Shown one piece after another: positions 1-64,000 of a stretch of DNA of 64,000 nt; position 1 is the stretch's first letter; each line of letters opens with the position of its first letter. Made by a program: the position numbers and the translations under genes. The notes under the pieces are model-generated. The model had not been told where the DNA came from, ran no database searches, and saw only the letters and a list, made by a program, of their open reading frames with translations. Source of the DNA: Oceanibaculum nanhaiense (lineage in GTDB: Bacteria > Pseudomonadota > Alphaproteobacteria > Oceanibaculales > Oceanibaculaceae); NCBI RefSeq assembly GCF_002148795.1, contig NZ_MPOB01000006.1:1-64000 (forward strand). Direction: 5' to 3'.

Positions 1-210
1 CTTTTTTCTGAAGCTGAAACAAAATACAACTCTCTTTATTTTACATCAATTAAAGAGGATGGAAAAATTAAAATCTCTGGGCTTGACCCTAAGGGCCCAT
101 CAAAAGAAATAAAAGAATACAAAGAAATAATAAATAACATTACAAATTCTTGTAATAATATTTCAAGAATTGTGTACTATCGCCTTAAATTAGTGCATAT
201 ATCAAAATAA
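1..210 (+). CDS. 3' end of an AT-rich gene of unknown function (partial)
   Basis: An open frame enters from the left edge in frame 1 and stops at TAA (208-210), giving the last 69 residues of a protein. The fragment is rich in Lys, Asn, Ile and Ser, and its base composition is strongly AT-rich, unlike the GC-rich codon use everywhere else in the window. I recognise no motif and assign no function. Its position just outside the 3' end of tRNA-Phe, together with its composition, suggests horizontally acquired island DNA. The reading frame could still be coincidental, but 69 stop-free codons in AT-rich DNA support a real gene. Confidence 0.6.
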   Translation, partial: LFSEAETKYNSLYFTSIKEDGKIKISGLDPKGPSKEIKEYKEIINNITNSCNNISRIVYYRLKLVHISK

Positions 211-435
211 AACTACTATCAAACTGCGAATAACCATAGATTCGTCGCCTATCTCTAGGTCATATTGTTTAGATGGTCGTCCGTTCGTAGCGACAAGCTG
301 ACCGTCGCCTTGCAGTTAAATGCATGCAACTCCGCCAGCGGCGATTTCGCTGAACGGCCGTTCAGAGTGTCAAAATCAGTGTCAAAGGGAACAAAGGGGG
401 TTCGCGTACGAACTATCAAACCCTTTGAAAGAAAA
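211..435. other. Probable island/chromosome junction next to tRNA-Phe
   Basis: This gene-free stretch changes from AT-rich (before about 240) to GC-rich DNA. It contains a direct repeat of the 9-mer AGTGTCAAA at about 368-388, just before the tRNA-Phe 3' end. Tyrosine-recombinase elements commonly use tRNA 3' ends as attachment sites, so the att core should be the tRNA 3' portion. The second copy would lie outside the window and cannot be seen. No integrase is visible here. Confidence 0.4.
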
Positions 436-511
436 TGGTGCCCAGGGACGGAGTCGAACCGCCGACACTGCGATTTTCAGTCGCATGCTCTACCAACTGA
501 GCTACCTGGGC
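436..511 (-). tRNA. tRNA-Phe (GAA)
   Basis: Read on the minus strand, the 76-nt sequence folds as a complete cloverleaf: a seven-base acceptor GCCCAGG paired with CCTGGGC, a D-arm, an anticodon loop with GAA inside CTGAAAA, a T-arm with GGTTCGACTCC, and an encoded CCA end. The anticodon identifies phenylalanine. Its 3' end faces the AT-rich left edge, which is the usual arrangement for an island integrated at a tRNA gene. Confidence 0.97.
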
Positions 512-681
512 TTAGCGCCTCATCGACGCTGTGGCGATTACGCTCGCCGGGCGGGATTGGCTTATAGGAAATTCCCGGATGCCTGTCCAACATTTTCCGG
601 CACCAATTGCCGCGAAATATCATATTTGCGTTCTTGGCCCGGCGTTCTTGACCCTAGGGGATGGGCCCGCCCTGCGCCGGA

Positions 682-918
682 TCACCCCTCGCCTTCGGGC
701 CGGCCGCTCTCCATCATCTGCCGGGCCAGCGCCTCGATGTCGGCCTCGTCCGGCTCCTCCTCCGTCGGCAGCGCGTAATTGCCGCCGAGCCAGCGCCCGA
801 GATCGATCTGCTGGCAGCGCTTCGAGCAGAACGGCCGGAAGGTCTCGACCGCCGGCTTCTTGCAGACCGGGCAGCCGGCCTTCTTGTGCCGGCGCGGCAG
901 GTGGTGGATTTCGGCCAT
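682..918 (-). CDS. yacG: DNA gyrase inhibitor YacG (zinc-ribbon protein)
   Basis: A 78-residue protein with the YacG zinc site: CPVC near residue 16 and CSKRC near residue 31, followed by the RWLGGNY motif and an acidic tail. E. coli YacG binds GyrB and blocks DNA binding by gyrase; that function is carried over by family. The start has a GGAAGAG ribosome site six bases upstream. It is the last gene of the minus-strand operon, 63 bp after the RNase E/G gene, an order common in alphaproteobacteria. Confidence 0.9.
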   Translation of the reverse strand: MAEIHHLPRRHKKAGCPVCKKPAVETFRPFCSKRCQQIDLGRWLGGNYALPTEEEPDEADIEALARQMMESGRPEGEG

Positions 919-981
919 GTCTCTTCCCGTGGGCTGGTCTCGTGTTTATCCGTCCGCAGATAGGCCGGGCGGGCCGATACG

Positions 982-2202
982 TCAACCGGCCCGTAACTGT
1001 GCCAGCTGATGGGCCAGCTGATGGGCCAGCGTGTCGCGGTCGCGCGGGCGGATGATCTCGACAAGCCCGCCGCGCGTATAGCCCAGCAATTGCGTATTCA
1101 CCCGGTCCCCGGCCAGGGCCGCGCGCAACTCCTCGATCAGCCGGTCGCGGTCGGCGCGGCGGTCGAGCCGGGGGAAATCCACCAGGATGAGGCCGGACAG
1201 GCTGCGCAGGCGGATCTGCCGCGCCACCTCATGCACGGCTGCGAAAGCGGCCTCGCGCGGGTCACGCTCCGCCCCGTTCACATCGATGGCGACCAGCGCC
1301 TCGACCGGGTCGATGGCCAGCGCCCCGCCGCCGGGCAGCGGCACGCTGCGCTCCAGCGCGGCGGCGATCTCCTCCTCCACCCCTTCGCGCTCGAACAGCG
1401 GATCCTGGCCGCGATAGCGCACGATATGGGGCAGCAATTCCGGCCGGTGCGCCTCGCACCAGCGGGTCACGCGCGTGTGGCCGGCGAGATCGGCGCAGAG
1501 GATGTCGGTGTCCGGCGCCAGATGCGGCAGCAGCTGCTCCAGCGCCCCCGCCGGCCGGTCGATCACGACGGGCGGCTTCGCCGGCGCCGCCCGCGCCTGG
1601 ATAGCGCGCCAGCGTGCGGCCAGCGCCGCCAGCTCGGCCTGGATCGTCGCAGCATCGAGGCCGGCAGCAGCGGTGCGCAGCACGATGCCTTCCTGCGGCG
1701 GCAGGCCCAGCGCCTGGGCGGCATCCAGCGCAGCCCGGCGCAGCCGGGCGCGTTCCGCCTTGCCGGCGATGGCGCGCGAGACGGCCACGCCGGCCAAGCG
1801 CGGCGTCAGCACCAGATGGTCGCTGTGCAGGGCGATATCGGCGGACAGCACCGACCCCTTGCCGGCACTTTCGTCCTTTACCTGCTGCAAAAGATGCGTT
1901 TCGCCCTCTGCCAGCAGCCGGGCGATCGGCGTGCCGGCGGGCATCTCCGGTTTCAGCAGCCGGGCCGCGCGCGCCGGCAGGAATCCCGGCTCCGCCGCGC
2001 CAATATCGACGAAGGCGGCGTCCAGCCCATGCGAGACCTCGATAACGCGGCCCAGCAGAATCCAGCCGATGCGGCTTTCATGGCCGGCGGCCTCGACGAT
2101 CAGGTCGATGAGGGCGCCGTCACGACGCAGCGCGATGCGGGTCAGGCCGGGGCCGACCTCCAGCAGCAGCGTGTCGATGCCGTCTAGCCCTGCCCGCGAC
2201 AT
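982..2202 (-). CDS. rng: Ribonuclease E/G family protein (short form)
   Basis: A 406-residue RNase E/G-type endoribonuclease. An S1-like segment (GRVIEVSHGLDAAFVDIG, about residues 35-55) is followed by the catalytic region with both metal-binding aspartates in contexts VAIDVNGAE and LILVDFPRL. The protein ends with a degenerate HQLA repeat just where RNase E and RNase G continue into the CPxCxG zinc-link, so that motif and the small domain are absent. I chose the ATG at 2202 rather than an upstream in-frame start, because it overlaps the maf stop by 19 nt and begins with typical family sequence. It likely acts in rRNA or mRNA processing; the exact substrate is unknown. Confidence 0.85.
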   Translation of the reverse strand: MSRAGLDGIDTLLLEVGPGLTRIALRRDGALIDLIVEAAGHESRIGWILLGRVIEVSHGLDAAFVDIGAAEPGFLPARAARLLKPEMPAGTPIARLLAEGETHLLQQVKDESAGKGSVLSADIALHSDHLVLTPRLAGVAVSRAIAGKAERARLRRAALDAAQALGLPPQEGIVLRTAAAGLDAATIQAELAALAARWRAIQARAAPAKPPVVIDRPAGALEQLLPHLAPDTDILCADLAGHTRVTRWCEAHRPELLPHIVRYRGQDPLFEREGVEEEIAAALERSVPLPGGGALAIDPVEALVAIDVNGAERDPREAAFAAVHEVARQIRLRSLSGLILVDFPRLDRRADRDRLIEELRAALAGDRVNTQLLGYTRGGLVEIIRPRDRDTLAHQLAHQLAQLRAG

Positions 2203-2804
2203 GATGCGGATTCCAGGCAGGGATAACCATTGCCGGAGAGCAGCCCGTAGGTCTCGTGCAGCGGCAGGCCCACCACATTGCTGTAGGAGCCGGTGATCTG
2301 CCGCGCGAACACGGCGGCGAAACCCTGGATGGCATAGCCGCCGGCCTTGCCCCGCCATTCGCCGGAGGACAGGTAGAAGGCGATTTCCTCCGCCGCCAGC
2401 CGCTTGAAGGCGACGGCGGTGGTGATGGCGCGCACGACATGCCGGCCCGACGGGGTGATCAGGCAGACCCCGCCGATCACCCGGTGCCGGCGGCCGGACA
2501 GCAGGGCCAGGCAGGCCCGCGCCTCGGCCTCCTGCTCCGCCTTCGGCAGGATGCGCCGGCCACAGGCGACCACCGTATCGGCGGCCAGCACGAAGCAGCC
2601 CGGATGGCGGGCGGCAACGGCCACGGCCTTTGCCTCGGCCAGGCGCTTTGCATGGTCGAGCGGCAATTCGCGGGAAAGCGGAGTCTCGTCGATCTCGGCA
2701 GGATCGACCGCGTCAGGGACGATTCCGATCTGCGCCAGAAGGTCGAGACGGCGCGGCGAGGCGGAGGCGAGTACCAGACGGGCCGATAGCGCGGGCGCGG
2801 TCAT
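2184..2804 (-). CDS. maf: Maf-like nucleoside triphosphate pyrophosphatase
   Basis: A 206-residue Maf/YceF/YhdE-family protein. The N-terminal LASASPRRLDLL motif forms the substrate loop, ADTVV carries the conserved Asp, and the PKAEQEAEA helix plus LSGRRHRV follow in family order. Maf proteins hydrolyse dTTP, UTP or modified nucleotides to monophosphates and limit misincorporation. A strong GGAGGAGGGG site precedes the ATG. It lies in the operon between infA and the RNase E/G gene and overlaps the latter by 19 nt. Which Maf subclass it belongs to cannot be decided here. Confidence 0.93.
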   Translation of the reverse strand: MTAPALSARLVLASASPRRLDLLAQIGIVPDAVDPAEIDETPLSRELPLDHAKRLAEAKAVAVAARHPGCFVLAADTVVACGRRILPKAEQEAEARACLALLSGRRHRVIGGVCLITPSGRHVVRAITTAVAFKRLAAEEIAFYLSSGEWRGKAGGYAIQGFAAVFARQITGSYSNVVGLPLHETYGLLSGNGYPCLESASCRGQG

Positions 2805-2836
2805 GCCCCTCCTCCCAAATCCGGCACGGGTGCCGG

Positions 2837-3055
2837 TTACTTGAAGCGGAAGGTGATGCGGCCCTTGGTCAGGTCATAGGGCGTCATTTCGACATTTACC
2901 CGGTCACCGGCCAGCACGCGGATCCGGTTCTTGCGCATCTTGCCGGAGGTGTGCGCGAGCACTTCGTGTTCATTGTCCAACTTCACGCGGAACATTGCGT
3001 TCGGAAGCAATTCGACGACCGTACCGGAAAATTCGATGACGTCTTCCTTTGCCAT
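2837..3055 (-). CDS. infA: Translation initiation factor IF-1
   Basis: A 72-residue S1/OB-fold protein beginning MAKEDVIEF and ending [10 protein letters not shown], close to textbook IF-1 in length and sequence. It binds the 30S A site during initiation. The ATG at 3055 is preferred over one six bases upstream (3061), because the AGAAGGG ribosome site is six bases from the former and almost touches the latter. It sits between the LMW phosphatase and maf genes. Confidence 0.97.
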
Positions 3056-3175
3056 AGGCATCCCTTCTTGTGGAAAAAATCGCCCTGTTGTGGTGCCGAA
3101 ACTGCCGCGAGGTCAACCTTTTTCAAGCACGGTACGCACAGGACCGCCATGAGGCCGGTGCATTTCTTGCTGCGC

Positions 3176-3209
3176 CCCTGTTCTGGCCCCCTGTTCTGGC
3201 CCCCTGTTC
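3176..3209. repeat. 13-bp tandem repeat, about 2.6 copies
   Basis: The unit CCCTGTTCTGGCC occurs twice in full and once in part, directly at the end of the LMW phosphatase gene and in the spacer before it. It carries no gene. It may be replication slippage; copy number could vary between strains. Confidence 0.75.
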
Positions 3210-3660
3210 ACACCGCCGGTCCGGGCGGCGGCGGGAAGCGCTCCTTGATGCGCTTCATCAGCTTGTCGCGCACATCGCGATAGGCGTTCAGCACCGCCTC
3301 GCGGCTGCCCTCGATGGCGGTGGCGTCCAGCGTAGGCCAATATTCCACATCGCAGGCCATGGTGCGGGTCATCTCCACCGCGCGATGATGCGCCTCGGGC
3401 GAGAGCGAGATCACCAGGTCGAAGGAGGTGTCGAGCAACTCGTCGAAGGTCTTGGCGCGGTGCCGCGAAATGTCGAGGCCGATCTCGCGCATCACCTCGA
3501 CCGCGAAGGGATTCACCTCGGACCCGCGCACGCCGACCGAATCGACGTAGATCTGCTTGCCATGCAGCGATTTCAGCATCGCCTCGGCCATGGCGGAGCG
3601 CACCGCGTTCTGCGAGCAGGCGAACAGGACGGAGCCCGGCAGGTCACGCATCGCCCTCAT
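3208..3660 (-). CDS. Low-molecular-weight phosphotyrosine phosphatase family protein
   Basis: A 150-residue protein with the N-terminal CX5RS active-site loop ([12 protein letters not shown], Cys near residue 15) of LMW protein-tyrosine phosphatases and related arsenate reductases. The usual late DP motif is replaced by a LDATAIEG segment, which makes the catalytic acid uncertain. It starts inside the stop of the UPF0262 gene (4-nt overlap), so translation is probably coupled. The infA-phosphatase-UPF0262-hisD order is conserved in alphaproteobacteria. Its physiological substrate is unknown. Confidence 0.85.
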
Positions 3661-4142
3661 CCCCTGATGTGCAGGACGCAGACGAGGGTGAACAGCCGCC
3701 GGGCGGTCTTGAAGTCGATATCGACCTTGCCGGCCAGCCGTTCGCGCAGCAGTTCGGAGCCTTCGTTGTGCAGGCCGCGGCGGCCCATGTCGATGGCCTC
3801 GATCTGCGAGGGCGAGGCGCGCCGGATCGCCTGGTAATAGCTTTCGCAGATCGTGAAATAATCCTTCACGATGCGCCGGAAGGAGCCGATGGAAAGCTGC
3901 ACCTCGGCCACCCGCACCTCGTCGGTGGTGCGGATGTCCATGACCAGGCGGTTATCCTCGATAGACAGGCTCAGATGGTAGGGGCCGCCCTCGTGCCCGG
4001 CGGGCGCGAAGCTGTTTTCTTCCAGCAGATCGTAGATCGCGACCGCGCGCTCATGCTCGACCTCGGGGCTGCGCCGGACAACCGTACGCTCGTCAAGCGT
4101 GATCCTGACGAGCCGGCGCCGGTCCTGCCCCGTGTCGCTCAC
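3657..4142 (-). CDS. UPF0262 family protein
   Basis: A 161-residue soluble protein matching the alphaproteobacterial UPF0262 family, recognised by the [22 protein letters not shown] opening (shown in part) and the [16 protein letters not shown] segment near the end. No biochemical function is established. It overlaps hisD upstream and the phosphatase gene downstream by 4 nt each, which places it firmly in the his-infA operon. Confidence 0.88.
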
Positions 4143-5446
4143 ACCTCTGGCGCTCCGTTGCCCAGCCTGATCGAAACCGAGCGGGCATGGGCGTCCAGCC
4201 CCTCGGCCTCGGCCAGGGTTACGGCGGCGGGGCCGATCCGGCCCAGGCTGGCGGCGTCGCAGCGGATCAGCGTGCTGCGCTTCATGAAGTCGAGCACGCC
4301 AAGTCCGGAGGAAAACCGCGCCGTGCGCGAGGTCGGCAGCACATGGTTCGGCCCGGCAACATAATCGCCCACCGCTTCCGGCGTGTGCCGGCCGAGGAAG
4401 ATGGCACCGGCATTGCGGATCTTCGCCGACAGCGCCTCGGGATCGGCGACCGCCAGTTCCAGATGCTCGGGCGCGATGCGGTCCACCAGCGGCACCGCGT
4501 CGGCCAGTGCCGGCACGGTGATGATGGCGCCGTGCTTCTCCCAGCTCTGGCGAGCGATGGCACCGCGCGGCAATACGGCAAGCTGGCGCTCGACGGCGGC
4601 GGCGACAGCGTCGGCGAAGCCGGCATCGTCGGTGATCAGCACCGATTGCGCATCGTCGGAATGTTCGGCCTGGCTCAGCAGGTCGGCGGCGATCCAGTCA
4701 GGATCATTGTCGCGGTCGGCGACCACCAGGATTTCCGACGGGCCGGCGATGGAATCGATGCCGACCGTGCCGAACACCTGGCGCTTGGCCTCCGCCACAT
4801 AGGCGTTGCCAGGGCCGACGATCTTGTCCACCGGCTGGATGGTCTGCGTGCCATAGGCCAGCGCGCCGACCGCCTGCGCGCCGCCCAGGCGGTAGATTTC
4901 CGTGACGCCCGCCAGTTTGGCGGCGGCCAGCACCAGCGGGTTCAGCACGCCATCCGGCGTCGGCACGGTCATGACGATGCGCGGCACGCCCGCCACCTTG
5001 GCCGGCATGGCGTTCATCAGCACCGAACTGGGATAGGCGGCCAGCCCGCCCGGCACATAGAGGCCGACAGCCTCCACCGCGCTCCAGCGCAGGCCCAGCT
5101 CCACACCCTCGGGATCGGTATAGGCGAAGCCGTCGGGCATCTGCCGGCGATGAAAGGAATCGATTCGCGCGGCGGCAATCCTGAGTGCGTCGATCTGCTT
5201 CGGATCGCAGGCGGCGAAGGCTTCCTCCACCTCCGCCGGCGTCACCCGCATGGTTTCGGCGGTCAGGCTCACCCGGTCGAATTTGCGCGTATAATCCAGC
5301 ACGGCGGCGTCGCCCTCGGCGCGCACGCGCTTCAGGATATCGCGCACCACGCCCATGACATCGACGCCATTGTCGCGATCCTCGGCAATGAAGCCGGCGA
5401 AATCCGCCGCGAAGCCGGCTGTGCCGGCATCCATCCTACGCGGCAT
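4139..5446 (-). CDS. hisD: Histidinol dehydrogenase
   Basis: A 435-residue enzyme for the last two steps of histidine synthesis, oxidising L-histidinol to histidine with NAD and zinc. Family sequences are clear: [38 protein letters not shown] and the [11 protein letters not shown] region. The catalytic RIAPEHLE segment with His and Glu is present near residue 325. A GGAGGG ribosome site lies eight bases before the ATG. It overlaps the end of hisG by 11 nt. Confidence 0.97.
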
Positions 5447-6116
5447 CGGCCATACCCTCCGATGCCTCGCGGAACCGGTCGATCCAGTGCATCATCTGCT
5501 CCGGCCGTGTCTTCAGTGCCGCGCGGTTGACCGCCAGGCGGGAGCTGATCTCGGCGATCTGCTCCACCTCCACCAGCCCGTTGGCCTTCAGCGTCGCCCC
5601 GGTCGAGACCAGATCGACGATGCGGCGGCACAGGCCGAGGCTGGGGGCCAGCTCCATCGCGCCATTCAGCTTGATGCATTCGGCCTGCACGCCGCGCGCC
5701 GCGAAATGCCGGCGGGTGATGTCGGGATATTTCGTCGCCACGCGGACATGGCTCCAGCGGCGCGGATCGTCGCGCCCGGCCAGGTCGACCGGTTCCGCCA
5801 CCGACAGCCGGCACTTGCCGATGCCGAGATCGAGCGGCGCATAGATTTCCGAATAGTTGAACTCCATCAGCACATCGCTGCCGGCCACGCCCAGATGCGC
5901 GGCGCCAAAGGCGACGAAGGTTGCCACGTCGAAGGAGCGCACGCGGATGATGCTGATCTCAGGATGGTTGGTCGCAAACGTAAGCTGGCGCGAATGCTCG
6001 TCCTCGAACGCAGCCTCCGGCTCGATGCCGGCCTTGCGCACCAGGGGCATGACCTCCTTCAGGATACGGCCCTTGGGCAAGGCCAGGACCAGCGCTTCGT
6101 TCGCGTTCGCGGGCAT
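5436..6116 (-). CDS. hisG: ATP phosphoribosyltransferase catalytic subunit (short form)
   Basis: A 226-residue HisG catalysing the first step of histidine synthesis from ATP and [12 protein letters not shown] at the start and the PRPP-binding region [15 protein letters not shown] are typical. It lacks the C-terminal regulatory domain of long HisG. Short forms work with HisZ, a HisRS-like regulatory subunit, and no hisZ is present in this window, so it must be elsewhere. This is the first gene of the minus-strand operon, divergent from the gamma-glutamyltransferase gene across about 200 bp. Confidence 0.95.
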
Positions 6117-6320
6117 AATTCCGTCTTCCAGATAGGCGCTTTTCGCGCGCCGACGATACAGGATCGCTTCACCTAGGGCCAGACAGGCGAGGAGTCAACC
6201 GGCGGTTCGCCGCAGCCGGAGGCGAAGCCGCTGGCATTACAGGCAAAAAAGACTATCGTGATGCAATAACAACAGCTTCGCGCGGTTCCGCGCGGCATCA
6301 TCCGAAACCGGGAGGGAAAA

Positions 6321-7934
6321 ATGGCCGCAATCGGCAGAAGCGAACACACGCAGCGGGCCTCGGTGCGTGTGCTGGGCGGCATGGTGACGGCCGCGCATCC
6401 GCTGGCGGCCAATGCCGGGGCGGAGATGCTGCGCAGCGGCGGCAATGCCTTCGATGCCATCGTCGCCACGGCAGCCGCACTGAATGTGGTGGAACCCTAC
6501 ATGTCCGGCTTCGCCGGCCTCGGCATGGCGAATTGCTGGGTCGCCGCCGAAGGGCGCGCCCGCTCGCTGGATTTCCACACACCCTGCCCGGCCAATTTCC
6601 CCATCGACAGCGCCGACAAGGCGCGCATGGTGAATGGCCCGCTGGCCAGCGGCACGCCGGGCAATCTGGCCGGCTGGGCGACATTGCAGAAGACCCATGG
6701 CCGCAAGAGCCTGGCCGAGGCGCTGGCCCCGGCCATCGCGCTGGCGCGCAACGGCTACCCCATCACCGGCTTCTATCTCGACATGCTGAACGCGGTCAGC
6801 GCCCGGCCGATGAGCGATGAATGGGCCCGCGTCTATTCCTTCGGCGGTGGGGCGAAGCGCGGCATGATCCTGCGCCAGCCCGAGTTGGCGGACACGCTGG
6901 AAGCCATCGCCGCCGACGGCATTGCCCATCTCTATGGCGGCGCGCTGGGCAAGCGGCTGGCCGACCATATGGCAGGCAATGGCGGTTGCATCACACTGGC
7001 CGACCTGGAGACGGTGCAGCCGATCTGGGAAGAGACCATCCAGGCAGGCTATCGCGGCCTGACGCTGAACGTGCCGCCGCCGCCTGCCGAATCCTTCCAG
7101 TTTCCGCTGACCCTGCGACTGCTGGAGGAGACCGATTTCGCCGCCCTGCCGCACCTTGGCGCTGACCATCTGGACCGGGTGTTCCGCGCGGTGCGGATTG
7201 CCGCCGAGCTGCGCATCCGCAACAACAAGCGCACACCGGCGGACATTCTGGAACTGCTGTCGGAGGACAGCGTCGCCCCCTTGCGCGCGCTGGTCGCGGG
7301 CAAGGATCCCGTCTGGGGCCGCACCGAGCAGTTCGCCACCGGACCGCTGGCCGAGGGGCCGAAGCTGAACGAGCACACCACCTCCTTCTCCGCCATGGAT
7401 AAAGAGGGCAACGCGGTGTGCCTGACACAGAGCCTCGGCTCGCCCTGGGGGTCCGGTGTCGTCATCCCCGGCACCGGCGTGTGCCTGAACAACTTCCTGA
7501 ACTGGACCGACCTCGATCCGGCCTCGCCCAACCGGCTGGCGCCTGGCGCGCGCTACGCCATGTGCCTCGCCCCCACCATCGGCACGCGGGACGGCAAGCT
7601 GGCGCTGAGCCTTGGTACGCCGGGCAGCTATGGCATATTGCAGACGCAGAGCCAGGCGCTGGTGCACTGGCTGGATTACGGGCTGGAACTGCAGGCCGCC
7701 ATCGACGCCCCGCGCGGCCGGCTGTTCGATGGTCGTACGGTCAATCTGGAAAGCCGCGTGGAGGCACCGGTGATGGAAGAACTGCGCAGCCGCGGGCACG
7801 ATGTCACGCCGCTGGGCGCGTATTCCTGGTCCTGCGGCGGCATGCACGCGATTGCCCGTGACGCGGCCGGTGCGCTGGAAGGTGCCGCCGACAGCCGGCG
7901 CGATGGCGCCGCGATGCCGGTTCCGCTAAGGTGA
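6321..7934 (+). CDS. Gamma-glutamyltransferase family protein
   Basis: A 537-residue Ntn-hydrolase precursor. The N-terminal AAHPLAANAGAEMLRSGGNAFDA stretch (part shown) is typical of GGT. The predicted autoprocessing site is the HTTSFS segment, with T353 as the likely new N-terminus and nucleophile of the small subunit. The substrate region GTPGSYGILQ lies further on. No signal peptide is evident, so a cytoplasmic acylase- or GGT-like role is more likely than periplasmic glutathione hydrolysis. The start has a GGGAGG site. Substrate is unknown. Confidence 0.88.
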   Translation: MAAIGRSEHTQRASVRVLGGMVTAAHPLAANAGAEMLRSGGNAFDAIVATAAALNVVEPYMSGFAGLGMANCWVAAEGRARSLDFHTPCPANFPIDSADKARMVNGPLASGTPGNLAGWATLQKTHGRKSLAEALAPAIALARNGYPITGFYLDMLNAVSARPMSDEWARVYSFGGGAKRGMILRQPELADTLEAIAADGIAHLYGGALGKRLADHMAGNGGCITLADLETVQPIWEETIQAGYRGLTLNVPPPPAESFQFPLTLRLLEETDFAALPHLGADHLDRVFRAVRIAAELRIRNNKRTPADILELLSEDSVAPLRALVAGKDPVWGRTEQFATGPLAEGPKLNEHTTSFSAMDKEGNAVCLTQSLGSPWGSGVVIPGTGVCLNNFLNWTDLDPASPNRLAPGARYAMCLAPTIGTRDGKLALSLGTPGSYGILQTQSQALVHWLDYGLELQAAIDAPRGRLFDGRTVNLESRVEAPVMEELRSRGHDVTPLGAYSWSCGGMHAIARDAAGALEGAADSRRDGAAMPVPLR

Positions 7935-8060
7935 GGCGCCGTTCCGCCACAGCCGCTTGGCGATAAAAAAATCGAACGCAATTTTAATAAAAGAATACTT
8001 TGTTAACAATTACTCTGGAATACTGTCGTCAGTGGACTAGCCAGAACAAGTGACAGCCGA

Positions 8061-9260
8061 ATGGCCAGCGAACGATTGCCTATCAGCAGCATGATGACCG
8101 GTTCTTCCCCGGCGGCACCAGAGTCGCTGGCGCAGCGGCGGCAACGTAATGCCGACTACCAGTCAATCTTCGAGAATGCGACGGTCGGCCTCTATCGCTC
8201 CTCACCCGATGGAGTCGTGCTGCGCGCGAACCCGGCGCTCGTCGCCATGAATGGCTATGAGAGCGAAGCGCAGATGGTCGAGGATCTGCGCATCAACGGT
8301 AATGCCTGGTACGTCTCGCCGACCCGCCGGCACGAATTCCAGGAGGCGATGGCCGCCCACGATTCGGTGAAGGAGTTCGTCTCCGAAGTCTATCGCATGC
8401 ACACGCGCGAGCGGATCTGGGTCTCAGAGAATGCCTGGACGGTTCGCGACGAGAACGGCACCGCCCTGTTCTACGAGGGCGTGGTTGAGGATATCACCAG
8501 CCGTGTGAAGGCGCAGGCGGAACTGGCCAAGGTACGGGTCGCCGCCGAGGCAGCCTCCGAAGCCAAGAGCACCTTCCTTGCCGTCATGAGCCATGAGCTG
8601 CGCTCGCCCCTGAACGCGATCATCGGCTTCTCCGAGATCATCGCCAACCGGCTCTATGGCGACAACGACCCGCGTTATTTCGATTATGCCGAGGATATCC
8701 GCGTCAGCGGCTCCCAGCTGCTGGCGCTGATCGAGGATATTCTCGACCTGTCGAAGATCGGCGCCGGCCACATGCATCTGCGCGAGGCCATCGTCGATGT
8801 CCCGAGCATCGCCATCGGCACCGTCCGGCTGTTCGCCGCCAGCGCCCAGAAGGCCGGCCTGCAGCTATCGGCCAGCTTTCCGGAAGGCTATCCGGCACTG
8901 AAAGCCGATGCCGTGCGGCTGAAGCAGGTGATGACCAACCTCGTCGCCAATGCCGTGAAGTTCACGCCCGATGGCGGCGAGGTAGCGATCGGCGGTCAGC
9001 AGACCGAGGATGGCTTATGCTTCTGGGTCGCCGATACCGGCTGCGGCATGACCGCGGAGGAAGCCGGCAGGGCGCTGGAACCCTTCGTGCAGATCGGCGA
9101 CAACATGACCCGCAGCAAGGGCGGCACCGGCCTTGGCCTGCCGATCAGCAAGGATCTGGTCGAACTGCATGGCGGCCGGCTGACCATCGATAGCGAAAAG
9201 GGCAAGGGCACCCGCGTGCTGGTCTGGCTGCCGCGCGAACGGATCGTCGATCAGGATTGA
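8061..9260 (+). CDS. Soluble PAS-domain sensor histidine kinase
   Basis: A 399-residue kinase without membrane segments. A PAS domain (about residues 30-155) is followed by HisKA with the phosphoacceptor H178 in MSHELRSPLNAIIGFSE. The ATPase domain follows, with N box LKQVMTNLVANAVKF, G1 VADTGCGMT and G2 GGTGLGLPISK. No response regulator gene is adjacent, so its partner is unknown. The 125 bp before it are unusually AT-rich for this genome and probably hold the promoter. It could sense a cytoplasmic redox or ligand signal through PAS. Confidence 0.9.
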   Translation: MASERLPISSMMTGSSPAAPESLAQRRQRNADYQSIFENATVGLYRSSPDGVVLRANPALVAMNGYESEAQMVEDLRINGNAWYVSPTRRHEFQEAMAAHDSVKEFVSEVYRMHTRERIWVSENAWTVRDENGTALFYEGVVEDITSRVKAQAELAKVRVAAEAASEAKSTFLAVMSHELRSPLNAIIGFSEIIANRLYGDNDPRYFDYAEDIRVSGSQLLALIEDILDLSKIGAGHMHLREAIVDVPSIAIGTVRLFAASAQKAGLQLSASFPEGYPALKADAVRLKQVMTNLVANAVKFTPDGGEVAIGGQQTEDGLCFWVADTGCGMTAEEAGRALEPFVQIGDNMTRSKGGTGLGLPISKDLVELHGGRLTIDSEKGKGTRVLVWLPRERIVDQD

Positions 9261-9263
9261 CGC

Positions 9264-10544
9264 TTACCTTGGCCTCGGGGGCCTCGGGGGCCGCGGGCTC
9301 CACAGATAGGGCAGCAGCGCCGCCAGCAGGGCGATAGCGGCGGCGGCGAAGATCCAGGCGAACACGCCAGCAGGTGCATAACCAGCCCCGGTCGCGGTCT
9401 CGGCGATCCAGCCGAAGCCTGCCGAGGCAATCGCATAGCCCAGGAACACGAAGCTGTTCAGCACGCCGAAGCCGCGCCCGCGCGCCGCTGCCGGCAGCAC
9501 GCCCTTGCCCTGCGTCATCAGCAGCGGATGGATGTTGCCGATGGTGAACAGCAATGAGATCAGCCCGACGCTGACCAGCACATCGGCGGCCGGCAGCAGC
9601 GCCAGTGCCGCCGCGCCCAGAAAGGTCATCGCCAGCCAGACCGTGGCGATGGGCTTGGTGTTCCAGCGCCGCACCAGCAGCGGCACGGCGAAGGCCGACA
9701 GCAGCCCGCACAGGCTGGCAACCGTCATCGCCTCGCCGCGCGCCACCGCATCCAGCCCGAACACGTCGGACAGATACGGCCCGCCCCAGGCATTGCGGAA
9801 GGTGATGCCGGCGGCCAGCGCCAGGCAGGCCGGGATCAGCGTCCACAGGACCGGCAGGCGCAGCACAGCGAGGCAGGCCCGCGCGGTCTCCCCGGCGCTC
9901 TCCTGCGGGCCATCGCCGATCCGCCCGTCGCGCACGAAGCGCCACACCCCCAGCATCGCCAGCAGCGTCATTACCGCCGCCATCGCCAGGGCCGGGCGCC
10001 AGCCGAACAGATAGGTCGCCCAGCCCAGCGGCGCCGCCGCCATGAAGGCGCCCGCCGTGCCGATGGCGCTGGTCAGCGTCACGGTCTGCACGAAGCGCGG
10101 TTCCGGCAGATGGTTCGCGGAATAATACATCAGCGCCATGAAGATCGGCGCGCAGGCAAAGCCCAGCGCCACCTGCGCCAGCATCGCCAGCGCCGCATTC
10201 GGTGTCACCGCGAACAATGCCGCGCCGACCACGCCCACCCCGAGCAGGATTGTCGTCGGCCGGCCGACGCCATAGCGGTCGAAGGCGATGCCGACCGGAA
10301 TCTGCGCCGCCCCGAACGCCAGGAAGAAGACCGAGGACAGCCAGCCGAACTGTGCCGGGGTGAGATCGAGATCGGTCATCAGCTCCGGCGCGATGACGGC
10401 AAGGAAGCTGCGGAAGAACTGGCTGAGAATATAGGCGAAGGTCAGCGCAAGGATGGCCTTGGTGCTGTTTTGCAAGGCCGGTACCGCCGCGTCAGCCGGC
10501 GGCCGGATGGCGCGGGCGGAAGATGGTTGGCCAGGGCAGGCCAT
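9264..10544 (-). CDS. MFS transporter
   Basis: A 426-residue protein with about twelve hydrophobic segments and the MFS loop 2-3 signature region (IPVGIAFDRYGVGRPTT, about residues 82-98). The C-terminus ends in a short Pro-Arg repeat. The ATG at 10544 has GGAGG three bases upstream but overlaps the DUF2948 gene by 53 nt. A TTG at 10475 would avoid the overlap and still keep all membrane segments. Substrate cannot be inferred. It ends 3 bp from the convergent kinase gene. Confidence 0.85.
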   Translation of the reverse strand: MACPGQPSSARAIRPPADAAVPALQNSTKAILALTFAYILSQFFRSFLAVIAPELMTDLDLTPAQFGWLSSVFFLAFGAAQIPVGIAFDRYGVGRPTTILLGVGVVGAALFAVTPNAALAMLAQVALGFACAPIFMALMYYSANHLPEPRFVQTVTLTSAIGTAGAFMAAAPLGWATYLFGWRPALAMAAVMTLLAMLGVWRFVRDGRIGDGPQESAGETARACLAVLRLPVLWTLIPACLALAAGITFRNAWGGPYLSDVFGLDAVARGEAMTVASLCGLLSAFAVPLLVRRWNTKPIATVWLAMTFLGAAALALLPAADVLVSVGLISLLFTIGNIHPLLMTQGKGVLPAAARGRGFGVLNSFVFLGYAIASAGFGWIAETATGAGYAPAGVFAWIFAAAAIALLAALLPYLWSPRPPRPPRPR

Positions 10545-10965
10545 AATCCTCCAGCGTGCAGTCCGGGCGCGCCACCTCCAGCCGGATCGCCTTGTCGCCG
10601 GCGAACACGAGGTCGATGCGGGCCGCCCCCTGCTCCTCCGTCGCCACGAGGGTGAGCAGGCTCAGCAGACCGTCGCGGTCGCCCTTGCGGTCGATGCCGG
10701 ACAGCCTTGTGCGATGCACGCCCTGGAAGGTGATGCCGCACAGCACGCGCTCATAGCGGTCACCCTCGACCGGTTTCTCGTCCGGACCCAGCATCTCCCA
10801 GCGGAAACGCTGCGCCACCATGACGAACTCGCCGGGGGCATTCTCGCTGCCGGGCCGGAAGAGCATGTCCTCGACGGGCACCACGGCATCCTGCAGACAG
10901 GCGGCGATCACCGCCATATCCTCCGCATCCTCGCCCCGCAGCTTCAATGGCCGGAAATCCGTCAC
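10492..10965 (-). CDS. DUF2948 family protein
   Basis: A 157-residue protein of the alphaproteobacterial DUF2948 family, recognised by the MTDFRPLKLRGEDAEDMAVI opening, the FRWE segment and the C-terminal LEDYGLPWPTIFRPRH. It is normally found directly after murA, as here (39 bp downstream). Function is unknown; the constant neighbourhood suggests a link to cell-wall synthesis or to the his operon that often follows. Confidence 0.88.
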   Translation of the reverse strand: MTDFRPLKLRGEDAEDMAVIAACLQDAVVPVEDMLFRPGSENAPGEFVMVAQRFRWEMLGPDEKPVEGDRYERVLCGITFQGVHRTRLSGIDRKGDRDGLLSLLTLVATEEQGAARIDLVFAGDKAIRLEVARPDCTLEDYGLPWPTIFRPRHPAAG

Positions 10966-11004
10966 GGCCTGCCCCTTCCTTGTTTCTTCGTATGAGGTTA
11001 CCGC

Positions 11005-12279
11005 TTATTCGCCGCCGATGCGCGCGATATCGGCACCGCAGGCGGCCAGCTTCTCTTCCAGCCGCTCATAGCCACGGTCCAGATGATAGACCCGGTTCAC
11101 GATGGTCTCCCCTTCCGCCACCAGCCCGGCCAGCACCATCGAGACCGAGGCGCGCAGGTCGGTCGCCATCACCGGCGCGCCCTTCAGCCTTTCCACGCCG
11201 CGGATCATCGCCGAGGAATGGTGGACATTGATGTTCGCCCCCATGCGGCAGAGTTCCGGCACATGCATGAAGCGGTTCTCGAAGATCGTCTCGGTGATCA
11301 TCGCGGCCCCCTTGGAGACCGTCATCAGCGCCATGATCTGCGCCTGCAGGTCGGTCGGGAAGCCGGGATAGGGCTCGGTCATCACATCGACGCCGTCCAT
11401 CACGCCATTGGCGCGGCGGACGCGGAAACCGTCCTGCATCGTCTCGACCTTCGCCCCGGCCTCGCCCAGCAGCTTCAGCAGCGACTCCAGCAGCGTCGGG
11501 CAGATGCCGGCCAGCTCGAGATTGCCATCGGTCATGGCGGCGGCGATGGCGAAGGTGCCGGCCTCGATACGGTCGGCGACCACATGATGTTCCGCGCCAT
11601 GCAGCGCCGCCACACCCTGAATATGCAGCGTGTCGGTGCCGATGCCCTCGATCTTCGCCCCCATCGCGTTCAGGCAATGGGCGAGATCGTTCACCTCCGG
11701 CTCGCGCGCGGCGTTCACCAGCGTCGTCTCGCCCTCGGCGAGGCAGGCCGCCATCAGCAGGTTTTCCGTGGCCCCGACGGAGACCTGCGGAAACACGAAG
11801 CGGCCGCCCTTCAGCCCCTTCGGCGCGGTGGCGTGGATATAGCCTTCCTCCAGCGTGATTTCCGCGCCCAGCGCGGTCAGCCCCTTCACATGCAGATCGA
11901 CCGGCCGGTTGCCGATGGCGCAACCGCCGGGCAGCGACACCCGCGCCTCGCCGCAGCGCGCCAGGATCGGCCCCAGCACCAGCACCGAGGCGCGCATCTT
12001 GCGCACCAGATCATAGGGGGCGGTGGTGCTGGTGATCCGTGCCGCCGTCAGATGCCCCTTGCGCGCGGCACTCTCGCCCTCGATCCGCAGATCGACGCCA
12101 TGCTGTTCCAGCAGCTTGCCCATGGTGGCGATGTCGGCCAGCGCCGGCAGGTTGGACAGGCTCAGCGTCTTGTCGGTCAGCAGCGCCGCCGCCATCAGCG
12201 GAAGGGCGGCATTCTTCGCGCCGCTGATCTGGATTCGGCCCTCTAGCGGGCGCCCTCCCCGGATACGGATTCTGTCCAT
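11005..12279 (-). CDS. murA: UDP-N-acetylglucosamine 1-carboxyvinyltransferase
   Basis: A 424-residue MurA catalysing the first committed step of peptidoglycan synthesis, transfer of enolpyruvate from PEP to UDP-GlcNAc. K22 and N23 (SGAKNAALP) and the catalytic loop Cys C120 in LPGGCAIG are present, so the enzyme is of the fosfomycin-sensitive cysteine type. The [13 protein letters not shown] motif is also intact. It leads the murA-DUF2948 pair. Confidence 0.97.
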
Positions 12280-12351
12280 CTGGTCTCTCGATATGCAGGA
12301 AGGAGGAAAGCCTTACGATACAGCCGTGTTTAACGCAGGCGAACGCCCGCC

Positions 12352-12555
12352 TCAACCCGACGCGGCATCAGGCTTTATCGGCAGCGTGGCTTTTTTGCGA
12401 CCGGAATCGCCATTATCGGAAGTGCTGACATCGGGATCGCCGGCCTTCTCCGCCTCCGCATCGGCCACCATATCGGCCCGGCCGCGCGCCTGCTGCTTGC
12501 GGCGCAGCAGATTGTCGCGCAGTGCCTGGGCCAGCTTCTGCTTCTTGTCGTTCAT
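12352..12555 (-). CDS. Small basic/acidic hypothetical protein
   Basis: A 67-residue protein starting MNDKKQKLAQALRDNLLRRK, with a basic amphipathic N-terminal helix followed by a low-complexity acidic tail. I chose the ATG at 12555, with a GAGGCGG site close upstream, over an in-frame ATG at 12621. Similar small proteins occur beside murA in related bacteria, but no function is known to me. It is 72 bp upstream of murA on the same strand and may be cotranscribed. Confidence 0.7.
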   Translation of the reverse strand: MNDKKQKLAQALRDNLLRRKQQARGRADMVADAEAEKAGDPDVSTSDNGDSGRKKATLPIKPDAASG

Positions 12556-12697
12556 TCCCGCCTCTCGGTTACGCGGCACGCCCCTCGTGCCCCCCTCATG
12601 ACAGGAACAGGAAAAGGTCATGTCCGCGTCACAGGCCCGTCACGCCAGCGTCACAGGGCGGCAGTATAGTCCGCGCAATCTTACCGGAGAATGACTC

Positions 12698-12832
12698 ATG
12701 GCCGTGATCATTACCCTTTCCCTCGCCGTTGCCGTCAGCGCCCTGATCGCCCCACCGGCGGTAAGGCTGTTCTGCCGCACCGTCGACCGTCATCTGGACG
12801 AGGCTTTCGACGCCGACCTGCGCTGGTTCTAG
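12698..12832 (+). CDS. Small single-pass membrane protein (44 aa)
   Basis: A 44-residue frame with GGAGA eight bases before the ATG. Residues 2-22 form one hydrophobic helix (VIITLSLAVAVSALIAPPAV, slightly overlapping its end), followed by a charged tail ending DADLRWF. Small one-helix proteins often modulate membrane complexes, but nothing specific can be said here. The ribosome site and clean topology make it more convincing than a random short frame. Confidence 0.5.
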   Translation: MAVIITLSLAVAVSALIAPPAVRLFCRTVDRHLDEAFDADLRWF

Positions 12833-12989
12833 CGCCAGATCACACGCCCACGGTGGCGCATCTGCGCCATCGGAAAATTCCCTCACATCCCTGCTTGCAT
12901 GCCCCGCCCCGCTGTGGCATGTTCCGCGCGCTTTCGGGGGGATGTCTCCCCTTCAGGGCCAGCCGGCACGTTGCCGCCGCCCTCCGGAT

Positions 12990-13064
12990 GCTGCGGTAGC
13001 TCAGTGGTAGAGCACTCCATTGGTAATGGAGAGGTCGACAGTTCAATCCTGTCTCGCAGCACCA
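12990..13064 (+). tRNA. tRNA-Thr (GGT)
   Basis: A 75-nt cloverleaf with acceptor GCTGCGG pairing to TCGCAGC (last pair G-U), the D-arm TAGCTCAGTGGTAGAGC, the anticodon stem CTCCA/TGGAG with loop TTGGTAA (anticodon GGT, threonine), a T-arm with GTTCAATCC, and an encoded CCA. Confidence 0.96.
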
Positions 13065-13140
13065 TTCTTCCCCAAGGAAATCCAGATCGAACGAAACCGG
13101 CCCGACGTTTCCGGCAGGCCGATTATCGCGTTCGCTTCCC

Positions 13141-14076
13141 TCACCCCGCCTTGGAATATTTGCCGGTAAGCTGCGGCGTGTAGGGGCCATCCAGCCCCTT
13201 CTCCTTGTGTTCCAGGCGGGTGTCGCGGCCCCAGGTCCGCTTCAGCTCGTCCTGCACCTTGAAGGCGAGACGGCCCATGCCTTCCACCTCCAGCTCCACC
13301 TTGTCGCCATCCTGCAGCGAGGACAGGCCGCGATGGTTGGTGCCGGTGGCCAGGATGTCGCCCGGCTCCAGCGTCTGCACCGAACTCATCCATTCGATGC
13401 AGCGTGGAATATCGTGCGCCATGTCGCTGGTGTTGAAATCCTGCTTCACGGTGCCGTTCACCCACAGCCGCACGCGCAAATTCTGCGGATCGGGCACTTC
13501 GTCCGCCGTCACCAGGAACGGGCCGATGGGGGCGAAAGTGGCGCGCGACTTCACCTGGAAGAAGCTGTTGTTCGGCGCCGGCAGGCCACGCGCCGACCCG
13601 TCGATGAAATTCATATAGCCGAAGATATAGTCCTTCGCCTTCTCCGCCGGCACGTTGCTGGCGCGCTTGCCGATGACCAGCGCCAGCTCCGCCTCGCCCT
13701 CGAACACATGGGCCGGCACGTCCGGCAGCACCATCGTGTCGCCCTGGCCGATGATGGCGCTGGGTGTCTTCTGGAAGGCGTTGATGACCGGCTTCTCGGT
13801 CAGCGTGCCATCCTCCATGTAGTTCACCGCCATGCAGACGATGGCGCCGGGTCGCGGCAGCGGCGGCCGGATGCGCACGCTGGCCAGCGGGATGCCCTTG
13901 CCCTCTGCGGCGGCTTTTTCCAACTTCCCGCGATACTCCTCGAAGCGCTCGATCAGCCCGCGCATCACATCATTGGGGCCGGTGCGCGGAATATCCGCCA
14001 GCAGGTCGGTCACATCGACCACCGCGTCACCGCGCAGCACGCCCACGCGGAAATCGTCGAAATGCAGCAGCTTCAT
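13141..14076 (-). CDS. Fumarylacetoacetate hydrolase family protein
   Basis: A 311-residue member of the FAH superfamily. Metal ligands are expected at the EGEAELALVIGKR glutamates and at the Asp of MNFIDGSARG, and GDILATGTNHRG is the conserved C-terminal loop. The family hydrolyses or decarboxylates 2-oxo acids and related diketo acids in aromatic catabolism; the substrate here is unknown. It is monocistronic by spacing and diverges from the TonB receptor gene across 162 bp. Confidence 0.9.
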   Translation of the reverse strand: MKLLHFDDFRVGVLRGDAVVDVTDLLADIPRTGPNDVMRGLIERFEEYRGKLEKAAAEGKGIPLASVRIRPPLPRPGAIVCMAVNYMEDGTLTEKPVINAFQKTPSAIIGQGDTMVLPDVPAHVFEGEAELALVIGKRASNVPAEKAKDYIFGYMNFIDGSARGLPAPNNSFFQVKSRATFAPIGPFLVTADEVPDPQNLRVRLWVNGTVKQDFNTSDMAHDIPRCIEWMSSVQTLEPGDILATGTNHRGLSSLQDGDKVELEVEGMGRLAFKVQDELKRTWGRDTRLEHKEKGLDGPYTPQLTGKYSKAG

Positions 14077-14198
14077 CCCATGCCTCGTCTGGTTTTTTCG
14101 GAAAGCCGCACAGCCGGGACCGGCCCGCAGCGTTAAGCAGATAGTACGCCTCCGCCCGATGCCCGCAATGGGTGTTGCATGATGCCGCCCGATTCTTT

Positions 14199-14220
14199 TA
14201 TGTTACGTTATAACGTTATT
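14199..14220 (+). promoter_or_regulatory. Zur-like palindrome before the His-rich TonB receptor
   Basis: The perfect 12-bp palindrome ACGTTATAACGT (14205-14216) lies in an AT-rich stretch 22 bp before the receptor start and resembles Zur/Fur-family operators, which are AT-rich dyads often containing GTTATAA. The receptor's His-rich loop fits zinc control. Binding is inferred, not shown. Confidence 0.55.
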
Positions 14221-14238
14221 AATCAGGGGCAATTTCCG

Positions 14239-16287
14239 ATGAATATCCAAAGCCTGCGCACAGGCGTCAGCCTGCTGGCGCTGATGGCCGTGCCGTTTTC
14301 CGCATCTTCCCTTGCCGCCCAGCAGGCAGACCCCGTCACCCTACAGCCGGTGGTGGTGGAGATCGCGCCCCTGAAGAGCACGCAGGAGGAGCTGGTCGAA
14401 GGCTCCGCCGTCCTGACCGGCGACGATCTGGAGCGCCGCCGCGCGCCGACGCTGGGCGAGACGCTGGCGCGCACGCCGGGCGTCGCCAATTCCGATTTCG
14501 GCCCCGGCGCCGGGCGGCCGGTGATCCGCGGCCAAGGCGCGGCGCGGGTGCGCGTGCTGCAGAACGGGCTGGACACGTTCGACGCCTCCACCGCCAGCCC
14601 GGACCATGCCGTCGTCATCCCGATGGAATCGGCGGAGCGGGTGGAAGTGCTGCGCGGCCCGGCCTCGCTGCTTTATGGCAGTTCGGCGGTGGGCGGAGTG
14701 GTCAGCGTCACCGACGGGCGTATCCCGATGCGGCGGCCGAGGGATCTGGTCGAGGGCATGGCGCGCCTTGGCTTTTCCACCGGGTCGAGCGCACTGGAGG
14801 GTTTCGGCTCGGCCAGCCTGGCGGCGGGCAATAATGTCGTGCTGCATCTGGAAGGCTTCAGCAGCGACGCCAATGATTACCGGGTGAACGGCTATGCCAG
14901 CGACGAGGCGCGCGAGGAAGGGCTGAAGGGCAAGGTCGAGAACAGCGCGGTCGAGCGGTCGGGCGGTTCCGTCGGCGCCAGCTATCTGGGTGAGCACGGC
15001 TATGCCGGCTTCGCTGTCAGCGGCTATTCCAGCCTGTATGGCGTTCCGGGCGGCCACGCACATCATGAGGAAGAGGACCACGAAGAAGAGGACGAGGATC
15101 ACGAGCACGAGCATGGCGGCGTGCGCATCGACATGCAGCAGACCCGCTATGACGCGCGCTTCGGCCTTTACGAACCGCTGCCCTTCCTGGAGGAGGCCAC
15201 GCTGCGGCTCGGCCATGCCGATTACCGCCATCTGGAGCTGGAGGGCGACGAAGTCGGCACTCTGTTCGAAAATCGCGGCTGGGAAGGCCGGCTCGACCTC
15301 ACGCACAAGCCGATCTTCGGGCTGAAGGGCGTGTTCGGCGTGCAGGCCAGCCGGCGCGATTTCCAGGCGGTCGGCGAGGAAGCCTTCGTGCCGCCAACGG
15401 TCACCGACAACGCCGCCCTGTTCCTGGTCGAGCGCTACGAGACCGGCCCCTGGCAGTTCACCGGCGGCGGCCGGCTGGAGACCCAGACGGTCGAGGCCGA
15501 CGGGCTGCGCATGGAGCGCGATTTCACCGCCGTCAGCGTCTCCGCTGGCGCCAGCTACAAGCTGTCGCCCGACTATTCCGTCGGCCTGTCGCTGTCACGC
15601 ACAGAGCGCGCGCCGAATGCGGAGGAACTGTTCTCCGACGGGCCGCATCTGGCCACCAATTCCTACGAGATCGGTAATACCGAACTCGGCAAGGAAGAGG
15701 CGCTGCACGCCGAACTGTCGCTGCGCAAGACACGCGGCCCGGTGACCGGCGGTATCAATCTGTTCGCCACGCGCTACCGCGACTACATCTTCCGCGACTT
15801 CACCGGCGGCGAGCGCGACGGGCTGGACGAATTGCGCTACCGCCAGACCGACGCCGACTTCCACGGCTTCGAGGTGGAGGCCGCCTGGGCCTTCCTGGAA
15901 CGGCCGGGCCTTGCGCTCAGCCTGGATGGATCGCTCGACTATGTGCGGGCGGAAAACCGGGAGACCGGCGACGCGCTGCCGCTGATCCCGCCGCTGGGCT
16001 ACAATATCGGCATCAACGCCTATACCAACCATGTCGATTACCGGCTGGAACTGGCGGGCGCCACCGAGCAGGACCGCACCGGCGCCAACGAGACATCGAC
16101 GGACGGCTATGCCTTCCTGAACGCCTCACTGGCCTTCCGGCCGATTGCCGGCAGCGACGATTTCATCCTGCAGGTGCAGGGGCGCAACCTCACCGATTCG
16201 GAGGGGCGCAATCACATCTCCCTGCTGAAGGACGAAGCCCCCTTGCGTGGCCGTGAATTGCGGGTGGTCGGAACCGTCAGGTTCTGA
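14239..16287 (+). CDS. TonB-dependent receptor with His-rich loop, probable zinc importer
   Basis: A 682-residue outer-membrane receptor: signal peptide (residues 1-27, ending SSLAAQ), plug domain (about 45-165, with RVEVLRGPASLLYGSSAVGG) and a 22-strand barrel ending RGRELRVVGTVRF. Residues 273-292 are a His/Glu/Asp-rich stretch (HAHHEEEDHEEEDEDHEHEH), like the metal-binding loop of ZnuD-type zinc receptors. I chose the ATG at 14239 because of the CAGGGG ribosome site and the signal peptide; the longer frame would run through the palindrome. A Zur-like site lies just upstream. Zinc is the likely cargo, though nickel or copper cannot be excluded. Confidence 0.87.
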   Translation: MNIQSLRTGVSLLALMAVPFSASSLAAQQADPVTLQPVVVEIAPLKSTQEELVEGSAVLTGDDLERRRAPTLGETLARTPGVANSDFGPGAGRPVIRGQGAARVRVLQNGLDTFDASTASPDHAVVIPMESAERVEVLRGPASLLYGSSAVGGVVSVTDGRIPMRRPRDLVEGMARLGFSTGSSALEGFGSASLAAGNNVVLHLEGFSSDANDYRVNGYASDEAREEGLKGKVENSAVERSGGSVGASYLGEHGYAGFAVSGYSSLYGVPGGHAHHEEEDHEEEDEDHEHEHGGVRIDMQQTRYDARFGLYEPLPFLEEATLRLGHADYRHLELEGDEVGTLFENRGWEGRLDLTHKPIFGLKGVFGVQASRRDFQAVGEEAFVPPTVTDNAALFLVERYETGPWQFTGGGRLETQTVEADGLRMERDFTAVSVSAGASYKLSPDYSVGLSLSRTERAPNAEELFSDGPHLATNSYEIGNTELGKEEALHAELSLRKTRGPVTGGINLFATRYRDYIFRDFTGGERDGLDELRYRQTDADFHGFEVEAAWAFLERPGLALSLDGSLDYVRAENRETGDALPLIPPLGYNIGINAYTNHVDYRLELAGATEQDRTGANETSTDGYAFLNASLAFRPIAGSDDFILQVQGRNLTDSEGRNHISLLKDEAPLRGRELRVVGTVRF

Positions 16288-16984
16288 TCGGTCCAGCGTC
16301 AGCCTTGCCGCCACGCGGTGCCCCCCTTGGCGGCAAGGCCCAGGCCACTAGGCCGGCAAGCATCGCCGCCAGCGGCACCAGCGCCTGCCCCTCCCCCATC
16401 GCGTGCAGGGTGGCCGCACTCACAAGACACCAGAAGACCGGCACGGCTAGGGCGAGGCCGGACAGCAGAGTGCGCGGAAGCAGGCAGAGCAGGCCAAGCG
16501 TGGCGATGGCGGTGGGGTCCGGCGCCAGCCCAATCATCTCCGCCTGCGCCAGCGGCCGTCCAAAGACGAGCGGCAGCAGCGGATGGAGCGTCAGCGCATA
16601 GACGAACAGCCCGGCACCCGCCCCTTCCCGCAAGCGCCATCGAGCGGCGGCAGGCACGATCGCGCCGCGCCCCACCAGCAGCAGCAGGATCGCTTCCGCC
16701 AGAAACACCGGCATCAGATAGGGTGCCGCCCAGTTGATGCTGGCATAGCGCTGCCAGAAGAACAGCAGCCCCACCGCAACCCAGCCCGCCGCCAGCAGGG
16801 CGAGGCCAAGCCTGCCGGCCCTGGGCGCGCCGCGCAGCACCAGCGCCGCAACACCCAGCCCCAGCAGCAGGATGAAGGGCTGCGCCGGCCACAGCGCCGC
16901 ATTGTGCAGCTCGAACAGCCGCCAATAGGCGCGCGGCGCGAACAGCAGGAAATCCTCCAGCCGGTAACTCGACCAGTCGGCCAT
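16277..16984 (-). CDS. Multi-pass membrane protein, DUF6064-like
   Basis: A 235-residue protein with about seven hydrophobic segments. The opening YRLEDFLLFAPRAYWRLFEL followed by NAALWPAQ resembles the DUF6064 family of uncharacterised membrane proteins. Its ATG overlaps the stop of the aldo/keto reductase gene by ATGA coupling, so the two form an operon. Its last 11 nt overlap tail-to-tail with the TonB receptor gene. No function is known. Confidence 0.75.
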   Translation of the reverse strand: MADWSSYRLEDFLLFAPRAYWRLFELHNAALWPAQPFILLLGLGVAALVLRGAPRAGRLGLALLAAGWVAVGLLFFWQRYASINWAAPYLMPVFLAEAILLLLVGRGAIVPAAARWRLREGAGAGLFVYALTLHPLLPLVFGRPLAQAEMIGLAPDPTAIATLGLLCLLPRTLLSGLALAVPVFWCLVSAATLHAMGEGQALVPLAAMLAGLVAWALPPRGAPRGGKADAGPIRT

Positions 16985-17904
16985 CAGATATCCCGGATAT
17001 GGGCGGCGATGCGCTCCCGCATTTTAGCATCTGGCAAAGGATCGGACGCCGCCCGCATATTCTCGCGCGCATGGTGCGGCTTGGTGGTCGCCGGGATAGC
17101 CACGGTGACAGTGGGGTGCGACAGGATAAATTTCAGGATCAGCTGCGCCCAGGTCTCCGCCCCCACCTCCGCCGCCCAGCCCGGCAGGGGCGCGCGTTCC
17201 AGCCGCCGGGTCAGCGCGCCCTGCCGGAACGGCCGGTTCACCATGACGCCGATGCCACGCTCCTTCGCCAGCGGCAGGATGCGTTGTTCCACTTCGCGGT
17301 CGAGCGGATTGTATGTCACCTGCACGAAATCGAGCTTCTGCGTGGCCATCACCCGCTCGAACAGATCATGCCGGCGGCCTTCCGAGGTGGTGATGCCGAC
17401 ATAGCGGATCTCCTTCGCCGCCTTCATCGCCTGCAGCGTCTCCAGATGCGCCTCCCAGCCCAGCAGATTATGCACCTGCATCAGGCTGAAGCGCGGCACG
17501 GTCCAGAGCCGCCGCGACCGGTTCATCTGCGCCCGCCCCTGATCGCCGTCGGATATCCACACCTTGTCGGCGGAGAACAGATTTTTCGGGCGGCCCAGCT
17601 TTTCCAGGCCGTGGCCGATCACCGCCTGAGCGGAGCCATACATCGGCGAGGAATCGATGACCCGCCCGCCAGCCTTGAAGAAGGACTCCATCACCGCCGC
17701 GCACTCGTCGCGCAGCACCGGGTCTTCCCCGACATTGAAGGTGATCCAGGTACCGAGGCCGACGGCGGGAATCATCTCCCCGGTCGAGGGGATCGGCCGC
17801 ATCAACGGTTGCGCCTGCTGCCCCCAACTCAGGCGGGGCAGTCCAGCCGCCATCACGCCTGCCGCGGCGGCACCCTTCAGGATGCTGCGTCTGGAGGATG
17901 TCAT
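16984..17904 (-). CDS. Tat-exported aldo/keto reductase
   Basis: A 306-residue aldo/keto reductase with an N-terminal twin-arginine signal (SRRSILKG followed by a hydrophobic AAAAGVMAAG stretch). Catalytic residues appear in order: Asp and Tyr in VIDSSPMYGSA, Lys in FSADKVWI, His in MQVHNLLG. The start at 17904 has AAAGGAG five bases upstream; a frame extending to 17922 has no such site. Periplasmic location is inferred from the Tat signal. This is unusual because NADPH is scarce there, so an unusual cofactor or cytoplasmic retention is possible. Operon with the downstream membrane protein. Confidence 0.87.
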   Translation of the reverse strand: MTSSRRSILKGAAAAGVMAAGLPRLSWGQQAQPLMRPIPSTGEMIPAVGLGTWITFNVGEDPVLRDECAAVMESFFKAGGRVIDSSPMYGSAQAVIGHGLEKLGRPKNLFSADKVWISDGDQGRAQMNRSRRLWTVPRFSLMQVHNLLGWEAHLETLQAMKAAKEIRYVGITTSEGRRHDLFERVMATQKLDFVQVTYNPLDREVEQRILPLAKERGIGVMVNRPFRQGALTRRLERAPLPGWAAEVGAETWAQLILKFILSHPTVTVAIPATTKPHHARENMRAASDPLPDAKMRERIAAHIRDI

Positions 17905-18013
17905 GAGTGCTCCTTTCCTCATTGCATTTCCTCTCTATTCCCTAGATGGGGCAAGGAGACGGCAGGCAAAGGGCACATACGACGCGCAGAAACACGCCGC
18001 CTCCGATTCGCGG

Positions 18014-18042
18014 TTGATAGAGTGTGAAAAATTCCATACTGT
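18014..18042 (+). promoter_or_regulatory. Candidate sigma-70 promoter of a small RNA
   Basis: TTGATA (18014-18019), a 17-bp spacer and TACTGT (18037-18042). The -35 matches consensus in five of six positions, while the -10 is weak. It lies upstream of a structured, gene-free segment that ends in a strong terminator. Confidence 0.45.
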
Positions 18043-18048
18043 GCGTTT

Positions 18049-18179
18049 GTCATTAAGTAATGCAGTTTTTCGACACAAAACGCATATCCGATTTGCGTCG
18101 ATGCATTGCTTGGTGTCGTTTTGCTAACCAATTCCAACTCTGCTCGACCGCGATGTACCCATCCGGTCGAGTTTTTTTT
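18049..18179 (+). ncRNA. Candidate small regulatory RNA, about 130 nt
   Basis: Between two minus-strand genes, the plus strand holds a promoter-like sequence, then a long hairpin (CGACAC 18071-18076 with GTGTCG 18113-18118, enclosing ACGCA/TGCGT at 18080-18084 and 18094-18098), a single-stranded AACCAATTCCAACT segment, and a canonical terminator. No plus-strand coding gene precedes that terminator. This layout is typical of a trans-acting sRNA. I do not recognise the family. Confidence 0.55.
18143..18179 (+). terminator. Rho-independent terminator
   Basis: An eight-pair stem CTCGACCG/CGGTCGAG with a 13-nt loop is followed directly by eight T residues. It is oriented on the plus strand, where no protein gene precedes it, and serves the candidate sRNA. 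Confidence 0.85.
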
Positions 18180-18203
18180 ATCCGAGTTTCAAAAAGTAGG
18201 GGC

Positions 18204-19097
18204 TTAGGGTCCGTTATAATGCACGCGCCCGAAACCGCTGACATCGTAACCGCCAAGCTGCGCCGCCCGGTCCGCGAAGTCCGGCGTACGGCAGAAGCTT
18301 AAGAAGGCCTGCACCGGCGCCGAAAACCAGCTGCGCCGCCAGACCGCGAGGTCGAAGCGTTCGCGCACCAGCGGCACGAAGCCCAGCCGGTACTGTGCCG
18401 CCACGGACGCAAGCCCGAGCCCGGCATCCGCCTGCCCTTCCAGCACGGCCAGCGCCACATCCTGTTCGCTGCGCGCCGGCCTCAGCCGCTCATAGGCGTC
18501 GGGCGCCAGCCCCGCCGCCGCCGCCAGCCGGTCGAACAGCAGCTGTGTGCCGGCCTCCGGCTGGCGCGGCACGGTACGGCAGCCTGCCAGGTCGGCGATG
18601 CCAGCGATCTTGCGGGGATTGCCAGCGGGCACGATCAGCCCGCGCTCGCGCCACGCCCATTCCATCAGCACCACCGGCATGGCCGGCATCCGCGCCTCGA
18701 TCAGATGGCGATTCCAGCCCTCCGCTTCCGGCGCTGGCACATGCATGCCACACAGCACGCCCTCGCGCCGGGCAAAGCGGTCGAACCCGTCCAGACTGCC
18801 ATCGAAGAAGGACGCCATACCGGAGCCCGATTCGCGCAAGGCCCAGTCCAGCAGCGGGTCATGGCTGCCCAGCGCCACCACCGGCGGGTCCGGCAGCGCC
18901 AGCCCGTCCTCGCCCAGCTCCGTCCGCCGGGACAGCCAGGAGATCACCAGCGCCTTCGGGAACAGCAGCTTGCCGGTCACCCGCGTGAAAGGCACCTCGT
19001 TGGCGGCCGCCATCTCGTAGATCTTGCGCTCCTTCACGCGCAGGATATCGGCCAGCTCCTTGGTGGTCAGGAATTCGAGCGGTTCGACGATCTTCAT
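18204..19097 (-). CDS. HTH regulator with PBP-like (molybdate-type) sensor domain
   Basis: A 297-residue protein. Residues about 8-60 are an excisionase/MerR-like helix-turn-helix (LTTKELADILRVKERKIYEM). Residues about 75-290 form a periplasmic-binding-protein-like domain of the kind used as a cytoplasmic ligand sensor in ModE-related and molybdopterin-linked regulators (family-level knowledge). I chose the ATG at 19097, with AAGGA four bases upstream, over one at 19118. There are no molybdate transport or molybdoenzyme genes nearby, so the regulon is not evident. Confidence 0.82.
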   Translation of the reverse strand: MKIVEPLEFLTTKELADILRVKERKIYEMAAANEVPFTRVTGKLLFPKALVISWLSRRTELGEDGLALPDPPVVALGSHDPLLDWALRESGSGMASFFDGSLDGFDRFARREGVLCGMHVPAPEAEGWNRHLIEARMPAMPVVLMEWAWRERGLIVPAGNPRKIAGIADLAGCRTVPRQPEAGTQLLFDRLAAAAGLAPDAYERLRPARSEQDVALAVLEGQADAGLGLASVAAQYRLGFVPLVRERFDLAVWRRSWFSAPVQAFLSFCRTPDFADRAAQLGGYDVSGFGRVHYNGP

Positions 19098-19208
19098 GCA
19101 GTCCTTCAGTTCAGACACCGGGTAGCCGCAACAGCCTTAGCCACCGACAGGCGTCGATGATCTTACCTGACCGCCAGATCGGCAAGCCAAACCGGTTCGC
19201 GCTGGACA

Positions 19209-20012
19209 TCACCCCAGAATATTGAAGCCGCCATCGACATAATGGATGCCGCCGGTCATCGCCTTCGCACCGTCGCCGACCAGGAAGGCGGCCAGCGCAC
19301 CGACATCCCCGATGGTCACCAGCGCATGCTGCGGCGCTTTCGCGGCGGCGCGCTCCAGCAACTCGTCGAACCGGTCGAGGCCGGAGGCCGCGCGCGTGCG
19401 CAGCGGGCCGGGCGACAGCGCATGCACGCGGATGCCTGACCGGCCCAGCTCCGCCGCCATATAGCGTGCCGACGATTCCAGCGCCGCCTTCACCGGCCCC
19501 ATCATATTGTAATGTTCGACCACCTTCTCCGCCCCGAAGAAGCTGACGGTCAGCAGCGTGCCACCGTCGCGCATCAGCGGTTCGGCCAGACGGGCGCAGC
19601 GGATGAAGGAATGGCAGGAGACGTCCATCGCCATGGAGAAGCCGTCGCGTGAGCAGTCGGTGACACGGCCGTGCAGATCCTCGCGCGGCGCATAGGCGAT
19701 GGAATGCAGTACAAAATCCAGCCCGCCCCAGCGCTGGCCGATAGCCTCGAACACCGCTTCAAGCTGGCCGTCCTCGCGCACGTCGCAGGGCAGGTAGATG
19801 TCGGCGCCCAGCGCCTCGGCCAGCGGTGCGGTGAAGTCGCGCGTGCGCTCGTTCAGATAGGTCAGGGCCAGGTCGGCGCCCGCCGCGCGGAAGGCTGCGG
19901 CGCAGCCATAGGCGATGGAACTGTCATTCGCCACGCCCAGCACCAGGCCACGCTTACCTGACAGTATATTTTCGGCGGGCAATGCGCCCGGATTGCCATT
20001 CTGCTCGGTCAT
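19209..20012 (-). CDS. fabI: Enoyl-[acyl-carrier-protein] reductase (NADH)
   Basis: A 267-residue FabI-type SDR for the last reduction of fatty-acid elongation. The N-terminal LVLGVANDSSIAYG cofactor loop and the catalytic Y-x6-K in HYNMMGPVKAALE are present. The sequence departs somewhat from typical FabI, for example SFFGAEKVV where SYYGAEKV is usual, so it may be a second isozyme. It stands alone, 73 bp upstream of the end of the response regulator gene and on the same strand. Confidence 0.88.
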   Translation of the reverse strand: MTEQNGNPGALPAENILSGKRGLVLGVANDSSIAYGCAAAFRAAGADLALTYLNERTRDFTAPLAEALGADIYLPCDVREDGQLEAVFEAIGQRWGGLDFVLHSIAYAPREDLHGRVTDCSRDGFSMAMDVSCHSFIRCARLAEPLMRDGGTLLTVSFFGAEKVVEHYNMMGPVKAALESSARYMAAELGRSGIRVHALSPGPLRTRAASGLDRFDELLERAAAKAPQHALVTIGDVGALAAFLVGDGAKAMTGGIHYVDGGFNILG

Positions 20013-20085
20013 CAGACCACCCTTCCGGTTCCGTTACCGAAGGCTAGCAGATTCATCCGACCGAAAAATGACGCAACGCAAAAAA

Positions 20086-21147
20086 TTAAGGGAGAGGGTG
20101 TTCGGCGCGTATCTGCATGATCTCCGGCAGGGCATCCATGAACACGGCCAGCAATGCCGGATCGAAATGCGCCCCGGCCTGATTTTGCATGTAGTCCACA
20201 GCCGCCTCGACCGGCCATGCCTTCTTGTAGGGCCGTTCCGAGGTCAGGGCGTCGAACACATCCGCCATCGCCACGATGCGGCCTTCCATCGGGATCGCCT
20301 CCCCGGCAAGGCCATTGGGATAACCGGAACCGTCCCATTTCTCGTGATGGCTGAGCGCGATGGAGCGTCCCAGCACCAGCAGGTCGGTATCGCTGTCCGA
20401 CAGGATATCGGCGCCGATATCGACATGGGTCTTCATGATCTCCCACTCCTCGGGCGTGAGCTTGCCCGGCTTTAGCAAAATCTGGTCGGGAATGCCGATC
20501 TTGCCGATATCGTGCATCGGGCTGGCATGCAGCATCAGCTCGCAATCCTCCGACGCCCAGCCGATCCGCTCAGCCAGCAGCGCCGATATCTTGCTCATCC
20601 TGAGGATATGATTGCCGGTCTCGTTGTCGCGGTACTCCGCGGCGCGGCCCAGCCGGCGCACCACCTGCAAGCGGATCTGATTCAGTTTCGTGGTGCGCTC
20701 CCGCACGATTTCCTGCAGCACGCGCTGCTGTTCGTGGGTAAAGCGAAGCGCGAGATGCGCCTCCATCAGGTTGCGCACCCGGGCCATCAGCTCGGCCCGC
20801 TCGAACGGTTTGGTCACATAGTCACGGGCGCCGGCCTTGAAGGCGCGCAGCATGAATTCCTGCGAGGATTGCGCGGTCAGCACGATGATCGGCGGCAGCA
20901 GCGGGTCTTTCAGCGCCTTCAGCGCCGCCATCACCGCATAACCATCCATGCTCGGCATGTTGATATCGAGCAGGATCAGCCCGGGACGGTTCGCCTTGTA
21001 GGCCGCCACCGCCTGCGTCGGGTCATCGAGCAGCACCAGCCCGCCATAACCCTCGCCGCGTAGCATTTTCTCCAGCAGCTTCAGGTTGGTCGGCTCATCG
21101 TCGATGGCCAGGATCGGCATCACCTTCAAATTAGAAAGCATCTTCAC
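20086..21147 (-). CDS. Response regulator with HD-GYP domain (cyclic di-GMP phosphodiesterase)
   Basis: A 353-residue two-domain regulator. The N-terminal receiver has phospho-Asp in LLDINMPSMDG and Lys in VTKPFE. A linker helix leads to an HD-GYP domain with HDIGKIGIPD and HHEKWDGSGYP, which is the full catalytic set for c-di-GMP hydrolysis. The start is GTG at 21147, overlapping the kinase stop as GTGA, with AAGGAG eight bases upstream; translation is therefore coupled to the upstream hybrid kinase. Signal input probably came from that kinase, which is now frameshifted. Confidence 0.9.
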   Translation of the reverse strand: MKMLSNLKVMPILAIDDEPTNLKLLEKMLRGEGYGGLVLLDDPTQAVAAYKANRPGLILLDINMPSMDGYAVMAALKALKDPLLPPIIVLTAQSSQEFMLRAFKAGARDYVTKPFERAELMARVRNLMEAHLALRFTHEQQRVLQEIVRERTTKLNQIRLQVVRRLGRAAEYRDNETGNHILRMSKISALLAERIGWASEDCELMLHASPMHDIGKIGIPDQILLKPGKLTPEEWEIMKTHVDIGADILSDSDTDLLVLGRSIALSHHEKWDGSGYPNGLAGEAIPMEGRIVAMADVFDALTSERPYKKAWPVEAAVDYMQNQAGAHFDPALLAVFMDALPEIMQIRAEHPLP

Positions 21148-22211
21148 GACGCACTCTCCTTTTTTCCGAGCCAACGCCCGAGCGTTTCCAGCAATGAATT
21201 GATGTCGATAGGCTTCGTCAGATACTCCTCGAATCCAGCGCCTCTGCCACGCTGGACATCCTTCTCCATCGCCGCCGCCGACAGGGCCAGCACGGGAATA
21301 TCCTGCGTCGCCGGGTCGGCCTTCAGCCGCGCCAGAACCTCCAGCCCGTTCATGCCGGGCATATTGATATCGAGCAGGATGACATCCGGCAGATGCACCT
21401 GCGCGAGATCGAGGCCGAGCGAGCCATTATAGGCCTCCAGCAGCGTCACCTGCGGATGCCGCACCAGCGCCTGGCGCACCAGCTTCAGATTGGCCGGATT
21501 ATCCTCGACATAGAGCACCGTGCCTTCCGGCAAAGCCCATTGCCGGCGCGGACTTTCCTCCAGTGATTGCGCCGCCGGCGGCTGTGCCGCCGCCAGTTTC
21601 GCCCCGGGCAGTTCGAACCAGAAGGTCGAGCCTGCCCCCGCACGGCTTTCCACGCCGATGCGACCTCCCATGCCCTCGATCAGACGCTTGGCGATCACCA
21701 GCCCAATACCCGTGCCCTCGATCTCGGTATTCTCCGCGCCCAGCCGGTTGAAAGGCGTGAAAAGCTGGTCCAGCTTCTCCGCCGGAATGCCGGCACCGGT
21801 ATCGGCAACGGCAATCCGGATCATGCCATCGCCACCCGGCAGCGCGGTCACCACGACGCTGCCCGAGCGGCGGTTATACTTCACCGCGTTGCTCAACAGA
21901 TTGACCAGCACCTGATTCAGCCGCGTGCGGTCGCCGCGCACGGCGATGGCGGACGGCTTGCGCGCGAATTGCACCGCGACATCCCGGCCCGCCGCCAGCG
22001 GCGTGACCAGCGATCCGCTTTCCGCGAACAGCTCGGCAAGGCCGACATCCTCGATCGACAGTTCGAGACGCCCGGATTCGATCCGTGCCAGATCCAGTAT
22101 CTCGTTAATAAGTTGCAGCAGATGCTGGCCGGACTTGCGGATCGTCCGCACGCTGTCCAGCTGATCCTCGGTCAGCCCTTCATCGATTTCCAGCACCTGG
22201 GCGAACCCCAT
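21144..22211 (-). CDS. C-terminal part of frameshifted hybrid histidine kinase (ATPase + receiver)
   Basis: This 355-residue frame begins at MGFAQVLEID, exactly where the kinase dimerisation helix would continue after the H box. It contains the rest of HisKA, the HATPase domain (NQVLVNLLSNAVKYN at about 99-113, VADTGAGIP, GTGIGLVIAKR) and a receiver domain (from about residue 231, phospho-Asp in LLDINMPGMNG). It lacks the phosphoacceptor His. It joins the upstream PAS-rich frame if one C of a seven-C tract (22223-22229) is removed. Whether this part is expressed alone is doubtful, as no clear ribosome site precedes it. Confidence 0.8.
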   Translation of the reverse strand: MGFAQVLEIDEGLTEDQLDSVRTIRKSGQHLLQLINEILDLARIESGRLELSIEDVGLAELFAESGSLVTPLAAGRDVAVQFARKPSAIAVRGDRTRLNQVLVNLLSNAVKYNRRSGSVVVTALPGGDGMIRIAVADTGAGIPAEKLDQLFTPFNRLGAENTEIEGTGIGLVIAKRLIEGMGGRIGVESRAGAGSTFWFELPGAKLAAAQPPAAQSLEESPRRQWALPEGTVLYVEDNPANLKLVRQALVRHPQVTLLEAYNGSLGLDLAQVHLPDVILLDINMPGMNGLEVLARLKADPATQDIPVLALSAAAMEKDVQRGRGAGFEEYLTKPIDINSLLETLGRWLGKKESAS

Positions 22212-23859
22212 GACCGCGTTCAGGGGGGGTACGCAACTCGTGGCTCATGCTCGACAGGAATTCGGACTTGGCGCGGCTGGCCGCCTCCGCCTGCTCTTTC
22301 GCGCGCACCATGTCGGTGACATCCTGGACGATGCCGACCGCAAACAAGGAGGTTCCATCCGGGGCAGGCTCGAAACGCGCCCGTTCGTGCACATGGCGTA
22401 CCATGCCATCGGGCAGTACGATGCGGTGCACCATGTCGTAGGTGCCAGTTTCCCTTGCCCTGGCAATGTGCCGCTTCAGCGCCTCCAGATCGTCCGGATG
22501 GACCATCTCGTAGAAATTCTCGATGGTCGGCCGGAAGGTCCGCGGATCCTTGCCGAAAATCTCGTACACGACCGGCGACCAGTAGATCGATCCGTCATTG
22601 CTGGCGATCTCCCAATTGCCGAGGCGGGCGATCTCCTGCGCCTGGCGCAGCAGGCCGCGCTCCTTCTCAAGAATGCGCTGGGCGTCTTTCCGCTCGGTAA
22701 TGTCCCGCAGCACGCCGACGAAGTGCGCTTCCTCGCCGATCCTGATCTCCGTCACCGTGATTTCCAGCGGGAAGACTGACCCATCCTTGCGCAATCCCGG
22801 CATTTCCAGGGAGCGGCCGATGATCTTTTCATGACCGGTTTCGGCATAGCGCCGCAGGTACCCATCATGGTGCTTGCCGTGCGCTTCCGGCATCAGCATT
22901 CTGACATTCCCGCCGAGCAGTTCCTCCTGCGCGTAGCCGAAAATCTGCTGCATCGCCGGGTTGATCTCGATGATGCATCCGCGCGCATCGATGACCACGA
23001 CGCCGGAGACAACGGAATCCACGATATCCTTGAAAGACTTCAGCTTTTCCTGCAGCGCCCGGCGCCGGGTTATGTCCTGGATCGCCCCCATCAGCCGGCG
23101 CGGCTTGCCGGTGTCATCCCGCACCACATCCGCCTTGGCAAGAATCCAGCGAACGGTTCCGTCCGGCCAGATACAGCGATGCTCGATATACAGCGCCTCG
23201 CCCCTGGAAATGCAGTTCCGGACCGCCGCAAGCACCATCTCGCGGTCGTCGGGATGGATCGCCGTCAGAAGATTGTCGTAGTTCGCCTCGAGCGACCCGT
23301 AGGGATGGCCAAACAACTCCGATACATTGGGTGTCCAGAACATCTCGCCGGTTTCCAGGTCGCGGTCCCAGTTGCCGATATTCGCCTTTTCCAGGCCGGA
23401 CTGTAGGCGCTGCACCGCCCATTTCAGATGGCTTATATCCGTTCCGACAGACAGAATGCGATGGCCCTGTTCCGGGTCGCCCTCGTAAGAGAGGATGGCG
23501 CAGTTCAGCCAGAGAGGGTTTCCATCCTTCTTTCGGATACAGATTTCGCCGTGCCAGCTTTCGCCGGCAGCGACCTTGTCCCGGATCTGCCGATACAGGG
23601 TTGGGTGTTCTCCGGATATGAACGTCTGGAAATTCCGCCCCAGCAGTTCCTCTTGGGCAAAGCCGCTCGCCGCGCAGAATCTGTCGTTTACGTCGATGAT
23701 GACGCCATCACGGTCCGTAACGCTCACCAGCGCATGCATGTCCAGCACGTGGGATACTTGCACATGCTGCTGGTGCGCAAACGGGGATACCGCCAAAGCT
23801 GGAGACACTGCATCGCCCCCATCGCACCAATCGCTCTCACCAAGACGGGCCACGGCCAC
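22180..23859 (-). CDS. N-terminal part of frameshifted hybrid histidine kinase (four PAS domains + H box)
   Basis: A 559-residue frame with four PAS/PAC modules in a row (about residues 42-145, 155-270, 280-395 and 405-520). It ends in the kinase H box SSMSHELRTP and then goes out of frame for 14 residues to a stop. The true product would be a soluble kinase of about 904 residues with receiver. The start is one of two GTG codons (23859 or 23853); the GAGGT ribosome site fits the second better. The break falls directly after the phosphoacceptor His. It could be a sequencing error, a phase-variable tract, or a dead gene. Confidence 0.82.
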   Translation of the reverse strand: MAVARLGESDWCDGGDAVSPALAVSPFAHQQHVQVSHVLDMHALVSVTDRDGVIIDVNDRFCAASGFAQEELLGRNFQTFISGEHPTLYRQIRDKVAAGESWHGEICIRKKDGNPLWLNCAILSYEGDPEQGHRILSVGTDISHLKWAVQRLQSGLEKANIGNWDRDLETGEMFWTPNVSELFGHPYGSLEANYDNLLTAIHPDDREMVLAAVRNCISRGEALYIEHRCIWPDGTVRWILAKADVVRDDTGKPRRLMGAIQDITRRRALQEKLKSFKDIVDSVVSGVVVIDARGCIIEINPAMQQIFGYAQEELLGGNVRMLMPEAHGKHHDGYLRRYAETGHEKIIGRSLEMPGLRKDGSVFPLEITVTEIRIGEEAHFVGVLRDITERKDAQRILEKERGLLRQAQEIARLGNWEIASNDGSIYWSPVVYEIFGKDPRTFRPTIENFYEMVHPDDLEALKRHIARARETGTYDMVHRIVLPDGMVRHVHERARFEPAPDGTSLFAVGIVQDVTDMVRAKEQAEAASRAKSEFLSSMSHELRTPPERGHGVRPGAGNR

Positions 23860-23920
23860 ACCTCTTCAAATTTCATAAAAAGCAATATGATCTTTGGACA
23901 TTAAAAATCGATTAAGCCCA

Positions 23921-23936
23921 CAGCGGATTACCGCTG
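23921..23936. repeat. Short perfect inverted repeat in divergent promoter region
   Basis: CAGCGG-ATTA-CCGCTG lies between the divergent hybrid kinase and DUF2946 genes. It could be a regulator site or a small hairpin. No regulator can be named. Confidence 0.5.
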
Positions 23937-23957
23937 GCCCGAAAATGCATTGAGAAA

Positions 23958-24461
23958 ATGCGTCGGGAATTTCGTTTGGCAAGGTGGACCACCACCTCTA
24001 GAGTGCGCCGGCGTTTGCGGGGAAAGACCGGCTTGAACAAGGGCTTGCAGAACAGAAAAGCACGTGCCGACCAGCCGTGGCGGTTGCTGACCGCCGCGCT
24101 GCTGGTGGTGACGCTGTTCACGCAGTCACTGCTGCCCTTCTTCTATGCCGCCGAGGCCAGGGCCAGCCAGCTGGAAGGGCGGGCAAGCGTCGCGGGACAG
24201 ACGCTCATGGTCTGTACCGCCGAGGGCTACAAGCTCATCCGCGCCGGCGATGCGGCTGACCCCGGCGACAGCGGCAGCGTTCTGCACTGCCCGCTCTGCC
24301 TTGGCGCGCAGCACCTCGCCATTCTGCCGCCGCCGTCCCCGAACGCCCTTCCCGCGCTTAGCGAAACCGCGCTCCGGCTGCGCCCGGCCCCTGAGGCCGG
24401 CCGCCCTGCCGATATCGCGCTGCGTTGGCCGGAAGCCCGCGCCCCGCCCGCCATCGTCTGA
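23958..24461 (+). CDS. DUF2946-like membrane-anchored protein
   Basis: A protein of up to 167 residues: a basic N-terminus, one hydrophobic helix (about 42-60, RLLTAALLVVTLFTQSLL) and a CPLC motif preceded by His (LHCPLCLGAQH). These features match the DUF2946 family found with copper genes. The start is uncertain; GTG at about 24003 or TTG at about 24033 would give a shorter, more usual signal-anchor. It heads a likely operon with YcnI and a TonB receptor, which points to metal handling in the envelope. Function is inferred from context only. Confidence 0.7.
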   Translation: MRREFRLARWTTTSRVRRRLRGKTGLNKGLQNRKARADQPWRLLTAALLVVTLFTQSLLPFFYAAEARASQLEGRASVAGQTLMVCTAEGYKLIRAGDAADPGDSGSVLHCPLCLGAQHLAILPPPSPNALPALSETALRLRPAPEAGRPADIALRWPEARAPPAIV

Positions 24462-24539
24462 TCGACATGAACATCACAACAAGGCGCCGGCTTCGATAAA
24501 GCCGCGCGCCGTCGATCTCATACGATGGAGTTAATCCTC

Positions 24540-25076
24540 ATGCGTAACGCATTCCGCGTCGCGGCACTCTGTGCTGCGACCGCCGCCGGTATTTCGGCGG
24601 CATCTGCTCATGCCGTGGTGGAGCCGAAACAGGCGCCCGCCGGCAGCTACCAGAAAGTCACTGTCCGCATCACCCATGGCTGTGACGGCGCCGCGACCAA
24701 CAAGATCATCGTCGTGCTGCCCGAGGGCATCCTGACCGCCCGCCCGCAGGCCAAGCCGGGCTGGCAGGTCGAGTTCCTGAAGGAGAAGCTGGCCGAACCG
24801 GTGCCCGCCGGCCACGGCAAGATGCTATCCGAACGGATCGTGCAGGTGATCTGGAGCGGCAACAGCCTGCCGGACTGGCAGTTCGATGAGTTCGCCCTCT
24901 CCGTAAAGCTGCCGGCCGGTACAGCCGGCACCCCCCTGCCCTTCGTGACCGTCCAGGAATGCGATGGCGGCAAATCCTGGCACTGGAGCGCCGAGCCGGG
25001 CACCCACACCCATTCGCATGGCGAACACATGCAGATGGGCCCCGCCCCCGTGCTGCGCCTGACAGAAGGCAAGTAG
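24540..25076 (+). CDS. YcnI/DUF1775 family periplasmic copper-binding protein
   Basis: A 178-residue secreted protein. The signal peptide ends at SAASA, so the mature chain starts HAVVEPKQAPAG with an N-terminal His, the copper ligand of the YcnI family. The conserved GWQVEF and IVQVIWSG tryptophans follow. A His-rich tail (HTHSHGEHMQM, near residues 155-170) adds metal ligands. I chose the ATG at 24540, with GGAG nine bases upstream. It sits between the DUF2946 gene and a TonB receptor starting 4 bp later, so copper delivery or acquisition is the best guess. Confidence 0.87.
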   Translation: MRNAFRVAALCAATAAGISAASAHAVVEPKQAPAGSYQKVTVRITHGCDGAATNKIIVVLPEGILTARPQAKPGWQVEFLKEKLAEPVPAGHGKMLSERIVQVIWSGNSLPDWQFDEFALSVKLPAGTAGTPLPFVTVQECDGGKSWHWSAEPGTHTHSHGEHMQMGPAPVLRLTEGK

Positions 25077-25080
25077 GATC

Positions 25081-27159
25081 ATGAACCGCACTTACCGCAG
25101 CCTCCTCCTGGCCGGCGCGATGGCGCTCGCCGGGACCGAAACGCTCGCCCAGACCCAGACGCAGACCCAGACCCTGTCGCCCATCCGCATCGAGGTTCCA
25201 GCACCTGCCCAGCGCCTGACCCAGCCGTCGGCGGAACAGGCAAGGCAGAAGATTGAGCAGGTACCCGGCGGTGTCGATCTGGTGCCCGCCGAGGAATTCC
25301 GCGAAGGCCGCGCCGCAACGCTGAAGGATGCGCTGGACTATGTGCCGGGTATCTTCATCCAACCCAAGTTCGGCGAGGATTCCCGCCTGTCGATCCGTGG
25401 CTCCGGCCTTGCCCGCAACTTCCACCTGCGCGGCGTGAAGCTCCTGCAGGACGGTGTGCCGGTGAGTCTGGCCGACGGCAGCGGCGACTTCCAGGAGATC
25501 GATCCGCTGAACATCGACTATATCGAGGTGTTCAAGGGCGCCAACGCGCTGCGCTACGGCTCGACGGCGCTGGGCGGGGCGATCAATGTCCACACCCCCA
25601 CCGGCCGCGACCTGGCCAACACCAAGGGGGGTGTGCTGACCCGTGCCGAGATCGGCAGCGATGGCTATCGCCGGGGCCAGATTGCCGGCGGCAAGTACGG
25701 CGCGGACTGGGACGCCTATGCCACCCTCACCACCATCCAGCAGGATGGCTACCGCGACCATACCGAACAGAACAACATCCGCTTCAACAGCAATATCGGC
25801 CTGCGCCTGTCGGACCGCGCCGAGACCCGGTTCTTCATCGCCTATAACGATATCGACCAGCAGATCGCCGGCTCGGTCTCGCGCGACCAGGCGCTGAACG
25901 ATCCCCGGCGTGCCGCCGCCGGCAATCTGGCGCTGGATTACAAGCGCGACATCGAATCGATCCGGCTGGGCAACCGGACGTCCATCGCGCTGGAGGACGG
26001 CACCGCCAGCTTCGGCGGCTACGTCGTCAGCCGCGAGCTGATCCACCCGATCTTCCAGGTACTGGACAACACTGTCCTGGATTACGGCGTGTTCGGCGAA
26101 TACGAGACCGACGGCCAAGCCTTCGGCATGAAGCAGGAATATCTGGTCGGCCTGCAGCTCGGTCGGGGCACCAACGACAATCTGCGCTACGCCAACGTCT
26201 CCGGCCAGAAGGGCGCGCTGCGCTACCAGTCCGAGGATACGGCGCAAAATGCCGACCTGTATGGCGAGGCCCGCACCTGGGTGCGCTCCGACCTTGCCGT
26301 CATCCTGGCGGCGCAGGCCGGCTATGGCACGCGCGAGGTTGAGGACAAGTTCCTCTCCGACGGCGATGCCAGCTTCGACAAGAGCTTCACCAGCTTCAAC
26401 CCGCGTCTCGGCCTGCTGTGGCAGGCAGCACCGGACTGGCAGCTCTTCGGCAATCTGTCGCGCAGCACGGAACTGCCGACGCTGAGCGACCTCAGCCCGA
26501 CCGCCACCGCGCAGATCGGCGCTGTCGATCCGCAGACCGCCGTGACGCTGGAGATCGGCACCCGCGGCAGCCATGGTCGCCTCACCTGGGATGTGGCGGT
26601 CTATCGCGCCTGGATGAAGGATGAAATCCAGTATTTCACCGCACCGAACGGCCAGAGCTACGCCCAGAACGCCGACAGCACCATCCATCAGGGGCTGGAG
26701 CTGGGGCTGGATGTCCGCCTGCTGGACGATCTGTTCGCCCCCGCCGGCGGTGACAGCCTGACCCTGCGCCAGGCCTATACCTTCAGCGACTTCCACTTCG
26801 ACGGCGACGCCGTCTATGGCGACAACAAGCTGCCGGGCGCGCCGCGCCATTATTATCGGGCGGAGCTGCGCTACGACCATCCGGCGGGATTCTATGTCGG
26901 GCCGAATGTCGAATGGGTGCCGGAAGCCTATTACGTCGATAACGCCAACACGACCGAGACCGTATCCTATGCGCTGCTCGGCCTGAAAGCGGGCTACAAC
27001 GACCCGGCCGGCTGGTCGCTGTTCATCGATGGCCGCAACCTGACCGACGAACGCTATATCGCCTCGGCCAGCGTCTCGACCACCGCCACCCCCGCCTCGG
27101 CGGTGTTCGAGCCGGGCTTCGGCCGGGCCGTCTATGCCGGCGTGCAGGTGCGCTGGTAA
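25081..27159 (+). CDS. TonB-dependent receptor, probable metal or metallophore importer
   Basis: A 692-residue outer-membrane receptor with signal peptide (about 1-23), a QTQTQTQT repeat (direct DNA repeat) in the mature N-terminus, a plug with LSIRGSGLARNFHLRG and VFKGANALRYGSTALGGAIN, and a barrel ending VYAGVQVRW. FecA-like receptors share this arrangement. It starts 4 bp after the YcnI gene and is surely cotranscribed, so copper or a copper chelate is a reasonable cargo; iron siderophores remain possible. A GC-rich hairpin follows the stop. Confidence 0.88.
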   Translation: MNRTYRSLLLAGAMALAGTETLAQTQTQTQTLSPIRIEVPAPAQRLTQPSAEQARQKIEQVPGGVDLVPAEEFREGRAATLKDALDYVPGIFIQPKFGEDSRLSIRGSGLARNFHLRGVKLLQDGVPVSLADGSGDFQEIDPLNIDYIEVFKGANALRYGSTALGGAINVHTPTGRDLANTKGGVLTRAEIGSDGYRRGQIAGGKYGADWDAYATLTTIQQDGYRDHTEQNNIRFNSNIGLRLSDRAETRFFIAYNDIDQQIAGSVSRDQALNDPRRAAAGNLALDYKRDIESIRLGNRTSIALEDGTASFGGYVVSRELIHPIFQVLDNTVLDYGVFGEYETDGQAFGMKQEYLVGLQLGRGTNDNLRYANVSGQKGALRYQSEDTAQNADLYGEARTWVRSDLAVILAAQAGYGTREVEDKFLSDGDASFDKSFTSFNPRLGLLWQAAPDWQLFGNLSRSTELPTLSDLSPTATAQIGAVDPQTAVTLEIGTRGSHGRLTWDVAVYRAWMKDEIQYFTAPNGQSYAQNADSTIHQGLELGLDVRLLDDLFAPAGGDSLTLRQAYTFSDFHFDGDAVYGDNKLPGAPRHYYRAELRYDHPAGFYVGPNVEWVPEAYYVDNANTTETVSYALLGLKAGYNDPAGWSLFIDGRNLTDERYIASASVSTTATPASAVFEPGFGRAVYAGVQVRW

Positions 27160-27173
27160 CTCGTCCATGCTTC

Positions 27174-27201
27174 GGCCGTCCCCGAACCATCGGGGGCGGC
27201 C
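27174..27201 (+). terminator. GC-rich hairpin after the TonB receptor gene
   Basis: A twelve-pair stem GGCCGTCCCCGA/TCGGGGGCGGCC (one G-U pair) with loop ACCA begins 14 bp after the stop codon. There is no T-run, so it is a weak intrinsic terminator or an mRNA 3'-end stabiliser. Confidence 0.5.
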
Positions 27202-27246
27202 AGGCCTCTATTGTAAGACGGATTTTGCCGCTACAGTCCGTCTCCC

Positions 27247-28005
27247 ATGCTTTCCGATCTTTCGTCCCACGCCCCCGAAATCCTGATCGTCGCCGCCGTC
27301 TTCCTGCTGGCCGGCGCGGTGAAGGGCGTCATCGGCATGGGGCTGCCGACCATTGCCCTTGGCCTGCTGACCGCCGTGGTCGGGCTGGAATCGGCCATGG
27401 CGCTGATCCTGGCCCCGGCCATCATCACCAACATCTGGCAAGGCTTTGTCGGAACCCATGTGCGCGAGGTGTTCCGGCGGCTCTGGCCGTTTTTCGTGCC
27501 GGCGACCCTGACCATCTGGCTGGGCGTGGCGCTGGCGCAGATCTGGCCGGCGGCACTGCCGGTGGCGCTGCTGGGCGGCGTGCTGATCGCCTATGGCGTG
27601 CTCGGCCTCGCCAAGCCCACCCTGCACCTGCCGCCGCGCCAAGAAATCTGGGTGGGTCCGCTGGCCGGCGCGCTGAACGGAATCTTCTCCGGCCTGACCG
27701 CCACTTTCGTGATTCCGGGCCTGCTCTATCTGCAGGCGCTGAATCTGAACCGTGACCAGATGGTGCGGGCACTCGGCCAGCTGTTCGTGTTCTCCACCGC
27801 GATGCTGGCCCTGGCGCTCGCCTTCTTCGGGCGGCTGCCGCCCGAGGCCAGCCTCGCCTCGCTGCTCTCGGTGCTGCCGGCCATCGCCGGCATGGTCGCG
27901 GGCAGCTGGCTGCGTCGCCGCCTGTCGGAAGCCGCCTTCCGCCGCGTGTTTTTCACCGCGCTGATCGGCCTCGGCACCTATCTGCTGCTGCCGGTGCTGC
28001 TCTAG
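27247..28005 (+). CDS. TauE/SafE family membrane permease
   Basis: A 252-residue membrane protein with about eight hydrophobic segments in two halves, typical of the TauE/SafE (DUF81) family. The first half carries GAVKGVIGMGLPTIALGL and the second GALNGIFSGLTATFVIPG. Family members export sulfite, sulfoacetate or other organic acids. It lies 44 bp before the amidoligase gene on the same strand, so export of that pathway's product is conceivable but unproven. Confidence 0.87.
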   Translation: MLSDLSSHAPEILIVAAVFLLAGAVKGVIGMGLPTIALGLLTAVVGLESAMALILAPAIITNIWQGFVGTHVREVFRRLWPFFVPATLTIWLGVALAQIWPAALPVALLGGVLIAYGVLGLAKPTLHLPPRQEIWVGPLAGALNGIFSGLTATFVIPGLLYLQALNLNRDQMVRALGQLFVFSTAMLALALAFFGRLPPEASLASLLSVLPAIAGMVAGSWLRRRLSEAAFRRVFFTALIGLGTYLLLPVLL

Positions 28006-28049
28006 CAGCCGGTATGGACCCGGCTGGGCGGGACGGGTAGAACAGACCT

Positions 28050-29039
28050 ATGACAGCCAGCAATGAACTCTTCCCGATGCCACCCGCGATGCACACCGAC
28101 AAGGGCGATATCCGCCATGTCGGCGTCGAGCTGGAGATGAGCGACATCGACATCGACACGCTGTCCCGGCTGGTGGCGGACCATGTCGGCGGCACGGTCG
28201 AAAAGCGCAGCCGCTACGTCCATACCGTGACCGGCGACACCGCCGGCGACTGGGAGGTCGAGCTCGACTTCGCCTATCTGAAGAACAAGACGGAGGCGCC
28301 CGCCGACGAACTTGCGGAACTGGCTGAGGATATAGTGCGCTTCGGCGCGGAGCAGATCGTGCCGCTGGAGATCGTCAGCCCGCCGCTGCCGGTTGACCGC
28401 CTGCCGGAGGTGAACGAGCTGATCCGGAAGCTGCGCGAGGCCGGGGTAAGCGGCACCGGCGGCGGTCTTTCCTACGCCTTCGGCCTGCATCTGAACCCGG
28501 AATTGCCGGCAACCGACGCTGCAACGATCACCCGCCATCTGCAGGCCTTCCTGTGCCTCTATGAATGGCTGAAGAAGCGCGCGCGCGTCGATCTGACCCG
28601 GCGGCTGACCGCCTATATCGCCGCCTATCCAGCGGATTATGTGCGGCTGGTCGTCGATCCCGCCTACACGCCGGACATACCCGACCTGATCGACGATTAC
28701 CTCGCCTTCAACCCGTCGCGGAACCGGGCGCTCGACATGTTGCCGCTGTTTGCGCATCTGGACGAAAAGCGGGTGCGCGCCAAGGTGCCCGACAAGCGCG
28801 TGAAAGGGCGGCCGACCTTTCATTACCGCCTGCCCAATTGCGAGATCGACCGGCCCGGCTGGGGCATTCACGAGAGCTGGACCGACTGGGTGATGCTGGA
28901 GCGGGTGGCCGCCGAGCCGGAAAAACTGGCCGCGCTGTGCGGCCTCTATCAGCGCTATCTCGACGAGCCTTTCGCCGTCTTCAACGATAGCTGGACAGAA
29001 CGTGTGGACCGGTGGCTGAGCGAAAACTTTCCCCGCTGA
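28050..29039 (+). CDS. Amidoligase family enzyme (glutamine-synthetase fold)
   Basis: A 329-residue protein of the amidoligase_2 class, predicted ATP-dependent carboxylate-amine ligases with a GS/GCS-like fold. Signature residues are visible: E27 and E29 in HVGVELEMSD, the LEIVSPPLP strand, GLSYAFGLHLNPEL, and the late FHYRLPNCEID. Published comparative genomics of this family pairs it with class I glutamine amidotransferases in small clusters that may make novel gamma-glutamyl or amide metabolites. Here the next gene (overlapping by 28 nt) is such an amidotransferase. Substrates are unknown. Confidence 0.88.
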   Translation: MTASNELFPMPPAMHTDKGDIRHVGVELEMSDIDIDTLSRLVADHVGGTVEKRSRYVHTVTGDTAGDWEVELDFAYLKNKTEAPADELAELAEDIVRFGAEQIVPLEIVSPPLPVDRLPEVNELIRKLREAGVSGTGGGLSYAFGLHLNPELPATDAATITRHLQAFLCLYEWLKKRARVDLTRRLTAYIAAYPADYVRLVVDPAYTPDIPDLIDDYLAFNPSRNRALDMLPLFAHLDEKRVRAKVPDKRVKGRPTFHYRLPNCEIDRPGWGIHESWTDWVMLERVAAEPEKLAALCGLYQRYLDEPFAVFNDSWTERVDRWLSENFPR

Positions 29040-29725
29040 TCGCCGTTACCGGACCGCGGCGCGGCGGCAAGGCGCCACGCCTGATGGTGCATCTGGCGAT
29101 CCGGCTGGCCGGCGGCCGGCCTGTACATCTGCGCCCGGGCGGCCCGCACAGCCATGACATGGCGGATTATGACGGCGTGGTCATCACCGGCGGGCATGAC
29201 ATCGACCCGGTGCTTTATGCCAGCCAGTCCGAAGTTGTGCCGAAATATGATGCGGAGCGCGACGCGCTGGAATCCGCCGTGATCGACGATGCGCTGATGC
29301 GCGGCCTGCCGTTGCTGGGCATCTGCCGGGGGGCGCAGCTGCTGAATGTCCGGCTGGGCGGCACACTGTTCCAGGAACTGCGCTCGCGCCGCAAGAACAC
29401 CTCGAACCGCTGGACCATCCTGCCGCTGAAGACGCTGCTGGTCGAGGCGGAGAGCTGCCTGCGGGAATTGCTGGACGGGCAGCGCGTGAAGATCAACAGC
29501 CTGCACAATCAGGGCATCGACGAACTGGGCGGCGGCCTGATCGTCTCCGGCCGCGATCTCGACGGCATCGTGCAGGGCATCGAGGCGCCCGGCCACGCCT
29601 ATCTGATCGGCGTGCAATGGCACCCGGAATTCCTGATCTTCCAGGCCCGCCAGCGCCGCCTGTTCAAGGCTCTGGTGGAGACGGCAAGACAGCGCAGGGA
29701 ACGCACCACGAAGCGCCTGGGCTGA
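29012..29725 (+). CDS. Class I glutamine amidotransferase / gamma-glutamyl hydrolase (peptidase C26)
   Basis: A 237-residue enzyme with the complete triad: C105 in GICRGAQL, and H204 and E206 in GVQWHPEF. VVITGGHDIDPVLY is typical of PuuD-like gamma-Glu-X hydrolases. The start is GTG at 29012 within the amidoligase gene; no good ribosome site is seen, so translational coupling is likely. As partner of the amidoligase it could supply ammonia or hydrolyse gamma-glutamyl intermediates. Confidence 0.9.
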   Translation: MAERKLSPLIAVTGPRRGGKAPRLMVHLAIRLAGGRPVHLRPGGPHSHDMADYDGVVITGGHDIDPVLYASQSEVVPKYDAERDALESAVIDDALMRGLPLLGICRGAQLLNVRLGGTLFQELRSRRKNTSNRWTILPLKTLLVEAESCLRELLDGQRVKINSLHNQGIDELGGGLIVSGRDLDGIVQGIEAPGHAYLIGVQWHPEFLIFQARQRRLFKALVETARQRRERTTKRLG

Positions 29726-29786
29726 ACCGCCAGGGCGGGCGTTACGTATAGAGAGCTGTTCCCCGCCCGCAGAAGACAGGCATATC

Positions 29787-30494
29787 ATGTCCGAGGAGCT
29801 TCCCGAGAACGCTATCGCCGTGGTGATCGGCGCTGGCGGCGGCATTGGTGCCGCCGTGCTGGACCAGCTGCGCCAGCGCGGCAGCTTTGCCCTGGTGCTG
29901 GGCTTTGGCCGGCACAGCGATCCTGCGCTCGATTTGCTCGACGAGGCCAGCATCGAAAAGGCGGCCCGCCATGTCGCGACGCTTCCCGGCGAATTGCGGT
30001 TGCTGTTCGACGCCAGCGGCTTCCTGCATGGCCATGGCTTCCAGCCGGAGAAGAGCTGGCGCGATCTCGACCCGGCGCATCTGGCCCATAATTTCGCGGT
30101 GAACGCCATCGGCCCGGCGCTGCTGATGAAGCATTTCCTGCCGCTGCTGCCGCGCAACGGCAAGGCGGTCTTCGCCACCCTGTCGGCCAAGGTCGGCAGC
30201 ATCGGCGACAACCAGCTGGGCGGCTGGTACGGCTATCGCGCAGCGAAGGCGGCACTGAACCAGCTTGTCCATACCGCCGCCATCGAGCTGAAGCGCAGCC
30301 GCCCGCAGGCAATCTGCGTGGCGCTGCATCCGGGCACGGTGGACACGCACCTTTCCGCCCCCTTCGCCAAATCCGGCCTTGCCGTCCGCCCGCCGGAAGA
30401 AGCCGCAGCCGACCTGCTGGCGGTGATCGACGGGCTGAAACCGGAACAGACCGGCAGCTTCTTCGATTATCGCGGCGCCCCCCTGCCCTGGTAG
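29787..30494 (+). CDS. SDR family oxidoreductase (C-factor-like)
   Basis: A 235-residue short-chain dehydrogenase. The cofactor loop IGAGGGIGAAV is near residue 15, and the catalytic Tyr and Lys occur in GYRAAKAA. Its overall pattern resembles CsgA/C-factor-like SDRs often found beside cryptochrome/photolyase genes. The spacing of 4 bp to the DUF2256 gene implies a shared transcript with the photolyase. Substrate is unknown. Confidence 0.87.
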   Translation: MSEELPENAIAVVIGAGGGIGAAVLDQLRQRGSFALVLGFGRHSDPALDLLDEASIEKAARHVATLPGELRLLFDASGFLHGHGFQPEKSWRDLDPAHLAHNFAVNAIGPALLMKHFLPLLPRNGKAVFATLSAKVGSIGDNQLGGWYGYRAAKAALNQLVHTAAIELKRSRPQAICVALHPGTVDTHLSAPFAKSGLAVRPPEEAAADLLAVIDGLKPEQTGSFFDYRGAPLPW

Positions 30495-30498
30495 CACC

Positions 30499-30657
30499 AT
30501 GCCGCGCATGCGTAAGAAAGCCGACCTGCCGTCGAAGCTCTGCCAGGCCTGCGGCTGCCCCTTCGCCTGGCGCAAGAAATGGCGCACGGTCTGGGACGAG
30601 GTGAAGACCTGCTCCGACCGCTGCAAGTCAGAACTTCGCCAGAAAGGCAGATCATGA
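30499..30657 (+). CDS. DUF2256 zinc-ribbon protein (52 aa)
   Basis: A 52-residue protein with four cysteines in the DUF2256 pattern CQACGCPFAWRKKW and VKTCSDRC, presumably binding one zinc. It starts four bases after the SDR stop and its stop overlaps the photolyase ATG (ATGA), so translation is coupled. DUF2256 genes recur beside FeS-type photolyase/cryptochrome genes; a role as accessory or RNA/DNA-binding factor is inferred only from that. Confidence 0.85.
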   Translation: MPRMRKKADLPSKLCQACGCPFAWRKKWRTVWDEVKTCSDRCKSELRQKGRS

Positions 30658-32189
30658 GCGGAAGCCTGCGCCTCGTGCTGGGCGATCAGCTGAGCCGGGA
30701 CCTCTCCGCGCTCGACGGGCTGGACCTCGCCCGCGACGTGGTGCTGCTCACCGAGGTGGCGGATGAGGCAACCTATGTCCCGCACCACAAGCAGAAGATC
30801 GCCCTCATCTTGTCGGCCATGCGGCATTTCGCGGCGGAACTGCGGGCAGAGGGGATCGCGGTCGATTATGTGACGCTCGACGATCCGCAGAACACCGGCA
30901 GCTTCACCGGCGAGGTGACGCGCGCGGCGGCGCGACACAAACCGGCGCGGATCATCGTGACGGAACCCGGCGAATGGCGCGTGCTGCAGGCCATGCGCGG
31001 CTGGGAGGCTGAGACGGGCATACCGGTCGAAATCCGCGAGGATACCCGCTTCTTCGCCAGCCGCCGGCGCTTCGCACGCTGGGCCGAGGACAGGCGGACC
31101 TACCGCATGGAGTTCTTCTACCGCGAGATGCGGCGCGAGACCGGCATCCTGCTGACATCGGACGGCGAGCCGGAAGGCGGACACTGGAACTACGATGCCG
31201 AGAACCGCAAGCCGCTGCCCAAAGACTTCACGCCGCCGCACCGGCAGCGGTTCGAACCAGACGCGACGACGCGAGAGGTGCTGGATCTGGTCGCGCGGCA
31301 CTTCCCCGACAATTTCGGCGATCTGGAACCGTTCGGCTGGACGGTGACGCGGGCGGGCGCGCTGGCGGCGCTGGCGGAGTTCCTCAGCCATTGCCTGCCC
31401 CGCTTCGGCGATTATCAGGACGCGATGAAGCAGGGCGCGCCCTTCCTGCATCACGGGCTGATCGCGCCCTATCTGAATATCGGCCTGCTGGGCCCACGCG
31501 AAATCTGCGCCGCTGCCGAGGCGGAATACCGGGAGGGCCGCGCGCCGCTGAACGCGGTGGAGGGCTTCATCCGGCAGATTCTCGGCTGGCGGGAATATGT
31601 GCGCGGCCTGTACTGGCACCGCATGCCGGCCTATGCGGAAACCAACGCGCTGGACGCGCACCGCCCGCTGCCCTGGCTCTACTGGGGCGGCGAGACCAAG
31701 ATGAACTGCTTGCAGGAGGTCATCGGCCAGACCCGGCAGCATGCCTATTCCCACCATATCCAGCGGCTGATGGTGACCGGCAATTTCGCGCTGCTGGCCG
31801 GTATCGATCCGAAGCAGGTCGAGGAATGGTATCTGGCCGTCTATGCCGACGCCTTCGAATGGGTGGAACTGCCCAACACCCACGGCATGGCGCTGTTTGC
31901 CGATGGCGGCATCATGGCCAGCAAGCCCTATGCGGCGTCCGGCGCCTATATCGACCGCATGTCGGATTTCTGCGGCACCTGCGCCTACAAGGTGAAGGAG
32001 AAGAGCGGCCATGAGGCCTGCCCCTTCAACTATCTCTACTGGGCCTTTTTGATCCGCAACGAAAAGGCGCTGAAGGGCAATCCCCGCATGGCCATGCCCT
32101 ACCGCACCCTGGCCAAATGGCCGGAGGACCGCCGGCAGGCCATCGCCCGCGAGGCAGAGAACTTCCTGGACAGTCTCGCCGCCTCTTGA
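30654..32189 (+). CDS. phrB: FeS-type (6-4) photolyase / cryptochrome-related protein
   Basis: A 511-residue flavoprotein of the prokaryotic (6-4) photolyase group (FeS-BCP, PhrB). The four [4Fe-4S] cysteines are present: C352 (KMNCLQEV), C440 and C443 (DFCGTC) and C456 (EACPF), each two residues later than in Agrobacterium PhrB. The N-terminal photolyase-related domain opens LRLVLGDQL. I chose the ATG at 30654, which overlaps the DUF2256 stop. It repairs (6-4) photoproducts with blue light, using FAD and probably a ribolumazine antenna. Confidence 0.94.
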   Translation: MSGSLRLVLGDQLSRDLSALDGLDLARDVVLLTEVADEATYVPHHKQKIALILSAMRHFAAELRAEGIAVDYVTLDDPQNTGSFTGEVTRAAARHKPARIIVTEPGEWRVLQAMRGWEAETGIPVEIREDTRFFASRRRFARWAEDRRTYRMEFFYREMRRETGILLTSDGEPEGGHWNYDAENRKPLPKDFTPPHRQRFEPDATTREVLDLVARHFPDNFGDLEPFGWTVTRAGALAALAEFLSHCLPRFGDYQDAMKQGAPFLHHGLIAPYLNIGLLGPREICAAAEAEYREGRAPLNAVEGFIRQILGWREYVRGLYWHRMPAYAETNALDAHRPLPWLYWGGETKMNCLQEVIGQTRQHAYSHHIQRLMVTGNFALLAGIDPKQVEEWYLAVYADAFEWVELPNTHGMALFADGGIMASKPYAASGAYIDRMSDFCGTCAYKVKEKSGHEACPFNYLYWAFLIRNEKALKGNPRMAMPYRTLAKWPEDRRQAIAREAENFLDSLAAS

Positions 32190-32216
32190 CCTTCCGGTAG
32201 CTGGAAGCCCTATCTC
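32186..32216 (+). promoter_or_regulatory. CueR/HmrR-type copper-responsive promoter
   Basis: TTGACC (32186-32191) and TATCTC (32211-32216) are separated by 19 bp. The spacer holds the dyad ACCTTCC-GGTAGC-TGGAAGC, nearly the E. coli copA operator with its overlong spacer, the hallmark of MerR-family activation. The -35 overlaps the photolyase stop codon. It precedes a copper chaperone gene, which fits copper induction. Confidence 0.8.
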
Positions 32217-32246
32217 GGGGATATCCGACAGGAAAGGAGAGTCAGA

Positions 32247-32453
32247 ATGGCGTTGTTCAAGGTAACCGGCATGAGTTGCGGCCATTGCGTGAAGGCTGTC
32301 GAGAATGCGGTGCACGAGGCCGCACCACAGGCAAAAGTCACCGTCGATCTGGCCGCCGGGACGGTGCGCACTGACGGCATCGCCCCCGATGCCGCAAAGA
32401 CTGCCATCGAAGAAGCCGGCTATGAAGTGACGGACACGCTGGAAGCGGCGTGA
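32247..32453 (+). CDS. copZ: Heavy-metal-associated (CopZ-like) copper chaperone
   Basis: A 68-residue ferredoxin-like HMA protein with GMSCGHC at residues 8-14, the Cu(I)-binding loop, and an EEAGYEVTD end typical of CopZ. An AAAGGAGAG ribosome site precedes the ATG. It would shuttle Cu(I) to a P-type ATPase or to a sensor; none is encoded nearby. A CueR-type promoter lies 30 bp upstream. Confidence 0.92.
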   Translation: MALFKVTGMSCGHCVKAVENAVHEAAPQAKVTVDLAAGTVRTDGIAPDAAKTAIEEAGYEVTDTLEAA

Positions 32454-32455
32454 CA

Positions 32456-32935
32456 ATGAAGCGGACTCGCTGGATCGCCCTCGGCGTCACCCTGCTTGCG
32501 GCGGCCGGCGGTGGTGCCGCCTGGCAGTTCGCCGCCCCTTCTCCAGCGTCTGGCGCCATACCGCCCATCGATCCCGGCAATACTGAACAGGTGGCGCTGG
32601 GCAGGGATATCTATGCCGCGCAATGCGCTGCCTGCCATGGCACCCGGCTGGAAGGCCAGCCGGACTGGCAGGTACGCCTGCCTGACGGGCGCCTGCCCGC
32701 CCCGCCGCACGATGCCAGCGGCCATACCTGGCATCATCCGGACAGCCAGCTTTTCGCCATGACGAAATACGGCATCGAGCCTTTCGCGCCGAAAGGCTAT
32801 GAGAGCGATATGCCGGCCTTCCGGGACATCCTCACAGATACCGAGATCGCCGCCGCGCTGGCCTACATCAAGAGCCGCTGGCCGCAGGATATCCGCCAGC
32901 GCCACGACGCCCTGAATCGCACCGCAAAGAAATAA
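32456..32935 (+). CDS. Monoheme c-type cytochrome
   Basis: A 159-residue protein with an N-terminal signal-anchor (KRTRWIALGVTLLAAAGGGA), one heme motif CAACH near residue 54 and a plausible distal Met in SDMPAF. It is a class I cytochrome of the type found with copper and oxidase genes. The ATG at 32456 gives a normal signal; a GTG at 32450 overlapping the copZ stop is the alternative. Coregulation with copZ suggests a role in copper stress or periplasmic electron transfer, which remains inference. Confidence 0.88.
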   Translation: MKRTRWIALGVTLLAAAGGGAAWQFAAPSPASGAIPPIDPGNTEQVALGRDIYAAQCAACHGTRLEGQPDWQVRLPDGRLPAPPHDASGHTWHHPDSQLFAMTKYGIEPFAPKGYESDMPAFRDILTDTEIAAALAYIKSRWPQDIRQRHDALNRTAKK

Positions 32936-33070
32936 AAAATTGAATATAAATTTCCGTCAGTGAAATACACAAAATAATAATACGCAATTTTATTTCATAA
33001 TTCATTATTAAAATTTCGCGTTACTGTATTTTCAAATAAATCCCAAAGCCACAAATCCCCGGACATATTG

Positions 33071-33099
33071 TTGACATTATTCATCATATCTGCATATAT
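33071..33099 (+). promoter_or_regulatory. Sigma-70 promoter upstream of the BCCT gene
   Basis: A perfect -35 TTGACA (33071-33076), a 17-bp spacer and ATATAT (33094-33099) lie in an AT-rich 390-bp gap. This is the best sigma-70 match I noticed in the window. Transcription from it would enter a hairpin/T-run before reaching the transporter gene. Confidence 0.65.
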
Positions 33100-33147
33100 C
33101 GGGGCGTATATATCTGAGGTCATCCTCTTTATAAGATTTAATTCTGC

Positions 33148-33178
33148 AAATCCGCCATCGTCTGGCGGATTTATTTTT
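33148..33178 (+). terminator. Leader terminator or attenuator before the BCCT gene
   Basis: A nine-pair stem AAATCCGCC/GGCGGATTT with loop ATCGTCT is followed by ATTTTT. It is a complete intrinsic terminator about 145 bp before the transporter start, between the promoter and the gene. It would yield a short leader RNA of about 70 nt unless read through. The rest of the gap 32936-33323 holds no gene I can support. Confidence 0.75.
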
Positions 33179-33323
33179 AACGCTACTTTCAGGGTCCTGC
33201 AGTCAGAAGCACGCGCGGCACGGGGCCGCGCCAGCCAATCGGGAGGGTACGCCCCTGTACCCTCTGTCGCCCCAGACGCGACAAGCCACCGATCTGACCA
33301 GGACTCGACAAAAAGGAGGGGCA

Positions 33324-34943
33324 ATGAGCAACGAATCCTACGAAACGCCACCTGATGGCGAAGTCCAGGCGATCGAGACCGACTACGAGGTCGGCCAGGA
33401 CAATTATCAAAGCAAATTCGGTCCGTTCGGCCTGGATATCCACAACCCGGTCTTCATGATCTCGGGCCTCACCATCGTGGCCTTCGTCTTCCTGGCGCTG
33501 GCGCTGCCTGGCCCGGCCGCCGATTTCTTCGGCTGGCTGCGTCCGGCCATCACCTCGACCTTCGACTGGTTCTTCCTGCTGTCGGCCAACATCTTCGTGC
33601 TGGTCTGCCTGGGCATCGTGGTCTCGCCGCTGGGGCGGGTGCGCATCGGCGGCACCGAGGCGACGCCGGATTATTCCTATGCCACCTGGTTTTCGATGCT
33701 GTTCGCCGCCGGCATGGGCATCGGCCTGATGTTCTTCGGCGTGTCCGAGCCAATCTCGCACTTCACCTCGTCCTTTGCCGAGGGGGCCGGCTCCGCCGAC
33801 AGCTGGGCACCGCTGGCCGGCGCCGCCGGTGATGCGGTCGAGGCACAGCGTCTCGGCATGGCGGCCACCATCTTCCATTGGGGCCTGCATCCCTGGGCGA
33901 TCTACGCCATCGTAGCATTGGCGCTGGCGCTGTTCAGCTTCAACAAGGGCCTGCCGCTCAGCATGCGCTCGATCTTCTACCCGATCTTCGGCGAGCGGGT
34001 GTGGGGCTGGACCGGCCATATCATCGATACCCTCGCGGTGTTCGCCACCCTGTTCGGCCTCGCCACCTCGCTGGGCATCGGTGCGCAGCAGGCCAATGCC
34101 GGCCTGGAATTCCTGTTCGGCATACCGGATGGCGACACCTCCAAGGTGCTGCTGATCATCGGCATCACCGGCATCGCCCTGCTCTCCGTGCTCGCCGGCC
34201 TCGACAAGGGCGTCCGGCGGCTGTCCGAGGCCAACATGATACTGGCGGCATTGCTGCTGCTGTTTGTTCTGTTTGTCGGCCCGACGACGGTGATCCTGTC
34301 GGACTTCTTCGGCAATCTCGGCGCCTATGCCGAATATCTGCCGGCGCTGTCCAACCCGTTCGGGCGCGAGGACGCCAACTTCAGCCAGGGCTGGACCTCG
34401 TTCTACTGGGCCTGGTGGATTTCCTGGTCGCCCTTCGTCGGCATGTTTATCGCCCGGGTGAGCCGCGGCCGTACGGTGCGCGAATTCATCATCTGCGTGC
34501 TGATCATCCCGTCGCTCGTCTCGGTGCTGTGGATGACCGCCTTTGGCGGCACCGCCGTGCATCTGATCGTCGATCAGAACTATCAGGCGGTGGCTGATGC
34601 GGCGCTGGAGCTGAAGCTGTTCGTGATGCTGGAAGCGCTGCCGCTGACGGCAATCGCCTCCTTCATCGGCATCGTGCTGGTGATCGTGTTCTTCGTCACC
34701 TCGTCGGATTCCGGCTCGCTGGTGATCGACACCATCACCGCCGGCGGCAAGACCGACGCGCCGGTGCCGCAGCGCGTGTTCTGGTGCACCTTCGAGGGGC
34801 TGGTGGCGATTGCGCTGCTGCTGGGCGGTGGCCTTACGGCGCTGCAGGCAGCCGCGGTTTCGACCGGCCTGCCCTTCACGCTGGTGCTGCTGCTTGGCTG
34901 CTACGCCCTGATCAAGGGGCTGATAAGCGAGCCACGCGGCTGA
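33324..34943 (+). CDS. BCCT family betaine/choline/carnitine transporter
   Basis: A 539-residue transporter with twelve hydrophobic segments. The sodium/substrate loop GMGIGLMFFGVSEP and the family signature FYWAWWISWSPFVGMFIARV (20 residues of it) are intact. A GMGIG loop is typical of sodium-coupled betaine carriers. It takes up glycine betaine or related quaternary ammonium compounds as osmoprotectants or nutrients. A GGAGGGGC site precedes the ATG. It is monocistronic, with a leader terminator before it and a strong terminator after it. Confidence 0.94.
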   Translation: MSNESYETPPDGEVQAIETDYEVGQDNYQSKFGPFGLDIHNPVFMISGLTIVAFVFLALALPGPAADFFGWLRPAITSTFDWFFLLSANIFVLVCLGIVVSPLGRVRIGGTEATPDYSYATWFSMLFAAGMGIGLMFFGVSEPISHFTSSFAEGAGSADSWAPLAGAAGDAVEAQRLGMAATIFHWGLHPWAIYAIVALALALFSFNKGLPLSMRSIFYPIFGERVWGWTGHIIDTLAVFATLFGLATSLGIGAQQANAGLEFLFGIPDGDTSKVLLIIGITGIALLSVLAGLDKGVRRLSEANMILAALLLLFVLFVGPTTVILSDFFGNLGAYAEYLPALSNPFGREDANFSQGWTSFYWAWWISWSPFVGMFIARVSRGRTVREFIICVLIIPSLVSVLWMTAFGGTAVHLIVDQNYQAVADAALELKLFVMLEALPLTAIASFIGIVLVIVFFVTSSDSGSLVIDTITAGGKTDAPVPQRVFWCTFEGLVAIALLLGGGLTALQAAAVSTGLPFTLVLLLGCYALIKGLISEPRG

Positions 34944-34967
34944 CCCCGGCTGAACCGTGACGACAAG

Positions 34968-35004
34968 CCCCCGTCAGGCAGATGCCTGGCGGGGGTTTTC
35001 GTTT
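34968..35004 (+). terminator. Rho-independent terminator after the BCCT gene
   Basis: A long stem CCCCCGTCAGGC/GCCTGGCGGGGG followed by TTTTCGTTT, 25 bp after the stop codon. Confidence 0.9.
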
Positions 35005-35043
35005 GCGCTGGGATATGGGCCAAAACAGCCTATTTTCTGCGCC

Positions 35044-35790
35044 ATGAAAATCGCCAGCGCCCTTGGACTCGCCCGGTCTGTCCTGCATTACCGGCTGAAC
35101 CTGCCGAAGCAATACCGGCTGCGGCTTCTGTACAGCCAGTTCGTCCGGCCGGGCGACCTGGCCTTCGATGTCGGCGCCCATCTCGGCGACCGGACATGGG
35201 CCTTGCGCGCGCTGGGCTGCCGGGTGGTGGCGGTAGAGCCGCAGCCATTGCCCGTCCGCTTCCTTGAATGGCTCTATAGCGCGGCATCGGATGTCGCTCT
35301 GGAGAGCTGCGCGTTGGGGGCCGGACCGGGCACGGCGGAGCTGCTGGTCAGCAGTCGCCACCCGACTGTCTCCAGCCTGTCCGCCAGCTGGGTCGAACAG
35401 GCATCTGCAAGCGATGAGTTCAGGACCGTTACCTGGGACAGGCAGGTTCCGGTCCGGATCGATACGCTGGACGGGCTGATCGCACGCCATGGCCTGCCCG
35501 CCTTCTGCAAGATCGATGTCGAGGGCTTCGAGCGCGATGTGCTGCGCGGCCTCAGCCAGCCGATCCCGGCCCTATCCTTCGAATTCCTGACAGCGCGGCA
35601 CGACCTCACCCTGGAGTGCCTGGCCGAGGCGGCCCGCATAGCCCCATACCGCTGCAACATCGCCTATGGCGAGAGCCTGCGGCTGGCCCTGCCGGACTGG
35701 CGGGATATCGGGGATTTCCAGGCGTTACTCCGCGCGGTGCCGGCCGGAATTGCCTCGGGCGATATCTACCTTCAACTGCCCCGGACATAA
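35044..35790 (+). CDS. FkbM family methyltransferase
   Basis: A 248-residue class I SAM-dependent methyltransferase. Motif I FDVGAHLGDRT lies at about residues 41-51, AVEPQP is motif II, and IDVEGFERDVLRG is the FkbM-specific segment. FkbM enzymes O-methylate sugars, polyketides or other small molecules; the acceptor here is unknown. I chose the ATG at 35044, because the longer frame (from 34957) would run through the terminator. It stands alone. Confidence 0.9.
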   Translation: MKIASALGLARSVLHYRLNLPKQYRLRLLYSQFVRPGDLAFDVGAHLGDRTWALRALGCRVVAVEPQPLPVRFLEWLYSAASDVALESCALGAGPGTAELLVSSRHPTVSSLSASWVEQASASDEFRTVTWDRQVPVRIDTLDGLIARHGLPAFCKIDVEGFERDVLRGLSQPIPALSFEFLTARHDLTLECLAEAARIAPYRCNIAYGESLRLALPDWRDIGDFQALLRAVPAGIASGDIYLQLPRT

Positions 35791-35892
35791 AAAAAGCCGG
35801 CCCGGCATGGCCATTTCCGGCCAAAACCGTTAGGCTTGGCCTCAGCACGCTGCGTCATGCGCAGATCGACAGACGATACCAGGAGTGAATAG

Positions 35893-36321
35893 ATGAGTGC
35901 AGCGAAATCCGGCGACACGGTTCGCGTCCACTATACCGGGACGATTGCCGACGGATCGACCTTCGACAGTTCGGTCGGTAACGACCCGATCCAGTTCATC
36001 ATCGGCGAGGGCCGGGTAATCCCCGGTTTCGAGCAGGCCGCCGTCGGCCTGGCGCCGGGCGAAAGCCGGACCGTCACCATTCCGGCGGGCGAAGCCTATG
36101 GCGATCACCGCCCCGATCTGGTGCAGGAGATCGAACGCGCGTCCCTGCCGACGGAAATCGAATATGCCGAGGGGCTGCAGCTTCAGGCCCGCGGGCCGGA
36201 CCAGCAGCCGCTGATGCTCACCGTGACCTCCGTCACCGAAGATACCATCACGCTGGACGCCAACCATCCGCTGGCCGGCAAGGATCTGACCTTCGACATC
36301 GAGCTGGTCGAGATCGTCTGA
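35893..36321 (+). CDS. FKBP-type peptidyl-prolyl cis-trans isomerase (SlyD-like)
   Basis: A 142-residue SlyD-type isomerase and chaperone. The FKBP part opens with VRVHYTGTIADGSTFDSS and carries IGEGRVIPGFEQA, and the inserted flap domain follows (about residues 70-120). LDANHPLAGKDLTFDIELVEI closes it. There is no His-rich tail, so no nickel role is implied. An AGGAG ribosome site precedes the ATG and a strong terminator follows the stop. Confidence 0.95.
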   Translation: MSAAKSGDTVRVHYTGTIADGSTFDSSVGNDPIQFIIGEGRVIPGFEQAAVGLAPGESRTVTIPAGEAYGDHRPDLVQEIERASLPTEIEYAEGLQLQARGPDQQPLMLTVTSVTEDTITLDANHPLAGKDLTFDIELVEIV

Positions 36322-36345
36322 TCCCGTCTTCCAGCGACGACCCCG

Positions 36346-36373
36346 AAGCCCCGGCCCCGCGCCGGGGCTTTTT
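36346..36373 (+). terminator. Rho-independent terminator after the FKBP gene
   Basis: A ten-pair stem AAGCCCCGGC/GCCGGGGCTT with loop CCCGC is followed by TTTG. It may act in both directions for the convergent xerC gene. Confidence 0.88.
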
Positions 36374-36389
36374 GTATCTGCCGGTCCCC

Positions 36390-37379
36390 CTACCGCCCTG
36401 CCCGGGGATGGGCCATACGGTGCACCGATTGCAGCCGCGCGGCATCGACCTCGGTATAGCGCTGGGTGGTGGAGAGCGAGGCATGCCCCAGCAATTCCTG
36501 GATCGCCCGCAAATCGCCGCCGCCGGCCAGCAGATGCGTCGCGAAGCTGTGGCGCAGCGCATGCGGCGTGGCCGTTTCCGGCAGCCCAAGCGCCAGCCGC
36601 AGCTTCTGCATCAGCCCCTGCGCGATGCGGGGGTTCAGCGGCCCGCCGCGCGTGCCCAGGAACAGCGGTGTCGTCGCGTCGCCGGCATGCGGGCAAAGCG
36701 CGAGATAGGCCGATATCGCCTCCGTCACCGCCGGCAGCACCGGCACGATGCGCTGCTTGTTGCCCTTGCCGGTCACCCGCATGATGCCGTCCTTCGGCAC
36801 CGAGCCACGGGTCAGCGACAGCGCCTCGCCGAGGCGTAGCCCGCAGCCATAGAGCAGCGTCACCAGCGCCGCGTCGCGCGCCAGCACCCAGGCCTCCGCA
36901 TCGGCCAGGGCCACGATGTCCGTCGAGTCGATCAGTAAGGCGGCCTCCGCCTCACTCAGCGCCTTGGGCACCGCATGCGGCAGTTTCGGCGTGCGGACAT
37001 TATGGATGGCGGCACTGGCCAGCCTGCCGTGGCGTTCCATGAACCGGAAGAAGCCGCGCACCACGGAAAATGCCCGCGCCGTCGAGGTGCGGGCATAATT
37101 GTCGTTGCTGCGGGTGGCCAGATAGGCACGGAAATCGGCGGCACGCAGCGCCGCCAGGTCGCTCAGGCCAACGGCGCCGCCCAGATGCCCCGACAGAAAG
37201 CCGATGAAGACCGCGAGATCGCGGCCATAGGCCTCAACCGTATGCGGCGAGGCGCGCTTTTCCTCACACAGCCATTGTTGCCAGTCGGCGATGGTGGCGG
37301 CGAGGTCCGGTGCCGCGCTGAACCCGGTTCCAGCGGCCGCAGGGGGCGCCGGGGCTATTCGGCCGGCAGGTCGAGCCAT
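36390..37379 (-). CDS. xerC: Tyrosine recombinase XerC
   Basis: A 329-residue site-specific recombinase. An N-terminal SAM-like DNA-binding domain (LCEEKRASPHTVEAYGRDL) is followed by a catalytic domain with all active residues: Arg in YGCGLRLGEAL, Lys in TGKGNKQR, HxxR in HALRHSFATH, His in LGHASLST and Tyr in TTQRYTEV. It resolves chromosome dimers at dif with XerD. The start at 37379 overlaps the DUF484 gene by 25 nt; the long upstream frame is antisense noise. DUF484-xerC order is the usual chromosomal one, so this is not a phage integrase. Confidence 0.94.
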   Translation of the reverse strand: MARPAGRIAPAPPAAAGTGFSAAPDLAATIADWQQWLCEEKRASPHTVEAYGRDLAVFIGFLSGHLGGAVGLSDLAALRAADFRAYLATRSNDNYARTSTARAFSVVRGFFRFMERHGRLASAAIHNVRTPKLPHAVPKALSEAEAALLIDSTDIVALADAEAWVLARDAALVTLLYGCGLRLGEALSLTRGSVPKDGIMRVTGKGNKQRIVPVLPAVTEAISAYLALCPHAGDATTPLFLGTRGGPLNPRIAQGLMQKLRLALGLPETATPHALRHSFATHLLAGGGDLRAIQELLGHASLSTTQRYTEVDAARLQSVHRMAHPRAGR

Positions 37380-38107
37380 AGCCGCACACACCCTGCCAGC
37401 GCCCGCGACAGGAACAGCAGCAGCTCCGTCCCCAACCCCGGATAAAACGCGTCCGGATCGCGCGCGCCCAGCACCAGCAGGCCGTTCGGCGCCTTGCTGG
37501 AGAAATGCAGCCGCACCATCGCGTCGGACCGGATCAGACTGGCCAGCCCGCCAAACACTTCGGGATCGCCCTCGATATCGTTGCGCAGCCGCACCGGCTG
37601 GCCGCTGCCCATCAGTTCGTCGATCGAGCCCTCGGCGAGGATGCGCACGCCGGCCATGCGGTCGCCCGCGAGCAGGAAGCCGTTGGTCTCCACGCAAAGC
37701 GCCACCGCATCGACATTCAGCATGATGGCGAGGTCGCTGGTGACGATCTCGATCAGATGCTCGAAGCTGTTGGCGCTCATCATCGCCAGCACCGCCTCAT
37801 GCGCGCGGGCCTGATTGGCGGCATTGGCGCGCACTGTCGTGATCAGCTGGCGGTGCTGCTCGGCCAGCCTGGCGATGTCACCGCGCTGGCGCTGAACCAG
37901 GAAATATTGCAGGTCCACCACCCCGTCCCCATTATCCCGCGTCGGCGGCGTCAGCACGTTCGCCAGATGCGGATGCTGGGCAAGGAAATCGGGATGAGCC
38001 TTCAGATAGCCATCGACCTCGGCGGCCGATAGCGGGCGCGGCCCGACCGGCACCGCTTCGGGCGAAGCGGTACTGGTGCTGCGGGCGGTACGACTATCCT
38101 CGGTCAT
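37355..38107 (-). CDS. DUF484 family protein
   Basis: A 250-residue protein. An N-terminal VDGYLKAHPDFLAQHP motif is followed by a coiled segment (FLVQRQRGDIARLAEQHRQL) and a GAF-like domain, as in DUF484 proteins always found next to xerC. I chose the ATG at 38107, with CGGAGG four bases upstream, over one at 38143. Function is unknown. Confidence 0.92.
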   Translation of the reverse strand: MTEDSRTARSTSTASPEAVPVGPRPLSAAEVDGYLKAHPDFLAQHPHLANVLTPPTRDNGDGVVDLQYFLVQRQRGDIARLAEQHRQLITTVRANAANQARAHEAVLAMMSANSFEHLIEIVTSDLAIMLNVDAVALCVETNGFLLAGDRMAGVRILAEGSIDELMGSGQPVRLRNDIEGDPEVFGGLASLIRSDAMVRLHFSSKAPNGLLVLGARDPDAFYPGLGTELLLFLSRALAGCVRLWLDLPAE

Positions 38108-38160
38108 CGGGCCTCCGTCATCGGGGCTGGTGTTCCCTGGCAATGGATCAGAGCAACGGA

Positions 38161-38817
38161 TCAGAGGATCGACTGGCCGGTCTTCTTCCAGTCGGCAAGA
38201 AAGGCCGCGAGGCCCTTGTCGGTCAGCGGATGGTTAAACAGTTGGCGCAGCGTCGAAGGCGGCACGGTGCAGACATCCGCCCCCATCTTGGCCGCATCCA
38301 CCACATGCACCGGATTGCGGATCGAGGCAACCAGCACTTCGGTGGTGAAGGACGGGTAGTTGGCATAGATCTGAACGATGTCGGCGATCAGCTCCATGCC
38401 GTCCTGGCCGATATCGTCGAGCCGGCCGACGAAAGGCGAGACGAAGGTGGCCCCCGCCTTGGCGGCGAGGATCGCCTGCGCCGCCGAGAAGCACAGCGTG
38501 ACGTTGGTCCTGATGCCTTCGTCGCTGAAAGTCTTGCAGGCCTTCAGGCCGGCCGGGGTCAGCGGCACCTTCACCACCACATTGTCGGCGATGCCGGCAA
38601 GATAGCGGCCCTCGGCGATCATGCCGTCAGCCTCGGTGGCGGTGACTTCGGCGCTGACCGGGCCGGGCACGATGGCGCAGATCTCGGCGATCACATCGGC
38701 CATCTTCCGGCCGCTCTTGGCGATCAGCGAGGGATTGGTGGTGACGCCGTCCAGCAGGCCGCTGGCGGCCAGCTCGCCAATCTCGGCGGTATCGGCGGTA
38801 TCGACGAAGAATTTCAT
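38161..38817 (-). CDS. Transaldolase / fructose-6-phosphate aldolase family protein
   Basis: A 218-residue small transaldolase (TalC/FSA type). MKFFVDTAD and [12 protein letters not shown] open the barrel, and the Schiff-base Lys is in NVVVKVPLT near residue 86. Typical family length is 214-220. It works in the non-oxidative pentose phosphate pathway or cleaves fructose 6-phosphate; the two activities cannot be told apart here. It precedes the DUF484-xerC pair and diverges from priA. Confidence 0.93.
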
Positions 38818-38903
38818 CGAGTAAGACTATCCTCAACATCGGAAATGACTTTATGGGACGGGCAATGCTCGCGTCCGGCCCTGCTCAACGCTAAACCTAC
38901 CTC

Positions 38904-41165
38904 ATGACGAACAAAACGGCTAGGCCCGCCGCCGCACCGCAGCACGACCTTTTACCGCTCCCCGACCGGCGAGCGGATCGCGTAACCGTGCTGCTGCCGC
39001 TGCCTGTGCCCTTGCCCGTGGGCGAGGGCTATGACTATCGCGTGCCGGCCGGCATGGATCTCCGCGAGGGCGACATCGTCGAGGTGCCGCTGGGCAAGCG
39101 CCATATGGTCGGCGTGGTCTGGCGGCTGGGCGGCAGCGGCGAAGTGCCGGAGGCCAGGCTGAAGGATGTGGTCGCGAAGCTGGACGCCCCGCCCCTGCCG
39201 GAGGGGCTGCGCCGCTTCGTCTCCTGGGTCGCCTCCTATACCCTGGCACCGCCGGGCGCCGTGCTGCGCATGGCGATGAGCGTGCCGGCAGCGCTGGAGC
39301 CGCCCAAACCTGTCGTCGCCTATGAATGCGCCCCGGATTTCGATGTGGAGGCCCTGCGCCCGACGCCGGCGCGCCGGCGCGTGCTCTCCTTTCTGGCCAA
39401 TACGCCGCCGCTGCCCGCCGCCGAGATCGCGCGGCAGGCCGGTGTCTCGGCGGGCGTGGTGAAGGGACTGGCCGAGGCCGGGGCGCTGCGCCCCGTGCTG
39501 CTGCCCCCGGCACCGCCGCCGCCGCTGCCCGATCCCGACCTGAAACGCGCCGACCTCGCCCCCGATCAGGCGGCCGCCGCCGCCGCCCTGGCCGAAGCCG
39601 TCGGTCAGGGCTACCGCGCGACGCTGCTGGACGGGGTCACCGGCTCCGGCAAGACCGAGGTTTATTTCGAGGCTATCGCCGCCGCGCTGAAGGCCGGCGA
39701 ACAGGTGCTGGTGCTGTTGCCGGAGATCGCGCTGACACCGCATTGGCTGGAACGCTTCGAGGCCCGCTTCGGCTGCCGCCCGACCGAATGGCATTCGGAG
39801 CTGACGCAGGCCCAGCGCCGCGACAACTGGCGCGCCGTGGCCGAAGGCAAGGCCGGCATCGTGGTCGGGGCACGCTCCGCCCTGTTCCTGTCCTTCCCCA
39901 ATCTCGGGCTGATCGTGGTGGATGAGGAGCATGAGAGTGCCTTCAAGCAGGAGGAAGGCGTTACCTACCATGCCCGCGACATGGCGGTGGTGCGCGCCTA
40001 TCTGGCGAAAATCCCCATCGTGCTGGTCTCCGCCACGCCCTCGCTGGAAACCATGGCGAATGTGGAGAATGGGCGCTATCAGCGGGTCAGCCTGCCCGAC
40101 CGTTTCGCCGGCGCCGCCCTGCCGATGATCCAGGCCATCGACATGCGCGCCCACCGCCCGCCGCAGGGCCGCTGGCTGTCGCCGCCGCTGGTCGAGGCGG
40201 TGCGCGGCACCCTGGCCGCCGGCGAGCAGGCGCTGTTGTTCCTGAACCGGCGCGGCTATGCCCCGCTGACGCTGTGCGGTGCCTGCGGCCATCGCCTGGC
40301 CTGCCCGAACTGCACCGCCTGGCTGGTCGAGCACCGGCTTGCCGGACGGCTGCAATGCCACCAGTGCGGCCATACCGAAAAGCTGCCGGACCATTGCCCG
40401 GCCTGCGACAGCGACGAGGGCTTCAAGGCGGTCGGCCCCGGCGTGGAACGCATCGCCGAGGAGGTGATGCAGCTGTTCCCCGACGCGCGCTTTGCGCTGA
40501 TCGCCAGCGATACGCTGGGCGGGCCGGCGGCGGTCGCCGAGATGCTGCGCAGTGTCCGCGACCGCGAGGTCGATATCCTGATCGGCACCCAGATGGTCGC
40601 CAAGGGCCATCATTTCCCGATGCTGACGCTGGTCGGCGTTGTCGATGCCGATCTCGGTCTCGTCGGCGGCGATCTGCGCGCGGCCGAGCGTACCTACCAG
40701 CTGCTGCATCAGGTCGCCGGGCGCGCCGGCCGCGCCGAACATCCGGGACGCGTGCTGCTGCAAACCTACGATCCCGGCCATAAAGTCATCCAGGCGCTGG
40801 TCGAGGGCGACCGCGACCGTTTCCTGGAAGCCGAGGCGGACGACCGCCGCCGCGCCGGCATGCCGCCCTTTGGCCGGCTGGCGGCGCTCATCATTTCCGG
40901 GGCGGATAAAAATCTGGTGGAGGCGGTGGCGCTGCGGCTTGGCCGAAGCGCGCCGCGCAACCTTCCCGGTCAAACCGAGGTGCGCGTCCTCGGCCCGGCC
41001 CCCGCCCCGTTCGCCGTGCTGCGCGGGCGGCACCGCTTCCGGCTGCTGCTGCAGGCACCGCGCGGGGTGAACGTCCAGGCGCTGCTGCGGCACTGGCTGG
41101 CGCAGGCGCAGATACCGCACGCCGTGCGCGTCACGGTCGATATCGACCCTTACAGTTTTCTCTGA
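38904..41165 (+). CDS. priA: Primosomal protein N' (PriA helicase)
   Basis: A 753-residue replication-restart helicase. An N-terminal DNA 3'-end-binding domain is followed by Walker A GVTGSGKTEV, the box VVDEEHESAF, and the zinc module with paired cysteines (CGACGHRLACPNC, CHQCGH, CPAC) near residues 450-510. The C-terminal helicase domain has GTQMVAKGHHFP. It reloads the replisome at repaired forks. The ATG lacks a strong ribosome site. It lies just upstream of the atp operon, as in many alphaproteobacteria. Confidence 0.96.
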   Translation: MTNKTARPAAAPQHDLLPLPDRRADRVTVLLPLPVPLPVGEGYDYRVPAGMDLREGDIVEVPLGKRHMVGVVWRLGGSGEVPEARLKDVVAKLDAPPLPEGLRRFVSWVASYTLAPPGAVLRMAMSVPAALEPPKPVVAYECAPDFDVEALRPTPARRRVLSFLANTPPLPAAEIARQAGVSAGVVKGLAEAGALRPVLLPPAPPPPLPDPDLKRADLAPDQAAAAAALAEAVGQGYRATLLDGVTGSGKTEVYFEAIAAALKAGEQVLVLLPEIALTPHWLERFEARFGCRPTEWHSELTQAQRRDNWRAVAEGKAGIVVGARSALFLSFPNLGLIVVDEEHESAFKQEEGVTYHARDMAVVRAYLAKIPIVLVSATPSLETMANVENGRYQRVSLPDRFAGAALPMIQAIDMRAHRPPQGRWLSPPLVEAVRGTLAAGEQALLFLNRRGYAPLTLCGACGHRLACPNCTAWLVEHRLAGRLQCHQCGHTEKLPDHCPACDSDEGFKAVGPGVERIAEEVMQLFPDARFALIASDTLGGPAAVAEMLRSVRDREVDILIGTQMVAKGHHFPMLTLVGVVDADLGLVGGDLRAAERTYQLLHQVAGRAGRAEHPGRVLLQTYDPGHKVIQALVEGDRDRFLEAEADDRRRAGMPPFGRLAALIISGADKNLVEAVALRLGRSAPRNLPGQTEVRVLGPAPAPFAVLRGRHRFRLLLQAPRGVNVQALLRHWLAQAQIPHAVRVTVDIDPYSFL

Positions 41166-41414
41166 TTTACGCGCATTCAAACTGATCGCGCGCCAGGCTT
41201 TCCGGCGGTCCGAAAATGATTGTCGAAATGCGCATCATTAGTGCCGCGCTACGGCTTGCACACCCCATACGACTATGTTAGACAACGCCCGGCCTTGGGG
41301 GGAGGGTTGCCTTCCAACGAGGTTCGGTATTGCTTCCGCTCCGTGGCTTTCTTTGCCATTGGGCGTGCGACACTCACACTTAGGTCATCCTCATCAGAAG
41401 TGGGAGCTTCCCAG

Positions 41415-41974
41415 TTGGCGAAAGGGATGCAAGGCCTGTCAGCGATCGCCCAGCGTTATGCAACGGCACTCTACGAGCTGGCGGACACCGAAAAGACACT
41501 CGACGACGTTGCCGCCGATCTGCGCGATCTGCGACAGATGCTGGTCGACTCGGAGGATCTGGCGCGGCTTACCCGCTCGCCTGTCCTGTCGCGTGACGAG
41601 CAGTCGAAGGCCATCGCGGCCGTCCTCGACAAGGCCGGCGCGAAGCCGCTGACCAAGAAATTCGTGGGCACGCTGGCGGTAAACCGCCGGTTGTTCGCCC
41701 TGCCCGGTATCATCAATGCCTTCCTGAACGAGCTTGCCCGGCGGCGTGGCGAGGTCACGGCGGAAGTTTCTTCCGCCAAAGCCCTGACCAAGACCCAGGA
41801 AAAAGCGCTTACGGACGCATTGAAAAAGGCGATCGGTTCCACCGTCGCCGTTGAAACGAAGGTCGACCCTGCCTTGATCGGCGGGCTGATCGTCAAGGTT
41901 GGATCACGCATGATCGATAGTTCGCTGCGCACTAAGCTGCAGCGGCTGCAGCTCGCGATGAAAGGGACTGCTTG

Positions 41975-41975
<1 letters not shown>
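41415..41975 (+). CDS. atpH: F1 ATP synthase subunit delta
   Basis: A 186-residue OSCP/delta subunit connecting F1 to the peripheral stalk. Family sequence runs from [15 protein letters not shown] to the [19 protein letters not shown] end. The start is uncertain. TTG at 41415 has GGGAG eight bases upstream and gives a normal N-terminus; GTG at 41400 and ATG at 41427 are alternatives. It is the first gene of atpHAGDC. The 235-bp gap before it likely holds the operon promoter; TTGCAC (41256) with TAGACA 17 bp later is a weak candidate. Confidence 0.9.
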
Positions 41976-43504
<1,529 letters not shown>

Positions 43505-43542
43505 TCGCCTAGCGGACCCGGCAGCAACCAAGGCGAAAGCGG

Positions 43543-44430
43543 ATGCCCAGCCTCAAAGACCTAAGAAATCGGATCAAGAGCGTCCAGTCGACGCGCAAGA
43601 TCACCTCGGCGATGAAGATGGTCGCCGCCGCGAAACTGCGCCGCGCGCAGGAGCAGGCCGAAGCCGCCCGCCCCTACGCCGAGCGCATGGAGCGGATGCT
43701 GGCCTCGGTCGCCGGCCGGCTGCAGGGCGCCACCGGCGCCCCGAAGCTGGTTGCCGGCACCGGCAAGGATGATGTGCAGCTGGTGGTTGTCGCAACCGCG
43801 GACCGCGGTCTTTGCGGCGGCTTCAACACCAACATCGTGCGCGCCGCGCGGATCCACATCCGCAAGCTTCTCGCCGACGGCAAGACGGTGAAGATCCTGT
43901 GCGTCGGCCGCAAGGGGCGTGACGTGCTGCGCCGCGAGTTCCGCGACAAGATCGTCGATCTGATCAGCTTTGCGGGCCAGAAGCGCCTCGCCTTCTCCGA
44001 TGCCGACGGCATTGCCGTTCGCCTGCTGGAGATGTACGAGGCCGGCGAGTTTGACGTGGCGACGATCTTCTATGCGCGCTTCAAGTCGGCGATCTCGCAG
44101 ATTCCGACGGGACAGCAGCTGATCCCGGTCGCCTTGCCGGAAGCCGGCGAGGAGAAGACGGAAAATGCCTCCCAGGCGCTCTATGAATATGAGCCTGACG
44201 AGGAGCAGATCCTGGCGGCGCTGCTGCCGCGCAACCTTGCGGTGCAGATCTACAAGACGCTGCTTGAGAACGCCGCCGGCGAACAGGGTGCCCGCATGTC
44301 CGCGATGGACAGCGCCACCCGCAATGCCGGCGAGATGATCGACAAGCTGTCCCTGACGTACAACCGCCAGCGCCAGGCGAACATTACCAAGGAGCTGATC
44401 GAGATCATCTCCGGCGCGGAAGCGCTGTAA
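43543..44430 (+). CDS. atpG: F1 ATP synthase subunit gamma
   Basis: A 295-residue central-shaft subunit. The N-terminal coiled coil [20 protein letters not shown], the [10 protein letters not shown] loop and the C-terminal helix [20 protein letters not shown] are all standard. It transmits rotation between c-ring and the alpha/beta hexamer. Confidence 0.98.
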
Positions 44431-44469
44431 CGGACCGGCGCGGCAATACGGATTGAAAGAGTGGAGTAG

Positions 44470-45900
<1,431 letters not shown>

Positions 45901-45952
45901 GGCCACCCCCCGCTTTCCTGAATCGCACCCGCTGACGGGAGAAGGCTGACAA

Positions 45953-46363
45953 ATGGCCGAAACCACGAACTTCGAGCTGGTCTCGCCGGAAAAGCTGCTG
46001 GTTTCGCAGCCGGTTGAGATGGTTGTGGTGCCGGGCGCCGAAGGGTATTTCGGTGTCCTGCCGCGCCATGCGCCCTTCATCTCGACCCTCATTCCCGGCG
46101 TCATCCAGATCTATGAGGGTGGCCAGGTGAAGGAACGCATCTTCGTCGCTGGCGGCTTCGCCGAGGTGACCGAGGATCGCTGCACGGTGCTGGCCGAAAC
46201 GGCGATTGCGCTGGGCGAGATCGACCGCGCCGCGGTGGAACAGACCCTGAAGAATCTGGCCGAAGACCTTCAGGCGGCCAAGGACGACAGCGAAAAGGCC
46301 GCCGTCCAGAACAAGATCGACGTGGAACAGGCCAAGATCAGAGCCCTCGATACCGGGCATTGA
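45953..46363 (+). CDS. atpC: F1 ATP synthase subunit epsilon
   Basis: A 136-residue epsilon subunit: the N-terminal beta sandwich (FELVSPEKLLVSQPVEMVVV, GYFGVLPRHAPFIS) and a C-terminal helical hairpin (RAAVEQTLKNLAEDLQ), which in bacteria can inhibit ATP hydrolysis. It is the last gene of the F1 operon; Fo genes are elsewhere, as usual in alphaproteobacteria. Confidence 0.96.
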   Translation: MAETTNFELVSPEKLLVSQPVEMVVVPGAEGYFGVLPRHAPFISTLIPGVIQIYEGGQVKERIFVAGGFAEVTEDRCTVLAETAIALGEIDRAAVEQTLKNLAEDLQAAKDDSEKAAVQNKIDVEQAKIRALDTGH

Positions 46364-46395
46364 TTGCCGCTTTCCCCACGCCGCAGGACAATGAG

Positions 46396-46427
46396 ACGGG
46401 ACCCCAATGGGTCCCGTTTCTTTTTTG
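46396..46427 (+). terminator. Rho-independent terminator of the atp operon
   Basis: A nine-pair stem ACGGGACCC/GGGTCCCGT with loop CAAT is followed by TTCTTTTTT, about 30 bp after atpC. Confidence 0.92.
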
Positions 46428-46482
46428 CCGGCCGGCCGATTTTCCCGGAACATTGCCAGCCCCCGCAACATTTACGTAATAT

Positions 46483-46533
46483 AGGGGTAATTTCGCGCTA
46501 CCCCTTTGATCTTGTTCCCAGCTTCCTTAAATA
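46483..46533 (+). promoter_or_regulatory. Promoter with adjacent inverted repeat before the ferritin-like gene
   Basis: The inverted repeat AGGGGTA-N9-TACCCCT (46483-46505) abuts TTGATC (46506-46511), followed by a 16-bp spacer and TAAATA (46528-46533). The repeat is placed like an activator or repressor site directly upstream of the -35. The regulator is unknown. Confidence 0.5.
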
Positions 46534-46618
46534 GGATGCTGCGATCCGGTGGAGATACACGCCACAAAGAAGGGGAGCGTCTGATTTCGTACCGAACGGG
46601 AAAGGACGCCACAAGCCG

Positions 46619-47455
46619 ATGAAACATTGGAACCTGGACGATATCGACTGGAGCCTTTTCGATCGAACCAGGATCGACGATGAAATCGTGCCGATCGTGA
46701 AGGCGGCCAGCATGGTCGAGTTCAATGGCGGGGTTTACGCCGACTATCTGTGCAACATCTTCCACGATGACGAGGCCTTCAAGGAAGCCGCGCGCAACTG
46801 GGCGCAGGAGGAGGTCCAGCATGGCGAAGCCCTGCGCCGCTGGGCGGAATTGGCCGATCCCTCCTTCGATTTCGACGCCAGCTTCAAGCGTTTCGCCGAC
46901 ACCATCACCCTGCCGATGGATATTGACCGGTCGGTGCGCGGCTCGCTGTCGGGCGAGCTGGTGGCCCGCTGCGTGGTGGAGATCGGCACCAGCTCCTATT
47001 ACAGTGCACTCGCCGATTCGACCGACGAGCCGGTGCTGAAGGAAATCTGCCAGCGCATCGCCGCCGACGAGCTGCGCCATTACCGGCTGTTCTACCAGCA
47101 TCTGAAACGCTATCAGGACATCGAGCAGCTGGGCGTGCTGAAGCGGCTGCGCGTGGCGCTGGGCCGTATCGCCGAGAGCGAGGATGACGAGCTGGCCTTC
47201 GCCTATTACGCGGCGAACGACAATGGCCAGGGCTCGCACTACGATCGGGATTTCTGCTGCCAGGCCTATCAGCGGCGGGCCTTACGCTTCTACCGACCGC
47301 ACCATGTCGAGCGCGGCATGGCGATGATGTTCAAGGCCATCGGGCTGAAGCCGCACAGCCTGCTGAACCGCGTGGTGAACCGTATCGCCTGGTGGATGCT
47401 GACCCGCAAGGCCAGCCGCATCAAAGCGGAACCCGAGGCCACGCAGGCCGCCTGA
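46619..47455 (+). CDS. Ferritin-like diiron protein
   Basis: A 278-residue, mostly helical protein with two metal-binding helix motifs, EEVQHGEALRRW (about residues 63-74) and ADELRHYRLFYQ (about 144-155). Extra glutamates come from MVEFNGG and VVEIGTS, giving the four-helix diiron pattern of the ferritin/desaturase-2-like superfamily. A C-terminal amphipathic RIAWWMLTRK segment may touch the membrane. It probably binds iron and could act as an oxidase or desaturase; the substrate is unknown. It has its own promoter after the atp terminator. Confidence 0.8.
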   Translation: MKHWNLDDIDWSLFDRTRIDDEIVPIVKAASMVEFNGGVYADYLCNIFHDDEAFKEAARNWAQEEVQHGEALRRWAELADPSFDFDASFKRFADTITLPMDIDRSVRGSLSGELVARCVVEIGTSSYYSALADSTDEPVLKEICQRIAADELRHYRLFYQHLKRYQDIEQLGVLKRLRVALGRIAESEDDELAFAYYAANDNGQGSHYDRDFCCQAYQRRALRFYRPHHVERGMAMMFKAIGLKPHSLLNRVVNRIAWWMLTRKASRIKAEPEATQAA

Positions 47456-47579
47456 CGCTGCCCCTCCCCCTCCGGCATATCAGCCCCGGCGCATACGGCA
47501 CTGGAGCATTGATGATCCAGACGGCATGCTGTTCCGGACAGGCGTAAAGCCTTCGGAAAACAATGGAACGGGGATAGCA

Positions 47580-48044
47580 ATGGCCGAGATCAAGACGCAG
47601 TTCGTCATGGACATGCACCTGCAGGTCGAAATGCCGATGACCCTGCTGGGCGACACGCAATATGGCGAACGCCGCATCGCCAAGGTGCTGGGTGGCAGTT
47701 TCGAGGGACCGCGCCTGAAGGGCAAAGTGCATCCGGGCGGCGGCGACTGGATCCTGAACCGCATCGATGGCGTCACCCAGCTCGATGTACGCCTCACCAT
47801 GGAAACCCATGACGGCGCGCTGATCTACATGATCTATCGCGGCCTGCGGCACGGTCCGGCGGACGTCATGGCAAAGCTGAATGCCGGCCAGCCGGTCGAT
47901 CCCAGCCTGATCTATTTCCGCACCACGCCCTATTTCGAGACCGCCAAGGACGGCCCTTACGCCTGGCTGAACCGGTCCTGCTTCGTCTCGCTCGGCCGCC
48001 GCGAGCCGACCGGGCCGATCTATCAGGTCTTCGAGGTGCTGTAG
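47580..48044 (+). CDS. DUF3237 family protein
   Basis: A 154-residue protein of the DUF3237 family, a small beta-barrel fold. Family sequences include GKVHPGGGDWILNRIDGVTQLD and the YFRTTPYFET segment (parts shown). I chose the ATG at 47580, which starts MAEIKTQFVMDM, over a frame beginning at 47526. The family is uncharacterised, though often near catabolic genes; here it stands at the edge of the acyl-CoA cluster. Confidence 0.85.
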   Translation: MAEIKTQFVMDMHLQVEMPMTLLGDTQYGERRIAKVLGGSFEGPRLKGKVHPGGGDWILNRIDGVTQLDVRLTMETHDGALIYMIYRGLRHGPADVMAKLNAGQPVDPSLIYFRTTPYFETAKDGPYAWLNRSCFVSLGRREPTGPIYQVFEVL

Positions 48045-48101
48045 GTCTGTTTTTTGGATCACTCTCAAGCTTGATCTGGCGCCGTTAATTCCAAGACTTT
48101 C

Positions 48102-48237
48102 ACCCCCGGGCTTGACCCGGGGGTCCAGGAGCCACGGCCTGAGACGATGCCGGCAGGGCACCGCCCCTGGATGCCCGGATCAAGTCCGGGCATGACAAAC
48201 TGAAAATTGCCAAAGTCGGGTCAAGCCCGGCAATGAC
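48102..48237. repeat. Cluster of three related palindromes (intergenic repeat element)
   Basis: Three hairpins with CGGGCTTGACCCG-like cores lie in the 216-bp convergent gap: 48102-48125, 48167-48196 and 48215-48237. The sequences around them (CCTGGATGCCCGG, CAAGTCCGGGCATGAC, GGTCAAGCCCGGCAATGAC) match a dispersed REP-like palindrome I know as widespread in alphaproteobacterial intergenic DNA. They may end both convergent transcripts. Confidence 0.7.
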
Positions 48238-48260
48238 AGGCGAGAGATAGATCCAGCCCC

Positions 48261-49439
48261 CTACCGCCGGGGCAGGCCAAGCACCTGCTGGGCGATGATG
48301 GTGCGCTGGATCTCGTTGGTGCCGCCATAGATCGTCGGCGGGCGCGATTTGTAGAAGCTGGCCAGCACATCGATCTCGCTGTTGCCGATACCGACCTCGC
48401 CATTGATCGCGGCGAACGGTCCCGCCGTCTCCACCACCAGATCGGCGATGCGCTGGAAGGTCTCGCTGGCCCAGATCTTCAGGTAGGAGACGTCCTGCCC
48501 CAGCTGCTCGCCACGCACGACGATGCCGGTGAAATGGTTGTAGGCGTCGGTCAGATGCGAGACATCCAGCTTCAGCGCGACATATTTCTCGCGGAACACC
48601 GGATCGTCCCACACGCCCTGCGCCTGCGCCACGCGCTCCAGCACGGTCAGGCCATATTCCGGCATCTTCGGGCTGCCGATATGGATGCGCTCGAAGCCCA
48701 GCAGCGACTTGGCGACGGTCCAGCCCTTGTTCAGCTCGCCCACCAGATTGCTGGCCGGCGTGCGCGCCTCGTCGAGGAACACCTCGCAGAATTCCTCATG
48801 CCCGGCGATGTCGCGGATCGGCCGCACGGTCACGCCCTTCTGCGCCATGTCCAGCAGCATGAAGCTGATGCCTTCCTGCTTCTTGGCGTCCGGGTCGGTG
48901 CGCACCAGCACGAACATGTGCGTGGCGTCCTGCGCCAGCGTGGTCCAGATCTTCTGCCCGGTGATGACGAACTCGTCACCATCGCGCACCGCCTTCGTCT
49001 TCAGGCTGGCGAGGTCGGAGCCGCTGCCCGGCTCGGAATAGCCCTGGCACCAGATCGCCTTGCAGGCCAGCACATCGGGCAGGTATTTCCGGCGCTGTTC
49101 CTCGGTGCCCCATTTCATCAGCACCGGCCCCAGCATCAGCGTGCCGTGATCCTGGTAGCGCGCGATGCCCCAGCGCTCCGCCTCCTCCTGGAAGATCAGC
49201 AGCTTCTGCACCGACAGGCCCATACCGCCATATTCCGCCGGCCAGTTGGGCGCGATCCAGCCCTTCTCCGCCATGCGCAGATACCAGCTGCCATTCTCCT
49301 CCCAGCGCAGCCGGCGCGGCGGATAGCGCAGATCGGCAGGGTAATGCGTTTCGAACTCGTTGCGCACGATGCGGCGGAATTCCGCGTCGGACAGCGCGTT
49401 CCAGTCCTGTTGCTGCGTAACGCCATACTGGAAGCTCAT
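48261..49439 (-). CDS. Acyl-CoA dehydrogenase (FadE29/ChsE2-like)
   Basis: A 392-residue FAD-dependent dehydrogenase introducing an alpha,beta double bond into an acyl-CoA. FAD and substrate motifs include CQGYSEPGSGSDLASLKT and GQKIWTTLAQDATH. In the C-terminal IYGGTNEIQR, the position of the usual catalytic Glu is G372, as in isovaleryl-type and steroid FadE proteins, so the base must lie elsewhere or in a partner. It follows another short ACAD gene by 2 bp, suggesting a heteromeric enzyme. Last gene of the catabolic operon. Confidence 0.9.
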   Translation of the reverse strand: MSFQYGVTQQQDWNALSDAEFRRIVRNEFETHYPADLRYPPRRLRWEENGSWYLRMAEKGWIAPNWPAEYGGMGLSVQKLLIFQEEAERWGIARYQDHGTLMLGPVLMKWGTEEQRRKYLPDVLACKAIWCQGYSEPGSGSDLASLKTKAVRDGDEFVITGQKIWTTLAQDATHMFVLVRTDPDAKKQEGISFMLLDMAQKGVTVRPIRDIAGHEEFCEVFLDEARTPASNLVGELNKGWTVAKSLLGFERIHIGSPKMPEYGLTVLERVAQAQGVWDDPVFREKYVALKLDVSHLTDAYNHFTGIVVRGEQLGQDVSYLKIWASETFQRIADLVVETAGPFAAINGEVGIGNSEIDVLASFYKSRPPTIYGGTNEIQRTIIAQQVLGLPRR

Positions 49440-49441
49440 GG

Positions 49442-50578
49442 TCAGGCTCCTTCGCTCAGATCGCCGAAGCGGCGCCGGTGCCAGGCAGCATTGCCCAGCA
49501 GGGCCGCCAGCCGCACCGTGCGGTTCATATAGAGGCCGAGGTCATATTCGTCGGTGAAGCCGATGGCGCCGTGCAGCTGGATCGCCTGAGTGCCGATCAG
49601 CATCGCCGCCTGCCCGGCCCGCGCCTTGGCGCTGGAGGCGGCCAGCGACAGCGCCTTGCCGGTGGCGCCCTGCTCCGCCTTCTGGACGGCGGCGTCGGTG
49701 GCGTGGCGCGCCAGCTCCTGCTGGATGAACAGATCGACGGAGCGGTGCTGCAGCGCCTGGAAGCTGCCGATGGCGGCACCGAACTGCTGGCGGGTCTTCA
49801 GATACTCCAGCGTCATCTCCAGCGAGCGCTGCATCAACCCGCACAGCTCCGCGCATTGCGCCATGACCGCAAGATCCAGCGCTTCCCGCAGCGCCGCCGA
49901 CGCCGCGGCGCCGGACAGCAGCACGGCATCCGCCGGCACCTTCACCTCCGACAGGCTGAGCCTGGCACTCGCCACACCGTCCGGCCCCGGTTCCAGCGTG
50001 CGGCCCGCCGCCAGCACCTTTGCCTCAACCAGTGCCAGCAGCGGCCCGTCAGCACCTTTCGCCAGCACCAGATAGGCATCCGCGAGGGCCGGCACGACGA
50101 AGCGGCACTGACCGGACAGCACGACATCCCCGCCCTGCGTACGGGCGGTAACTTCCGCCTTGTCCGGATCGAGAGAGCCGCCGGCCGGCTGCCAGGCCAG
50201 GGAGACCAGAAGGCCACCCGACAGCACGGCCGGCATCAGGCCCTGCTTCTGGGCCTGATTGGAGGATTGGGAGAGGAGATAGGGCGTCAGCAGCCCGGCC
50301 ATGACGAAAGGCTCCGGCGCGCAGGCAGCCCCCAGCCGTTCGGCCACGGCAGCCGCTGCCGCCATGCCAAGGCCGAGGCCGCCCTCCGCCTCCGGCACCA
50401 GGATGGAGAGCCAGCCCTGTTCGCCCATGGCGCGCCAGAGGCTGCGGTCGAAATCCGGTGCAGCACCTCGAAGGTTGCGGATGCGCTTGCCGTCGAACGG
50501 CACCGTGCCGCTGACGGAATCGCGCAGCAGGCTGATCGTCTCGCTGTTGTCGCTGGTCATCTGGGTCACCGCATTCAT
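49442..50578 (-). CDS. Acyl-CoA dehydrogenase family protein (divergent partner subunit)
   Basis: A 378-residue ACAD. Recognisable segments are ILVPEAEGGLGLGMAAAAAV, the helix TRQQFGAAIGSFQALQHRSVD (parts shown) and LHGAIGFTDEYDLGLYMNR. The FAD-binding and middle domains are weak and the usual active-site EGT is missing. Such degenerate members pair with a normal one in alpha2beta2 enzymes of steroid side-chain catabolism. The start overlaps the upstream ACAD stop as ATGA. It is expected to be cotranslated with the gene after it. Confidence 0.85.
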   Translation of the reverse strand: MNAVTQMTSDNSETISLLRDSVSGTVPFDGKRIRNLRGAAPDFDRSLWRAMGEQGWLSILVPEAEGGLGLGMAAAAAVAERLGAACAPEPFVMAGLLTPYLLSQSSNQAQKQGLMPAVLSGGLLVSLAWQPAGGSLDPDKAEVTARTQGGDVVLSGQCRFVVPALADAYLVLAKGADGPLLALVEAKVLAAGRTLEPGPDGVASARLSLSEVKVPADAVLLSGAAASAALREALDLAVMAQCAELCGLMQRSLEMTLEYLKTRQQFGAAIGSFQALQHRSVDLFIQQELARHATDAAVQKAEQGATGKALSLAASSAKARAGQAAMLIGTQAIQLHGAIGFTDEYDLGLYMNRTVRLAALLGNAAWHRRRFGDLSEGA

Positions 50579-52338
50579 ATGTTTGTCCCGGCGATTGCCG
50601 CCGCCTCCTTCATCGCAACCGGCCGGTCGGACAGCAGCAGGCCGGCGATGCGTTCCTCCGCCGCCCCTGCCTGCAGCGCGAACGGATCCCCGGCCATAAG
50701 CTTGTGGTCCAGCACCAGCCGGGAGAGCAGCAGCCGGCGCGCATCGCCGCGCCGCGCATGCACACGCGACGCCTCCCAGGCCAGTGTCACGGCGCTGGCG
50801 ACGTGATAGAGCGTGCTGGTGGCGCGCCGGGAGTCGGCCTCGTGCTCGTCGCGGGATGCAACCTCGCGGGCGAAGCCTATCACCTTGTCCACCAGCCCCT
50901 TCAGCCGGTCGCGATAGACATCGGGCACGCCATCCATCTCGCCGATGCGATGATGCAGATCGTCCGCCATGGCGCTTTCCGCCCCATGCCGACCGACGGC
51001 GCGGCGCAGCGCATCCAGCGCGATGATGTTGCCGGTGCCTTCCCAGATCGAGCCCAGATGCGCATCGCGCAGCAGCCGGGGGGTGACGAATTCCTCGACA
51101 TAGCCGATGCCGCCGCGCATCTCCATGGCGTCGCCGCACATCTTGCGAGCATCGCGGGTGGAACGGTATTTAAGCACCGGTGTGAGGATGCGCAGCAGCG
51201 CCGCGGCTTCCTGGCTACCGCCCTGTTCCGCCCGGTCCAGCGCATCGGCGGTCACGAAACACAGCGACAGCGCCTGCTCCAGCGGCAGCATCAGCTTCAG
51301 CAATTGCCGGCGGGCCAGCGGATGCTCCGCGATCAGCTTGCCGAACACCACGCGGTTATGGGCAACGGTCATCGAATCATGCAGCGCCCGGCGCATCAGC
51401 GCGGTCGATTTCACGCCGTTGGACAGGCGCGACCAGTTCACCATCTCCGCCATCTGCACGAAGCCGCGGTCGAGCTGCCCGACATGATAGGCGACAGCAC
51501 CCTCCAGCTTAATCTCGCCGGACGCCATGGAGCGGGTGCCCAGCTTGTCCTTCAGCCGCACGATCCGGTACTGGTTCGGACTGCCATCGTCGAGGAAGCG
51601 CGGCATCAGAAACAGGCCGACGCCGCGCGTGCCCGCGCCCGCCCCTTCCGGCCGCGCCAGCAGCATCGCCACCTTGGCGTCGGCGTTGGAGCAGAACCAT
51701 TTGTCGCCGTAGAGCCGCCAGTGATCGCCCTCCGGCACGGCGCGGGTGGTCAGCTTGCCGACGTCGGAGCCGCCCTCCTTCTCCGTCATGAATTGCGAGC
51801 CCTGGGTCAGCCGCGTCATGTCGGTGGTGGTCAGCCCGTCCAGATAACGCGCCTTCAGCGCATCGCTGCCATAGCGGTCGAGCAGCATGGCCGCGCCATC
51901 GGTCACGTTGATCGGGCATCCCATGCCGAATTCGGACTGGTTGAACAGATAGGTGAAGGCGTGCTTCGCCGCCGCCGGATAACGGCCTTTCCAGCCGAGG
52001 ATGCCGTCGCGGTGCGACATCGCATGGATGCCGTAACGGCCGAAGGCGGCCTCCTCAAGCTCCCGGTAGGCAGGGTGGTATTCGATGCTCTGTACATCGC
52101 GGCCGAAGCGGTCGCGCTGGTGCAGGATCGGCGTGTGCCGGTCGGCCAGCCGCCCGCATTCGTCCAGCCGCCCGCCGGCCTCCGCCCCCAGCGCCGTCAG
52201 ATGCGGCTCGATATGGGCACGGATATCGGCGGGCAGATGGATGTCCAGCAGGTCGGACAGCGACGGATCGGCCGCATAGAAGTTCATGCCCGTCGTGTCC
52301 GGCGCGATGGCCCCGGTGGATGCGGTCTTGTCGCTCAT
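50575..52338 (-). CDS. AidB-like acyl-CoA dehydrogenase
   Basis: A 587-residue ACAD of the long AidB type. FMTEKEGGSDVGKLTTRAV, LYGDKWFCSNADAKVAMLLA and the catalytic region HLGSIWEGTGNIIALD (Glu present) are clear, followed by a helical C-terminal extension (about residues 450-587). Members oxidise branched or unusual acyl-CoAs; a DNA-binding role as in E. coli AidB is not indicated by context. It overlaps the TRAP permease gene and the next ACAD by ATGA. Confidence 0.9.
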   Translation of the reverse strand: MSDKTASTGAIAPDTTGMNFYAADPSLSDLLDIHLPADIRAHIEPHLTALGAEAGGRLDECGRLADRHTPILHQRDRFGRDVQSIEYHPAYRELEEAAFGRYGIHAMSHRDGILGWKGRYPAAAKHAFTYLFNQSEFGMGCPINVTDGAAMLLDRYGSDALKARYLDGLTTTDMTRLTQGSQFMTEKEGGSDVGKLTTRAVPEGDHWRLYGDKWFCSNADAKVAMLLARPEGAGAGTRGVGLFLMPRFLDDGSPNQYRIVRLKDKLGTRSMASGEIKLEGAVAYHVGQLDRGFVQMAEMVNWSRLSNGVKSTALMRRALHDSMTVAHNRVVFGKLIAEHPLARRQLLKLMLPLEQALSLCFVTADALDRAEQGGSQEAAALLRILTPVLKYRSTRDARKMCGDAMEMRGGIGYVEEFVTPRLLRDAHLGSIWEGTGNIIALDALRRAVGRHGAESAMADDLHHRIGEMDGVPDVYRDRLKGLVDKVIGFAREVASRDEHEADSRRATSTLYHVASAVTLAWEASRVHARRGDARRLLLSRLVLDHKLMAGDPFALQAGAAEERIAGLLLSDRPVAMKEAAAIAGTNI

Positions 52339-54281
52339 CGGATCACCTTTCCTTCAGTCAGCCGCTTGCCGACCAGGGCCGCGATCCCGGCGGCGACCGC
52401 CAGCAGCAAGCCCATCAGGTCGGTCAAGCCTTCCGGCACGAACAGCATCAGCCCGCCAATGCCGAAGCCCAGACGCGCCCAGACCGGCAGCCGGCCCAGC
52501 CGCCACAGATAGCCTTCGAAGGCGGCGGACAGCAGGATGACCGCCATGGTCGCGGTCGCCGCCGACTGGATCACCAGCAGCGTGTCGCCCTTCAGGATAA
52601 GCGCCGGCTGCAGCACGAACAGCACCGGCAACAGCAGCAGTAGGCAGCCGATCCGCAGTGCCTTGAAACCGACCCTCATCGCATCGGCCTTGGCGATCGA
52701 GGCAGCGGCGATGGCGGCCAGCGCCACCGGCGGCGTGATGAAGGAGACCATGCCCCAGTAGAAAATGTAGAGATGCGCCGCCATCGGATCGATACCGACC
52801 TGCACCAGCGCCGGCGCCAGCACGATGGCGAGGAAGATGTAGCAGGCCGAGGCGGTCATCCCCATGCCGAGGACGAAGCTGGTCACCGCGCCCGCCGCCA
52901 GCAGCAGGGCCAGATTGCCGCCGGCATACTGCACCAGTTCGCGCGAGAAGGAATTGGCGACGCCGGTGATCGACATCGCGCCGATGATCAGGCCGATGCC
53001 GGCGATCAGGCAGACCAGCTGCGCCACCGCCTGCCCGGTATCGACGACAAGCTGGCAGAAGGCCCGGAAATCGAAGCCGATGGCCTTGCGGCGCAGAACC
53101 GCGACAGACAGCAGGAACAGCGAGATCCAGAATGGCGCCTCGCCCTCCATGCGCCACATCAGCAGCAGCAGGGTGAGGCCGACCAGGGCCATGATGTAGT
53201 ACCAGCCCTCGACGAAGGTGGCGAACAGGCGCGGCACCTGGTCGCCCGTCATGCCGAGCAGACCCTTGCGCGCGGCATAGAGGTCAGTCTGCAGCATCAG
53301 CGCCAGATAGAACAGCACCGCCGGCAGGAAGGCGGCGGTCACCACCTCGGCATAGGGCACGTTCAGGAAGCTGGCCATGATGAAGGCGGCCGCCCCCATC
53401 ACCGGCGGCATCAGGCAGCCGCCGGTCGAGGCACAAGCCTCGACGGCGCCGGCATAGACCGGGTCGTAACCGCTGCGCTTCATGGTCGGGATGGTCAGCG
53501 TGCCGGTGGTCAGAACGTTCGAGGTCGGGCTGCCCGACAGCATGCCGAACAGGCCGGACGACACGATGGCGACCTTGGCCGGGCCGCCGCGCGTGCGCCC
53601 CATCAGGGCAGAGGCGAAATTCATGAAGAAGCTGCTGCCGCCGGTATTCGCGAGCACCACGCCGAACACGATGAAGCCGATCAGCGTATCGGAGACCACC
53701 TGCATCGGGATGCCGATGATGCTCTCCAGCCCATAGACATGCTCGGTCACGGTCTGGGCAAGGTCGAGCTGCACGCCCCACAGGAATCCCGGCATGGATC
53801 CGGCATAGAGCGGATAGGCGGCGAAGACGATGCAGAAGGCGAACAGGATGAACTCGCCGGTGCGCCTGAGCGCCTCCAGCGCCAGCGCGACATAGAGGCC
53901 GGCAACCAGCGTGGCTTCCAGCGGTGCCTCCAGGTTCCAGCCCCGGTCGATGATCTGCTGCGCGCGGCTGGCGAGCCAGATCGAGCTGCCGAGCCAGGCC
54001 GCCGTCAGCAGCCAGTCGTACCAGCGCACCCTGGTCTCGCCCTTGCGCGCCGGGAAGGCGAGGAAGCCCAGCCCGCCGAACAGGCCGATGATGAGATAAT
54101 AATAGCCGGTGCTGACCGGGCGGAATCCGCCCAGCCCCAGATTGAACATCTGGTTCACGGTAATGAACAGCGCCACCACCGTCATCGCGAAAGCCGCCCA
54201 GAAGGGAGCACCCGTCAGGCGCTTCGAGCGGGCCTCCGGATCGGCCGGGGAATCGACGGACCTGTCGGTCTCGGAACTCAT
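52335..54281 (-). CDS. TRAP transporter fused permease (4TM/12TM)
   Basis: A 648-residue membrane protein: the small DctQ-like unit (first four helices) is fused to the large DctM-like unit (from about residue 150), as in TAXI-type TRAP transporters. GMLSGSPTSNVLTTGTLTIP and FITPPVALAAIAAASIAK are family signatures. It uses a sodium gradient to import a carboxylate delivered by the binding protein of the upstream gene. Substrate unknown. Confidence 0.94.
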   Translation of the reverse strand: MSSETDRSVDSPADPEARSKRLTGAPFWAAFAMTVVALFITVNQMFNLGLGGFRPVSTGYYYLIIGLFGGLGFLAFPARKGETRVRWYDWLLTAAWLGSSIWLASRAQQIIDRGWNLEAPLEATLVAGLYVALALEALRRTGEFILFAFCIVFAAYPLYAGSMPGFLWGVQLDLAQTVTEHVYGLESIIGIPMQVVSDTLIGFIVFGVVLANTGGSSFFMNFASALMGRTRGGPAKVAIVSSGLFGMLSGSPTSNVLTTGTLTIPTMKRSGYDPVYAGAVEACASTGGCLMPPVMGAAAFIMASFLNVPYAEVVTAAFLPAVLFYLALMLQTDLYAARKGLLGMTGDQVPRLFATFVEGWYYIMALVGLTLLLLMWRMEGEAPFWISLFLLSVAVLRRKAIGFDFRAFCQLVVDTGQAVAQLVCLIAGIGLIIGAMSITGVANSFSRELVQYAGGNLALLLAAGAVTSFVLGMGMTASACYIFLAIVLAPALVQVGIDPMAAHLYIFYWGMVSFITPPVALAAIAAASIAKADAMRVGFKALRIGCLLLLLPVLFVLQPALILKGDTLLVIQSAATATMAVILLSAAFEGYLWRLGRLPVWARLGFGIGGLMLFVPEGLTDLMGLLLAVAAGIAALVGKRLTEGKVIR

Positions 54282-54319
54282 GCTGGCTGCCCTGAAAAAA
54301 GAGGCCAGAAAAGGGGGAA

Positions 54320-54351
54320 GCCCGCCGGGAACCGTGAGATTCCCGGCGGGC
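54320..54351 (-). promoter_or_regulatory. Intercistronic hairpin between TRAP binding protein and permease genes
   Basis: A perfect 12-pair stem GCCCGCCGGGAA/TTCCCGGCGGGC with an 8-nt loop starts 9 bp after the binding-protein stop. No T-run follows on the coding strand. Such hairpins between a periplasmic binding-protein gene and its permease protect the upstream mRNA and lower downstream expression. Confidence 0.7.
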
Positions 54352-54360
54352 CTCGGCGGA

Positions 54361-55533
54361 TCAGAGCGACTTCAGAACATCCGCCCGGATCGGGTACCAG
54401 ATCTTCTGCAACGCCTCCGGATCGGCGGACTTGGCGGCGGAATCCTTCGCCATCATCTCCAGCCAGGCCTTCTGCAGCTTGGCATGCCGGTTCAGCGTGG
54501 CGTCCTGCCAGGCCTGATGCTCCGGCTTCCAGATGCCGGCTTCCTTCAGATACTTGACGGCGCCGTCATGGAAGGCGGCATCCATCGGCGGCGTGCCGGC
54601 CTTGGCGGCCTCCCAGCGTGCCATGACGGGGCTGGCATCCTTGTAGCCGTCGAAAGTCTCGGCGACAGCCTTGGTCATGGCATAGACCTCGTCCACACCG
54701 GCATCGGCGGAGACGGTGATGATCGGATAGCGGTAGCCCATCATCCACACCGGGTTGTCCTTCGAGAGGCCGGCGCCGATGCTCTCCTGGAACGGCTCGA
54801 CGAAGGGCACGGCCTTCTGCGCGCGCGCCCAGCCCTCCTTGTTCGAGGGGTCGAGCGCCACCCAGCCGATGCCGTTCGGGCTGGCCTCCAGCTCGCGCAG
54901 CGTTGCCGCCGCCGGGGCGACGCCGGCGCAATCGGCCTTGCCCTCGATCAGCCCCTTCATGGTCGCGCCGTAGCTGGGGAATTCCACCAGCTCGACATCG
55001 TCCCAGGTCAGGCCGGCGAAGGCCAGGATCGGCTCCACCTTGATATTGACCGAGCTGTTGGCGCGCGCGATGGCGAAGCGCTTGCCCTTCAGATCCTTCG
55101 GCTCCTTGATGCCGCTGACCTTGGTGGCGACGACCGAGAAGGCGTTGGTGCGGCCCATAAGGGTGCGCAGATTCTGCGGCCCCCAGTCCGCCGCGCAATA
55201 TTCGTGCAGCCCCTCGACCGAGAAGAACAGCTCGTTCGCCAGCCAGCCATAGGAGGCGCGGCCATCGGTCAGCGGCTTCACGCGGCCGATCGCGCTGCCC
55301 GAGGGCTGCAACCGGACACGGGTGCCGTATTTCTTGCCGAAGGCGTCGGCGACAGCGGACGCCTCGACATAGCCGGTGGAGCCGACATCGTAGGTGCTCC
55401 AGATCATCGTCGAACCGAGGTTCGGCAAGGCGGTCTGGGCGCTGGCGGCGCGGATGATGGCGGGAGCGCCCAGCATGCCGGCGGCGGCGAGGCCGGCGGT
55501 GCCCTTCAGATAGGTACGGCGGGTGATACGCAT
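54361..55533 (-). CDS. TAXI family TRAP transporter solute-binding protein
   Basis: A 390-residue periplasmic protein with a Tat-like signal (TRRTYLKGTAGLAAAGML). The mature chain shows the TAXI pattern: STGYVEASAVADAF, LQPSGSAIGRVKPLTDGRA, then the FAGLTWDDVELV segment and GKADCAGVAPAAATLREL. It captures a carboxylic acid for the fused permease. As first gene of the transport pair it is likely produced in excess. Confidence 0.92.
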   Translation of the reverse strand: MRITRRTYLKGTAGLAAAGMLGAPAIIRAASAQTALPNLGSTMIWSTYDVGSTGYVEASAVADAFGKKYGTRVRLQPSGSAIGRVKPLTDGRASYGWLANELFFSVEGLHEYCAADWGPQNLRTLMGRTNAFSVVATKVSGIKEPKDLKGKRFAIARANSSVNIKVEPILAFAGLTWDDVELVEFPSYGATMKGLIEGKADCAGVAPAAATLRELEASPNGIGWVALDPSNKEGWARAQKAVPFVEPFQESIGAGLSKDNPVWMMGYRYPIITVSADAGVDEVYAMTKAVAETFDGYKDASPVMARWEAAKAGTPPMDAAFHDGAVKYLKEAGIWKPEHQAWQDATLNRHAKLQKAWLEMMAKDSAAKSADPEALQKIWYPIRADVLKSL

Positions 55534-55603
55534 CTTAGTTTCCTCCTCAGTTGGTGACGACCGCGTTGCTTGCGGTTTCTCGTCGGTGGTTGTGAAGCCC
55601 GGC

Positions 55604-56524
55604 TCAGACCGGGTCCCAGGAAAACACGTCGGGGCTGCGGTCGAGCGGCAGCAGCGAGGCCTTCAGCGCCGGCATGCCGTGCTCGGCGATCAGGTCCGGC
55701 GTCCAGCCCTCGGACCGGTGGACGGAACGGATCGGCCGGCTCTGGCTCATCAGGAAAATCTCGTTCATGCGGGCGGCGAAGACCTGCCCCGACACATGCG
55801 ACGCCGCATCGGAGGCGAGATAGACCGCCAGCGGCGCGTTCTTGTCCGGCGTCATCTGCTGCAGCTTGGCGACGCGGGCCTTCTGCTCCGGCGTGTCCGC
55901 CGGGATCGAGCTGGTCATGCGGCTCCAGGCGAAGGGCGCGATGCAGTTGGAGCGCACATTGTAGCGCGCCATGTCCAGCGCGATGGACTTCGACAGCGCG
56001 GTGATGCCCAGCTTCGCCGCCGAATAATTCGCCTGGCCGAAATTGCCGACGAGACCCGAGGTGCTGGTCATGTGGACGTAAGAGCCGCTCTCCTGCTTGC
56101 GGAAATGCTCCGCCGCCGCCCGGCTGATGAAGAAGCTACCATTCAGATGCACGTTGATGACCGCCAGCCAGTCCTCCGGCGACATCTTGTGGAAGATCAC
56201 GTCGCGCAGGATGCCGGCATTGTTCACCACGATGTCGATGCGCCCGAAGGCATCCAGCGCGGCCTCGACGCTGCGCTTGGCCGAGGCCCATTCGGACACG
56301 CTCTCGGTGCTGATGGCGGCCCGGCCGCCGCGCTGCTCGATGATCTGCTTGGTCTGCTCGGCCGGTGAGCCGGAGCCACCCTCGCCGGTCAGCGAGACGC
56401 CGATATCGTTGATCAGGATGTCGGCCCCGGCGGTCGCCATGGCGACGGCGATCTCGCGGCCGATGCCGCCACCCGCCCCGGTCACCAGCGCCACCTTGCC
56501 GGCCAGCATGTTGGAAGTCTGCAT
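55604..56524 (-). CDS. SDR, MFE2-type (3R)-hydroxyacyl-CoA dehydrogenase
   Basis: A 306-residue SDR. The cofactor loop VTGAGGGIGREIA, then LINDIGVSLTGEG resembling the NDLG motif of peroxisomal multifunctional enzyme 2, NNAGILRD, and catalytic NYSAAKLG follow. MFE2-type SDRs oxidise (3R)-hydroxyacyl-CoAs. I chose the ATG at 56524, with GAGGAAAAG upstream. It matches the (R)-specific MaoC hydratase two genes away. Confidence 0.88.
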   Translation of the reverse strand: MQTSNMLAGKVALVTGAGGGIGREIAVAMATAGADILINDIGVSLTGEGGSGSPAEQTKQIIEQRGGRAAISTESVSEWASAKRSVEAALDAFGRIDIVVNNAGILRDVIFHKMSPEDWLAVINVHLNGSFFISRAAAEHFRKQESGSYVHMTSTSGLVGNFGQANYSAAKLGITALSKSIALDMARYNVRSNCIAPFAWSRMTSSIPADTPEQKARVAKLQQMTPDKNAPLAVYLASDAASHVSGQVFAARMNEIFLMSQSRPIRSVHRSEGWTPDLIAEHGMPALKASLLPLDRSPDVFSWDPV

Positions 56525-56549
56525 GGTCTTTTCCTCGTTCTCTCTTCGC

Positions 56550-57326
56550 TCAGCGGCCGGCAAAGCGCGGCGCGCGTTTCTCCAGGAAGGCATTACGGCC
56601 TTCCGCATGATCCTCGGTGGTCATCAGGGCGGCCTGGGCCTCGCGCTCCCAGTCGAGCGCCTCGTCCAGCCCACGCCACAGATATTGCCGGGTCAGCTGC
56701 TGCGGCAGCGGCGCGGCGGCGGCCAGCAGCCGGGCGCGCTCCAGCGCCGCTTCCAGCACGCCGCCATCGGGGGCGAGCCGGTCCACCAGTCCGGTGGCCA
56801 GCGCTTCCCTGGCCTCCATCGCCTCGCCATAGAGCAGCATCTGCCGCGCCCGGCCCTCACCGATGCGGCGCGGCAGCGTGTGCAAAAGGCCGAGATCGGC
56901 AATCAGCCCGACCTTGCCGAAGGGGGCCGAGAATTTCGCCCCCTCGCCCGCCACCACGCTGTCACAGAGCAGCGCCAGCGACAGGCCGGCGCCGGCGGCC
57001 CAGCCCTCCACGGCGGCGATGCTGGGCTTGGAACAGCGCACCAGCAGCCGCACCATCTCGTGCGTCATGCGGAAGCGCTCCCGCCCATCGGCAAGGCTGC
57101 CGGAACCCTGGCCGGCGATATCGCCGCCGGCACAGAAATGCCCGCCCGTGCCGGTCAGCACCAGGGCGCGCACATCCGCATCGCCGTCCAGCCGGCGCAG
57201 CGCCTCGGTCAGCTTCAGCCGCATCTCCAGCGACAGCGCGTTGCGCCGGGCCGGATTGTCGAGCGTCAGGATGGCGATGTCGCCGTCGCGGCTCTCGCGC
57301 AGCACTTGTGCCTGTTGCTCAGCCAT
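56550..57326 (-). CDS. Enoyl-CoA hydratase/isomerase, PaaG-like
   Basis: A 258-residue crotonase. The oxyanion loops HFCAGGDIAG and EGWAAGAGLSLAL are present. Neither hydratase glutamate is seen at its expected position; instead the single Asp in GKVGLIADLGLLHTLPR matches the PaaG isomerase/hydratase arrangement. It may shift or hydrate a double bond during ring or branched-chain degradation. It overlaps the MaoC gene by 8 nt. Confidence 0.88.
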   Translation of the reverse strand: MAEQQAQVLRESRDGDIAILTLDNPARRNALSLEMRLKLTEALRRLDGDADVRALVLTGTGGHFCAGGDIAGQGSGSLADGRERFRMTHEMVRLLVRCSKPSIAAVEGWAAGAGLSLALLCDSVVAGEGAKFSAPFGKVGLIADLGLLHTLPRRIGEGRARQMLLYGEAMEAREALATGLVDRLAPDGGVLEAALERARLLAAAAPLPQQLTRQYLWRGLDEALDWEREAQAALMTTEDHAEGRNAFLEKRAPRFAGR

Positions 57327-58170
57327 GAATCACCGCCTTGCCGTTGTTCACAACCACCACATCGCGTTCCAGCAGACGGGCGCGGAAAGCACCGTCGCGC
57401 CAGATTTCCGTGCGGATCGTCTCGCCCGGATAGACCGGTGACGAAAAGCGCAGGTCGAGCGATTTCAGCGCCGTCGAATCATACTCCGCCAGCGCGCGGA
57501 TCAGCGCGTGGGTGACAACGCCCAGCGTGCACAGCCCGTGCAGGATCGGCCGGGGAAAGCCGGCCTTGGCCGCCACGGACGGGCTGGCATGCAGCGGGTT
57601 GTCGTCGCCGTTCAGCCGGTAATACAGCGCCTGCTCCGGCCGGGTGGTCAGATCGACCACCATATCCGGCTCGCCTTCCGGCACCGGATGCGGCGGCTTC
57701 ACCGGCCCGGATGGGCCGCCGAAGCCGCCATCGCCGCGCAGGAAGGTGGTGGAGCGGGTGGTGGCATAGAGCGTGCCGTCGGCCCCGCACACCTGCTTCT
57801 CGGAATACAGCAGCGCGCCCTTGCCCTCGCCCTTATCGACAATGCCGGTGACACGGGTGGTGCCGATTATCTCGCCCTCGACCGGCAGCGGCCTGTGGAT
57901 CTCAATGCCCTGCTCGCCATGCACGACACGCACCGCATCGACGCCGGTCTCATGGTTGCGCAGCCAGAAGCCCGGATGACCCAGCACCACCGCCATCGAC
58001 GGCATCGCCTTCAGGGCGCGGTGATGATCGACGAAATCGAGCTGGCGCTCGTCCATCGGGTCCATGCCCAGGCCGATGGACAACGCATAGAACACGCTGT
58101 CGCGCCTGGTCAGGGTCTGGCGGACTTCCGGGATCGGGAAGTTCAGCAGCTTCTCATAGTCAATGGCCAT
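57319..58170 (-). CDS. MaoC-type (R)-specific enoyl-CoA hydratase
   Basis: A 283-residue double hot-dog protein. The C-terminal half carries the hydratase-2 motif YRLNGDDNPLHASPSVA with catalytic Asp and His, then FPRPILHGLCTLG. The N-terminal half is a degenerate hot dog, as in eukaryotic hydratase-2. It yields (3R)-hydroxyacyl-CoA. It overlaps its neighbours by 8 and 11 nt, showing a tight operon. Confidence 0.91.
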   Translation of the reverse strand: MAIDYEKLLNFPIPEVRQTLTRRDSVFYALSIGLGMDPMDERQLDFVDHHRALKAMPSMAVVLGHPGFWLRNHETGVDAVRVVHGEQGIEIHRPLPVEGEIIGTTRVTGIVDKGEGKGALLYSEKQVCGADGTLYATTRSTTFLRGDGGFGGPSGPVKPPHPVPEGEPDMVVDLTTRPEQALYYRLNGDDNPLHASPSVAAKAGFPRPILHGLCTLGVVTHALIRALAEYDSTALKSLDLRFSSPVYPGETIRTEIWRDGAFRARLLERDVVVVNNGKAVIHG

Positions 58171-60262
58171 CGCCGCCCCCGATTTCGATCACCGCATCGA
58201 CGGCATAGGCGCCCTCGCCCTCCGGCATGACGATCACCGGGTTGAGATCGACCGATTGCAGGCTCTCGCCGGCCTGATGCGCCACGACCGACAGGCGGGA
58301 CAGCATTTCCGCCAGCGCCTTCACATCGGCCTTGGGCCGGCCGCGCGCGCCCTGCAGCAGGGAGAGACCCTTCAGCGAGCCGATCATCTCCTCCGCGACA
58401 TCGACCCCAAACGGGCAGCGGCGGAAGGCGACATCCTTCACGATCTCGACGAACACGCCGCCGAGGCCGACCATCGCCACCGGCCCGAACACCGGGTCGC
58501 GGTGGATGCCGAGAATGCATTCAACGCCGCCCTTCAGCTGCTTCGCCACCAGCACGCCCTCGATACGGGCCTTCGGCGCATGCTGCTTCGCGCGCTCGAT
58601 CAGCGTGGCGAAGCCGGTCTTCACGGCGGCCTCGTCACCCACGTCCAGCAGCACGCCGCCGATCTCCGTCTTGTGCAGAATGTCCGGCGAGACGATCTTC
58701 AGCACCACCGGATAGCCGAAACCGGCGGCCGCCTTCGCGGCCTCCTCCGGCGAGGTGCAGACCTGCTCCGGCGCTGCCTTGATGCCGGCCTGGCCGAGCA
58801 GGCGCTTGGCCTCCGCCTCGGTCGGCGTGGCGTCGGGAAGTGCTATGGCCGGCACGGCGGGCGGCTGCTGCCCCGGCTTGCGCGCGAAGGCCTTGCCGAA
58901 CCGGCCCATCGCGTCGATGGCGACGACAGCGCGGGTCGGGTCCTCGAACACGCTGAAGCCGTCGCCCTCATATTCCGCGATGCGGTCGCGCCCGGCGACG
59001 ATGGACAGCACATAGAGCCTGTCGGGGTGCTTGTCCTTCAGCAGGCGCAGCTGTTCGCGCAGGCGCGGCGACAGGGTCGGCGAGCCCGCCGTATAGGTCA
59101 GGAATCCCAGGATCGAGCTGTAGCCGCCCTCGGTCACCACCGCGTCGGCGAACTGACCCATCAGCGACAGATCGTTCAGCACCTGCGCGGTGCAATCGAC
59201 CGGGTTGCGCGGCGCCGCATAGGGCAGGATCGCCTTCAGCCGCTTCTGCGATTCCTCCGGCATTTCCGGCATGGCGAGGCCCAGCTCCTCCGCCGCGTCG
59301 GAGACGACGACGCCGGCCCCGCCGCTGACGGTGATGACACCCAGCGTGTTGTTCACCGGGTAGATGCGCCGCGTCGCCAGCTGCGCGATATCCAGCATCT
59401 GGTCGGTGGTGTGCGCCTGCACCGCGCCGAATTCCGCCAGCACAGCGCTGGTCACCGTGTCGTCGCCGGCGATCGAGGCGGTGTGCGACTTCGCCGCAGC
59501 ACCACCCAGCGCGCTGCGCCCAACCTTCATGACAACGACCGGCTTGCGCGCCTGGCGCGCCGCTTCCAGCGCCGCCACGAAGCTGTCACCGCGGTTGATG
59601 CCCTCGGCATAGACGGCGATCACGTCGATGCCGTCATCGATCACCATATGGCCGATGGCATCGCCCAGCGTCACATCGCCTTCATTGCCGGTCATCACGC
59701 CGGCGGCGATACCGAGACCGCGCGCCCGCATGACGCTGACCAGATGGCCGCAATAGGCGCCCGACTGGCTGGCGATGCCGATGCGCCCGACCGGCGGCAT
59801 GCCGCCGTCGAACACCGAGGTGAAGCTGCCGTAGAAGCTGCTGCGCAGATCGAACAGGCCCAGCGTATTCGGCCCCAGCACGCGCATACCATGCTTGCCG
59901 GCGGCGGCGATCATGCGGTCCTGTTCGGCGGCGCCATCCTCGTCCATCTCGGCAAAGCCGGAGCTGAACACGATGGCGCCCGCCGTGCCGCGCGCGGCCA
60001 GGGCCTCGATGGTCTCCGTCACCAGCTTGGCCGGCACGGCGACGATGGCGACGTCCGGCACTTCCGGCAGATCGGCGACCGAGGCATAGGCGGTCAGCCC
60101 CTGCACCTCCGGCCGGTTCGGATTGACCGGCAGGATGGTGCCCTTGTAACCGCCCGCCAGCATGGAGGCGATGGGCCGCCCGCCGATCCGGCTGGCATCG
60201 CCGGACGCCCCGATGATGGCGACCGAGCGCGGCGCGAACAGGCGCGACAGCCGGTCGCTCAC
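58160..60262 (-). CDS. NDP-forming acyl-CoA synthetase (acetate--CoA ligase family)
   Basis: A 700-residue fused enzyme. The CoA-binding domain (VAIIGASGDASRIGGRP) comes first, then succinyl-CoA-ligase-like domains with the phosphohistidine region KSHTASIAGDD, and a C-terminal ATP-grasp domain (from about 480; VVLKIVSPDILHKTEIGGV). It forms acyl-CoA from a free acid with ATP, giving ADP. In this cluster it probably activates the acid imported by the TRAP system. Confidence 0.92.
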   Translation of the reverse strand: MSDRLSRLFAPRSVAIIGASGDASRIGGRPIASMLAGGYKGTILPVNPNRPEVQGLTAYASVADLPEVPDVAIVAVPAKLVTETIEALAARGTAGAIVFSSGFAEMDEDGAAEQDRMIAAAGKHGMRVLGPNTLGLFDLRSSFYGSFTSVFDGGMPPVGRIGIASQSGAYCGHLVSVMRARGLGIAAGVMTGNEGDVTLGDAIGHMVIDDGIDVIAVYAEGINRGDSFVAALEAARQARKPVVVMKVGRSALGGAAAKSHTASIAGDDTVTSAVLAEFGAVQAHTTDQMLDIAQLATRRIYPVNNTLGVITVSGGAGVVVSDAAEELGLAMPEMPEESQKRLKAILPYAAPRNPVDCTAQVLNDLSLMGQFADAVVTEGGYSSILGFLTYTAGSPTLSPRLREQLRLLKDKHPDRLYVLSIVAGRDRIAEYEGDGFSVFEDPTRAVVAIDAMGRFGKAFARKPGQQPPAVPAIALPDATPTEAEAKRLLGQAGIKAAPEQVCTSPEEAAKAAAGFGYPVVLKIVSPDILHKTEIGGVLLDVGDEAAVKTGFATLIERAKQHAPKARIEGVLVAKQLKGGVECILGIHRDPVFGPVAMVGLGGVFVEIVKDVAFRRCPFGVDVAEEMIGSLKGLSLLQGARGRPKADVKALAEMLSRLSVVAHQAGESLQSVDLNPVIVMPEGEGAYAVDAVIEIGGGDGH

Positions 60263-61413
60263 AGTGCCGCCTCCGATCCCAGCAGCGCCGTCACCTGGCT
60301 GGACAGCACGCCGCCATTGCCGTGGCAGATCGCGACATCGCAGGTGTCGAGCTGGCGTTCGCCGGCCTGGCCCCGGATCTGCGTCACCGCCTCCAGGATC
60401 AGGAACAACCCGTACATGCCGGGATGCACGCAGGACAGGCCGCCGCCGCTGGTGTTCACCGCCAGCGAGCCGCCGGGGGCGATATTGCCGTCCTGCACGA
60501 AGCGGCCGCCCTCGCCCTTCGGACAGAATCCGAGATCTTCCAGGAACAGCAGGGTGGTGATGGTGAAGGCGTCATAGAGCATGACGAGGTCGCAGTCGGA
60601 CGGCTTCAGCCCCGCCATCTCGAAGGCGCGCGGGCCGCTTTCGGCAGCCACCGTGCGCGTCAGATCGGCCATCTGGGTGATCGAGCGGTGCGAATGCGCG
60701 CCGCCGACGCCCAGCACATAGGCCGGCTTGTGCTTCATGTCCTTCGCCCGGTCGGCACGGACCATGACGCAGGCCGCGCCGCCATCGGTGACCAGGCAGC
60801 AATCGCGCGTGGTCAGCGGGTCGCTGATCATGCGGGCGTTCAGCACATCCTCGCGGGTCAGCGGGCCGCGCGCGAAGGCGCTGGGGTTCTTGTTCGCCCA
60901 TTGCCGCGCAGAGACGGCGATATCGGCCAGCATCTCCCGCGTGGTGCCGTATTCATGCATGTGGCGCTGCGCCGCCAGCGCATAGGCGGTCACCGGATGG
61001 CGCGGCTTGAACGGCGCTTCGTGCCATTGCGGCTCGCTCATCGACACCAGCCGGCCGCCGGCCGTGCGCTGGTTGGAGCCGTAGCAGATCAGTACCGCGT
61101 TGCAGATGCCGGCCTCAAGGGCCAGCGCCGCCTGCAGCAGATGCATCTCGAAGGACGAGCCGCCGATATTGGTGCCGTCGAAGAAGGCCGGCTTGATGCC
61201 GAGATATTCCGCCACCGACAGGGTCGGGAAGGCGTGCGTGCTGGTCGCCGCGCACAGCCCATCGATATCCTTCAGTTCCAGCCCGGCATCCTTCACCGCG
61301 GCGATCGCCGCCTCGCCCAGCAGCTCGATGGCGCTGCGGCCGGGTGCTTCGCCCCAGCCGACCCCGCCAACGCCGACGATGGCCGTGCGGCCGCGCACAT
61401 TCATGTTGCTCAT
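60259..61413 (-). CDS. Thiolase-fold protein lacking the catalytic Cys (Ltp2-like aldolase candidate)
   Basis: A 384-residue SCP2-thiolase-like protein. At the nucleophile position the sequence is TNIGGSSFEMHLLQAA, with S86/S87 instead of Cys. The late motif reads TSGGGLSCVHPGMYG (C328, H330), and LMLYDAF holds Y280. Together with the adjacent DUF35 gene (4-nt overlap) this matches Ltp2-DUF35 aldolases of steroid side-chain degradation, which cleave by retro-aldol chemistry and not thiolysis. Y280 and Y334 are candidate active-site tyrosines. An ordinary thiolase function is unlikely without Cys. Confidence 0.86.
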   Translation of the reverse strand: MSNMNVRGRTAIVGVGGVGWGEAPGRSAIELLGEAAIAAVKDAGLELKDIDGLCAATSTHAFPTLSVAEYLGIKPAFFDGTNIGGSSFEMHLLQAALALEAGICNAVLICYGSNQRTAGGRLVSMSEPQWHEAPFKPRHPVTAYALAAQRHMHEYGTTREMLADIAVSARQWANKNPSAFARGPLTREDVLNARMISDPLTTRDCCLVTDGGAACVMVRADRAKDMKHKPAYVLGVGGAHSHRSITQMADLTRTVAAESGPRAFEMAGLKPSDCDLVMLYDAFTITTLLFLEDLGFCPKGEGGRFVQDGNIAPGGSLAVNTSGGGLSCVHPGMYGLFLILEAVTQIRGQAGERQLDTCDVAICHGNGGVLSSQVTALLGSEAAL

Positions 61414-61796
61414 GCCGCAGCTCCCTTTTCCGCGAGGTCGAACAGGATGACCTTCTCGCCCTCCAGCTCCGCGATACGGGCCTTCACCCGTGTGCCGATG
61501 GGGGCGGTTTCCACCCCCTCGATGCGGGTCATCAGGCGCGGCCCCTCGTCGAGCTGCACCAGCGCAATGTTGAAGCTGCTGTCACGGCCGCGGTTCACGG
61601 TGATGGAATAGATTGTGCCGAGGCCCGACGCCTCGACCCATTCCAGATCCATCGCGCCGCTGCCCGGTGCGGCGACGCGCGGATAGAACACATGCTCGCC
61701 GGTGGAGGCGCTGCGCTGGATCATGAAGCGGCCCTCGTCCAGGAAGGCGCGGTACTGCGCTTCGGGGCCGGGGCCTTGGCTCTGTGTGGGGATCAT
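61410..61796 (-). CDS. DUF35 OB-fold protein without zinc ribbon
   Basis: A 128-residue protein with the DUF35 OB-fold pattern (GLGTIYSITVNRG, IALVQLDEGPRLMTRI, GTRVKA). The N-terminal segment, where DUF35 partners normally bear a four-Cys zinc ribbon, is retained in length, but the protein contains no Cys at all. I chose the ATG at 61796, with AGAGGAA upstream, over 61961. It is the first gene of the minus-strand operon and presumably the obligate partner of the thiolase-like protein. Confidence 0.85.
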   Translation of the reverse strand: MIPTQSQGPGPEAQYRAFLDEGRFMIQRSASTGEHVFYPRVAAPGSGAMDLEWVEASGLGTIYSITVNRGRDSSFNIALVQLDEGPRLMTRIEGVETAPIGTRVKARIAELEGEKVILFDLAEKGAAA

Positions 61797-61885
61797 GCGT
61801 TTCCTCTGTCTCGCTTGGCGTCGCAATAAACGGGACGGCGCCGGCTGGCGCGAGAGCGAGGAACGGGCGGATTCCAAAATCGAAA

Positions 61886-61908
61886 GGCATTCCAGTTTTT
61901 CGAATGCC
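61886..61908. promoter_or_regulatory. Inverted repeat in the divergent control region (site 1)
   Basis: GGCATTC-N9-GAATGCC, 90 bp upstream of the DUF35 start, in the 280-bp gap shared with the divergent IclR gene. It is a candidate operator for that regulator or a second one. Confidence 0.5.
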
Positions 61909-62043
61909 GTCGCTGATTTCGCCGGAAACATCCTTTCGGGAAAAATTCCGAAAAGCCGCACAAAATCAGACTATATCATTGGAATACCGCTATTTTATCC
62001 TCCCGCATCGCGCCTGTGGCGTCTCGTTGGGAAGCCATGGTAC

Positions 62044-62059
62044 ATTCTGTATTCAGAAT
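62044..62059. promoter_or_regulatory. Inverted repeat in the divergent control region (site 2)
   Basis: ATTCTG-TATT-CAGAAT lies 17 bp before the IclR start, where an autorepressor would bind. IclR operators are often short dyads like this. Confidence 0.55.
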
Positions 62060-62076
62060 TGCAATCGGAGTGTTGA

Positions 62077-62889
62077 ATGGCAGACACGATTGAAAAGCAT
62101 ATGGGGGAAAAGCATAAGGATGTCGGCGCCGTCGTGCATGCGCTGCGCATCCTGCAGCATCTGGCCGACGCGCCGGGGCCGCTGGGCGTCGCCGCCGTGG
62201 CGCGCGCGACCGGCATCAGCCCCAGCACCTGCTTCAGCATCCTTCGCACCATGGCGCGGGCGCGCTTCGTCAGCTTCCACGAGACCGACAAGACCTACAC
62301 GCTGGGGCTGGCGGTGGCGGAGCTGGCGACTGGGCTGATCGGCACCAGCTATCTGGACCTGATCCGGCCGGAGATCGAGCGGCTGGCGCTGAACCACAAC
62401 ATGCTGATCGCGCTGTGGCGCGTCACCGAGGACGGCCATATCGTCGTCATCGACCGGGCTTATGGCGAGCATGTGGTGCGCGTCGATATGCGGGTCGGAT
62501 CGCGCCTGCCCTTCCTGATCGGCGCGGTCGGGCGCTGCGTCGCGGCGCATCTGCACCTGCCCCCGGCGGAGCTGCGGCGGCGCTTCACCACGCTGCGCTG
62601 GCAGAACCCGCCCAGCTACGAGCAGTATGAATCGGAAGTGGCCGAGGCCGGCCAGCGCGGCTGGACCAAGGATGTCGGGCATCTCTATCGCGGCATCACC
62701 ACGGTGGCGAGCGCGGTGGCCGATCAGGCCGGCTCGCCGCGCTTCGGCATCAGCGGCATCGCCATCCAGGGCCAGCAGACACCGGAACAGATCGACCGGC
62801 TGGGCGAGGAACTGCGCGACGTCGCCGCCTATCTCGGCCGCGCCCTGTTCGCGCAACGCCAGCCGGTCGCGATCGCCGCCGCCTCTTAA
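62077..62889 (+). CDS. IclR family transcriptional regulator
   Basis: A 270-residue regulator. The N-terminal winged helix has recognition region VARATGISPSTCFSILRTM (about residues 43-61), and the effector-binding domain spans about 95-260 (VGSRLPFLIGAVGRCVAA, and GISGIAIQG at about 227). GGAG precedes the ATG. It is divergent from the catabolic operon and is presumably its pathway-specific controller, with an acid or acyl-CoA intermediate as effector. Its stop is 1 bp from that of the convergent flavoprotein gene. Confidence 0.92.
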   Translation: MADTIEKHMGEKHKDVGAVVHALRILQHLADAPGPLGVAAVARATGISPSTCFSILRTMARARFVSFHETDKTYTLGLAVAELATGLIGTSYLDLIRPEIERLALNHNMLIALWRVTEDGHIVVIDRAYGEHVVRVDMRVGSRLPFLIGAVGRCVAAHLHLPPAELRRRFTTLRWQNPPSYEQYESEVAEAGQRGWTKDVGHLYRGITTVASAVADQAGSPRFGISGIAIQGQQTPEQIDRLGEELRDVAAYLGRALFAQRQPVAIAAAS

Positions 62890-62890
62890 C

Positions 62891-63904
62891 TTAAGCGGGC
62901 TGTAGCCCTTCCAGCCGGCCAGCCGTGGCGCGCAGCCGCGCCAGCGCGTCGGCTTCCAGCCGCTCCAGGATCGCCGCTGCCGGCTCCAGACGGTCGCACC
63001 AGGCCGCCGCCGGCCCCAGCGACAGCACGCCCTTGGTCCAGTCCCCGGTCTCGTAGGCCACCTTCTGGATCGGCCCGCCGACCAGCGGCCCCAGCACCGC
63101 ATAGTCGCTCTGCCCGCTGGCTTCCAGCCGCGCCACTTCCGCCGCCGTCTCGTTGGCGAGGCAGCGATAGGTGTTCTTGAGGCTGCGCAGCACGGTCGTC
63201 GAGCAGGTCTCGTCCAGCCCGAGCAGATGCTGCTTGTAGAGCGGATGCGCCCAGATCTCGTCGGCCACCAGCATGCGGCTGCCCAGCAGCACGCCATCGG
63301 CGCCCATCGCCAGTGCGGCGGCAATCTGCCGGCCGGAGCCGATGCCGCCGCCGACCACCACCGGCACGTCGAGGCTCTCCAGCGCGCGCGCCGCCAGCAG
63401 CATCGCCGGCAGATCGCCCAAGCCCGGATGGCCGCCGCATTCCGCCCCGATCAGCGCCACCGCATCGACGCCCGCCGAGGCCGCCTTGGCGGCGTGGCGC
63501 ACCGTCGTCGCCTTGTGCAGCACCGTGCAGCCGGCCTCCTTCAGGCGCGGCAGCAGTGCTTCCGGGCTGTAGCCCGCCGTCTCGATGCGGGTCACGCCCT
63601 CCTCGACCACCACATCGACATAGGCCTTCATCTTCTCATTCTCCGCCGGCCGGGCGGAGATATAGAGGTTCACGCCAAACGGCCTGCCGCCGGTCATTTC
63701 CCGGCAGCGCCGCACGGCATCGCGGAAGGCATCGGCATCCGGGTAGGAGCGCGGGGTGATGAAGCCCATGGCCCCGGCATTCACCACGGCGGCGACATAT
63801 TCCGCCGTCGCCAGCCACATCAGCCCGCCGCACAGGATCGGCTTGTCGATGCCGAACAGATCGGTCAACCGGGTCGGCAGCTTGGGGGAGGACGGGGTCG
63901 GCAT
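62891..63904 (-). CDS. Nitronate monooxygenase-like FMN enzyme
   Basis: A 337-residue TIM-barrel flavoprotein of the NMO/2-nitropropane dioxygenase superfamily. KPILCGGLMW opens the barrel, ALIGAECGGHPG has the conserved His, and VVVGGGIGSGRQIAAALAMG binds FMN phosphate. Members also act as enoyl reductases, so in this setting it may reduce or oxidise an unsaturated CoA ester. The start at 63904 has AGGAG seven bases upstream; the longer frame from 63979 lacks support. Confidence 0.89.
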   Translation of the reverse strand: MPTPSSPKLPTRLTDLFGIDKPILCGGLMWLATAEYVAAVVNAGAMGFITPRSYPDADAFRDAVRRCREMTGGRPFGVNLYISARPAENEKMKAYVDVVVEEGVTRIETAGYSPEALLPRLKEAGCTVLHKATTVRHAAKAASAGVDAVALIGAECGGHPGLGDLPAMLLAARALESLDVPVVVGGGIGSGRQIAAALAMGADGVLLGSRMLVADEIWAHPLYKQHLLGLDETCSTTVLRSLKNTYRCLANETAAEVARLEASGQSDYAVLGPLVGGPIQKVAYETGDWTKGVLSLGPAAAWCDRLEPAAAILERLEADALARLRATAGRLEGLQPA

Positions 63905-64000
63905 CGGCGCGCTCCTGCTTGGAATAGGCGCATCAGCAAAGGCGGGCTCGGCGAGGTTGTCAACGGCCCTGCTTGTCAAAGCACCGGAACCGGCAGTAGC

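Follow-up and report, generated by a model that had tools for sequence, protein, structure and literature searches.

Does the gap at positions 17923–18203 of this stretch of Oceanibaculum nanhaiense DNA (hereafter the window, the whole 64,000 nucleotides analysed) hold the gene for a small RNA (sRNA)? The gap measures 281 bp and is flanked only by minus-strand genes, as a preliminary description of the locus had it; that description read a plus-strand promoter, a nested hairpin, an unpaired segment and a strong terminator in the gap, took an sRNA as the simplest explanation, and named a covariance search of Rfam and alignment with related genomes, including a look for compensatory changes, as checks. 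Its statement that the terminator has no protein gene to serve holds to the extent that there is no plus-strand gene close downstream; a plus-strand TonB-dependent receptor gene lies 1.7 kb upstream. The features on which our argument draws are as follows.

16984–17922, minus strand: aldo/keto reductase gene (PF00248, E 8.6e-32; start possibly 17904), divergent to the proposed sRNA
18014–18042, plus strand: candidate promoter, with a −35 TTGATA at 18014–18019; a weak match
18047–18179, plus strand: proposed sRNA transcript of about 130 nt (fold z −7.0, sister-species identity), with a predicted 5′ end
18051–18115, plus strand: long two-part hairpin, comprising a basal helix of 14 pairs, a five-base bulge on the 5′ side and an apical helix
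18116–18141, about 28 nt, plus strand: single strand (UCGUUUUGCUAACCAAUUCCAACUCU), the likely pairing (seed) region, unpaired in the folds of both species
18142–18179, plus strand: intrinsic terminator with an eight-T tract, seen in the sequence and, with seven T, in the sister species
18204–19118, minus strand: regulator gene, HTH_17 plus PBP_like (PF12728 and PF12727), whose 3′ end faces the sRNA terminator

The nested hairpin and the unpaired segment were both found where they had been described, in the sequence and in its predicted fold, and so was the terminator, described as having eight pairs and eight T: its stem is made of nine outer pairs (CTCGACCG/CGGTCGAG and a single G-U pair) with a further helix of four pairs inside them, and the eight T at 18172–18179 directly abut it. 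Folding of 18049–18179 gave a minimum free energy of −48.8 kcal/mol and a z of −7.0, with none of 200 shuffles equally good. When the window was tiled from end to end as a control (976 stretches of 131 nt, both strands, 12 shuffles each), the lowest z reached was −4.8; tiles that split the element fall short of its full z. Hairpins of at least seven pairs followed by at least six T occur only twice in the 64 kb window, the second being on the plus strand at 46393, about 30 bases past the end of the ATP synthase operon, where a terminator is expected. The proposed sRNA ends 24 bp before the stop codon of the regulator gene. Because no plus-strand gene follows, the next genes being on the minus strand, an attenuator or riboswitch is unlikely.

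A terminator in this position could instead end a long transcript reading through from the TonB-dependent receptor gene (14179–16287, plus strand), in which case the hairpin would be merely part of a 3′ end, and the RNA would run antisense to both the DUF6064 gene and the aldo/keto reductase gene. Consistent with such read-through, there is no other plus-strand terminator with six or more U between 16287 and 18142, and the receptor gene and a minus-strand gene overlap tail to tail. However, a GC-rich hairpin at 16302–16339, which lacks a T-tract, could end the receptor transcript with the help of Rho, and above-neutral conservation begins only at about 18047; we therefore consider read-through improbable. 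The hairpin in question (CCTTGCCGCCA...TGGCGGCAAGG) comes right after the receptor stop codon and lies inside the convergent DUF6064 gene, at its 3′ end. Separately, a loop of the receptor rich in His, Glu and Asp (HHEEEDHEEEDEDHEHEHG) suggests that its substrate may be zinc.

The case for an sRNA is weakest at the promoter, which was confirmed only in part. As a −35 hexamer, TTGATA at 18014 matches the consensus at 5 of 6 positions and is kept in the sister species. The −10 is only partial, whether read as TACTGT at 18037–18042 (spacing 17, 3/6) or as CATACT at 18035–18040 (spacing 15, 4/6), and a consensus promoter scan did not place the candidate at 18014 among its listed promoters. The corresponding −10 of the sister species reads CATAAT/TAATGT. 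Elsewhere in the gap, a 20-base block at 17940–17959, before the aldo/keto reductase gene, is identical in the sister species and is perhaps a promoter or operator.

The sister species is represented by a second genome of the same genus (G003; the genome studied here is G000). Gene order is shared over at least 6 kb, and the element is found at the same place. The proposed transcript is identical at 119 of 131 positions (91%), compared with 89 of 117 (76%) over the remainder of the gap (Fisher p 0.0013) and with 76% at third codon positions of the two neighbouring genes (p 5e-5), which show 75% identity at fourfold sites. Conservation above the neutral level starts at about 18047, not before, and is confined to the proposed transcript; within it, 18110–18139 is identical apart from a 1-nt insertion in the sister species. 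Pairing is preserved as well, with 36 of the 38 shared pairs forming in each species (94.7% of cells; sliding the partners lowers this to 29–37%), and the terminator stem differs by one pair, G-U to A-U, its T-tract kept as seven T. The alignment with the sister species bears out the preliminary description as far as conservation goes, the element being kept above neutral with its pairing and T-tract, but not as regards compensatory changes: between these two sequences no pair of the shared structure is altered on both sides. One compensatory pair reported by RNAalifold (columns 40–54) belongs to an alternative register and was rejected, so no covariation is claimed; with two sequences, covariation neither supports nor refutes the structure.

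Conservation of this kind might also reflect a small protein, as an in-frame TTG frame of 26 codons (LSLSNAVFRHKTHIRFASMHCLVSFC) has the same frame and stop position in both species. It lacks a Shine-Dalgarno sequence, though, relies on a TTG start and lies buried in the hairpin. Because five of its eight changed codons are non-synonymous and a longer ATG frame is shifted by the 1-nt insertion in the sister species, a protein product is very improbable.

Both strands fold well: the minus strand comes close to the plus strand here (z −6.1) and surpasses it in the sister species (z −4.4). These minus-strand folds, together with the minus-strand orientation of both flanking genes, would suit a cis-acting element: the complement could form the untranslated leader of the aldo/keto reductase mRNA or, if the two genes make up an operon, the spacer between them, serving as a processing or regulator-binding site, or the plus-strand RNA could act on that transcript as a cis-antisense RNA. 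Against this, only on the plus strand does the stem lead into a T-tract, which is conserved; the basal helix, moreover, uses three U-G pairs on the plus strand (one of them replaced by C-G in the sister species), and all three turn into A-C mismatches on the minus strand. A cis-acting element is in our estimation a distinctly unlikely explanation, and the T-tract and U-G pairs favour the plus strand. We infer the strand, and transcription itself, from the terminator, the strand resting on the T-tract.

The stand-alone sRNA gene that we favour would be transcribed on the plus strand, starting near 18047 and ending at 18179, divergently from the aldo/keto reductase gene. Above-neutral conservation in synteny, the retained pairing and T-tract, the single copy in its genome and the lack of a downstream plus-strand gene all agree with the original proposal of an sRNA as the simplest explanation, and we think it likely that the 18047–18179 region gives rise to a discrete sRNA of the plus strand.

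The taxonomic range of the element is narrow. It is present in two of the four genus genomes examined, G000 and G003, and absent from the other two placed in the same genus (G001 and G002), where the homologs of the neighbouring genes are only 41–44% identical. Searches with a model of the element gave credible matches only in G000 and G003 in overlapping samples of 96 genomes of relatives, 385 of the class and 398 of the phylum (screened with stricter filters that can lose weak matches), and again only there among 80 loci around related regulators. A match in the phylum sample (G413, E 0.005) was rejected: chance alone should give one of this E among 400 genomes, and the alignment is only partial. 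Also rejected was a weak match in a distant alphaproteobacterium, G043, which shares only the terminator stem and loop GATGNACCCATC; the hairpin concerned lies between argF and an Hsp33 gene, and the stem and loop that it has in common with the terminator in the window read TCGACC-GATGCACCCATC-GGTCGA. Public genome contigs held no match to an exact 20-base pattern, nor did viral contigs to a pattern of 25 bases with gaps; both searches covered lineages other than near relatives. The multiple copies expected of a repeat or mobile element (REP, MITE) were not seen: the element occurs once in its own genome and gave no match in plasmids or phages. The simplest reading is an sRNA restricted to the genus.

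The covariance search of Rfam 15, run both at the gathering score and with E values of up to 5, returned no family match, described alphaproteobacterial sRNAs and 6S RNA included, and gave the candidate no known identity. 6S RNA (RF00013) resembles it in having a long hairpin with an internal bulge, but the element has an intrinsic terminator. That it is the 6S RNA of this genome was ruled out, since it does not match RF00013 and the genome has its own 6S candidate at G000:C5:224365. This candidate (224365–224524) is a full-length match to 6S RNA at 37.4 bits, below the Rfam cut-off of 46.4, and is perhaps the divergent 6S of the lineage. Other parallels are found among trans-encoded sRNAs. 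In SmelC671 the 5′ hairpin and the 3′ terminator hairpin are likewise separated by a long single strand that carries a conserved motif, and rhizobial families such as this one have a similarly narrow taxonomic range, 32 of 39 being confined to the Rhizobiaceae (PMC3927594). The exposed strand here nevertheless contains neither the CUCCCUGU nor the CCUCCUCCC motif. In Qrr-type Hfq-dependent sRNAs the conserved single strand between the first and later hairpins is the mRNA-pairing site (Qrr1, PMC3927594), although we see no sequence relation with the element. Of 18 intergenic candidates in Sinorhizobium meliloti that had been picked chiefly on the strength of a terminator and conservation, with curation by hand, Northern blot or microarray detected 14 (PMC2573895).

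Because the layout of hairpin, conserved single strand and terminator matches SmelC671 and Qrr1, we read the element as a trans-acting sRNA with the exposed strand as its likely seed, leaning slightly towards action in trans by pairing. In this model the RNA would owe its stability to the 5′ hairpin and would pair with at least one mRNA through its conserved single strand (UUUUGCUAACCAAUUCCAACUC; UUUUGCUAACCAAUUCC); the terminator hairpin, together with the U tail, would both end the RNA and serve as the expected Hfq-binding site. Hfq is encoded in the same genome (G000:C9:21976), and the sRNA is probably Hfq-assisted. A search of both genomes for complements of the exposed strand yielded few more matches than a control pattern and no convincing target; the sites common to both species were rejected because they fall within genes, occupy the wrong strand (the one before a Fur-family gene) or lie between genes with no start nearby. 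An intergenic stretch at G000:C4:146495, conserved in G003, can pair with the sRNA strand at 13 of 14 positions; it has no gene start nearby and is possibly another non-coding RNA.

In conclusion, the element very probably encodes an sRNA of an ordinary kind and would be an undescribed member of the bacterial intergenic trans-encoded sRNAs; as a candidate it is well supported, lacks an Rfam family and offers a precise seed that is open to testing. Found in two of four genomes of its genus and nowhere else searched, the gene appears to have arisen recently. We give an even chance to the broader reading, in which an sRNA family was born within one deep-branching alphaproteobacterial genus, with a new exposed seed that would regulate mRNAs in trans, perhaps in response to the same signal as the aldo/keto reductase gene.
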